Part shown: piece by piece, positions 1 to 36,995 of the stretch
Numbering within the stretch: position 1 is the first letter of the stretch
Layout of the letters: each line of letters begins with the position of its first letter
Source of the DNA: an uncultured Desulfosoma sp.
GTDB lineage: Bacteria > Desulfobacterota > Syntrophobacteria > Syntrophobacterales > DSM-9756
Direction: 5' to 3'
NCBI GenBank assembly: GCA_937960435.1
Contig: CALGPN010000006.1
Span: forward strand, 1-36,995
Length of the DNA stretch: 36,995 nt
Notes under the pieces: generated by a model
Told to the model about the DNA's origin: nothing
Database searches by the model: none
The model's input: the letters and a program-made list of their open reading frames with translations, nothing else
Translations under genes and position numbers: made by a program

Positions 1-441
1 TGTCGTTTCAGATAATGTGCAATAGTTTCGCAAAACGTATTCGGCATGAGATGGTTGCGCGGCGAAAAAAATATCGGGTTTCTGCAGGCGAAATTCCGTT
101 AAAAAAGAAAAACAGCCAAGTCCTTCCAGAGATCTCCATGAAATTCTAGGGAAACGAGGACAGCCAAAACGTTGGTGCCGTGAATCCAAATTTTCTTGGT
201 TATCGCATGCCTGATTGATACCTATTGGCTTTCGATTTCCTTGGAGGAACATCCCCTTGGTGTCCTTGCGTCCAGAGGGTTCAAACTTTTCGTGCGGAAA
301 GAAGCCATCTCTTAAACCGGAAACAAAGAGAACACCGACAATGCTGCGGCTGTTTAGGGCGAGCCAAATAGGACGCCCCAAAACCTTATGCGTCTCAGTC
401 GAACTGATGTTACCGTCGGTGGTGAGAACATAAATTCCCAT
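1..441 (-). CDS. Partial open frame, unknown protein (runs off window edge)
   Basis: On the minus strand a frame beginning with ATG at 441 stays open for 147 codons and leaves the window at base 1, so no stop is visible. The first residues (MGIYVLTTDGN) look protein-like, but I recognise no domain and the distal part is of low character. The surrounding DNA is visibly poorer in G and C than the rest of the window and codon third positions do not favour G/C, which fits either recent acquisition or non-coding DNA. The upstream in-frame stop lies at 457-459. Only a weak ribosome-binding sequence precedes the ATG. It may be a chance open frame. Confidence 0.28.
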   Translation of the reverse strand, partial: MGIYVLTTDGNISSTETHKVLGRPIWLALNSRSIVGVLFVSGLRDGFFPHEKFEPSGRKDTKGMFLQGNRKPIGINQACDNQENLDSRHQRFGCPRFPRISWRSLEGLGCFSFLTEFRLQKPDIFFAAQPSHAEYVLRNYCTLSETT

Positions 442-973
442 GGTGAAGGTCCCAGCTTAGAATCCCGATAAGAACACGTCAGAGTATCTGCGCCTTTTGA
501 ATCGAAGCGATTATCAATCGTTCGCAGAGGTTTTCGACGCCGTGTCCTCCTGGCGCCACATACATCTAGATCGGAAGAAACGCTTTTGGACTTAAATGTT
601 TCGTTATGGTCTAGAACACGAGACTCGCGTGTTATCCTTGGATGGACTCGCCCAGCGTCTTGCGCGAACATCTCGGCGGGACGTCACGATTCGTTCGGGA
701 AGCGGACGTGGCCCAGGGATCGGCCGGGGCGAAGGTTGAGGAACCACGCCCAAGGGGGATGAGGCAGTGGCGAAGGCTTTCTCCCCTGGGTGCAGACCGA
801 CGTGCGCGCCATGAAAGTTTGTCTTTTGAATCATTCCTGGGGGCTTCCGGCAGGGGCGGTGGCGTTTGAAAGATGGTCTTCACAAGGGCTGTAAACACAG
901 CCTCATGTGGGAAATGACTTGACGTTTTCAGGAGGCTTCGGATTTGATGAGCCGGCTTTGGCTGAAAGGACCC
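442..973. other. Gene-free stretch upstream of tRNA-Pro
   Basis: Short frames occur on both strands but none has a convincing start, codon bias or recognisable motif. Composition shifts from AT-richer (before about 600) to GC-rich. I looked for tmRNA, RNase P, SRP and 6S-like signatures and saw none that I could support. Confidence 0.5.
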
Positions 974-1051
974 TGGTCGGGACGGGCGGATTTGAACCGC
1001 CGACCCCCTGCTCCCAAGGCAGGTGCGCTGACCAGTCTGCGCTACGCCCCG
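974..1051 (-). tRNA. tRNA-Pro(UGG)
   Basis: The reverse complement folds as a cloverleaf. The acceptor stem CGGGGCG pairs with CGTCCCG, the anticodon stem is CCTGC/GCAGG with loop CTTGGGA (anticodon TGG), and the T arm contains GGTTCAAATCC. The 3' CCA is encoded (bases 974-976 on the plus strand read TGG). Confidence 0.96.
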
Positions 1052-1161
1052 ACGCGTCCCGGGCGGGACGGGATCGGCTCGGTGCCTATCACAGCGATCC
1101 TTGAAATGCAAGACGATAACCGAGCAAAACCTTGAAACCTCAAAACTACGGCGAAACACGT

Positions 1162-1614
1162 ATGGAAAAGATTTGCGATCCCGTCGCGCGAAGAATCGAC
1201 CAGGTCCCCGCGGTGTCATGGCTCGGGCTGACGGTTCTGGAGGCCCGGGAGGGCATGGCCCGGGTGTTTCTTCCCTATCAAAGGCACATGTGCAATTCCC
1301 GCGGGATGGTCCAGGGCGGTGTGGTGAGCGCTCTTGCGGACTTTGCCGGAGCCATGGCGCTCCTTTCCAAACTTGAGGCGGATCAGTTCACCCCGACCAT
1401 TGAAATGTCTATCAACTTCCTGGGACCGACCCGTTCGGATCTGACGGCGGAAGCCCGGGTGCTCAAATGCGGCTCACGGGTCGGCACGGCCTTTGTCCAA
1501 GTCCGGGATGCGCAAGGGACTCTGACGGCGGCCGCACTCATTAGTTACGCCATTGCTCGGGAAATCGGCTCCGGGGGTGACGCTTCGGTGTCAACCCCGC
1601 GGAAAGAGGTATAA
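1162..1614 (+). CDS. PaaI-type hotdog thioesterase
   Basis: A 150-residue protein of the PaaI/YbgC-like hotdog superfamily, which hydrolyses acyl-CoA thioesters such as aromatic acyl-CoAs in the cytoplasm. The family core is visible: CNSRGMVQGG followed by a helix with LADFAGAMA, then strands containing TIEMSINFLGP and a C-terminal VQVRDAQGTLTA. The usual HGG of the active-site loop is read here as VQGG. The frame can be extended to a TTG at 1132, but ATG at 1162 gives the usual family length and I prefer it. The gene lies 50 bp before the phosphofructokinase gene on the same strand. The two phenylacetate-CoA ligase-type genes at 17-25 kb make an aromatic acyl-CoA substrate plausible, but this is inference. 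Confidence 0.85.
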   Translation: MEKICDPVARRIDQVPAVSWLGLTVLEAREGMARVFLPYQRHMCNSRGMVQGGVVSALADFAGAMALLSKLEADQFTPTIEMSINFLGPTRSDLTAEARVLKCGSRVGTAFVQVRDAQGTLTAAALISYAIAREIGSGGDASVSTPRKEV

Positions 1615-1664
1615 TCAATAAATCGCGAATCAATGGGCTCGAAGCCCAGGGTGAGGAGATTCCG

Positions 1665-3890
1665 ATGGTACGCAGTCTTGCGGTGATGACCAGCGGCGGG
1701 GACGCACCGGGCATGAACGCGGGGATTCGAGCGGTGGTTCGCCGCGCCCTGGATTGTGGTCTCAAGGTCTACGGCATTGAAAACGGCTACGAAGGGCTTG
1801 TTGCCGGCAGCGGGTCCGTTCGCCCTTTGGGATGGAGCGACGTGGGCGGAATCCTCCCCCGGGGCGGCACCTTTCTCGGCACAGCCCGATCCGAAAGGTT
1901 TCGGACCCGCGAAGGGCGGCTTTTGGCCGTAAAGAATCTGGTGGCGCAAGGCATCGACGCCCTCGTGGTCATCGGAGGCGACGGGTCTCTCATGGGAGCG
2001 CACATTCTGGCGGAAGAGTGGCCGTCCCATGTGGAAGCGCTCCAGAAGGAAGGGTTTTTGAACGGCGCGGCGGAGGCGCCCACGGCCTTGCACGTAATGG
2101 GTCTTCCCGGCTCCATCGACAACGACCTCTACGGGACGGACATGTCCATCGGGGTCGATACGGCCCTCAACCACATTGTGCACGCCATCGACGATTTGAC
2201 ATCCACGGCGGCGTCTCACCAGCGGACCTTCGTGGTGGAAACCATGGGACGCCACTGCGGATATCTCGCACTCATGGGTGCTTTGGGCGGCGGCGCCTCC
2301 TGGGTGCTCGTGCCCGAGGAAGAGCTGGACTTGCGCTGGCATCAGAAGATGACACGGGCCATCGAAAAGGCTCGGGCCATCGGGCGGCCGCACCAGATGG
2401 TCGTGGTGGCGGAAGGGGCCCGTCATCCCGACGGATTGCCCATCCGCACCGAGGAACTCAAAAAAATCCTGGCGGAAAGACTCGGCATTGATGTGCGCGT
2501 CACGGTCTTGGGCCACGTGCAGCGAGGAGGCGCCCCTTCGGCTTTCGATCGGATTTTGGCCACCCGTCTCGGTGTGGCCGCCGTGGACGCTCTGGTTCAG
2601 GCGGGCGATGAGCCGCTTCGGCACATGGTCGGGCTTCAGAAGAACCGCGTGGTTCTGACCCCTTTGATGGAGGTGGTGGAAAAAAGCCAAGCGGTAGGAA
2701 AGCAGATTGACCAGGGGTTCTACCAGGAAGCCCAGAAGCTTCGCGGAGAAGGTTTCATCCGCACCTTGGATCTTATCAAAACCCTGACGCGCATCGAACC
2801 GGCGGCGGCGACCCATACGGACGGCGTTGTGGGTTTGCTCACCGGGGGGGCCGACGCTCCGGGCATGAACACCGCGGTGAGCATCGCCGCGCGGTGCCTC
2901 ATGAACGAAGGGTTTTCCGTCGTGGGGGTGCGGGACGCTTTCATGGGGTTGATCCGCGGGGAATTCATGCCGCTGGAATGGAATGAACTCACCTCATGGG
3001 TCAACCGCCCCAGTTCGGACTTGGGCACCATGAGGCACGAGCTGACTGCCGAAGATGTGGAGCGTGTGGCCGAAACCATCGAAAAACACCAGATCCGGGG
3101 ACTCATCGCCATCGGAGGCCTGGGCACCTACCAGAATGTGGTTCGGTTGTCCGAAAAGGCCGGTGAGTTCAGGGCCCTGAACATTCCCATGGTTTTGGTC
3201 CCGGCGACCATCGACAACAATCTTCCGGGAACCGAATTCACCATCGGCTGCGATACGGCGCTCAACAACATCGTCCAAGCCCTTGACAAGATCCGACACA
3301 CGGCGGGGGCCACCAAGCGCACCTTTGTGGTGGAAGTCATGGGGCGGCAGTCCGGTTTCCTGGCTTTGATGGCGGCTTTGGCTTCCGGGGCGGAAAAGGC
3401 CTATCTGCCGGAAAAGGGCATCACCCTTGCCGAGCTCAACGAGGATGTGGCCGCCCTTCGGGAAAGCTTTCAGTGCGGCAAAAGGATGGTTATCTATTTG
3501 CGCAATGAAAATGCGTCGCGGCACTACACGACGGATTTCATCAGTCGCCTGTTGGAGGAGGAAAGCCACGGGCTGTATCAGGTCCGCACCGCCATTCTCG
3601 GGCATCTCCAACGCGGCGGGGTGCCCTCGGCATTCGACCGGATTCTTGCGAGCCGCATGGGATCGGTGGCGGCGCGGGAGATGAGCGCCATGCTGCGCCG
3701 GGATCAGCGGGAAATTCTGGTTCTGGGCCAACGGGGCAGGGGGTTGGAGGTTTTTACCTTGTCCCAAATCCTTCAAGAAATGGACATGAAAGAGGGGCGG
3801 CCCAAGCATCAATGGTTTTTAGAACTGGTCGCCACGGCGGAGGCCCTGGCCAAGCATGCGCCGGTCTGCCGCCTAGACGGCACGGAGTAG
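1665..3890 (+). CDS. Tandem (double-domain) ATP-dependent 6-phosphofructokinase
   Basis: A 741-residue protein made of two fused phosphofructokinase domains (about 1-370 and 385-741), roughly twice the usual bacterial length. The N-terminal half has the complete active site: GGDAPGMN (11-18), GGDG (104-107, Gly after Asp as in ATP-using enzymes) and GSIDND (149-154) with catalytic Asp152, then SHQRTFVVETMGRHCGYLAL. The C-terminal half keeps the fold (GGADAPGMN, a MGRQSGFLAL segment) but reads GGLG near 482-485 and PATIDNN at 513-519. It therefore lacks the Mg-binding Asp and the second Asp of the IDND motif. This mirrors eukaryotic PFK, whose C-terminal half became regulatory. The inferred role is fructose-6-phosphate phosphorylation in glycolysis, with the C-terminal half possibly an allosteric site. 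Its stop is 4 bp before the lipoprotein gene. Confidence 0.9.
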   Translation: MVRSLAVMTSGGDAPGMNAGIRAVVRRALDCGLKVYGIENGYEGLVAGSGSVRPLGWSDVGGILPRGGTFLGTARSERFRTREGRLLAVKNLVAQGIDALVVIGGDGSLMGAHILAEEWPSHVEALQKEGFLNGAAEAPTALHVMGLPGSIDNDLYGTDMSIGVDTALNHIVHAIDDLTSTAASHQRTFVVETMGRHCGYLALMGALGGGASWVLVPEEELDLRWHQKMTRAIEKARAIGRPHQMVVVAEGARHPDGLPIRTEELKKILAERLGIDVRVTVLGHVQRGGAPSAFDRILATRLGVAAVDALVQAGDEPLRHMVGLQKNRVVLTPLMEVVEKSQAVGKQIDQGFYQEAQKLRGEGFIRTLDLIKTLTRIEPAAATHTDGVVGLLTGGADAPGMNTAVSIAARCLMNEGFSVVGVRDAFMGLIRGEFMPLEWNELTSWVNRPSSDLGTMRHELTAEDVERVAETIEKHQIRGLIAIGGLGTYQNVVRLSEKAGEFRALNIPMVLVPATIDNNLPGTEFTIGCDTALNNIVQALDKIRHTAGATKRTFVVEVMGRQSGFLALMAALASGAEKAYLPEKGITLAELNEDVAALRESFQCGKRMVIYLRNENASRHYTTDFISRLLEEESHGLYQVRTAILGHLQRGGVPSAFDRILASRMGSVAAREMSAMLRRDQREILVLGQRGRGLEVFTLSQILQEMDMKEGRPKHQWFLELVATAEALAKHAPVCRLDGTE

Positions 3891-3894
3891 GACC

Positions 3895-4422
3895 ATGCGG
3901 AAAGCCAAAGTTCTTCTGTGCTTCTTCGGAATGTGGCTGATGGCCGGGTGTGCCCACGTCATCTCCCCCCAGGTGCGCGAACAGGCGACCCTGAATCTCG
4001 GCCTGGAGGAGGTCCGGCGGAACCCCGGCTTCTACAAAGGCAAAGTGGTCATCTGGAGCGGCAAGATTCTTTCGGGGGAAAACAAGAGCGACGGCACATG
4101 GCTTGAAATTCTTGAGATGCCGGCCGACCGGCAAGGCAAACCGTCCGATACCACACGATCGGGCGGGAGATTTCTTGCCAAAGACCCCCGTTTCGTGGAC
4201 ACGGCGCTCTATGCCCCCAACCGGCTGGTGACCGTCGCCGGGACCGTCACGGGATCGGAAGAGCGGAGCGTCGGCGCGGTTCCCTACGTTTACCCCGTCG
4301 TGACCGTTCTGGAAATGCACCTCTGGGCCGAAGAGCCGGTGGTCGTCCGGGATCCCTATTACTATGACCGGTATCCGCCCATTTGGTGGCGGTTCTACTT
4401 CGGGCATGGGTGGTGCTGGTAA
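3895..4422 (+). CDS. Slp-family outer-membrane lipoprotein
   Basis: A 175-residue protein with a lipoprotein signal: a hydrophobic segment ending in the lipobox LMAGC, with Cys19 as the lipidation site. The body (LEEVRRNPGFYKGKVVIW, then GRFLAKDPRFVD and YAPNRLVTVAGTV) matches the Slp family, starvation-inducible lipoproteins of unclear function anchored in the outer membrane. The C-terminus is rich in Tyr and Trp (YYYDRYPPIWW). The ATG lies 4 bp after the phosphofructokinase stop, and the Shine-Dalgarno sequence GGAGTAGGA overlaps that gene's end, so the two are probably co-transcribed. It converges with the oxidoreductase gene, with only 6 bp between stops. Confidence 0.85.
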   Translation: MRKAKVLLCFFGMWLMAGCAHVISPQVREQATLNLGLEEVRRNPGFYKGKVVIWSGKILSGENKSDGTWLEILEMPADRQGKPSDTTRSGGRFLAKDPRFVDTALYAPNRLVTVAGTVTGSEERSVGAVPYVYPVVTVLEMHLWAEEPVVVRDPYYYDRYPPIWWRFYFGHGWCW

Positions 4423-4428
4423 GCCGTT

Positions 4429-6498
4429 CTAGCCGGGGACGATGCGGCATGGGATGGCCCGAACCTGCGGGGTGGCCATGACGGGATCCGTCCGGCCCAC
4501 TGCCGTGATCATGTTGAGATTGGCCGTGTCCCACCCCCGTAAGGGATCTTCGGTTTTTTCCGGAAACCACCAGCCGTAGTCGGCCAAAACCACGGGATGT
4601 CGCAAGGCTTCCGTCACGTGGGCCCGCTGGCGAATACGACCGTGAGCCGTTTCGACGGCCACGTCCTGTCCCTCCCGTATGCCCAACTGGGTTGCCGTTT
4701 CCCGCGAGACCCATACCCTCGGTTCCGGATGGTTTTTCCGCAGACTGTCCAGATGCCTGTAGGCCGAATGGAAGAAATCCTTGGGCTTTCGGCTGGTGAG
4801 CAGCAAGGGGAAATCGCTCGGCAAGGCCAAAGGGTCTTCGGCGACTGGCAGCGCGCGAAACCCCCATTTTTCCAGAAGGCTCGATCGCAATTCCACCTTT
4901 CCGGAAGGTGTCTTGAACCCCTTGTCTCGGTAGGTTCGGAACCTTTTGGGCCCGAAGAGCACACCTTTTTCGCAAAACTCGCGATAGGTGAAACCGGAAG
5001 GGGCCAAAATGGCTTCCAAGATGTCTTGGGGACCGTCCCAAAAGCGTTCGGCGAGCCCCATGCGTTTCCCCCATTCGTTCAAAATCCACAAGTCCGAGCG
5101 GCAGCCTTCGGGAGGGTCCACGATCTTGGGGCGTGCCGTGACGAAACCGTGGGGCAGGCCGTAATGGCCGATGTCATCGTATTCCATGGGCAAGGCGATG
5201 GGGAGCACCAGGTCCGCCAGGGCAGCCGTCGGCGTCATGACCTGGTCGGCCACAGCCAGAAAATCCAGGGACTCCAAGGCTCTTTTGACGCTCGGCGCCT
5301 CGGAATAACTGAGCATGGGGTTTGTGCCCTGCACGTACAGGCAGCGGATGGGATAAGGCGCTTGATGGAGGATGGATTCCACCACCATCCAGCCGGGCAC
5401 CGAAATGAGGCGCGGAAGAATGCCGTGGTGATGATTGAGGAGCTTTTTGGGGCGGTCGGGAAAGTCGTCCAGCGCGATCATGTCCTTGAGGGCCATGAGC
5501 CGCGGCATTTCGGTGCGGACGTTCCCTCCGGGTTCTTCCAGGTTGCCGGTGACGGCCATGAGGTGGACCAGGGCGCGACACGTGTCGGCGCTGTTGGGAG
5601 TGTGTTCCACGGCATTGCCCCACTGGAGGCACGCCGGGCGGGATTGGGCGTAAAGGCGTGCGGCCGCCGTGATCTTTTCTTTGTCCACCCAGCAGCCGGC
5701 CGCAACCCGATCCGGCGTGTACGGCCGCACGGCCTGACGCAGGTCGTCGAATCCGACCGTCCATTGTTCCACAAACCCATGGTCGTACAGTCCTTCCTCC
5801 AGGATGACGTGAAGAAAGCCCATGGCAAGAAGATCGTCCGTCCCGGGGCGAATCTGAAGCCAGAGATCGGCCTTTTCGGCGAGGCCTGTCTTCAGGGGGT
5901 CCACGACCACTAGGCGAGCGCCCTCTTTGAGGCACGCATGGAGATGTCCTCCCAGGACCCCTTCCTCGTTGGTGGCCGTAGGGTTACTGCCCCACAGGAG
6001 CACGCACCGAGACGGGCCGTGCAAATCGGCCACGGGAAAGAATCCGCAGGTGACCAAGGCCATTTGTTCCCGAGGCATGTGGCACACATGCTGACTTCCG
6101 GCCACGTTGGGGCACCGCAGGAGGTTGGCGAGACGGAGGAGCAGGAAAAATTCCGGGCCCTTGGGTGCGCCCTGGGCAAAAGCGAGGCTTTCCGGTCCGC
6201 GGGCGTGCAGCGCCTTGGAAAAGGCTTGGGCCAGCTGGTCCAAAGCCTCATTCCAGGAAATGGGTTCCCAAAGACCGGAGCCTCGAGGCCCGTTTCGCCG
6301 AAGGGGCTGGGTGAGCCGCAAAGGGTTTTCCAGACGTTCCTTGGCCGAAAGCCCTTTTCGGCAGTGCCAACCGTGGCTGAAGGGATCGTCCGGGTCCGGG
6401 ACCACTTTGTCGATCCGCCCGTTCTTGGTGAAGACTTTCAAGCCGCAGCCGCCGTGGTCGAATCGAGCGCAATGGGTCCGAAACCATCCCTGTGCCAT
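4429..6498 (-). CDS. Mo/W-bis-pterin oxidoreductase, acetylene-hydratase-like
   Basis: A 689-residue DMSO-reductase-superfamily protein. The N-terminal Fe-S region reads C10-A-R-F13-D14-H-G-G-C18 ... C46-R-K-G. It keeps the C-x27-C spacing but has Phe-Asp where the second cluster cysteine normally sits. Cys139 in GSQHVCHMPREQ aligns by position with the metal-ligating Cys141 of Pelobacter acetylene hydratase. The pterin-binding domains (VVVDPLKTGLAEKADLWL, then QGTNPMLSY) and the C-terminal dinucleotide-binding beta barrel (LLTSRKPKDFFHSAYRH) are present. No Tat signal is visible, so it is probably cytoplasmic. ATG at 6498 is chosen because GAGGAG lies 6 bases upstream; a GTG at 6528 would add ten residues and overlap the previous stop. 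It is the last gene of a minus-strand operon. The substrate is unknown; hydration or oxidoreduction are both possible. Confidence 0.82.
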   Translation of the reverse strand: MAQGWFRTHCARFDHGGCGLKVFTKNGRIDKVVPDPDDPFSHGWHCRKGLSAKERLENPLRLTQPLRRNGPRGSGLWEPISWNEALDQLAQAFSKALHARGPESLAFAQGAPKGPEFFLLLRLANLLRCPNVAGSQHVCHMPREQMALVTCGFFPVADLHGPSRCVLLWGSNPTATNEEGVLGGHLHACLKEGARLVVVDPLKTGLAEKADLWLQIRPGTDDLLAMGFLHVILEEGLYDHGFVEQWTVGFDDLRQAVRPYTPDRVAAGCWVDKEKITAAARLYAQSRPACLQWGNAVEHTPNSADTCRALVHLMAVTGNLEEPGGNVRTEMPRLMALKDMIALDDFPDRPKKLLNHHHGILPRLISVPGWMVVESILHQAPYPIRCLYVQGTNPMLSYSEAPSVKRALESLDFLAVADQVMTPTAALADLVLPIALPMEYDDIGHYGLPHGFVTARPKIVDPPEGCRSDLWILNEWGKRMGLAERFWDGPQDILEAILAPSGFTYREFCEKGVLFGPKRFRTYRDKGFKTPSGKVELRSSLLEKWGFRALPVAEDPLALPSDFPLLLTSRKPKDFFHSAYRHLDSLRKNHPEPRVWVSRETATQLGIREGQDVAVETAHGRIRQRAHVTEALRHPVVLADYGWWFPEKTEDPLRGWDTANLNMITAVGRTDPVMATPQVRAIPCRIVPG

Positions 6499-6524
6499 GG
6501 GATTCTCCTCGAAGTCTTTCATCG

Positions 6525-6857
6525 TCACGATGCGAGATTTGTTTTCGCTTTTTGCAGCAGATCGTTCAGTTCAACGGATTTTTGGGCGACTGTTTCCAGA
6601 GTGTCCGCTACGGTGTGGAGACCCTCCGAACGGGCGCGCTCCGCCCACAGGCGGTAAGAAGCCACGTGATCCTGGTTGTGGTGGACCCAATGATCGAGCA
6701 ACTTGGTCAGCTTGTCCTTCATGGAAAGGGAGCTTGAGCCGTCTTCGTTTCTCGAAGTTTTTTCCCCCTGACCGGCGTCGGGCTTGTGAGGGTGGCCGTG
6801 ATGGTGGTGGTGTCGGTGCTCGTGACCTTGAGGATCGTCGTAGGGGTGATGTGTCAT
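6525..6857 (-). CDS. Small His-rich N-terminus protein, DUF8180-like
   Basis: A 110-residue protein. Its first about 30 residues form a histidine-rich, metal-binding-looking segment (HEHRHHHHHGHPHKP). A short polar linker and a helical domain follow (LLDHWVHHNQDHVASYRLWAERA, then VADTLETVAQKSVELNDLL). The helical part resembles a small domain of unknown function seen in anaerobic bacteria; I am not certain of its name. No signal peptide is visible, so it is probably cytoplasmic. ATG at 6857 is preferred because AAGGGA precedes it; a TTG at 6878 would add seven residues. It lies between the DUF4198 gene and the Mo/W enzyme in one operon, which suggests a metal-handling or accessory role for that enzyme (inference). 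Confidence 0.72.
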   Translation of the reverse strand: MTHHPYDDPQGHEHRHHHHHGHPHKPDAGQGEKTSRNEDGSSSLSMKDKLTKLLDHWVHHNQDHVASYRLWAERARSEGLHTVADTLETVAQKSVELNDLLQKAKTNLAS

Positions 6858-6885
6858 GGCCGTCCCTTTTCTTTCCAAATGAGGA

Positions 6886-7695
6886 TTATTTCATGTCCGC
6901 GGTGTAGACCCAGAAGACCGCGCCGATTTCCACGGGTTTGGGGACCCCGTCCTTTTTCAGCTTCCACCGGGCTTCGCTGAGCGCTGCAAAGCCCCACCAG
7001 CCGGCTCGGGGCATGGCGTAGGTGAACACGCCGTTACCGTCCGCTTTGACGACCTGGGTCACATAAGGGTCGGACGGGGCTGCGACCTTTGAGGGGTTCC
7101 CCGGCGATTCGTTGAGGTATTCCACTTCCACTTCGGCATGGGGCACGGGTTTTCCCTTGAGAAGCACCCGACCGGTAAAAACGTTTCCGGTCCACAATCC
7201 GTAAGGCCTGGTGAGCGGCACGATTTCCGTTTCCAACCCGACCGGCGTGTCCCAGCCTTCTTCGAGTCCCAGTGCCTGGACGCACACCTTGGTGTAGTGC
7301 ACGATGTATTTGTCTTCGGCGGGTTCCCAGTAGGGAGCCGGTTCCAGGAAAAAGAGGTAGTCGCCGGGTTTTCTGAGGGTTACGGTGGTCTCCCAAAAGG
7401 TGAAATCGCGGTCCTGATCTTCGCTTCGCCCTTTACGGGGTTGAAGCGATTGGGTAAGGTCCGTTTTCTGGCCCTTGTGAAGAAAACCGAACCGCTTGGG
7501 TTTTTCCATCTCCATGTAATGGCCTTCCATGGGATGGAGGAACTTGGCCTGGACGGTTAGGGCTTTGGGGTCATCGGGGGTGACGATGTCGTCGGATGGA
7601 AGGATCAGCCCGAAATGGGCCGAAGCGGGTCCGGCGCTCAGAAGCAGAAAGGAAAAAATTCCGAGGCACAGTGCGACGCGGATGCGGCGTTTCAT
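6886..7695 (-). CDS. Exported DUF4198 (NikK-like) protein
   Basis: A 269-residue exported protein. The start at 7695 is fixed by a perfect AAGGAGG six bases upstream; an upstream in-frame start would add five residues. A signal peptide ([20 protein letters not shown]) ends with a likely cleavage after A-S-A, leaving His at the new N-terminus followed by [10 protein letters not shown]4198 proteins, including the NikK subunits of some nickel/cobalt uptake systems, commonly begin this way after cleavage. The remainder is beta-rich, with a carboxypeptidase-regulatory-like repeat near the C-terminus ([22 protein letters not shown]). It leads an operon with the His-rich protein and the Mo/W oxidoreductase. 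A periplasmic metal-binding role is inferred from the family and not shown here. No permease gene is adjacent. Confidence 0.82.
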
Positions 7696-7853
7696 GATAA
7701 CCTCCTTCACTGAAGCGAGCCTTAAAAACTGAAGATCTTTCGGGTCATGAGCCCAGCCTTCGTGACCGGAGGTTCACGGGAAGGTTCCGCCGAGGAACCT
7801 TTCGAGGTGTGGACAGCCACGACGGGAAAGTTTCAACTTTCCATTGCCTTCCT
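7696..7853 (-). promoter_or_regulatory. Structured 5' leader of the DUF4198 operon
   Basis: Between the predicted promoter and the DUF4198 start lie about 150 transcribed bases with several hairpins. A 7-bp palindrome lies at 7825-7842 (GGAAAGT/ACTTTCC), a 7-bp stem with a 5-base loop at 7782-7800 (AGGTTCC/GGAACCT), and a 5-bp stem closing a larger loop at 7743-7767. I cannot match it with confidence to a known riboswitch class. Confidence 0.4.
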
Positions 7854-7882
7854 AATGTGAAGGAAAACACGAAGACTGTCAA
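7854..7882 (-). promoter_or_regulatory. Predicted sigma-70-type promoter of the DUF4198 operon
   Basis: Reading the minus strand, TTGACA (7882-7877) is followed after 17 bases by CACATT (7859-7854). The -35 box is perfect and the -10 box is weak (3 of 6). A CCTTC/GAAGG inverted repeat overlaps the -10 region. The divergent selenoprotein gene begins 20 bp away. Confidence 0.5.
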
Positions 7883-7901
7883 GGCACGGAGCGGCGGATC
7901 G

Positions 7902-8165
7902 ATGAAGAAGCACCACCGGGGTGACAATAGGGCGGCACAGGCCTCCGGCATCGCCGATTACCGAGGCGATTGTTGAGCGGGCTTTCTGGACGTAAGTTTA
8001 CGTCTTCGCTTTCTTCGGCCGGGCCAAAGCTTTCGGATTCTTGTCACAGCCGAGCAACGGCCCAAGATGGAACGGGTCGTGGCCCATAACGGAGGCGACG
8101 TGGCCTGCATCCTGGAAACGCAAGACGCCGTGGAAATGCTCATCACGAGGCGGGAAGACAAGTAG
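7902..8165 (+). CDS. TusA-fold selenoprotein with Cys-Sec motif (in-frame UGA)
   Basis: Reading ATG 7902 through an in-frame TGA at 7974-7976 to TAG at 8163-8165 gives 87 residues with Sec25. The protein on both sides of the TGA fits the small TusA/SirA sulfur-carrier fold. D19-Y-R-G-D-C24-U25 stands where TusA has D-x-R-G-x-x-C, and P40-G41 and a FRILVT strand follow. The second helix reads MERVVAHNGGDV, and a last strand contains VEMLITR. Sec25 aligns with the sulfur-carrying cysteine; the CPxP prolines are replaced by Ala-Gly. A SECIS-like hairpin follows the TGA at bacterial spacing, and tRNA-Sec is encoded 18 kb away. ACGGAG about ten bases upstream supports the ATG. The likely role is S/Se transfer or redox chemistry; the partner is unknown. 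The alternative is a tusA-like pseudogene with a nonsense codon. Confidence 0.75.
7988..8005 (+). promoter_or_regulatory. Bacterial SECIS-like hairpin
   Basis: Six Watson-Crick pairs (GACGTA 7989-7994 with TACGTC 7999-8004), extended by a G-U pair (7988/8005), close a four-base loop AGTT with G in the second position. Eighteen bases separate the UGA from the loop, inside the spacing known for bacterial SelB-binding elements. Confidence 0.65.
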
Positions 8166-8193
8166 GTTGGGGTGAGCGCAGCGAACCCCAACA
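8162..8193. repeat. Dispersed palindromic repeat, copy 1
   Basis: A 32-bp element whose core pairs TTGGGGT with ACCCCAA around GAGCGCAGCGA. The same 32 bases recur exactly at 25211 and 25341. Here the first bases of the repeat supply the TAG stop codon of the selenoprotein gene. Confidence 0.85.
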
Positions 8194-8235
8194 CCTTAGG
8201 CCGCGTTCCCCCTGGGTGCCCATGAAAATTTTCTC

Positions 8236-8265
8236 TTGACACAACCGAAAGGGGCTTGCTATTCG
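8236..8265 (+). promoter_or_regulatory. Predicted promoter of the B12-riboswitch transcript
   Basis: TTGACA at 8236-8241 is followed after 18 bases by TATTCG (8260-8265). The expected start near 8272 lies just before the riboswitch P1 stem, which supports the call. Confidence 0.5.
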
Positions 8266-8286
8266 AAATGCACAATTTTCATTGAG

Positions 8287-8448
8287 CGATCAGGTGCTCG
8301 GCGCTTAAAAGGGAATCCCGTGAAAATCGGGAGCGGTCCCGCCGCTGTGAACGGGGACGGCGCTTGCGACAAAACCACTGGCGATGGAGTTTCGCCGGGA
8401 AGGTGCAGGCGTTCGGACGATCCGTGAGCCAGAAGACCTGCCTGATCG
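8287..8448 (+). promoter_or_regulatory. Cobalamin (B12) riboswitch aptamer
   Basis: The conserved core is clear: AAAAGGGAATCCCGTGAAAA, then GCGGTCCCGCCGCTGTGAACGG, and the B12-box segment GCCAGAAGACCTGCC. Stem P1 is an 8-bp perfect pairing of CGATCAGG (8287-8294) with CCTGATCG (8441-8448). In this class cobalamin binding switches off downstream expression, here through the terminator at 8515-8550. Confidence 0.95.
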
Positions 8449-8514
8449 ATGGGAAACGCGGCACGGGTGTATGCCGATACGTTCCCATGGCGAGGACCAA
8501 GCGAAACTGGGTGC

Positions 8515-8550
8515 AATCCTTAGAGCCGTCGGCTCTAAGGATTTTTTTTT
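8515..8550 (+). terminator. Rho-independent terminator, riboswitch expression platform
   Basis: A 13-bp perfect stem (8515-8527 with 8531-8543, three-base loop GTC) runs into a T tract ending at 8550. It lies 66 bases after the B12 aptamer and before the first coding region, so it is most likely the OFF-state terminator. Confidence 0.9.
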
Positions 8551-8666
8551 GGGGAAAGGACGGCCCATCCTTTCCTTGCACCACCCTCCTCATCGTTCCT
8601 TTCACCCTTCAACCGCCCGGGGATGCCGTAAGGGAACCCCGGGCGCTCCAACACCGGAGGAAAATG

Positions 8667-8912
8667 ATGAAAAGAGGTCTGATTGTCTATGTGACGGGCG
8701 GCGGCGAACTGCATGAGGACAGCTGGGGTTCTTACGCATGCATGGATCGTTTTGCCGCTGATGTGGTCGGCGTGGCCCACAGCGAATTCGACATCGCGGA
8801 AAACTGGTGGCGCATGATCACGCGGGGGATGCAGGAAATCCTGTGCGTGCGGGCTCAGGTCGACGATGAGGGCATGACCTTTGTTGGGGCGCCTCTGAGA
8901 ATTTGCGGCTGA
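8667..8912 (+). CDS. Small protein of unknown function under B12 riboswitch control
   Basis: An 81-residue protein starting MKRGLIVYVTGGGELHEDSW and ending APLRICG. GGAGG lies six bases before ATG 8667; an adjacent ATG at 8664 would add one Met. I recognise no family. Visible features are a hydrophobic first strand, a glycine triplet, two Cys in the middle region (SYACMD, ILCVR) plus one near the end, and several Trp. No signal peptide or membrane helix is seen, so it is probably cytoplasmic. It is the first gene after the riboswitch terminator and lies 58 bp before cbiK, so both should be repressed by cobalamin. A role in cobalt, tetrapyrrole or corrinoid handling is inferred only from that position. 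Confidence 0.7.
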   Translation: MKRGLIVYVTGGGELHEDSWGSYACMDRFAADVVGVAHSEFDIAENWWRMITRGMQEILCVRAQVDDEGMTFVGAPLRICG

Positions 8913-8970
8913 GGAGAGTGCCCGGCTGGGGGGAGGCGCAAACCTTTGCGAAAACAGAGGAGAATGTTCT

Positions 8971-9888
8971 ATGTTCGGTCCGTGTGCGAAAAGTCCAAAG
9001 TTATTTCTGTGCCTCTTCGCTCTCACGGTGGTGCTCTTGGGAGGAATCGGTTTGGAAAAAGCGATGGCGAAGCACGGATCGCCTCATGAGGCGAAGCAGG
9101 CGATCCTGGTTGTGGCGTTTGGAACGAGTGTGCCGGAAGCGAAAAAAGCGTACGATGAAATTGACAAGCGCATCGCGGAAGCTTTTCCCGGCATGGAGCG
9201 ACGCTGGGCGTACACGTCCGGCGTCATCCGGAAGAAACTCCGTTCCCAGGGTATCGTCATCGATTCCCCGGAAGTCGCCCTGGCCAAACTCATGGAGGAC
9301 GGCTTCAGCCATGTGGCGGTCCTCTCCTTGCACGTCATCCCCGGAGCGGAATTCCACGACCTCTATATGAACGCCCGGCTTTTCATGCAGATGTCGGGGG
9401 GATTCAAGAGGGTGACGTTCGCCATGCCGTTGCTTTCCTCCAGCGAAGACATGGCGGATGTGGTGCGCGCTGTGACGGCCGCCGTGCCGAAGGAGCGCCG
9501 TCCTGAAGAGGCGGTGGTCTTAATGGGGCATGGCAGTGAGCACCATCCGGCCGACGCCATCTACACGGCCATGGACGCCCTTTTCCAAAAGCAGGATCGC
9601 ACCATGTTTCTTGCCACCGTGGACGGCTCGCCGCGCTTCGAAGACGTTCTGCCCGTCCTCGAAAGCCGAAAGATCAAGAAAGCCTATCTCATTCCCTTCA
9701 TGCTCGTGGCCGGAGATCATGCCCGTAACGACATGGGAGGAGACGAGCCGGACAGCTGGAAATCCCAGCTCGGTGCCAAGGGGATCGCGGCGATTCCCGT
9801 TTTTCGAGGCCTCGGCGAAATCCCTGAAGTGGTGGATGTGTGGGTCCGTCACTTGCGTTCGGCCGTGGAGGCTTTGGGCACCCCGTAG
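8971..9888 (+). CDS. cbiK: Exported CbiK-type sirohydrochlorin cobaltochelatase
   Basis: A 305-residue class II chelatase that inserts Co2+ into sirohydrochlorin in the anaerobic B12 pathway. The family landmarks are ILVVAFGTSVPEAKKAYDEI, LHVIPGAEFHDL (His121, Glu127), VLMGHGSEHHPAD (His187) and MLVAGDHARNDM (His250). The first about 33 residues form a signal peptide (hydrophobic core LFLCLFALTVVLLGGIG, A-M-A before the mature part). The protein is therefore predicted to be exported, like the periplasmic CbiK described in Desulfovibrio vulgaris, for which a role in haem or metal transport has been discussed. It follows the 81-residue gene in the same B12-riboswitch transcript. Its 3' end overlaps the convergent QueG-like gene by 40 bp. 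Confidence 0.92.
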   Translation: MFGPCAKSPKLFLCLFALTVVLLGGIGLEKAMAKHGSPHEAKQAILVVAFGTSVPEAKKAYDEIDKRIAEAFPGMERRWAYTSGVIRKKLRSQGIVIDSPEVALAKLMEDGFSHVAVLSLHVIPGAEFHDLYMNARLFMQMSGGFKRVTFAMPLLSSSEDMADVVRAVTAAVPKERRPEEAVVLMGHGSEHHPADAIYTAMDALFQKQDRTMFLATVDGSPRFEDVLPVLESRKIKKAYLIPFMLVAGDHARNDMGGDEPDSWKSQLGAKGIAAIPVFRGLGEIPEVVDVWVRHLRSAVEALGTP

Positions 9889-10634
9889 CTGCACGGCACG
9901 TCTGCCACACACTTGCCGCACACGTCCACGAGGGGCATGTCGGCGAAGTGTCGGTCGTTTTCCAGCAACTGGGCGTAGCACCGATGGCGGTCAAACCCGT
10001 CCCGGGTGAGGGCCCCGTAAGTGCAGCGGTCCACACAGGCTGCGCAGCGCTGCCCGGCCTTGGCCAAACAGTACTCCGCTTCCGGTCGGACCGTGGGTTC
10101 CAAGGGCTTGGACGTGACCAGACTGCCGAGGCGGCCGCAGGCGCCTTGAGGCGTGATGAGTTGGTGATGAAGGCCGAACGTTCCTAAGCCGGCAATGTAT
10201 CCCAGATGCTTGTGGGACCATCGGCTCACGAGCCGTTGCTCGTCGAAATTATGGGTGGCCGGCGTTACGGCGCTTTCATGGCCTTCGGAGGCGAAAACCT
10301 CCCGGAGAGCTTCGCATATCCGGGCAATGAGGGCATTTGTCGCCACGTAGGCTTCGGCCCAAGATCGAGCCGCGTAAGGCGTTTCGATCCGGTTCGCCCT
10401 GGCCAGAGCCTCTTGAAACGGAAGAAAAAACACCACGACGGATGCGGCCGAAGGAAGGAGATCTCGGGGCAGGGCGTGATCGGGCGCCACCGCATGCTGG
10501 AGTTTTCCAAAGAGAGGATCCGTGACATCGGCGATGCCGACGCACACGGGAAACCGCCACCAGTTCGGGCCGCTGCCGTCATGTACCCAGCGGTCCACCT
10601 CCCGTTCGATGATGCTTTGCAGTGCATGAATCAT
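9849..10634 (-). CDS. QueG-like double 4Fe-4S protein
   Basis: A 261-residue protein related to epoxyqueuosine reductase (QueG), a cobalamin- and Fe-S-dependent enzyme. The N-terminal domain (ASVVVFFLPF) and the middle segment (HKHLGYIAGLGTFGLHHQLITPQGACGRLGSLVT) are typical. The C-terminus has two clusters: C197-x2-C200-x3-C204 with C219, and C239-x2-C242-x5-C248. The proline usually following the third cysteine is Thr here, and the C-terminal HEAT-like domain of full-length QueG is absent. It may therefore act on something other than tRNA. ATG 10634 is chosen because GGGGGA precedes it; a GTG at 10688 would add 18 residues. It is transcribed toward cbiK and divergently from the next gene. 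Confidence 0.72.
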   Translation of the reverse strand: MIHALQSIIEREVDRWVHDGSGPNWWRFPVCVGIADVTDPLFGKLQHAVAPDHALPRDLLPSAASVVVFFLPFQEALARANRIETPYAARSWAEAYVATNALIARICEALREVFASEGHESAVTPATHNFDEQRLVSRWSHKHLGYIAGLGTFGLHHQLITPQGACGRLGSLVTSKPLEPTVRPEAEYCLAKAGQRCAACVDRCTYGALTRDGFDRHRCYAQLLENDRHFADMPLVDVCGKCVADVPCSYGVPKASTAERK

Positions 10635-10761
10635 GGGACGTTCCCCCATCGGCACGGGAAAAAACTCGAGACGTGCCGCCGTTGCCACTTTGGTCTAAAG
10701 CCTTTAAGATGTCGGGTGTGTCGGAAAATTCTCGTGGGATGTTTTCTGCGCGGTCTCTTCC

Positions 10762-11256
10762 ATGAAAAAGATTCCCGATGAATCTTTGCCGGAATTCTCC
10801 GGTGCCGAAAGGGCGGCGCGCCGTTGGGACGTCGTGGTGACCGTCATCCTGGCGAGCCTTCTGCTTCTTCCCATTCCCTTCGTTCAATTTCGATCGTGGC
10901 CGGAAAACCGACTCATTCTGGAGCGGCCTGTGCTCCCCTGGAGTACCTTCCGAGTGTGCTATCAACCTCTCGAAGGCGGCCCGCCCGTAGAGGAACTCTA
11001 CCGCTTCCAGGGTTTGGGGCGCCTTGCGGCGCAGAACCTCAGCGCTTTGTCCCCCTTGGCTGTGGAATCTTCAGAGCTGCCTTTCCTCCAATGGCAAAGA
11101 CAGCCGGAAATCGCCCTGCACGAACTCCATCACAAAGGGGGCTTGCTCCACGTTGCGGTTCGCTGGCAGCCCATCGCCGCCTATCCGGTGAAAATGCTCA
11201 AGGACGCATGGCAGGCTCATCCCTTGGGGTCCCATGGCGGGGGGGCCAAACGGTAA
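10762..11256 (+). CDS. Membrane-anchored small protein, possibly DUF1850-like
   Basis: A 164-residue protein with an N-terminal membrane helix (about 23-44, VVVTVILASLLLLPIPFVQF) and a beta-rich exterior. The segment FRVCYQPLEGGPPVEELYRF resembles the start of DUF1850 domains (pattern F-x-x-x-Y-x-x-S-V-E-x-x-P-V-x-E), but the central Ser is missing, so the match is tentative. DUF1850 proteins often accompany TRAP-type transporters, and none is present here. The downstream partner is a TPR protein on the opposite strand that overlaps the last 40 bp. The Shine-Dalgarno region is weak. It is probably a real gene, but its function is not known. Confidence 0.55.
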   Translation: MKKIPDESLPEFSGAERAARRWDVVVTVILASLLLLPIPFVQFRSWPENRLILERPVLPWSTFRVCYQPLEGGPPVEELYRFQGLGRLAAQNLSALSPLAVESSELPFLQWQRQPEIALHELHHKGGLLHVAVRWQPIAAYPVKMLKDAWQAHPLGSHGGGAKR

Positions 11257-11786
11257 ATGACCCGGAGCCTTTCCGGATTGACCCCCGCGTCCAGAAGGGC
11301 GACGATGCGGCGCAGGCTGCGCCGCAGCCTGTAGAGTGCCGCATAGGAAGCCACCAAGTCAAAGGGCGCCTTGGTCATCTTCGGATAAGCCTTCTCGAAG
11401 ACGGCCAGCGCCTCTTCCGATCGTTGGAGTCCCTGACGATAGTCGTTTTCCAGCATGGACACGGACACGAGGTTGGCCAAGAGGCCGAAATGCAGTACGG
11501 GATCCTCGGGGCCCGTGCGCAAGCCTTCCTGAAGCAGGTCTCGGGCTTTGTCCGTATTATGATGGTGAAGGTAAAGGTAGCCCAAATCCCGGCACAGCCT
11601 GCCCTGAAGATCGCGGAATTGGCGGTCTCTCGCCAGATCCAAAGCCAGCTGGTAGTAGCGGATGGCTTTGATGAAATGGCGGTGGGAGCAGGCCTGATGG
11701 CCTTGATGGATCCAGGCAAGAACCTGGTCCCGGTCCGCATCCGGATCCGTGGGCTCATGAGGGGGGCGCACCTGGGGACTCCTCAT
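11217..11786 (-). CDS. TPR-repeat protein
   Basis: A 189-residue protein made largely of tetratricopeptide-like helical pairs: HFIKAIRYYQLALDLARDR, then LGYLYLHHHNTDKARDLLQEGL and ENDYRQGLQRSEEALAVFEKAYP. No signal peptide or membrane segment is seen, so it is probably a cytoplasmic scaffold. Its start lies inside the 3' end of the LPG-synthase-like gene (32-bp overlap), so the two are probably translationally coupled. ATG 11786 is preceded by GAGGAG about ten bases upstream; a GTG at 11771 with closer GAGGAG is an alternative. The C-terminus is Arg- and Pro-rich. Confidence 0.68.
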   Translation of the reverse strand: MRSPQVRPPHEPTDPDADRDQVLAWIHQGHQACSHRHFIKAIRYYQLALDLARDRQFRDLQGRLCRDLGYLYLHHHNTDKARDLLQEGLRTGPEDPVLHFGLLANLVSVSMLENDYRQGLQRSEEALAVFEKAYPKMTKAPFDLVASYAALYRLRRSLRRIVALLDAGVNPERLRVIYRLAPPPWDPKG

Positions 11787-12825
11787 CAAACGCCGGCTCC
11801 TCGATTCGAAGATTGGGGAACACGAGCCGGCTTAACGCAAAACTGAAGGCCAACGGCAGCCAGTAATAGGCCAATCGATACAAAAGCACCGCCAAAAGGA
11901 CTTGGTTGTAGTCCTTTCCCAAGAGATAAAAAGCCCCTGCCATGGTTCCTTCCATCAGGCCTAAAGATACCGGCGTGACGGAAAACAACCCAGCAAAAAT
12001 CCCCACGGAAAACCCCACGGACAGTTCTTTCACTGAAAGGGGATATTGAACGGCTTGGAAGGAATACTTCAGACACAAAAACATAAAGACCCAATCCAGT
12101 GTGGCGTAAAGAACCGGGCGCTTGAGACGCGATGTGTTTTGAAGCATGAGGATCATGCTTTCATCAAAATTTTGAAAAAAAGCTTCGGCCTTCTTCGGCA
12201 CGATCCAATGAGGTCGCTTGATGAGAGCGGCGATGCGATGGGCGGTTCGGATGCTCACGTCCCATGCCCGCCGACGGAAGGACGCGCTGACCAGGATCTG
12301 CAGGGTCAACCACGTAATGATCAAGGCCGCGCTCAGGACGAAGACGGCCGCTCCCAACTGTTTTGCGTGGATTTGCGCATGGCCGTAAAGGTAAAAGAAA
12401 CCCAGATAGATGAGCAACACGGCCACCGTGTTGGTCAGAAACCCGTGGACCATGGAAATACTCAGGGTCCGACTCGGTGGAATGCGTTGCCGGCTGAGGA
12501 GATAGACCTTCGTGGCCAGGCCGCTCAAGCCTCCGACGGGCATGAGATAGTTGACGCAGCACGAAACGAGGGAGATGGAAAGGACCGTTCCGAGGGGCAG
12601 TCCATGTTCCAAATTCTTGAGCAATTCAAAGAGGACGGCCCCCATGAAAAAGTAGCTCATGGCGCTGGCCCCGAGAGCCATGAGGGCCCACACGGGTTGG
12701 ATGTCTTCAAAGCGCTGCAGCAAAACGGGCAGATCCGCTCGATGGAGCACAAAGGCCAAGATCGCAAGGCCGAAAAAGCTGGCGATCCAAAAGCGGATGC
12801 GATGACGCACACGGCGACTCACCAT
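11755..12825 (-). CDS. LPG synthase/AglD-type integral membrane protein (UPF0104)
   Basis: A 356-residue polytopic membrane protein of the lysylphosphatidylglycerol synthase transmembrane family (UPF0104, including AglD and flippase-like proteins). About eight hydrophobic segments are visible, with the family segment NYLMPVGGLSGLATKVYLL near residues 94-112 and a late SVTPVSLGLMEGTMAG motif. There is no C-terminal synthetase domain, so lysine transfer is not expected. Lipid or polyprenol-sugar handling is the usual guess. The ATG at 12825 (MVSRRVRHRIRFW) is preceded by AAGGAG; a TTG 48 bases upstream is possible but adds a non-family extension. It is the first gene of a pair with the TPR protein. 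Confidence 0.8.
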   Translation of the reverse strand: MVSRRVRHRIRFWIASFFGLAILAFVLHRADLPVLLQRFEDIQPVWALMALGASAMSYFFMGAVLFELLKNLEHGLPLGTVLSISLVSCCVNYLMPVGGLSGLATKVYLLSRQRIPPSRTLSISMVHGFLTNTVAVLLIYLGFFYLYGHAQIHAKQLGAAVFVLSAALIITWLTLQILVSASFRRRAWDVSIRTAHRIAALIKRPHWIVPKKAEAFFQNFDESMILMLQNTSRLKRPVLYATLDWVFMFLCLKYSFQAVQYPLSVKELSVGFSVGIFAGLFSVTPVSLGLMEGTMAGAFYLLGKDYNQVLLAVLLYRLAYYWLPLAFSFALSRLVFPNLRIEEPAFDEESPGAPPS

Positions 12826-13075
12826 GGGCTCCTTGAAGACATGGGCACCTCCCAGCACATGTCCTCTTACCAAAGCTTGGCGACGGAGGAAAGACGATCT
12901 TCATAAAAGCCGTCCGACAACCGCACGAGGTTTCACGGGCAGCGGGTTCGGCCCGAGGAACTTCGGGGACACGTCTGGGGCCAAGATGGCCTTGTCGTGG
13001 AGAGCTTATGGGGTGTAATGAGGGAGGCACCAACGTGATCGACGACGAACCATCCCATCCGGATGGGGGAGAACC

Positions 13076-13954
13076 ATGACCAGGATCGGGGAATACTCAC
13101 CAGAAGATGTGCTGAAGATGGTGGGCGACATTCCCACCTTTCCTTCGGTGGTCTCCCATCTCATGAAACAGCTGCGCGATCCGGAGGCGGGCCTGGAGGA
13201 CATTTCGGCGAGCATTTCCGGCGACCCGGGCCTGTGCGTTTTGGTCCTGAGGATGGCCAATTCTCCCTTGTACCGGCCGGGCTTTGCCGCACCGGCCACC
13301 CTCAGCATTCCCAGAGCCGTTCATCTCCTGGGCCGAAAGGCCGTGGAATCGACCGTGTTGAGCTACGCCCTGAAAAGTATGCTCCGGACTTCCACCCTTG
13401 CGGAAAAGCTCCTATGGGAACATGCGGTGGCCTGCGCCGTGTCGGCGGCAGAAGTGGTCCGTATCATGGGGTCGAAAAATCTGGATACGGCCTATGTGTG
13501 CGGGCTTCTCCACGATGTGGGCAAAATCGTGATGTGCCGACGCTTTCCGGAAGCCATGCATGCGATCCTGGAAGATCAATACAACCAATCGAGTGAGGAT
13601 TCGTGGCCCTCGTCGGTGGCCTCGGAAAAATCCCGCCTGGGGATCGACCATTGCCAAGTGGGGGCCGTGTGTCTCAATGTGTGGCAATGCGGCGAGGAAG
13701 CCGCCGTTGCGTGCGCCTATCACCACCGCCCGAGGGATGCCGGCGGGAGATCCGTGTGGCCCGCAGTGATCCGCGTCGCGGACCTCCTCTGCCACAAGCT
13801 CGAATACGGACCCATTCGGTGCCCCGCCATGGAAATGGGGCCGGTGCAGAGGGCTTTGCGGATCGAGACGGCCGAAATGACGTTCGTGCTGGACCATTTG
13901 CGCACGAAGATCCACGAGGCCCTCTCGGCCTTTGCGGAGACCCCTTCGGCTTAG
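13076..13954 (+). CDS. HDOD-domain signalling protein
   Basis: A 292-residue single-domain HDOD protein (HD-related output domain). Typical opening helices are seen (PTFPSVVSHLMKQLRDPE, then ISGDPGLCVLVLRMANSP and SIPRAVHLLGRKAVES). GLLHDVGKIVM (His146-Asp147) and VGAVCLNVWQCGEEAAVACAYHH follow. HDOD proteins usually act in bacterial signal transduction, often without catalytic activity. The ATG at 13076 is preceded by GGGGGAGA. It stands alone, between the divergent LPG-synthase-like gene and tRNA-Gly. No receiver domain is fused, so a partner regulator must lie elsewhere. Confidence 0.85.
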   Translation: MTRIGEYSPEDVLKMVGDIPTFPSVVSHLMKQLRDPEAGLEDISASISGDPGLCVLVLRMANSPLYRPGFAAPATLSIPRAVHLLGRKAVESTVLSYALKSMLRTSTLAEKLLWEHAVACAVSAAEVVRIMGSKNLDTAYVCGLLHDVGKIVMCRRFPEAMHAILEDQYNQSSEDSWPSSVASEKSRLGIDHCQVGAVCLNVWQCGEEAAVACAYHHRPRDAGGRSVWPAVIRVADLLCHKLEYGPIRCPAMEMGPVQRALRIETAEMTFVLDHLRTKIHEALSAFAETPSA

Positions 13955-13983
13955 ACGCTCGGGCCTCGGAGGACATCCCAAAG

Positions 13984-14004
13984 AAAAAGGGCCCGTGCGG
14001 GCCC
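13984..14004 (-). terminator. Terminator downstream of tRNA-Gly
   Basis: On the minus strand GGGCCC-GCAC-GGGCCC (14004-13989) is followed by TTTTT (13988-13984). This is a compact intrinsic terminator 15 bp beyond the tRNA 3' end. Confidence 0.75.
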
Positions 14005-14018
14005 CCTGGCGTACATTG

Positions 14019-14095
14019 TGGAGCGGGAGACGGGCTTCGAACCCGCGACCCTCAGCTTGGAAGGCTGATGCTCTAGCCAGCTGAGCTACTCCCGC
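14019..14095 (-). tRNA. tRNA-Gly(UCC)
   Basis: The reverse complement begins GCGGGAGTAGCTCAG and folds as a cloverleaf. The anticodon stem is TCAGC/GCTGA with loop CTTCCAA (anticodon TCC), the T arm contains GGGTTCGAAGCCC, and the acceptor stem is GCGGGAG/CTCCCGC. The 3' CCA is encoded. Confidence 0.97.
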
Positions 14096-14109
14096 ATGAA
14101 ATTTGTTTT

Positions 14110-14139
14110 CTTCTACCATACGATCCTGCCGTTTTTCAA
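14110..14139 (-). promoter_or_regulatory. Predicted promoter of tRNA-Gly
   Basis: On the minus strand TTGAAA (14139-14134) and TAGAAG (14115-14110) are separated by 18 bases. Transcription would begin a few bases before the tRNA 5' end at 14095. Confidence 0.4.
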
Positions 14140-14262
14140 TGGCAATTTTGCCTTGCTTTTTTGGACGGAACGTGGGATTCGACCATACGAAACATTGTTT
14201 GCCTCAGAAGGTCCTCGTCATGGGTGCGCCTTTGTTCCTCTCAAGACGTCGAAGGAGGTCCC

Positions 14263-15261
14263 ATGGAAAAACACTATCGAGACATCATCGATCAGGTGAA
14301 CATGTTGGAGGTGTTCAAGGCCCGCCGCGTCGTGCAGAGGACCCTCCCCAGAACCCCCCTTGCCCGTTACGAGAGGTTGTGCGCAGACTTGGGGGCCGAC
14401 ATCTACGTCAAGCATGAGAATCACCTGCCCACCAATTCCTTCAAAGTCCGTGGCGCGGTCAATTTCATGGCTCATGTGACGCCGGAGATCCAGCGTCACG
14501 GGATCGTTGTGGCCACCCGGGGCAACCACGGCATGGCGGTGGCGTGGGCGGCTCGGGAAAAAGGGGTCTTTTGCCACGTGGTGGTCCCCGAAAGCAATGA
14601 TCCGGAAATGAATGCGGCCATCACGTCCTACGGGGGGCAGCTGATCGTCAAGGGCGCGGATTTTTATGAAGCCCAAGACTACTGTGAAGAATTGGCGGAA
14701 AGTGCCGGGTATTACTACTTGAGGCAAGGCAATGAGCCTCACCTCATCACGGGTATTGCCGTCATGGGTCTGGAGATTTTCGAAGAACTTCCCGAAGTGG
14801 ACGTCATCCTCATGCCTATCGGCGGGGCGACGGGCTGTGCGGCTTTGGCCACGGTCATTCAGGGAATCAATCCCAAGGTGGAGCTCATCGGCGTGCAAGC
14901 GCAGAACATCCCGTCTTTTTATGAATCATGGAAACAAAAAAAGAAAGTGACCGTCCCCTTGGCGGAAACGGTGGCCGACGGGTTGGCGGCCCGCTCGGTT
15001 TTTGAGGTCCCGTTCCTCATCCTGAAGGATATGGTGCGCGACGTCGTTTTGTTGACGGAAGGTGAACTTCTTGAGGGAGTTCGGTTGGCGTTGCGCTACA
15101 CGCACAATCTGGCGGAAGTGGCGGGGGCGGCCGCCCTGGCGGCGGCGTTCAAGATCCGAGAGCGCTTGGCCGGCAAAAAAGTCGTCGCGGTGATGACCGG
15201 GGGAAACATGACGTATGGAAAGTTGGCCAAAATTTGTTCCGAGCTCTCGCCCGCGACCTAA
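14263..15261 (+). CDS. PLP-dependent threonine dehydratase-like ammonia-lyase
   Basis: A 332-residue fold-type II PLP enzyme. NSFKVRGA holds the cofactor lysine (Lys61), ATRGNHGMAVAWAA is the Asn loop, and PIGGATGCAAL is the phosphate-binding loop. There is no C-terminal ACT domain, so it should not be feedback-inhibited like biosynthetic IlvA. The RGNHG form of the Asn loop is closer, from memory, to EutB/phenylserine-dehydratase-like members than to classical threonine deaminases, which read SAGNHAQG. The exact substrate is therefore open (Thr, Ser or a beta-hydroxy amino acid). AAGGAGG precedes ATG 14263; an upstream in-frame ATG would add 34 residues without support. It is monocistronic, converging with pyrR. 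Confidence 0.82.
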   Translation: MEKHYRDIIDQVNMLEVFKARRVVQRTLPRTPLARYERLCADLGADIYVKHENHLPTNSFKVRGAVNFMAHVTPEIQRHGIVVATRGNHGMAVAWAAREKGVFCHVVVPESNDPEMNAAITSYGGQLIVKGADFYEAQDYCEELAESAGYYYLRQGNEPHLITGIAVMGLEIFEELPEVDVILMPIGGATGCAALATVIQGINPKVELIGVQAQNIPSFYESWKQKKKVTVPLAETVADGLAARSVFEVPFLILKDMVRDVVLLTEGELLEGVRLALRYTHNLAEVAGAAALAAAFKIRERLAGKKVVAVMTGGNMTYGKLAKICSELSPAT

Positions 15262-15399
15262 GACAGGGTTGGGGCGTGGTGTCAGGGGCTCAAGCCGAAG
15301 CGACGTTCCGCACGTCTGAGGTCGGCCCGGAGGTCGAGGGACGTGCCCCGGGGAGTGGTCCCGGATAAGGCCGCAGGCCGTTAGAAGGGCAGATGCGAT

Positions 15400-15954
15400 T
15401 TATGCCGCGGAACGGCATTCCAGGACCACCTTGTCGGTTCCGTCTTTTTCCTCCAAATAGACGTTGACCTGTTCTTCGGGGCGGGTTTTCAGCTCCAATC
15501 CCACGAAATGTGCGCAGATGGGCAATTCGCGGTGCCCTCGATCCACCAGGGCGGCAACGCGCACCCTTTTGGGCCGCCCGTAATCCATCAAGGCATCCAG
15601 CGCGGCGCGGATGGTTCGACCGGTGAACAGTACATCGTCCACGAGCACGATATCTTTGTCGTCCAAGGCGAAAGGAAGGACGGTGGCGCGCACTTTGGGC
15701 TGGGTGTGCAGGCGCGACCAATCGTCGCGGTAGAGGTTGATGTCCAGAGTGCCGATGGGGACGTGAAGACCGTGGTCCCTTTCCAGGATTCGGCCGAGGC
15801 GCCGTGCCAAGAAGACCCCGCCCGTGTGAATGCCCACAAGGGCCAACGCCGACGGCTCGTCGGCATCACGGACGATTTCTCGGGCGATGCGCTCCAGGGC
15901 GAGGCCCATAGCATCGCTTTCCATGACCACGTGATTGTGTGGTTTCGCATCCAT
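15400..15954 (-). CDS. pyrR: PyrR, pyrimidine operon regulator / uracil phosphoribosyltransferase
   Basis: A 184-residue type I phosphoribosyltransferase. The PRPP-binding motif [12 protein letters not shown] is at 103-114, and [24 protein letters not shown] and [20 protein letters not shown] are all diagnostic of PyrR. PyrR binds pyr mRNA leaders in Gram-positives; in proteobacteria its regulatory role is less certain, and it may serve mainly in uracil salvage. The ATG at 15954 gives the normal family length with AGG seven bases upstream. The frame can be read 25 codons further upstream, but that adds nothing family-like. No pyr genes are adjacent. Confidence 0.9.
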
Positions 15955-16187
15955 ACGGACACCTGCCGTGTCGTCGAGGAAAATGAAAAGGGCGCCTCCA
16001 CAGGCACCCAAATCTCGATGCAATAGCAAAATCCTTCATTTTTACCCTAGGGAAGCAGAAACCCTTTGTCAATGATTTCAGAGGGGCGGTTCGGCATTTT
16101 TCGTGGCCTTCTTGACGAAGGAGCGAGACCTCTGATAAGGGGGGCCGGACGAAGAAAACGCTGCGGCACACAAAAGGAGATTTTCGG

Positions 16188-16874
16188 ATGGGTGCGAAGA
16201 AAATCAAAGTCCGCAAAAAAGACACAGAAAAAGCCGACGAAATTTTGAGTTTGACCGACCGCGTGTGGGAATGGGCTCGACAGCATGTCAACGTCCTTCT
16301 TGGGACGGTGGGCGGACTTCTTTTCGTTCTCGTGGTCTCGTGGGCCTACGGGGCTTATTCGGACATGAAGGAGAGGCGCGCGCAGCGGGATCTTGCCCTG
16401 TTATGGAAAGAAACCGAGGGGTTGGATCGAAAAAACGCCGCGGCGCTGGACGAGCAACTCAATCGTGTGAAAGCCATTGTGGAGGGGCACAAGGGCACTG
16501 CCGCGGCGGCGGGGGCCGCCGTCACCATGGCCCGCCTCCTTTTCGATGCGGGTCGCCCCGAGGAAGCCCTGCAGTGGTACGAACGGGCGCGTAAAGATTT
16601 TCCCAAAGAATCGGGAGCCGACGTCCTCATCGACTATGGGCGCCTCCTGTGCCTGGAAACCTTGGGCCGCGTGGATGAGGCCTTGGCGGGCTGGGCCGCT
16701 TTAGCCGAAAAGGTGGAAGGAGGCCTCAAGAGGGAATGCCTGTGGCATCAGGCGCGGCTGGCATCCGCCAAAGGGGATCGGGATAAGGCCGTGCAGTGGT
16801 ACGATGCGGCTTTGGCCGTCAAAGGCTTTTATCCGGAAGAAGGGTTTCTCAAGGCGGAGAAAAACCGCCTTTAA
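16188..16874 (+). CDS. YfgM-like membrane-anchored TPR protein
   Basis: A 228-residue protein with a basic N-terminus, one membrane helix (about 35-56, VNVLLGTVGGLLFVLVVSW) and a TPR-like domain outside the cytoplasm: AAAGAAVTMARLLFDAGRPEEALQWYERA, then LIDYGRLLCLETLGRVDEALAGW and LASAKGDRDKAVQWYDAAL. This is the architecture of the YfgM/TPR_21 family, which assists periplasmic protein folding near the Sec translocon. AAAGGAGA lies upstream of ATG 16188. It is divergent from pyrR across a 233-bp gap and appears monocistronic. Confidence 0.78.
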   Translation: MGAKKIKVRKKDTEKADEILSLTDRVWEWARQHVNVLLGTVGGLLFVLVVSWAYGAYSDMKERRAQRDLALLWKETEGLDRKNAAALDEQLNRVKAIVEGHKGTAAAAGAAVTMARLLFDAGRPEEALQWYERARKDFPKESGADVLIDYGRLLCLETLGRVDEALAGWAALAEKVEGGLKRECLWHQARLASAKGDRDKAVQWYDAALAVKGFYPEEGFLKAEKNRL

Positions 16875-17081
16875 GCCCCGAGCTCGGCTTCGCAGGGGCG
16901 GGGGCTTAGAACCGCGGCTTTTGGCTTGACACGGAACGTGGCCTTCGGTAAGGAACCCTGCGAAGCAATGGTTTTGGGCACGACCCGGATGAAGGGATAA
17001 CGGAAGGGGCGGCGCGGTGATGATGGACCGGTGTTTTCGCTGGGGCTTTATCGGCGGCAATGGGGGCTTCTTTTTTAAGAA

Positions 17082-17163
17082 GTCTACCCATGGCCGAGCG
17101 GGGTAGGCGAAAAGAGCCGGTCAAGCAGCTCCGCTCAAGCGGGAAAACCAGCCATGGGTAGAC
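17082..17163. repeat. 13-bp perfect inverted repeat
   Basis: GTCTACCCATGGC (17082-17094) is repeated as its exact reverse complement at 17151-17163, with 56 bp between. The arms contain a CCATGG palindrome. It could be an extended RNA hairpin or the ends of a small mobile remnant; no flanking target duplication is obvious. Confidence 0.7.
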
Positions 17164-17214
17164 GAAAACGGAACCCATGGCTTTTGGTGTTTTTAGGGGC
17201 CGTGGGTTCGTGGA

Positions 17215-17330
17215 ACCGACGGCCTTTGTGTTTTTATAAGGCTTTTGCCACCGACTTCACGATTTACGACTTCACGATTTACGACTTCACGATTTACGAT
17301 TTACGACTTCACCGACGGCCTTTGTGTTTT
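17215..17330. repeat. 15-bp tandem repeat bracketed by 20-bp direct repeats
   Basis: Three tandem copies of TTCACGATTTACGAC (the third with one mismatch) occupy 17256-17300, with partial copies after them. The array is bracketed by two identical 20-bp copies of ACCGACGGCCTTTGTGTTTT at 17215-17234 and 17311-17330. Confidence 0.9.
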
Positions 17331-17386
17331 GGTGCGGATTTCGGCACCCCACCGGCAGTTTACAGAGATCAAGGAGGGACAATGCG

Positions 17387-18688
17387 ATGATCTACGACAT
17401 GGAATACGAAACCCTACCCCGTGAGGCCTTGGAGGCCATTCAGCTTCGACGTTTGCAAAACACGCTCCAACGTGTCTATGCCACCGTTCCCTTTTACAAG
17501 AAACGGTTCGACGAGGTCGGGTTCAAACCTGCGGACCTGAGAACCTTAGAGGATCTTCGGCGTGTGCCGTTTACGACCAAGCAGGATCTTCGAGACAACT
17601 ACCCCTACGGGCTTTTCGCCGTGCCTATGGAAAACGTGGTGCGCATCCACGCTTCTTCGGGCACCACGGGAAAACCCACCGTGGTGGGCTACACGGCCCG
17701 GGACATCGAGACGTGGGCGACGCTCATGGCCCGCTCCCTTTCCGCCGCCGGGGCCACTCGAGGCGACATCATCCACAACGCGTATGGGTACGGTTTGTTT
17801 ACGGGAGGGCTCGGTGTTCACTACGGGGCGGAAAAGCTGGGGGCCTCGGTCATTCCCATTTCCGGGGGGAACACCAAGCGGCAGATCATGATCATGAAGG
17901 ATTTCGGCGCCACGATCCTCACCTGCACGCCGTCCTACGCGCTGCATCTGGCGGAAGTCGCCCAGGAGATGGGAGTGGACTTTAAGGACCTGAAATTCAA
18001 GTCGGGACTTTTCGGCGCCGAACCCTGGTCGGAAAAAATGCGGGAGGAGATCGAGAAGAAGCTTCATTTGGATGCCGTCGACATCTACGGGCTGAGCGAG
18101 GTCATCGGCCCCGGGGTGGCGGTGGAGTGCCTGGAAGCCAAAGCGGGACTTCATATCTTCGAGGACCATTTTATTGCGGAGATCATCGATCCGGCCACTG
18201 GAGAAGTCCTTCCTCCGGGATCCGTCGGCGAACTGGTCTTCACCTCCATCACCAAGGAAGCCTTTCCCGTGATCCGCTACCGCACGCGGGACATCACGAG
18301 CCTGAACCCCGAACCGTGCGTGTGCGGTCGCACCTTTGTGCGCATGAACCGCGTGAGCGGTCGAAGCGACGACATGCTGATCATCCGAGGGGTCAATGTG
18401 TTTCCGTCCCAAATCGAAAGCGTGCTCATGGAAATTCAAGGGGTTGAGCCCCACTATCAGCTCATCGTGGATCGTGAGGGCAACCTGGATATGCTGACGG
18501 TCCTCGTAGAAGTCGGCGAGTCGGCTTTTTCCGACAAGGTGAAAACGCTCCAAGACCTGGAAAAAGTGATCACCAAGAATATCAAGGAATATCTTGGAAT
18601 TTCGGCCAAGGTGAAACTGGTGGAACCGAAAACGATTGCTCGCAGCGAAGGCAAAGCGGTTCGGGTGATCGACAACCGAAAACTTTAG
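17387..18688 (+). CDS. paaK: Phenylacetate-CoA ligase (PaaK)
   Basis: A 433-residue ANL-superfamily adenylate-forming enzyme that makes aryl-acyl-CoA from an aromatic acid, ATP and CoA. Complete motifs are visible: the phosphate loop SSGTTGKPT (90-98, Lys96), YGLSE, the CVCGRT cysteine pair, and the C-terminal RSEGKAVRV with catalytic Lys423. AAGGAGGG lies upstream of ATG 17387. It heads an eight-gene plus-strand operon with an ACT protein, a five-part Liv-type ABC transporter and a second PaaK-like gene. Known anaerobic bacteria use such ligases for phenylacetate and related acids, including indoleacetate from amino-acid fermentation, so the substrate cannot be fixed from sequence alone. Confidence 0.93.
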
Positions 18689-18716
18689 GAGCTTCACAAG
18701 AGAAAGGAGGCCGAGG

Positions 18717-19148
18717 ATGCGCGTCGAACAGATTTCGGTCTTTTTGGAAAACAAGGCGGGCCGGCTCGCGGAGGTCACCCGGATTTTATCGGAAGCCGGC
18801 GTCAACATCCGCGCTTTGTCGCTTGCCGACACGTCCGATTTCGGGATTTTGCGCTTGATCGTCAACGACAACGAAAAGGCCAAGGAAGCTCTCAAGGCCA
18901 ACGGCTTTACGGTGGGCAAGACCGACGTCGTGGCGGTGGAAGTGGAAGACCGTCCGGGAGGGCTCCACAAGATTCTGGATATCCTCCGCAAGGCCGGCAT
19001 CAACGTCGAATACATGTATGCTTTCGTCCAGCAAAGCGGAAACAATGCCGTGATCATTTTCCGCTTCGACAATCTGGACGAAGCGGTTCGGGTTTTGACG
19101 GAAAACGGCGTGACCGTCATCAACGGCAGCCGGGTGTACAGCATGTAA
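18717..19148 (+). CDS. Tandem ACT-domain protein
   Basis: A 143-residue protein of two ACT domains: residues 1-70 ([22 protein letters not shown], then [12 protein letters not shown]) and 71-143 ([21 protein letters not shown], then [12 protein letters not shown]). ACT domains bind amino acids or related small ligands and regulate partner enzymes or genes; this one has no catalytic or DNA-binding part. Stand-alone double-ACT proteins are commonly found next to PaaK-type ligases. It lies 28 bp after paaK with AAAGGAGG ahead of the ATG. It may sense the aromatic amino acid whose degradation supplies the ligase substrate (inference). Confidence 0.9.
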
Positions 19149-19245
19149 GCGAAGGCGCCGACGGGCCGAAAGACCGCGGAGAGTATTCCCGGGGTGTTAC
19201 GGACCGTCGGCTGAGTGAACCCTGGACAAGATAGGAGGACGGGTG

Positions 19246-20406
19246 ATGGAGCGAAAGGCAAGACCGTGGATGTGCTGGATGGCGGCTGCAGCGGTGGCCC
19301 TGGGATTCGTAGCCGGGCCGAAGGCGGGCTTTGGCGCGGAACCTTACAAGGTTGGAGGGATCTTTTCCATCACCGGCTCCTCCTCGTTTCTCGGGGATCC
19401 CGAGAAGAAGAGCCTGGAGATGGCCGTCGATGAGATCAACGCGCAGGGAGGCATCGACGGGCGGCCAGTGGAGGCTGTCATTTACGATACGGAAGGGGAT
19501 CCCACAAAGGCGGTTTTAGCGGTCAACAAGTTGATCAGCAAGGACAACGTCTTGGCCATCATCGGGCCCAGCCTGACCCCCACGACTTTGGCCGTGATGC
19601 CCGTTGTGGAACGGGTCCAGGTGCCGCTCATCAGCTGTGCCGCGGGCATCCAAATCGTTGAGCCCGTCAAGCCCTACGTGTTCAAGACGGCCCAAAGCGA
19701 CGTCCTGGCCGTGGCGACGATTTACAAACACATGCAGAAACACGGCATCAAGAAGATCGGCATCCTCACGGTGACCAACGCCTTCGGGGTCAGCGGCCGG
19801 GATCAGCTGGTCAAGCAAGCCCCGGATTACGGCATCCGAATCGTTAAGGAAGAAGCTTATGGGGCCAACGACACGGACATGACGGCGCAACTGACCAAGA
19901 TCAAGGGCGAAAATCCCGACGCCGTCGTCTGTTGGGGAACCAATCCGGGGCCGGCGGTGGTGGCCAAAAACATGCGCCAGCTGGGACTGACCTTGCCCCT
20001 TTATCAGAGCCACGGGGTCGCTTCACCCAAGTTCATCGAGCTGGCTGGGGAAGCGGCGGAGGGCATTCGGCTTCCCACGGGGAAAATTCTCGTGGCGGAT
20101 CTCCTGCCTGACACGGATCCTCAGAAAGCCGTTCTGAAAAAATACATCGCGGACTACACCCAACGCTATGGCGGCGGTGTTTCGGGCTTCGGGGGCTACG
20201 CCTACGACGCCATGCACATGCTCGCCAAAGCGCTCAAAGGAACCGGCGGCGACAAGGCCAAGATTCGGGACAATCTGGAAAAAATCTCAAACCATGTGGG
20301 CATCAGCGGGGTTTTCACCATGACGCCTCAAGATCATAACGGCTTAGGTCCCGAGGCGTTCGTCATGGTGGAAATCCGCAACGGCACGTGGAAACTCTTG
20401 GACTAA
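19246..20406 (+). CDS. livK: LivK-type periplasmic substrate-binding protein
   Basis: A 386-residue type I periplasmic binding protein of the branched-chain amino acid/aromatic acid uptake family. The signal peptide runs to about residue 31 (AAAAVALGFVAG, then G-F-G-A before EPYKVGGIF). The mature part has the family order: SITGSSSFLGDPEKKSLEMAV, NAQGGIDGRPVE, IIGPSLTPTTLAVMPV and, late, GFGGYAYDAMHMLAKAL. AGGAGG precedes ATG 19246; the GTG at 19243 is less well spaced. In this operon the ligand is more likely an aromatic or aliphatic carboxylate than leucine, because ligase genes flank the transporter; this is inference. Confidence 0.9.
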   Translation: MERKARPWMCWMAAAAVALGFVAGPKAGFGAEPYKVGGIFSITGSSSFLGDPEKKSLEMAVDEINAQGGIDGRPVEAVIYDTEGDPTKAVLAVNKLISKDNVLAIIGPSLTPTTLAVMPVVERVQVPLISCAAGIQIVEPVKPYVFKTAQSDVLAVATIYKHMQKHGIKKIGILTVTNAFGVSGRDQLVKQAPDYGIRIVKEEAYGANDTDMTAQLTKIKGENPDAVVCWGTNPGPAVVAKNMRQLGLTLPLYQSHGVASPKFIELAGEAAEGIRLPTGKILVADLLPDTDPQKAVLKKYIADYTQRYGGGVSGFGGYAYDAMHMLAKALKGTGGDKAKIRDNLEKISNHVGISGVFTMTPQDHNGLGPEAFVMVEIRNGTWKLLD

Positions 20407-20422
20407 AAAACAGGCCGTTCTC

Positions 20423-21301
20423 ATGAGCGAATTCCTGCAGTTTCTCCTCACGGGGATCACTACCGGGGCGATCTACGGTCTGATCGCCCTGGGGTTTAAC
20501 GTGCTCTACAACGCCACCGACTTGATCAATTTCGCTCAGGGGGAATTCGTCATGCTGGGCGGCCTGGGCTTTTACACACTCGGCGTGGTTCTCGGCTGGC
20601 CCTTGGGCCTTTCGTTTGCCGCCGCCGTGGCCGCCGTCTCCCTTCTGGGCCTTCTGCTGGAAAGGGTGGCGCTGCGCCCCGTGAAAAAGCCGGAACCGCT
20701 CCCGCTCATCATCATCACCGTGGGGGCGAGCATTTTTCTTCGGGGTGTAGCCATGCGGCTTTGGGGAAAGGACCCGTACAGTGTGCCGGGACTTACGGCC
20801 TCTGCGGAACCCGTAAAGGTTTTCGGCGCGGCGGTCATGCCGCAGAGCCTGTGGATCGTCGGGATCGTGGTGGCCTTCATGGTGGGCTTGCATCTTTTCG
20901 GCAAAAGGACCCTGACTGGAAAAGCCATGGAGGCCTGCGCCATTCATCGGAACGCCGCCTGGATTTTGGGTATCCCGAGCGATCGCATGGTGCTTTTGGC
21001 CTTTGCCTTCAGTGCCGGGCTGGGGGCTGTAGGGGGGGTGATCATCGCCCCCATCACCATGTGCAGCTACGATATGGGCACCATGCTTGGCCTGAAGGGC
21101 TTTTGCGCGGCCATGCTGGGGGGCTTGGGCAGCCATTGGGGGGCGGCGGTGGGGGGAGTCCTGCTCGGGGTATTGGAATCCCTCGCGGTCGGGTATTTTT
21201 CTTCCGGCATCAAGGACGCCGTCGCGTTTCTGGTCTTGTTGGGGATTCTCTTTGTCCGGCCCGCCGGCCTCCTGGGGGCCTCTGCGGTGAAACGTTTTTA
21301 G
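20423..21301 (+). CDS. livH: LivH-type ABC transporter permease
   Basis: A 292-residue inner-membrane permease with about eight hydrophobic helices. It shows the LivH signatures TGITTGAIYGLIALGFNVLY and LINFAQGEFVMLGG near the N-terminus, and AAMLGGLGSHWGAAVGGVLLG in the second half, the region that contacts the ATPase. It starts 16 bp after livK. It forms the translocation path with the LivM homologue. Confidence 0.93.
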   Translation: MSEFLQFLLTGITTGAIYGLIALGFNVLYNATDLINFAQGEFVMLGGLGFYTLGVVLGWPLGLSFAAAVAAVSLLGLLLERVALRPVKKPEPLPLIIITVGASIFLRGVAMRLWGKDPYSVPGLTASAEPVKVFGAAVMPQSLWIVGIVVAFMVGLHLFGKRTLTGKAMEACAIHRNAAWILGIPSDRMVLLAFAFSAGLGAVGGVIIAPITMCSYDMGTMLGLKGFCAAMLGGLGSHWGAAVGGVLLGVLESLAVGYFSSGIKDAVAFLVLLGILFVRPAGLLGASAVKRF

Positions 21302-21320
21302 CCTTCGGAAAGGAGGGCCG

Positions 21321-22283
21321 GTGAGTTCACGGGCCAGGCTGTATTCCACCGGAATCTTTGCCCTAGGAATTGTGGCGGTCGGGCTGGGGGTGAGCAACCC
21401 CTATGAACAGCAATTGCTCACCATCATCGGCATCCACACGCTGCTGGCTCTGGGGCTGAACATGCTCATGGGCTATGCAGGGCAGATTTCCCTGGGGCAT
21501 GCCGCCTTCTTCGGTCTGGGCGCCTACGGCACGGGAATCTTCACGACCCACTTTCAGTGGTCCCCATGGGCCTCTTTGCCTGTGGTGCTCGTTACTTCCT
21601 GCCTTGTGGGCTATGCGATCGGCCGCCCGATCCTGCGCCTTTCGGGGTATTACCTGGCCATGGGGACTCTCGGCCTCGGCATCATCGCCCATGTCATTTT
21701 TCGTGAATGGGACACATTCACCGGAGGGGCTTCGGGTTTGGTGGGCATTCCTCCCCTTGTTGTGGGGCGACTCGTTCTGGGGCTCGGCCGAACCGGCTTT
21801 TTTGCGGTGTGGGCGACCGTCGTCCTCTTCTTCGTCCTTTGCGGCAGGCTGGTGGATTCGCGCATCGGCCGGGCGCTCCGCGCCTTGGGCGACAGCCCGG
21901 GTGCGGCCGCCGCCTCCGGCATCCACACCGCCCATCTCAAGGCAGTAATTTTTTCTTTCAGCGCCGTCATGGCGGCCTTGGCCGGATACCTCTACGCCCA
22001 TCTTCTGGGATTCATCAGTCCCAGCTCCTTCGATTTTTTGATGTCCATCCGCATGGTCACCATGGTGGTCATCGGGGGCATGGCTAGCATCTGGGGCTCT
22101 CTCCTCGGGGCATCGGTCATCACGCTTCTTCCGGAATGGCTCCACGTGTTCTCCGATTACGAAATGATGGCCTATGGGTTGATCCTCATGGTGGTCATGA
22201 TTTTTCTGCCCCAGGGGCTCACACGAGGGGTTTTGGATGCCTTCCAACGGGCCCGGACACTCAGGGGGGCGGCTTCTTCGTAA
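21321..22283 (+). CDS. livM: LivM-type ABC transporter permease
   Basis: A 320-residue inner-membrane permease. LivM landmarks are LGLNMLMGYAGQISLGHAAFFGLGAYG, ILRLSGYYLAMGTLGLG, FREWDTFTGGASGLVGIP and VIGGMASIWGSLLGASVITLLPE. It starts with GTG at 21321, supported by AAGGAGG eight bases upstream, 19 bp after livH. It pairs with LivH as the second membrane subunit. Confidence 0.93.
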   Translation: MSSRARLYSTGIFALGIVAVGLGVSNPYEQQLLTIIGIHTLLALGLNMLMGYAGQISLGHAAFFGLGAYGTGIFTTHFQWSPWASLPVVLVTSCLVGYAIGRPILRLSGYYLAMGTLGLGIIAHVIFREWDTFTGGASGLVGIPPLVVGRLVLGLGRTGFFAVWATVVLFFVLCGRLVDSRIGRALRALGDSPGAAAASGIHTAHLKAVIFSFSAVMAALAGYLYAHLLGFISPSSFDFLMSIRMVTMVVIGGMASIWGSLLGASVITLLPEWLHVFSDYEMMAYGLILMVVMIFLPQGLTRGVLDAFQRARTLRGAASS

Positions 22284-22316
22284 GGATGGGGCCGAGGTAA
22301 GAAGGAGAAGGGGGTT

Positions 22317-23090
22317 TTGGGCACCCAAAAGCCGTTTCTGGCAATTGACGGAGTCTCGAAAGCCTTTGGGGGCATTCAGGCTCTCTATCAGGTCTCTTTC
22401 GATGTACAGGAAAGGCACATTCATGCCTTGATCGGCCCAAACGGGGCGGGGAAAACGACCCTTTTCAACGTGATTTCCGGGGCTTTTCCTCCCGACGAAG
22501 GCTCCATCCGTCTTGACGGCACGGACATTCAAGGCTGTCCCATGCATGAACTGGTGCGCCTCGGCATTGCCCGAACCTTTCAGAACGTGGAGCTTTTCGC
22601 GGGCATGAGCGTTTTGGAAAACGTCTTGGTGGGATGCCACAGCCGCACACGCTGCGGACTCATCGGCGCCATGGCGCGATGGCCTTGGGTTGTTCGGGAA
22701 GAACGGCGGGCTCGACAGCGGGCCATGGAACTCCTCGACATGGTGGGTTTGGCCGATTCGGCCCACAAGCGGGCCGTGGATCTCCCTTTCGGATGGCAGC
22801 GCCTGGTGGAAATCGCCCGGGCTTTGGCCGCCGAGCCCAAGCTTCTCCTTCTGGATGAACCCGCCGCGGGCCTCAACGCCGTGGAAACCGAAAAATTGTC
22901 CCGCCTGATCCAGCACATTCGCGCTTCGGGCATTACGGTCCTCTTGGTCGAACACGATATGAATCTCACCATGGACATTTCCGACCGCATTGTCGTGTTG
23001 GACCGTGGCCGGAAACTGGCGGAGGGGACGCCTCGGGAGATCCAATCCAGCGACGCAGTCATGGAAGCCTATTTGGGCAAGAAACAGTGA
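22317..23090 (+). CDS. livG: LivG-type ABC transporter ATPase
   Basis: A 257-residue ABC ATPase. Walker A is GPNGAGKTT (about 40-48), the Q-loop region is ARTFQNVELF, the degenerate signature is LPFGWQRLVEIARAL where LivG proteins usually read LPYGQQR, Walker B is LLLLDEPAAGL, and the H-loop is LLVEHDM. The start is TTG at 22317 behind GGAGAAGGGGG; no better ATG exists in frame without losing the first strand. It lies 33 bp after livM and works as a heterodimer with LivF to power import. Confidence 0.92.
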   Translation: MGTQKPFLAIDGVSKAFGGIQALYQVSFDVQERHIHALIGPNGAGKTTLFNVISGAFPPDEGSIRLDGTDIQGCPMHELVRLGIARTFQNVELFAGMSVLENVLVGCHSRTRCGLIGAMARWPWVVREERRARQRAMELLDMVGLADSAHKRAVDLPFGWQRLVEIARALAAEPKLLLLDEPAAGLNAVETEKLSRLIQHIRASGITVLLVEHDMNLTMDISDRIVVLDRGRKLAEGTPREIQSSDAVMEAYLGKKQ

Positions 23091-23111
23091 ACAGGGGGGC
23101 TCTGCCGGTTC

Positions 23112-23858
23112 ATGCTCATCGTTCGCAATCTTCGGGCGGGCTACGGGCGCATCGAGGCGCTCCACGGGGTGAGTCTTTCCGTGAGGCAGGGAGAGATCGT
23201 GGCCATCGTGGGGGCCAACGGGGCGGGAAAGAGCACCCTTTTGAAGACCATTGCCGGGTTGATCGTTCCGTGGCACGGCGAGGTCCTTTTCCAGGACCGT
23301 CCCCTTGCCGGAAGAAAACCACCGGAGATCGTGGCGGCAGGCATTGGGCTGGTCCCTGAAGGTCGCTGGCTGTTTCCCCCCATGAGCGTGTTGGACAACG
23401 TGCGACTGGGAGCATATTTAAGGCTACGCCGCGGCGATAAGGAGGCTGTGAGGGAGGATTTGGACCGAGTGTTCGAACTCTTTCCGATTCTTGCGGAACG
23501 CCGAAAGCAACCGGCGGGATCCCTTTCCGGCGGAGAGCAACAGATGTTGGCCATCGCCCGGGCCCTCATGAGCCGTCCCAAGCTGCTTCTCCTTGACGAA
23601 CCGTCCACGGGTCTGGCCCCGCTTCTGGTGGAAAAGATCTTCGAAACCCTCGTCCAGCTCAATGGGGAGGGCATTACCTTCCTTGTTGTGGAACAAAACG
23701 CCCGGGCGGCTCTGGCGGTGGCGACACGCGGCTACGTCCTGGAAACCGGCCGGATGGTGCTCCAGGGACGGGCGCAGGAGCTTTTGGAGGATCAAGAAGT
23801 GAAACGAGCCTACCTGGGCAAGGACTACCGCGAGTTTGCGGAAGGGAGGGCCCGATGA
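23112..23858 (+). CDS. livF: LivF-type ABC transporter ATPase
   Basis: A 248-residue ABC ATPase with Walker A GANGAGKST (about 36-44), the LivF-typical GLVPEGRWLFPPMSVLDNV, signature GSLSGGEQQMLAIARAL, Walker B LLLLDEPSTGLAP and an EQNARAAL segment where the H-loop His is replaced by Gln-Asn, as is common in LivF. Its stop overlaps the start of the second PaaK-like gene by four bases (ATGA), so the two are translationally coupled. Confidence 0.93.
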   Translation: MLIVRNLRAGYGRIEALHGVSLSVRQGEIVAIVGANGAGKSTLLKTIAGLIVPWHGEVLFQDRPLAGRKPPEIVAAGIGLVPEGRWLFPPMSVLDNVRLGAYLRLRRGDKEAVREDLDRVFELFPILAERRKQPAGSLSGGEQQMLAIARALMSRPKLLLLDEPSTGLAPLLVEKIFETLVQLNGEGITFLVVEQNARAALAVATRGYVLETGRMVLQGRAQELLEDQEVKRAYLGKDYREFAEGRAR

Positions 23859-25129
23859 GCGGTGGAGGGAACGGCAACGGGGAATGGCTGACGCCGGCGG
23901 AACGGCGCCAGCAGCAACTGGAGCAGCTTCAGATCTCATGCAATCGCGCGTACAAGAATGTGCCGTTTTATCGGAATCGTTTTCAGGCGGCGGATCTTTC
24001 CCCGCAGGACATCAGGGCTCTGGAAGATGTCCGGCGCCTGCCTTTCACTGAAAGACGGCACTTCGGTGAGCATTACCCCTATGGCCTTTTTGCCGTGCCC
24101 TTGCGGGATATCGTGCGGATTCATACGGCGCCGGGAACCGGCGGCAGCTTGACGGTAAGCGGGTACACGGCGCGCGACCTGAGGATGTGGAAGGAAATGG
24201 TCGCCCGGGCGCTCAAAGCGGCGGGCGTCACCGCAGACGATATTCTCCAGATCGTGCTTCACCCCGGGTTGGCCAACTGGGGCCGCGACTACAAGGACGG
24301 CGCCGAGGCGCTCCAAGCCAGTGTCATTCCTCTGAATGCCCTGCACATCAGCAAGCAGATCATGGTCCTTCGGGATTACAAAACCTCCGTGCTTATCACG
24401 ACGCCGAGTTCGGCCGTGCAAATTCAAGAACTCTTGTTTTCCGCCGACATCAATCCCAACGAGATTTCCTTGAAGACCCTCGTTCTTGTTGGGGAACCGG
24501 CGTCACGGGAGGTGCGCAAGGCGATCGAAGAGCATCTCCATGTGACCACATGGCAGCATTACGGGCTGAGTGAGGTGCCCGGGCCTGCGGTGGCCTATGA
24601 GTGTGACGGGCACGAGGGGCTCCATGTTTCCGAGGACCATTTTCTTGTGGAGGTGCTGGACCCGCAAACCCTCGAGCCCGTGCCCGACGGGGAAAGCGGG
24701 GAACTGGTCCTCACGAGTCTCACCATCCAGGCGTTTCCCCTCATTCGGTTCCGCACCGGAGACCGGGTGCGGGTTCTCGCCGAGGGATGTTCCTGCGGGC
24801 GAACCTTGAGGCGTTTGGAGTGGCTGCCGGATCGGGTGGACGGGCTTTTGGTGATCCAAGGGGTAAAGATTCAAAAAGACCAAGTGGTGGTCCGGGTGGC
24901 GCAGACACTGGGGTTTTCGCCGGAAAGGGTTTCGGTGCACCTTGTCCAGCAAGGCGGCTACAAAGCTTTGGAAGTGCAGTTGGGCATGGAGGAGAGGTTG
25001 TTCAGCGATGAGATCAAGGAATTGGAGCGCCTGGTTCGCAAGACGGCCTTCGAGCTCAGGCAGGAATTCGGTGTCCCGGTGGAGGTCCGCCTGTTGGAAG
25101 CCCCCAGTGTGGCACCGGGTGCGTCATAG
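23855..25129 (+). CDS. PaaK-like protein lacking both conserved lysines (probable pseudoenzyme)
   Basis: A 424-residue paralogue of the PaaK at 17.4 kb, alignable from end to end ([47 protein letters not shown]). The nucleotide-binding loop reads APGTGGSLT (92-100) where active PaaK has SSGTTGKPT, so the loop lysine is Ser98. The C-terminus stops at LLEAPSVAPGAS, before the RSEGKAVRV motif, so the adenylation lysine is missing. The acyl and CoA domain scaffold and the cysteine pair remain. It overlaps livF by ATGA and is therefore co-expressed with the transporter. It may be a regulatory or scaffolding partner of PaaK or the transporter, or may use an unusual mechanism. The open frame is intact and shows no sign of decay. 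Confidence 0.85.
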   Translation: MSGGGNGNGEWLTPAERRQQQLEQLQISCNRAYKNVPFYRNRFQAADLSPQDIRALEDVRRLPFTERRHFGEHYPYGLFAVPLRDIVRIHTAPGTGGSLTVSGYTARDLRMWKEMVARALKAAGVTADDILQIVLHPGLANWGRDYKDGAEALQASVIPLNALHISKQIMVLRDYKTSVLITTPSSAVQIQELLFSADINPNEISLKTLVLVGEPASREVRKAIEEHLHVTTWQHYGLSEVPGPAVAYECDGHEGLHVSEDHFLVEVLDPQTLEPVPDGESGELVLTSLTIQAFPLIRFRTGDRVRVLAEGCSCGRTLRRLEWLPDRVDGLLVIQGVKIQKDQVVVRVAQTLGFSPERVSVHLVQQGGYKALEVQLGMEERLFSDEIKELERLVRKTAFELRQEFGVPVEVRLLEAPSVAPGAS

Positions 25130-25176
25130 CGGCACGGCCTTTTTGAATCGCATCATTTGTCGCCCGGGGGCGGGCA

Positions 25177-25197
25177 GGGCGGGCACAAGGCCCGCCC
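25177..25197. repeat. GC-rich palindrome
   Basis: GGGCGGGC-ACAAG-GCCCGCCC is an 8-bp perfect stem with a 5-base loop, followed by CTAC. It resembles dispersed palindromes seen between genes in many bacterial genomes (recalled, not searched). Confidence 0.75.
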
Positions 25198-25210
25198 CTA
25201 CGAGCTCACC

Positions 25211-25290
25211 GTAGGTTGGGGTGAGCGCAGCGAACCCCAACAAGCACATGGAGCCCGGCGAACCCCCGAAATCCCATGGAATCCGACGCC
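25211..25290. repeat. Composite dispersed repeat, copy 2
   Basis: It begins with a 33-bp stretch identical to that at 25341 (the first 32 bp also at 8162) and continues with CATGGAGC and CGAAATCCCATGGA blocks shared with the copy at 25341. Confidence 0.85.
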
Positions 25291-25340
25291 CTCGAACAAT
25301 GGGGGAGGTGCAACGGAAATCCGAATAATTGCCAACACCC

Positions 25341-25424
25341 GTAGGTTGGGGTGAGCGCAGCGAACCCCAACAAATTCCATGGAGCGCAGCGCACTTTCGA
25401 AATCCCATGGAGTGCCGCAAATCC
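25341..25424. repeat. Composite dispersed repeat, copy 3
   Basis: Its first 33 bp are identical to those at 25211. The CATGGAGC and CGAAATCCCATGGA blocks are conserved in order but with diverged spacers, giving a direct repeat with a 130-bp period. A truncated half (GAAGCGAACCCCAAC) also occurs near 26572. Confidence 0.85.
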
Positions 25425-25491
25425 CGACACTCACCAGGCGCCATCGTGCCTCAACAATCGAACGGAATATGGAACTATGGAGGACCTGTCT

Positions 25492-26406
25492 ATGGATATT
25501 TTGGTCGTTGGAGCCGGGGCCGTGGGAGGCTACTATGGAGGCCGGCTGGCTCAAGCGGGCGCCCGGGTTTCCGTGGTGGCTCGGTCCGACTATGAGGTGG
25601 TGAAGAACGGGGGGATCCACATTGAAAGTCCGGCGGGCGATTTCCATTTTCGTCCCCATGGGGTTTTCCGCAGCGCGGCGGCTTTCGGTGGTTTTCCCGA
25701 CGTCATTCTCGTGGGTCTGAAGGTCCTGGAACACATCCGGACGGCGGATCTCATCCGAGACGCCGTCGGGCCGAAGACCGCCATCCTGCTCATTCAAAAC
25801 GGCGTGGACATCGAACCGCCGGTGGCCGAGGCGTTTCCAAATAACGAGGTTTTAAGCGGGCTGGCTTTTATCTGTGTGCATCGCACGGCTCCAGGAAAGG
25901 TCCTGCACCAAGACTACGGCCGAATCGTTCTTGGGCGATACCCCGGCGGACCGTCCGAGACGGCTCGAAGGCTTGCCGAGATGTTTCGACGCGCCGGCGT
26001 ACCGTGCGAGGTCACCGAGGATGTGATCACGGCCCGCTGGCAGAAGCTCGTCTGGAACGCCCCCTTCAATCCCATATCCGTGCTCTGCGGGGGGGCGAGC
26101 ACTCAGGATATGCTCGGCCGTGAAGAGACGACTCGACTTGTACGGGCGGTCATGGAGGAAGTCTGCGCCGTGGCGGCGGCGACGGGGCATCCCCTTCCCG
26201 ACGACGTCGTGGATCGCATGATCGCCGACACGCGAAAGATGACCCCTTACAAGACGAGCATGCTCCTGGACTTCGAGGCGGGCCGCCCCATGGAAGTGGA
26301 AGCCATTGTGGGCAACGCCATCCGCATCGCCCGGAGGCTCGGAGTCCCCGTTCCCCACCTGGAAACCCTGTATGCGCTTTTGATCGGGTTAAAGGGCGGA
26401 TCCTGA
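25492..26406 (+). CDS. panE: 2-dehydropantoate 2-reductase (PanE/ApbA family)
   Basis: A 304-residue NADPH-dependent ketopantoate reductase-family protein, the pantothenate (CoA) pathway enzyme. The N-terminal Rossmann motif is GAGAVGGYYGGRLA, ILLIQNGVD comes mid-domain, and the catalytic segment ARWQKLVWNAPFNPIS carries the conserved Lys and Asn. KTSMLLDFEAGRPMEVEAIVGN is the typical C-terminal substrate region. Many ketopantoate reductase paralogues act on other 2-oxo acids, so the exact substrate is not proven. GGAGGA lies seven bases before ATG 25492; the long in-frame upstream extension reads into the repeats and is rejected. It stands alone between the repeats and selC. Confidence 0.87.
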   Translation: MDILVVGAGAVGGYYGGRLAQAGARVSVVARSDYEVVKNGGIHIESPAGDFHFRPHGVFRSAAAFGGFPDVILVGLKVLEHIRTADLIRDAVGPKTAILLIQNGVDIEPPVAEAFPNNEVLSGLAFICVHRTAPGKVLHQDYGRIVLGRYPGGPSETARRLAEMFRRAGVPCEVTEDVITARWQKLVWNAPFNPISVLCGGASTQDMLGREETTRLVRAVMEEVCAVAAATGHPLPDDVVDRMIADTRKMTPYKTSMLLDFEAGRPMEVEAIVGNAIRIARRLGVPVPHLETLYALLIGLKGGS

Positions 26407-26416
26407 CGGCAAAAAC

Positions 26417-26515
26417 TGGCGGAAGTGCATGGGAATCGAACCCACCTGGGACGCCCCTCAGCGCCCCACACCGGATTTGAAGTCCGGGAGCCCCACCAGT
26501 GAGCTTGGCACTTCC
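26417..26515 (-). tRNA. selC: tRNA-Sec(UCA), selC
   Basis: The 99-nt reverse complement has every mark of bacterial tRNA-Sec: an 8-bp acceptor stem (GGAAGTGC with GCACTTCC), anticodon arm CCGGA-CTTCAAA-TCCGG (anticodon TCA), a long variable arm, T arm GGTGGGTTCGATTCCCA, discriminator G and an encoded CCA. It shows that the organism reads UGA as selenocysteine, which supports the UGA-containing gene at 7902. No selA, selB or selD lies in the window. Confidence 0.97.
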
Positions 26516-26522
26516 GGTGGCT

Positions 26523-26551
26523 TTTTTACAGGAGCGGGAGATTTTTGGCAA
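26523..26551 (-). promoter_or_regulatory. Predicted promoter of selC
   Basis: On the minus strand TTGCCA (26551-26546) and TAAAAA (26528-26523) are separated by 17 bases. The -10 box ends 7 bases before the tRNA 5' end, so transcription would begin at or next to it. Confidence 0.5.
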
Positions 26552-26626
26552 GTCCTTGAGCCGAGTGGCCCGAAGCGAACCCCAACGATTGCGGCAGGTT
26601 CTCCAAGTTTGCTCCGGACCGGACGG

Positions 26627-27802
26627 CTAACGGCCCTTTTTCTTTTTCGGGGGCTTGACGGGGATGAGTTCGTAGTCCCGAAAGCCCAGTCCCAGAGATT
26701 CCGCATACTCCAACTGGTGTTCCCACGGGATGTTGGGGTAAACGGCCCGGATTTTGTCCGCAGGCGGCGGGTTCATGGACCCGAGGCAGCTTCCCGCCAA
26801 CACGGGTTGCGCGTTCATGAGATCCACGGAAGCTTGGTCAATGGCCACAGGATCCATGGAAGCCATGATGCCGAGGTCCGCCACGATGGGGGCGTCCGCC
26901 GACCCATGGCAGTCGCAGGCGGGGGAAATCTGCGTGAGAAAGTTGATAAAGAAGCTCTTGTCCTGCTTTCCGTAAAGCGCCCCCACCGTGTATTCCACCA
27001 TCCGCTCCATGAACCCCGCGATGTCCTTATCCCAATTGATATCGATGGCTTCTTCCGGACAGACGTGGATGCATGAGCCGCACCCGACGCACTTGGCGGC
27101 GTCGATCCGTGCGATCTTGGTGATGGAGTCCTTGGGCCGTGCGGCACCTTCGGGCCGCTCCACCAAGGAAAGAGCGTCGTGGGCGCACACTTTGACGCAC
27201 GTCCCGCAGGCGACGCATTTCTTAGCCCGGATCCTAGGTTCCATGACGCTGTGCTGCTGCATTTTGCCGCGTCGGGAGGCGGCGCCCATCCCGACGTTTT
27301 TCATGGCCCCGCCGAAACCGGCGAGTTCGTGTAACTTGAAATGGGCGACAGACACGAGCGCTTCGGCTCGAGCGACGGCCGAGGCAATGAACGTGTCCTG
27401 GCATCGCTTCAAACACACCGGCACGGCGACTTCGTCCTGACCGTCCAGCCCGTCGGCGATGATCACCGGAGCCCCGACCACATCCAACACGAACCCGTTG
27501 CGCACGGCCGTAAGGAGGTGATCCACCGCGTTGCCCCGCGTGCCCACGTAGAGCGTTCCTGCATCGGTGAGGAAAGGGCGCCCTCCGGCTTCCACGATGG
27601 CGTCGATGATGGGGCGCACCAGAAGCGGGCGGATGAAGGCCGTGTTGCCCCGTTCGCCGAAATGGATCTTGACGGCGGTCAAAGCCTTCCGAGGGATGCG
27701 TGCGGGCAGCCCCGCTTCCTTCACCAGCAGACGGATCTTGTCCAAAAGGTTCCAGGTGTCGTCGGCCCGAAGATCGATGAAATAGACGGCGCTTCGCGGC
27801 AT
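26627..27802 (-). CDS. DUF362 protein with two 4Fe-4S ferredoxin motifs
   Basis: A 391-residue protein. The DUF362 region begins KALTAVKIHFGERGNTAFIRP and PFLTDAGTLYVGTRGN, and continues after the clusters with DCHGSADAPIVADLGIMASMDPVAIDQASVDLMN. Between them lie two ferredoxin clusters, CVACGTCVKVC (the Pro after the fourth Cys is missing) and CVGCGSCIHVCP. The C-terminus is a lysine-rich tail. DUF362 Fe-S proteins are frequent in anaerobes; their reaction is not established. No export signal is visible. It is the last gene of the gmhB-pckA-DUF1614-DUF362 cluster, 14 bp after DUF1614, and is followed by selC on the same strand. Confidence 0.88.
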   Translation of the reverse strand: MPRSAVYFIDLRADDTWNLLDKIRLLVKEAGLPARIPRKALTAVKIHFGERGNTAFIRPLLVRPIIDAIVEAGGRPFLTDAGTLYVGTRGNAVDHLLTAVRNGFVLDVVGAPVIIADGLDGQDEVAVPVCLKRCQDTFIASAVARAEALVSVAHFKLHELAGFGGAMKNVGMGAASRRGKMQQHSVMEPRIRAKKCVACGTCVKVCAHDALSLVERPEGAARPKDSITKIARIDAAKCVGCGSCIHVCPEEAIDINWDKDIAGFMERMVEYTVGALYGKQDKSFFINFLTQISPACDCHGSADAPIVADLGIMASMDPVAIDQASVDLMNAQPVLAGSCLGSMNPPPADKIRAVYPNIPWEHQLEYAESLGLGFRDYELIPVKPPKKKKGR

Positions 27803-27816
27803 GGGTTTCCCTCTCT

Positions 27817-28491
27817 TTACCAGGACAGCAAAACGGCGAGAATGCCCGTCAAAAAAATCCCATCAAAGGTGCCCGCCCCGCCGATGGAAGCGACCGGGGC
27901 TTTCAGTTCTTGGATCCGCTTGAGGTTCAGCAGGTCTGCCCCGATGAGCGTCCCCAGAGTGCCGGCCACATAGGCCGTCGGGGGCGCCCAGTGGGGGTTG
28001 AACACGAGCGCCGCCAGCGCGGCCACCAGCGGGGGGATGAACATGGGCGTGGCGATCCCAAGGCCGGGAATGGGACGGGCAATGCGATGGATCACGTAAG
28101 TCACAACGCCTGTGGCCAGCAGCGTGCGGATGGGGTTTTCCGCATGGATCAAAAGATAGAGTGAAATGAGAGTGGGGATGACGGCTCCTCCCACGTTGAC
28201 CGCCAGCACCATTTCCCGGGGGCGTCGCCATTGGGGCGGGCGATACCGCAGGCCGAAAAAGGAAATGAGCGTCAAAGGCGGCGGTTCATCCTCCAGCCGG
28301 ATGCGTTTGACGGGAATGTTGATCATGCTCCCGATAATACAGAGAAAGAGGAGAGAGAAAAGTTGTTCCGGCGGGATCCCAAGACGGGCGAAAGCCATGG
28401 CGAAAAGGCCGAACTTCACAAGCCCGAAGACCACAAACAGGAGAAAAACGAAGAGGAAGAAAAAGATCACGAGAAACGGCGGGAAAAACAT
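27817..28491 (-). CDS. DUF1614 integral membrane protein
   Basis: A 224-residue polytopic membrane protein. An extremely hydrophobic N-terminus (FFPPFLVIFFFLFVFLLFVVF) is followed by GSMINIPVKRI, a cytoplasmic stretch, several more helices and the terminal ASIGGAGTFDGIFLTGILAVLL, a pattern I associate with DUF1614. The function of the family is unknown. ATG 28491 is preceded by AAAGGA. It lies 10 bp after pckA and 14 bp before the DUF362 gene, so the three are probably co-transcribed. Confidence 0.82.
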   Translation of the reverse strand: MFFPPFLVIFFFLFVFLLFVVFGLVKFGLFAMAFARLGIPPEQLFSLLFLCIIGSMINIPVKRIRLEDEPPPLTLISFFGLRYRPPQWRRPREMVLAVNVGGAVIPTLISLYLLIHAENPIRTLLATGVVTYVIHRIARPIPGLGIATPMFIPPLVAALAALVFNPHWAPPTAYVAGTLGTLIGADLLNLKRIQELKAPVASIGGAGTFDGIFLTGILAVLLSW

Positions 28492-28501
28492 AAGCGTCCT
28501 T

Positions 28502-30106
28502 TCAGACCATGACCGAGCGCACCGCGGGATCCACTTGTCCCTCGTAGTGCTTAAAATTTTTCTGAAACAGCCCCTTGAGGTGTTCCGCCTGCCTTCGGTA
28601 GGCTTCCCGATCTTTCCAGGTTGTGTCCGGCCTCAGCACCTCTTCCGGCACTCCAGGGCAGGCTCGAGGCACCAGCAGACCGAAGTAGGGCTCCTTTTCG
28701 AATGGCACCCCATCCAAAGCGCCGCTCAGAGCCGCCTGAACCATGGCCCGCGTGTACCCGATGGGGATGCGGCGTCCGACCCCGTAAGGACCTCCGGACC
28801 AGCCCGTATTGATGAGCCAACATCGCGACCCTTGGGCCTCCATGCGGCGTCGGAGCAGTTCGGCATAGACGGTCGGGGGAAGAGCCATGAAGGGAGCCCC
28901 GAAGCAGGTGCTGAAGGTCGCTTGAGGTTCGGTGATGCCGGCTTCGGTTCCGGCCACTTTGGCCGTGTACCCGGACAAGAAATGGTACATGGCTTCATGG
29001 GAACTGAGGCGGGCAATGGGCGGCAACACGCCGAAGGCGTCGCAGGTCAGCATGACGATGTCCTTGGGGTGAGGCGCCATGCCGTCCGGAGAGGCGTTGT
29101 CGATAAAAGAGAGAGGATAGGCGGCTCGGGTGTTTTCCGTCAGTGTATCGTCATCGAGATTGATTTCGCGGGTCTGGGTGTCGATGGCCACGTTTTCCAA
29201 AACCGTCCCGAATCGCCGGGTGCACTGATAGATCTGCGGCTCGGCTTCCGGGGAGAGGCGAATGACCTTGGCATAACAACCGCCCTCGAAGTTGAAGATC
29301 CCGTCATCGCTCCAGCCGTGTTCGTCGTCACCCACCAGCATTCGCGTGGGGTCCGCGGAAAGGCTGGTCTTCCCCGTTCCGGAAAGGCCGAAGAAGATGG
29401 CCGCGTGGCCCTCCGGCCCGACGTTGGCCGAACAGTGCATGGGAAAGACGCCTCTTTGCGGCAAGATGAAATTCATTAAAGTGAAGACGGACTTTTTGAT
29501 TTCGCCGCCGTACCCCGTGCCTCCGATGAGAATCCGTTTTTTACCGAAATGCTCGATGATGAAAGCACCCGATCGAGTATGGTCCCATTCGGGGGAAGCG
29601 CGGAAATGGGGCGCGGCAATCAAGGTGTATTCCGGTTGAAACGCGGCCAATTCCTTGGCATCACGAATCCGGATGAACATATTTCGGGCGAAAAGACTCT
29701 GCCAGGCCATTTCCGTGATGATCCGCACCGCAACACGGTATTTCGGGTCGGCCCCCACGTAACAGTCCTGGACGTAGATTTCTCGGCCCTGCAGATAAGC
29801 GAGAAGCCGGGCTTCCAGTTTGTCGAAATCCTGCGGGTCGAAGGCACGGTTTACCGGCCCCCACCAGACCTTGTCTTCACAGGACGGTTCTCGGACGAGG
29901 AATTTGTCCTGAGGCGCCCGACCCGTGTAGGCACCCGTGCGCACCACAAGAGGGCCGCTTCGAGCCAGAAGGCCCTCCTGCCTCTTGATGGCCTGTTCGT
30001 AAAGCACGGGGGCCGGTGGGTTGTAAAAAACCCGTGTGTAGTTCACAATGCCTTGGGCATCTACGGGAACTTTCCGACCCTCGGCGGGTTTCTCGCACGT
30101 CTCCAT
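28502..30106 (-). CDS. pckA: Phosphoenolpyruvate carboxykinase (ATP)
   Basis: A 534-residue ATP-type PEP carboxykinase that interconverts oxaloacetate plus ATP with PEP, CO2 and ADP in gluconeogenesis or anaplerosis. Landmarks are RTGAYTGRAPQDKF, LIGGTGYGGEIKKSVFTLMN, the kinase loop GLSGTGKTS with Lys246, DDEHGWSDDGIFNFEGGCYAK, and ENTRAAYPLSFI. Length and motif order are normal. GAGGGG lies six bases before ATG 30106; a TTG at 30127 would add seven residues. It is in a minus-strand cluster, 57 bp after gmhB and 10 bp before DUF1614. Confidence 0.96.
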   Translation of the reverse strand: METCEKPAEGRKVPVDAQGIVNYTRVFYNPPAPVLYEQAIKRQEGLLARSGPLVVRTGAYTGRAPQDKFLVREPSCEDKVWWGPVNRAFDPQDFDKLEARLLAYLQGREIYVQDCYVGADPKYRVAVRIITEMAWQSLFARNMFIRIRDAKELAAFQPEYTLIAAPHFRASPEWDHTRSGAFIIEHFGKKRILIGGTGYGGEIKKSVFTLMNFILPQRGVFPMHCSANVGPEGHAAIFFGLSGTGKTSLSADPTRMLVGDDEHGWSDDGIFNFEGGCYAKVIRLSPEAEPQIYQCTRRFGTVLENVAIDTQTREINLDDDTLTENTRAAYPLSFIDNASPDGMAPHPKDIVMLTCDAFGVLPPIARLSSHEAMYHFLSGYTAKVAGTEAGITEPQATFSTCFGAPFMALPPTVYAELLRRRMEAQGSRCWLINTGWSGGPYGVGRRIPIGYTRAMVQAALSGALDGVPFEKEPYFGLLVPRACPGVPEEVLRPDTTWKDREAYRRQAEHLKGLFQKNFKHYEGQVDPAVRSVMV

Positions 30107-30163
30107 TCTGTGCCCCTCGGTTTTCAAAAGAGATGGGTTCTCAGCTCATGGCTTCATGACAGC

Positions 30164-30730
30164 TCAGAAGTTCTGCGTCGCAAAGAGAGCTCTCACCGCA
30201 TCAAAAAAAGTGTTATACACGGGAACGTGCGGCGACACCTCCACACCGTCCGGACCGCGCCGAAGGAGCAAGGGCAAGCATCCGGCGTTTTCGGCGGCGG
30301 CCACATCCGTGAGCTTGTCTCCCACAAAGGGCGTTTTTGCAAGGGGAAAACCGTAAAAGGAAGCAGCGGCCAAGATCATGCCCGGTGCGGGTTTTCGGCA
30401 TGAGCATTTTTCATCGGGCCGATGGGGGCAATAGAGGGCCGCGTCGAGGTGGCCGCCCGATTCCTGGATTTCGCGAATCATATGGGCATGAAGGTCGAAA
30501 AAGGCCCCCCATTCCATGAGGCCGCGGTGCAAAGCCGATTGGTTGCTGATGACGATGACGCGGACCCCGTGGGCATGCAGCCAACGCAGCCCCGACAGCG
30601 CATCCGGGTAAAAGATGAACTCGTTTCGGTTTTTGACATAATCGGGACGGTCTCGGTTGATCACTCCGTCTCGATCGACGAGGAGAAATCGACCGGAAGA
30701 GGAACGTCTCTGGGACACCCAAAAGATCAC
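30164..30730 (-). CDS. gmhB: GmhB-type HAD phosphatase (heptose bisphosphate phosphatase)
   Basis: A 188-residue HAD hydrolase of the GmhB/HisB-N type, which removes the 7-phosphate of D-glycero-D-manno-heptose 1,7-bisphosphate in LPS-core precursor synthesis. LVDRDGVIN carries Asp19 (nucleophile) and Asp21, ISNQSA is motif II, and CPHRPDEKCSCRKP is the zinc-binding loop of the family. FVGDKLTDVAAAENAG is the C-terminal Asp motif. The start is GTG at 30730 with AGGAG eight bases upstream. It leads the minus-strand cluster that includes pckA and is divergent from rnc. No other heptose genes are in the window. Confidence 0.88.
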   Translation of the reverse strand: MIFWVSQRRSSSGRFLLVDRDGVINRDRPDYVKNRNEFIFYPDALSGLRWLHAHGVRVIVISNQSALHRGLMEWGAFFDLHAHMIREIQESGGHLDAALYCPHRPDEKCSCRKPAPGMILAAASFYGFPLAKTPFVGDKLTDVAAAENAGCLPLLLRRGPDGVEVSPHVPVYNTFFDAVRALFATQNF

Positions 30731-30763
30731 GCCGTGAACTCCTACAGCGAGGCCGTTCGCTTC

Positions 30764-30790
30764 TTGACAGACGGCATTTGGCGTTACAAA
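30764..30790 (+). promoter_or_regulatory. Possible promoter of rnc and the sensor kinase
   Basis: TTGACA (30764-30769) is followed after 15 bases by TACAAA (30785-30790). The spacing is short, so the call is tentative. Confidence 0.3.
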
Positions 30791-30848
30791 AAAGACGGAC
30801 TTGGAAGAAGTCCCGCACCGGTGCCTTTGCTCCTAACAGGAAATCTTC

Positions 30849-31565
30849 GTGAGCGCAAGATCCCTCGAATCTTTTCAAGACGTTCTGGCCTATCGGTTTC
30901 AAAACCCCCAGGTGCTCCGACAAGCCCTGAGGCACCGATCCTACGCCTACGAAAACCCCAAAGAACCTGGCGGCGACAACGAACGATTGGAATTTCTCGG
31001 GGACGCGGTCCTGAGCCTCGCCGTTTCCCATCTCCTTTTGGAGCGGTTTCCCGATGCGGACGAAGGAACCCTGTCCCGCCTGCGCGCCTCCCTAGTCAAC
31101 GAAGAGCAGCTTGCTCGGATCGCGGGCCTGCTGGGTTTAGGAGATCTGCTCCTTCTCGGGAAAGGAGAAGAGCTTTCCGGAGGGCGCACCAAGCCGTCCA
31201 TTTTGGCCGATGCCGTGGAAGCACTCCTCGGGGCGGTGTACTGGGACGGCGGATTTGATCCCGCACTCCGACTCGTTCGGCGGTTCTTTCAAGCTGAGCT
31301 GACCCAGGCCACGGTGCAGGCGGATCCTCTGTACCGTTTGGATAAAGATTTCAAAACGCGGCTTCAGGAAGTCACCCAGGCGCAGATGCGCCTTGTGCCG
31401 CAGTATGCCGTGGAACGAGAAGAGGGCCCCGACCACGACAAGACCTTTTACGTCGCGGTGAGCCTTGCCGGTCGGGTTTTGGCCCGGGGTGTGGGCAAGA
31501 GCAAAAAGGCGGCAGAACAGGCCGCGGCGCGAGAAGCCTTGGCCCTTTTCGAAAGCCGCCATTAG
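30849..31565 (+). CDS. rnc: Ribonuclease III
   Basis: A 238-residue double-strand-specific RNase that processes rRNA and other structured RNA. The signature NERLEFLGDAVL supplies Glu48 and Asp52, and Asp121 and Glu124 in DAVEALLGAVYWDGG complete the metal site. A C-terminal dsRNA-binding domain follows (DFKTRLQEVTQAQM, then KTFYVAVSLAGRVLARGVGKSKKAAEQAAAREAL). The start is GTG at 30849 behind AGGA. The common lepB/era neighbours are absent; instead the kinase gene starts 7 bp after the stop. Confidence 0.96.
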   Translation: MSARSLESFQDVLAYRFQNPQVLRQALRHRSYAYENPKEPGGDNERLEFLGDAVLSLAVSHLLLERFPDADEGTLSRLRASLVNEEQLARIAGLLGLGDLLLLGKGEELSGGRTKPSILADAVEALLGAVYWDGGFDPALRLVRRFFQAELTQATVQADPLYRLDKDFKTRLQEVTQAQMRLVPQYAVEREEGPDHDKTFYVAVSLAGRVLARGVGKSKKAAEQAAAREALALFESRH

Positions 31566-31572
31566 GAGAACC

Positions 31573-34500
31573 ATGAGTGAAAAGCAGAAACAAGAATTAG
31601 GGCTCCCCCTTGTCTGGCTCATCGTCTTGTCCGTGGCGGCGGTTTCGGTCTTTGCCGTCGCCGGCTTGTGGTTTTTGCACCTGCATGGCAAAGCCCACGA
31701 TCAAGATGCGGCGAACGACCTGACCACCATTGCCCGATACAAGCAAGCCCAAATCAGCGACTGGATTCGTGATCAAAAAGAGGACGCCTTGACGCTCCAA
31801 GAGTCGTTGATTTTCACGGTGCATGCGTCTTCGGTTCTGGAAAATCCCGAAAGCGGTGTCCCGCAAAGTGTGGAAGATTTTTTCCGCTACGTCGCCGTGA
31901 GTCACGACGCGGATGATCTGGTGCTGATGGGGCTAGACGGCCGCGTCAAATTCTCGTTGCGCGGCATCACACTCATCCCCGAGGAATGCCTGGCGGCTCT
32001 TGCCGAAGCGGTGCGAAACGGTCGGCCCGTGATGACCGATATCCATGTGGACCCGTCGACCCAAGAGAGCTGGTTGAGTGTCGCGGTCCCTGTGATGCTG
32101 CCCCTGAGCGAGCCGCCGCGGGCGGTCGGGGGGCTTCTGCTCATTACCAAGGCCTCTCGTTTCTTGGATCCGCTGTTGCAGACATGGCCTGTGCCCAGCC
32201 GAACCGGGGAAGTTTTGCTCGTGCGTCGAGAAGGCGACGAGGTGCTGTTTCTCAGCGCCCTTCGCCATTGGGCGGACAATGCCATGACATTGCGGATGCC
32301 TCTCAGCCAGGTCGATCTCGTCGAGGCCATGGCCGTGGGCGGACAGAAGGGGGTGGTCCGAGGCATGGATTACCGCGGGGCTCCGGTGACGGCGGCCATC
32401 GTTCCCGTGGAAGGGACCTCATGGTTCTTGGTGGCCAAGGCGGATCAAGCGGAACTGGATGCCGACAAGCGTGTCCTTTCCATCTCCATGGGTTTTCACT
32501 GGGTCGGCTTCGCCGCTCTCCTGGCGCTTGCCGTGTTCTGGGCGAGGCAGAAGGCGCGGAAAGAACACTTCCGCCGCCTCTTCCAGGCGGAATCGGAGCT
32601 TCGTAAGATGCTCGTCAAATATGCCGTCCTCCTCGAGGCCATGGGGGATGCCGTCATCGCGACGGACGCCCAAGGTTGCGTGGAGCTGTGCAACCCGGCG
32701 GCCGAAAAGCTCACCGGATGGTCCGCCGGAGAAGCCCAAGGCAAGGCATTGAAAGACGTTCTTCGGATCGAGGGGGGACCGGGGACGGAAATTGTCCACA
32801 ACCCCGTGACCTATCTTCTCGAAAGGGACGGGGAAGGGAGTCTGGACGAAACCCTCGTGCTGCAGACACGAGACGGGCGGCGAAAGCCCGTGGCCGTAAG
32901 CGTCACTCTTCTGCGAGAGGAATCGGGCGATGTGGCGGGGGCGGTATTTTGCTGTCAAGACCGGACCGAAGAATTCTTACGGCGCCGCATCCTGGAAATT
33001 CGGCTAAGTCTCATGGAGCGGTCCCACGCGGTGCCTCTGGAGCAGGCTCTTGCTGAAACCTTGGATGCCGTGGGCGACCTTTTGGAAAGCCCTGTGGGGT
33101 TTTATGCTTCTATCGAGCCGGACGGGAAGAGTGTGGGCGCCTGTGTTTGGTCTTCCGGTGTGTCCCCGGGCTTTTGTCCGAGAGTGTCACAGAAAGGGCA
33201 CGAAGGATTGGACGAAGGGAGCTTATGGGCGAAGGCGGTTCGAGAAAAGCGGCCGATTATTGTCAACGATGATATCGGCCGGGCTTCTCGGCGCCCACTT
33301 CCCGAGGGGCACGGGGCGGTGCGAAGACTGGTCCTCGTGCCCGTGATTCGTGACGGATCGGCGCGAGCCCTTCTCGCCGCGGCGAACAAAGAATCCGATT
33401 ATACCGAGGAAGATGCGGGCACGCTGAGCCTTCTGGCCGACATGATTCAGCAGGTGGTGGATCACCGGCAGGCCGAAGAGAGGCTCCGGCAGAGCGAGGC
33501 GCGATACAAGCGCCTTTTTCAGGACCACAAGGCCATAAAACTTCTTATCGACCCGGAAGACGGGCGGATCGTGGACGCCAACCATGCCGCCGTGGAATTT
33601 TATGGCTGGACCCACGAAGAAATCACCCAGATGAAAATCCAACAGATCAACACTTTGCCGCCGGAGGCCGTCAAGGAACGGATGGCCGAGGTCAAGGGGC
33701 GGCGCCGCGTGTATTTCGAATTTCAGCATCGGCGTGCCGACGGTTCCGTGCGGGATGTGGAGGTTTACAGCAGCCGCATCGATGTGGACGGAAAACCCTA
33801 CCTCCATTCCATCATCCATGACGTGACCCAAAGAAAACAGGTGGAGGCCGAGCGCGAACGTTGGCTGACGGCCATCGAACAGGCCGGCGAGGTGGTTCTC
33901 ATCACGGACGCCGACGGGATCATCCAATATGTGAACCCGGCCTTTGAGGCAGTGACGGGATACACGCGGCAAGAGGCTCTCGGCAAAAAGCCGGCCATCC
34001 TGAAAAGCGGCCTTCAGGATGAGGCATTCTACCGAAACTTGTGGGAGACGCTGCGATCCGGCAGAAAATGGACGGGCCGAATGGTCAACAGGAAAAAAGA
34101 CGGCACTTTGTACACGGAGGAAGCGACCATTTCGCCGGTCAAAGACGCCCAGGGCAATATCGTGAACTATGTGGCCGTCATGCGGGACATTTCCGAAAAA
34201 CTGCACTTGGAGCAGCAGTTCTACCAAGCCCAGAAGATGGAGTCCGTGGGCCGCTTGGCGGGCGGAGTCGCCCACGACTACAACAACAGCCTGACCATCA
34301 TCCTCGGCTTTGCGGACATGGCCCTCAAAGAGGTCGGCGCGGAGAGCCGGGCCGCAAGATATCTCCAGGAAATCATTGGAGCGGCCAATCGTTCCGCGGC
34401 CATCACCAGGCAATTGCTCGCCTTTGCGCGCAAACAGATTATCGAACCCGTGGTGATGGACCTCAACGCCACCGTGGAATCAACTTTAAAGATGCTTCGG

Positions 34501-35370
34501 CGCCTCATCGGCGAAGACGTCGAATTGGTCTGGAAGCCGGGATCGCACTTGTGGAAAGTGAAGATGGATCCGGCCCAGGTGGATCAAATCCTGGCGAACC
34601 TTTGCGTCAACGCGAAGGATGCCATCGGCGGGGCGGGGACCATCACGCTGGAGACGGAGAACGTGGTTCTGAGCGACTCCTACTGTGCCACCCACGCCGA
34701 GTTCGTCCCCGGGGACTATGTCATGCTCGCCGTGACCGACACCGGCTGCGGGATGGACAAGGAAACGCTGGCCAAGATCTTCGAACCCTTTTTCACCACC
34801 AAGGAAGTGGGCAAAGGAACCGGCCTCGGCCTGTCGACGGTTTACGGCATCGTGCGCCAAAATCGGGGGTTTGTGAACGTCTACAGCGAACCCGGGGTAG
34901 GCACCACGTTCAAGATTTACATCCCACGAGAACCCGAGCCGGAGGTCGACGCCGAAGAAGCCCCGCCCACGGTGGAGGACGTGCCTCGAGGTCGCGGCGA
35001 GACGATCCTTCTGGTGGAAGACGATCGCGTCTTGCTGGATATGACGCGAGTGATGCTAACGCAATTGGGCTACACCGTGCTCGACGCGCTCAGCCCCCGG
35101 GACGGGCTGGCGTTGGTCCGAAACCATGAAGGTCCCGTCCATGTGCTCATGACCGATGTGGTCATGCCCGAAATGAACGGGAAAGAACTGGCGGCGATGG
35201 TGCAAGACATGCGCCCTGAGGTCAAGGTGCTCTTTATGTCCGGCTACACGGCGAACGTCATTGCCCACCACGGCGTATTGGACCCCGGCGTGGCGTTCAT
35301 TCAGAAACCTTTCGGTTTGCGGGATCTGGCCCTGCGGCTCCGTCAGGTGCTGGACGCCGATGCGGTGTGA
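31573..35370 (+). CDS. Hybrid sensor histidine kinase (Cache-like, PAS, GAF, PAS, PAS, HK, REC)
   Basis: A 1265-residue membrane sensor. Its order is TM helix (about 12-34), an extracytoplasmic Cache-like sensor (about 35-305), TM (about 307-325), PAS (347-470), GAF (472-632), PAS (636-756), PAS (762-876), HisKA with phospho-acceptor His901 in [13 protein letters not shown], HATPase (about 1000-1115, [30 protein letters not shown]) and a C-terminal receiver (about 1142-1262) with phospho-acceptor Asp1195 in [11 protein letters not shown]. It looks fully active. ATG 31573 has AGGAGAA just upstream; the in-frame upstream extension lies inside rnc and is rejected. No separate response regulator is adjacent, so the output is not visible here. 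The sensed ligand is unknown. Confidence 0.92.
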
Positions 35371-35524
35371 AGCGTCAGTAAAGACATCTGCCGGAAGATG
35401 AATGGGACGAAAATGGGGGGCGAGAGCGCGGCCCGCTCCGGCCGAACGGGCAAAAGGTTTCCAAGCGGCATGAATGGCGGCATCGAGGCATGTGTGACTA
35501 ACTCAAGCAGGGAGGTATGGTGGC

Positions 35525-36277
35525 ATGAGTCAAGAGGCGACGATCAAGGCCTTCGAAGAGCTCACGGAAGCGGAACTGATCCCCTGGGTGATGGACGGAC
35601 TGCGGCGCACGTTGGTGCACTACGGTTGCTGGTTTCGTGAGGTGGAATATCAGTTGGGGATGGCCAAGGCCATGGAAGTGGAAGCGGAGGCGGGAGATGC
35701 CGCTTTTTCCATCATTTTGAAGCGCCTTTCAAAAGTCTTAGGGTTCGAGATGGACGGCGACGTGCCCAAAGCGCTCAAGGGCTTGGACAAGGCGAAGCTG
35801 CTCGAACTCATGGATGCCGTAGGGACCAATTGGTTGGCCAACGACGGGGTGTGGTTTCAAGCGGTGGAAAAACGCTTCGGCATGGATGCCGCCAAACGGT
35901 GTAACGACACCTGCTGGACGCGGTTCTCTCCTTATGAGGCCTTGCGCATCAAAAGAATCCTCGGGCTGGGGCCCCTCCCGGGGCTGGCAGGGCTCAAAGC
36001 GGCTTTGGGCTATCGGCTCTACGCCCGCATCAACCGACAAACCATCGAAGACGTGGACGAGCACAGCTTTATTTTTCGCATGGTGGAATGTCGAGTCCAA
36101 GGGGCGAGAAAACGAAAAGGGCTCCCCGACTACCCGTGTAAGTCCGCCGGGCTTGTGGAGTATCCCTATTTTGCCGAAGCCATCGACCCGAGGATTCAAA
36201 CCGAATGTGTCGGCTGTCCTCCCGACGCTCACCCCGATTCGTGGTGGTGCGCCTGGAAGTTCACCTTGAAGAGATAA
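35525..36277 (+). CDS. DUF6125 family protein
   Basis: A 250-residue soluble protein. The segment GLRRTLVHYGCWFREVEYQLGMAKAMEVE, the central NWLANDGVWFQAVEKRFGMDAAKRCNDTCW and the Cys-rich end (YPCKSAG, TECVGCPPDAHPDSWWCAW) match what I recall of DUF6125, a family common in anaerobic deltaproteobacteria and clostridia and distantly like L-2-amino-thiazoline-4-carboxylic acid hydrolase. The conserved Cys and His suggest metal or thiol chemistry, but no function is established. GGAGG lies nine bases before ATG 35525. It follows the kinase gene after 154 bp on the same strand; a functional link is not shown. Confidence 0.78.
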   Translation: MSQEATIKAFEELTEAELIPWVMDGLRRTLVHYGCWFREVEYQLGMAKAMEVEAEAGDAAFSIILKRLSKVLGFEMDGDVPKALKGLDKAKLLELMDAVGTNWLANDGVWFQAVEKRFGMDAAKRCNDTCWTRFSPYEALRIKRILGLGPLPGLAGLKAALGYRLYARINRQTIEDVDEHSFIFRMVECRVQGARKRKGLPDYPCKSAGLVEYPYFAEAIDPRIQTECVGCPPDAHPDSWWCAWKFTLKR

Positions 36278-36995
36278 TCGAACGAAAGCTTTTGGGTGGG
36301 CGTTCTTCCAGGGGGCCGCTATCGGTGACGGCCCAGCCTTCAGGAGCACCTCGGGAAAAATCATGGTGGCGCGACTCGAGCGGGATCCGAAGCGCTGGCA
36401 GAAGTGGGCCCGCCTGAAAGCACACCTGCTTCGGCCGGTAAGAAGCCGCAAAAGAATTCAATTGGGGTTAAGGAGGGCGTCCATAACGGTGAAGCTTGGG
36501 GACGTTGTGGGTGAAGCAGCTCCGGAGAAAGCCGTTAGCTCGGGCCAGGGAGTCCTTCACTGGGCATGAGCTTTCCACGAGCGATGGAGGATTAGAGCAA
36601 AGCGAGCATGACGTGATTTGCCCGATAGGAGCCGACATCGGCGCGGACGGCCATCCCGGCGGGGATCTCCCAAGGTTTTGCTCGAGCTCCTCCGGGAGGG
36701 CCTCCGCTTTTTTATGGCGTTGGATTTTCGCAAAAGGGTCGCCGTCACGATCCCCTGGTGCGAATCGTCCGCAACAACTTGACCTTTCCAAAACCCATGG
36801 TGGGCGCAGCGGTCTCTGTTTACGATCACAACGTTTGAATGTCTTTCTGATAAATAATGCCTGGCAGAAAACTCCTGGTTCGATAGGGCCGCTCCTGCCT
36901 CCGCGGGGGCTTGCGCGGAATTTCGAGGGTGGCGACGGACCGATTATCGCCCCTCGGCGATCAAATGCAGGAAAAAATCACATTTTTGAAGGCTT
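36278..36995. other. Apparently non-coding or decayed DNA at the window end
   Basis: Several frames are open but none carries a consistent domain. A 68-codon Arg-rich frame (36363-36569) is possible but unsupported. Around 36613-36654 one frame reads VICPIGADIGADGH, like the C-terminal motif of XdhC/CoxI proteins, after which protein-like sequence continues only in other frames. An ATG at 36965 opens a frame leaving the window, with no ribosome-binding site. Confidence 0.45.
36595..36840 (+). pseudogene. Possible decayed XdhC-like relic
   Basis: The motif CPIGADIGAD (36619-36648) is close to the conserved P-I-G-x-x-I-G-A of XdhC-family proteins, where T-P-E-E-I-A usually follows. Here the next protein-like stretch (SPKVLLELLREGLRFF) lies in a different frame, and VRNNLTFPKPMVGAAVSVYDHN in a third. 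This could be a frameshifted relic, but the evidence is a single short motif. Confidence 0.2.

Follow-up and report, generated by a model that had tools for sequence, protein, structure and literature searches.

Does the in-frame TGA of a short open frame in the analysed DNA, a stretch of 36,995 nucleotides from an uncultured Desulfosoma sp. (the window), terminate a gene or encode selenocysteine (Sec), and what would the complete product do? An ordinary gene caller ends the product after 24 residues. With its single TGA read as Sec (U), the frame encodes MKKHHRGDNRAAQASGIADYRGDCUAGFLDVSLRLRFLRPGQSFRILVTAEQRPKMERVVAHNGGDVACILETQDAVEMLITRREDK, which an initial annotation, made without database searches, had taken for a TusA-like selenoprotein. 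It is here called Sec-TusA, and the features are collected in Table 1. An antisense ORF on the opposite strand (7958–8275, −) was rejected, being without conservation.

Table 1. Positions in the window of the Sec-TusA gene, its elements and related features.
Feature	Position	Strand	Remarks
TusA-like selenoprotein gene	7902–8165	+	87 residues with Sec25; stop TAG counted in
ATG, start codon (likely, not proven)	7902	+	GGAG upstream
Cys24 codon	7971–7973	+	Just before Sec; invariant, Cys in 33/33 aligned members
In-frame UGA (Sec25)	7974–7976	+	TGA in 33/33 genes of the alignment and in 77/77 genomes with a match (E ≤ 1e-5)
SECIS hairpin GGACGUAAGUUUACGUCU	7988–8005	+	7-pair stem, loop AGUU, 11 nt after UGA
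Stop codon TAG	8163–8165	+	
Cobalamin riboswitch	8275–8459		122 bits; about 110 nt past the Sec-TusA gene
CbiK	8971–9888		After the riboswitch
selC (tRNA-Sec)	26417–26515	−	ARAGORN; Rfam RF01852, 74.5 bits

Homologues were sought in whole genomes with stop codons read through, all searches being within one phylum. Among the first 40 relatives, 15 genomes (the source genome included) contained a homologue with a single TGA, always at the motif D-Y-[RQ]-x-D-C-U. Profile searches (E ≤ 1e-5) gave matches in 18/56 genomes of the window's class, 31/85 of a second class and 24/46 of a third, and four further genomes (G141, G196, G359 and G381) were found in a phylum-wide sample; in total at least 77 genomes carry Sec-TusA, and every match at this threshold has the TGA. 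The distribution is patchy among the Sec users of the window's class, in which 52 genomes have selB above the cut-off. The Sec region was read directly in 33 loci, in seven more and in 30 of the 33 loci of the last set, which partly overlaps the earlier ones; for the remaining three the motif filter was silent and the TGA was inferred from the TGA count of the search.

Matches without TGA appeared only at weaker E values (above 1e-5), and all that were read proved to be ordinary TusA proteins; L050 and the others either belong to this type, with CP, or were left unread. L016, the sole non-TGA match of the first search (E = 0.003), was lost in the profile search. No Cys form of the family was found among these relatives, Cys occurring only in ordinary, distant TusA. 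A contig scan for a Cys–Cys form (DCC[AS]G[FY][LQ]D) yielded no relative, plasmids gave no match to Sec-TusA, and in the relatives found the UGA site is never taken by an ordinary stop or disrupted by a frameshift. The family is one clade: in a tree of 68 domains the 39 Sec proteins are grouped by one branch (support 100/100), the inner forks being unsure because columns are few and branches long.

Single-base codon differences were counted for 30 genes. The six codons before the TGA gave 1235 synonymous versus 49 non-synonymous differences, and the codons from +11 after the TGA gave 3009 versus 2064; in the two shifted frames downstream of the TGA the counts were 1004 versus 4002 and 706 versus 4330. 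The counts are pairwise, so the events are not independent. The synonymous excess is present in this frame only, and protein selection acts on the reading frame on both sides of the TGA. The Cys24 codon wobbles between TGC and TGT (20 and 10 of the 30 genes, respectively), whereas TGA is kept as the Sec codon in 30/30.

In the alignment of 33 genes, 97.9% of the cells at the six core pairs of the hairpin are standard pairs, with compensatory changes at 6/6 pairs. This covariation was reached by 0/500 shuffles and was destroyed when the partner strand was slid by 1–3 columns. RNAalifold returned the same stem, one pair longer than the six-pair core, and all six core pairs were kept in 30/30 held-out genes. 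A covariance model built from the 33 genes, which takes in the coding flanks as well as the hairpin, recovered the site in seven loci outside its training set (E values of 1e-13 to 3e-7). The hairpin codons GTA, AGT, TTA and CGT are little used for the residues they encode (3.9, 9.8, 2.2 and 9.0%, respectively, based on 15 open frames of the window). The folding energy of the hairpin by itself is not unusual (z = 0.40); the evidence for a SECIS element is conservation and covariation, not folding energy. The loop G is invariant; such a loop G and the distance between UGA and hairpin fit the bacterial SECIS rule.

The organism is equipped for Sec decoding, since its genome (G000; 3.0 Mb, 61 contigs) encodes, in addition to selC, selA, two SelB-like elongation factors that both pass the curated cut-off (C23:21227–23125 and C34:5214–7100; L124 and L123) and SelD, which has an in-frame UGA of its own and the active site GAGUASK as read from its sequence. 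Several relatives from the same family likewise have two selB-like genes per genome. The gene adjoining selC (26627–27802, −) encodes a 391-residue protein with a ferredoxin-like domain, for which none of the listed NCBIfam families was above the cut-off.

Because TGA-containing homologues occur in 77 genomes, substitution is protein-like on both sides of the codon, the hairpin covaries and selA, selB, selC and selD are all present, we regard the segment at 7902–8165 with high confidence, by comparison, as a genuine selenoprotein gene; translation and selenium in the protein have not been shown. The initial annotation had claimed an ATG frame with a single in-frame TGA, the two halves of which form one small fold, a SECIS-like hairpin at the right distance, selC in the same window and a gene that a standard call would miss, and each of these claims held (for the one fold, by frame, homologues and the AlphaFold model described below). 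It had envisaged homologues with C–C or C–U at this place, of which the C–U (TGA) form was found in the 77 genomes and a C–C homologue within the family was not. It had also stated what would refute the reading, namely a lack of conserved sequence on both sides of the UGA or relatives with ordinary stops or frameshifts there; neither was encountered, both flanks being conserved.

The structure was predicted with AlphaFold from the 33-row alignment (mean pLDDT 87.3, about 95 or more in the core). The predicted order strand–helix–strand–helix–strand–strand (b-a-b-a-b-b) is that of the TusA fold, with disorder before residue 17. The closest solved structure to the model is TsuB/YeeD (8k1r; Z = 10.6, r.m.s.d. 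2.3, 74 aligned), followed by E. coli TusA (1dcj; Z = 9.7), a SirA-like protein (3hz7; Z = 9.2) and TusA with IscS (3lvj; Z = 9.1). Alignment with 27 ordinary TusA domains using hhalign covered 70 columns (E = 1.5e-6, probability 90%) and placed Sec on the TusA carrier cysteine, with the first proline of the CPxP motif replaced and the second missing. The cut-off of PF01206 was not passed: the full-length window protein gave no match and its core scored 12.5 bits versus 28.6, the best family member reaching E = 1.5e-4 against Pfam TusA. The protein is called TusA-like rather than TusA because the CPxP motif with its carrier cysteine is not met, Sec taking the place of the Cys and neither proline being present. 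Weak Pfam matches to BRCT_2 (best E = 0.0046) and the sole PDB sequence match, an engineered repeat protein in which no single stretch was significant, were rejected, as neither sensibly spans the family. The proposals that D-Y-R-G-D-C-U sits at the carrier cysteine of TusA, that the fold elements follow in TusA order and that Sec is preceded by Cys without the CPxP prolines were thus upheld, and the suggested comparison of a structure model with TusA gave a confident, although predicted, TusA fold.

Among known proteins, TusA itself (PF01206; E. coli TusA/YhhP, 1dcj and 3lvj) is alike in fold, length, element order, the D-x-R-G before the active site and the position of the reactive residue; it differs in having Cys at that position without the preceding Cys of Sec-TusA, in its CPxP prolines and in scoring above the Pfam cut-off. 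The TusA-type domain of YeeD/TsuB, from the thiosulfate uptake pair YeeE–YeeD (8k1r and 8j4c), is the top structural match, but a YeeE-like gene was not recognised beside Sec-TusA in the clusters inspected. YeeD/TsuB is Cys-based. YedF and the SirA-like proteins of selenium clusters (TIGR03527; PMC5322559) share the TusA-type domain and lie in operons with LysR_Se, YedE and SelD, but use Cys with CPxP, and YedF has an additional DsrE-like domain; the YedF architecture is not met by Sec-TusA, which is a single domain. Both of these Cys proteins are encoded elsewhere in the window's genome, at L119. The DsrE-like and rhodanese-like selenoproteins listed in PMC13188914 likewise carry Sec within sulfur-transfer folds, but the folds are others and the Sec motifs are UxxC, UxxS, UxxG and CxU. 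The CU-motif selenoproteins SaoL, SaoC and HgcA have the adjacent Cys–Sec but belong by name to other families, with a mercury or organometal context.

In the window's lineage the Sec-TusA gene stands alone, without an adjoining selenium gene: a DUF4198 protein is encoded divergently upstream, and the cobalamin riboswitch and CbiK lie downstream (Table 1). In another class the gene is directly behind a LysR regulator, the stop codon of which precedes the Sec codon by 26–45 nt in 7/8 loci, so that the two genes abut or overlap. All seven of the regulators tested passed the NCBIfam model NF040786 (selenium metabolism-associated LysR, LysR_Sec_metab) with 254.6–273.4 bits versus 250. A homologue of this LysR_Se was present within the 1.5 kb flanks in 18/22 further loci of the LysR-linked class (one of them partial); this count records presence in the flanks, and the arrangement was not checked locus by locus. 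The linkage was seen in this one class only. In the third class (L080–L082 and L153–L159) speD and speB precede Sec-TusA, an ABC ATPase gene is often among the neighbours, and a dusB-like (tRNA-dihydrouridine synthase) gene lies immediately 3′ of Sec-TusA in 9/10 loci; these names were assigned by reading the sequences. In one lineage (L065–L067) a thioredoxin-reductase-like gene is near Sec-TusA.

A separate cluster was observed in the window's own genome (L119; 4933–13815 of contig C12 of G000), with genes for LysR_Se, YedE, a Cys-type TusA, a DUF3343-like protein, a kinase-like protein and SelD, and also znu-like ABC genes, a Fur-like gene and YedF. LysR_Se was identified by model, and the other names rest on sequence reading together with published descriptions. 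Since a Cys-type TusA is part of this LysR_Se–YedE–TusA–DUF3343–SelD cluster, selenium operons do include proteins with the TusA fold, and a link of SirA-like proteins, YedF and LysR_Se to selenium has been published (PMC5322559). Sec-TusA is an addition and not a replacement, because the genomes keep ordinary or selenium-cluster TusA too.

As to function, we infer that Sec-TusA most likely carries selenium or sulfur and so serves selenium supply or homeostasis, a proposal to which we would give about even odds. What has been shown (the gene with its UGA and SECIS, the site, the family, the LysR_Se linkage in one class and, as a predicted model, the fold) does not include cargo, donor or acceptor. 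Selenium supply or homeostasis is favoured on account of the fold, the Sec site and the LysR_Se gene order. In such a mechanism the selenolate of Sec25, where helix 1 begins, would accept selenium or sulfur from a donor, forming an Se–Se or Se–S adduct, and would hand the bound atom on to an acceptor. The adjacent Cys24 would attack the adduct on Sec, releasing selenide or sulfide and leaving a Cys–Sec selenenylsulfide that would be reduced afterwards. Selenide or persulfide transfer, or alternatively a Cys–Sec redox pair, had been put forward in the initial annotation, and both remain inference. Against a carrier stand the absence of a selenium neighbour in the window's lineage, the absence of Sec-TusA from some Sec-using relatives and the lack of biochemical or expression data. 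The tRNA 2-selenouridine synthase (TIGR03167) was found in none of 56 genomes of the window's class, the E. coli control being positive, and 2-selenouridine synthesis is therefore excluded as an outlet in that class. A bolder reading, towards which we lean slightly less than away, is that of a dedicated selenium-transfer protein that would pass selenium via its own Se atom, Sec being backed by the vicinal Cys; it combines the TusA fold, Sec as the carrier residue, the absence of Cys orthologues and co-encoded LysR_Se in one class.

Four rival explanations were weighed. That the locus is a decayed tusA in which the TGA is a true stop has only the TGA itself in its favour; it is already refuted by the conservation of that codon (77/77 genomes, without another stop or a frameshift at the site), by the synonymous excess flanking it on either side and by the covarying SECIS, and it can be all but dismissed. 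A thiol/selenol redox relay remains a real possibility. Here Cys24–Sec25 would cycle between the selenolthiol and the selenenylsulfide, passing electrons to or from partners without any selenium or sulfur cargo. The invariance of the Cys–Sec pair, the loss of CPxP (the usual TusA signature), the view that most selenoproteins are redox proteins (PMC13188914) and the thioredoxin-reductase-like neighbour in one lineage speak for it. Mammalian thioredoxin reductase uses a vicinal Cys–Sec as its redox pair, a further point in favour of the relay. Against it, the fold is that of carriers and not of thioredoxins, Sec falls exactly on the carrier cysteine and the best genomic context is a selenium regulator.

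Binding of a soft metal or metalloid such as mercury or arsenic through Cys–Sec, for handling or detoxification, would suit the small size of the protein and has parallels among CU-motif selenoproteins, several of which are linked to mercury, organometals or metals (HgcA, SaoL, SaoC and MbdU; Table 1 of PMC13188914); no conserved adjoining metal-resistance gene was recognised in the neighbourhoods examined, and we consider this role improbable. The same holds for a sensor of selenium status or a partner of LysR_Se, in which Sec-dependent completion of the protein or its loading state would report the selenium supply. The Sec codon makes synthesis dependent on selenium, and the gene abuts or overlaps that of LysR_Se in one class, but this linkage is missing in other lineages and there is no evidence of contact between the two proteins. 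Of the functional readings, we retain the carrier as the working hypothesis.

A TusA- or SirA-like family is not among the 119 prokaryotic selenoprotein families of a recent compilation (Table 1 of PMC13188914, May 2026), no model of NCBIfam release 20 matches Sec-TusA, and the protein was not found in the literature searched, most subscription literature being outside the search. The statement in the initial annotation that selenoproteome surveys had noted Sec in TusA/SirA-like proteins was accordingly not confirmed by that table or by NCBIfam. A Sec-containing 'sulfurtransferase' of unnamed family has been listed in a marine deltaproteobacterium (PMC8318568); as rhodanese-type selenoproteins bear that name, overlap with Sec-TusA is not expected, but it is not excluded. 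A 2025 method paper (PMC12013277) states that every selenoprotein known so far now seems to have a Cys counterpart, and that selenoproteins lacking one may be discarded by its tool. The lack of a Cys form among the relatives found would explain why Sec-TusA was overlooked in surveys, and it suggests that further such hidden genes exist. What form selenium takes in vivo and which donor delivers it to selenophosphate synthetase are incompletely known (PMC13188914), and a conserved small TusA-fold protein with Sec at the carrier site is a concrete, testable candidate for selenium delivery.

Two minor observations concern other TusA relatives. A TusA-domain match of 35 bits (L115; G048:C278:5474–5677, −) has its in-frame TGA elsewhere (LDAUGSPFPSCN) and lacks the carrier cysteine; in this single case the gene may have decayed, or Sec may occupy another site. 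L160 and L161 (G368 and G024) are TusA relatives with the motif DLRG[IL][CS]CP[ST]NF that adjoin genes read as sulfite/nitrite reductase-like, and L161 has a Cys–Cys pair where the Sec-TusA family has Cys–Sec, possibly a hint at the origin of the family.
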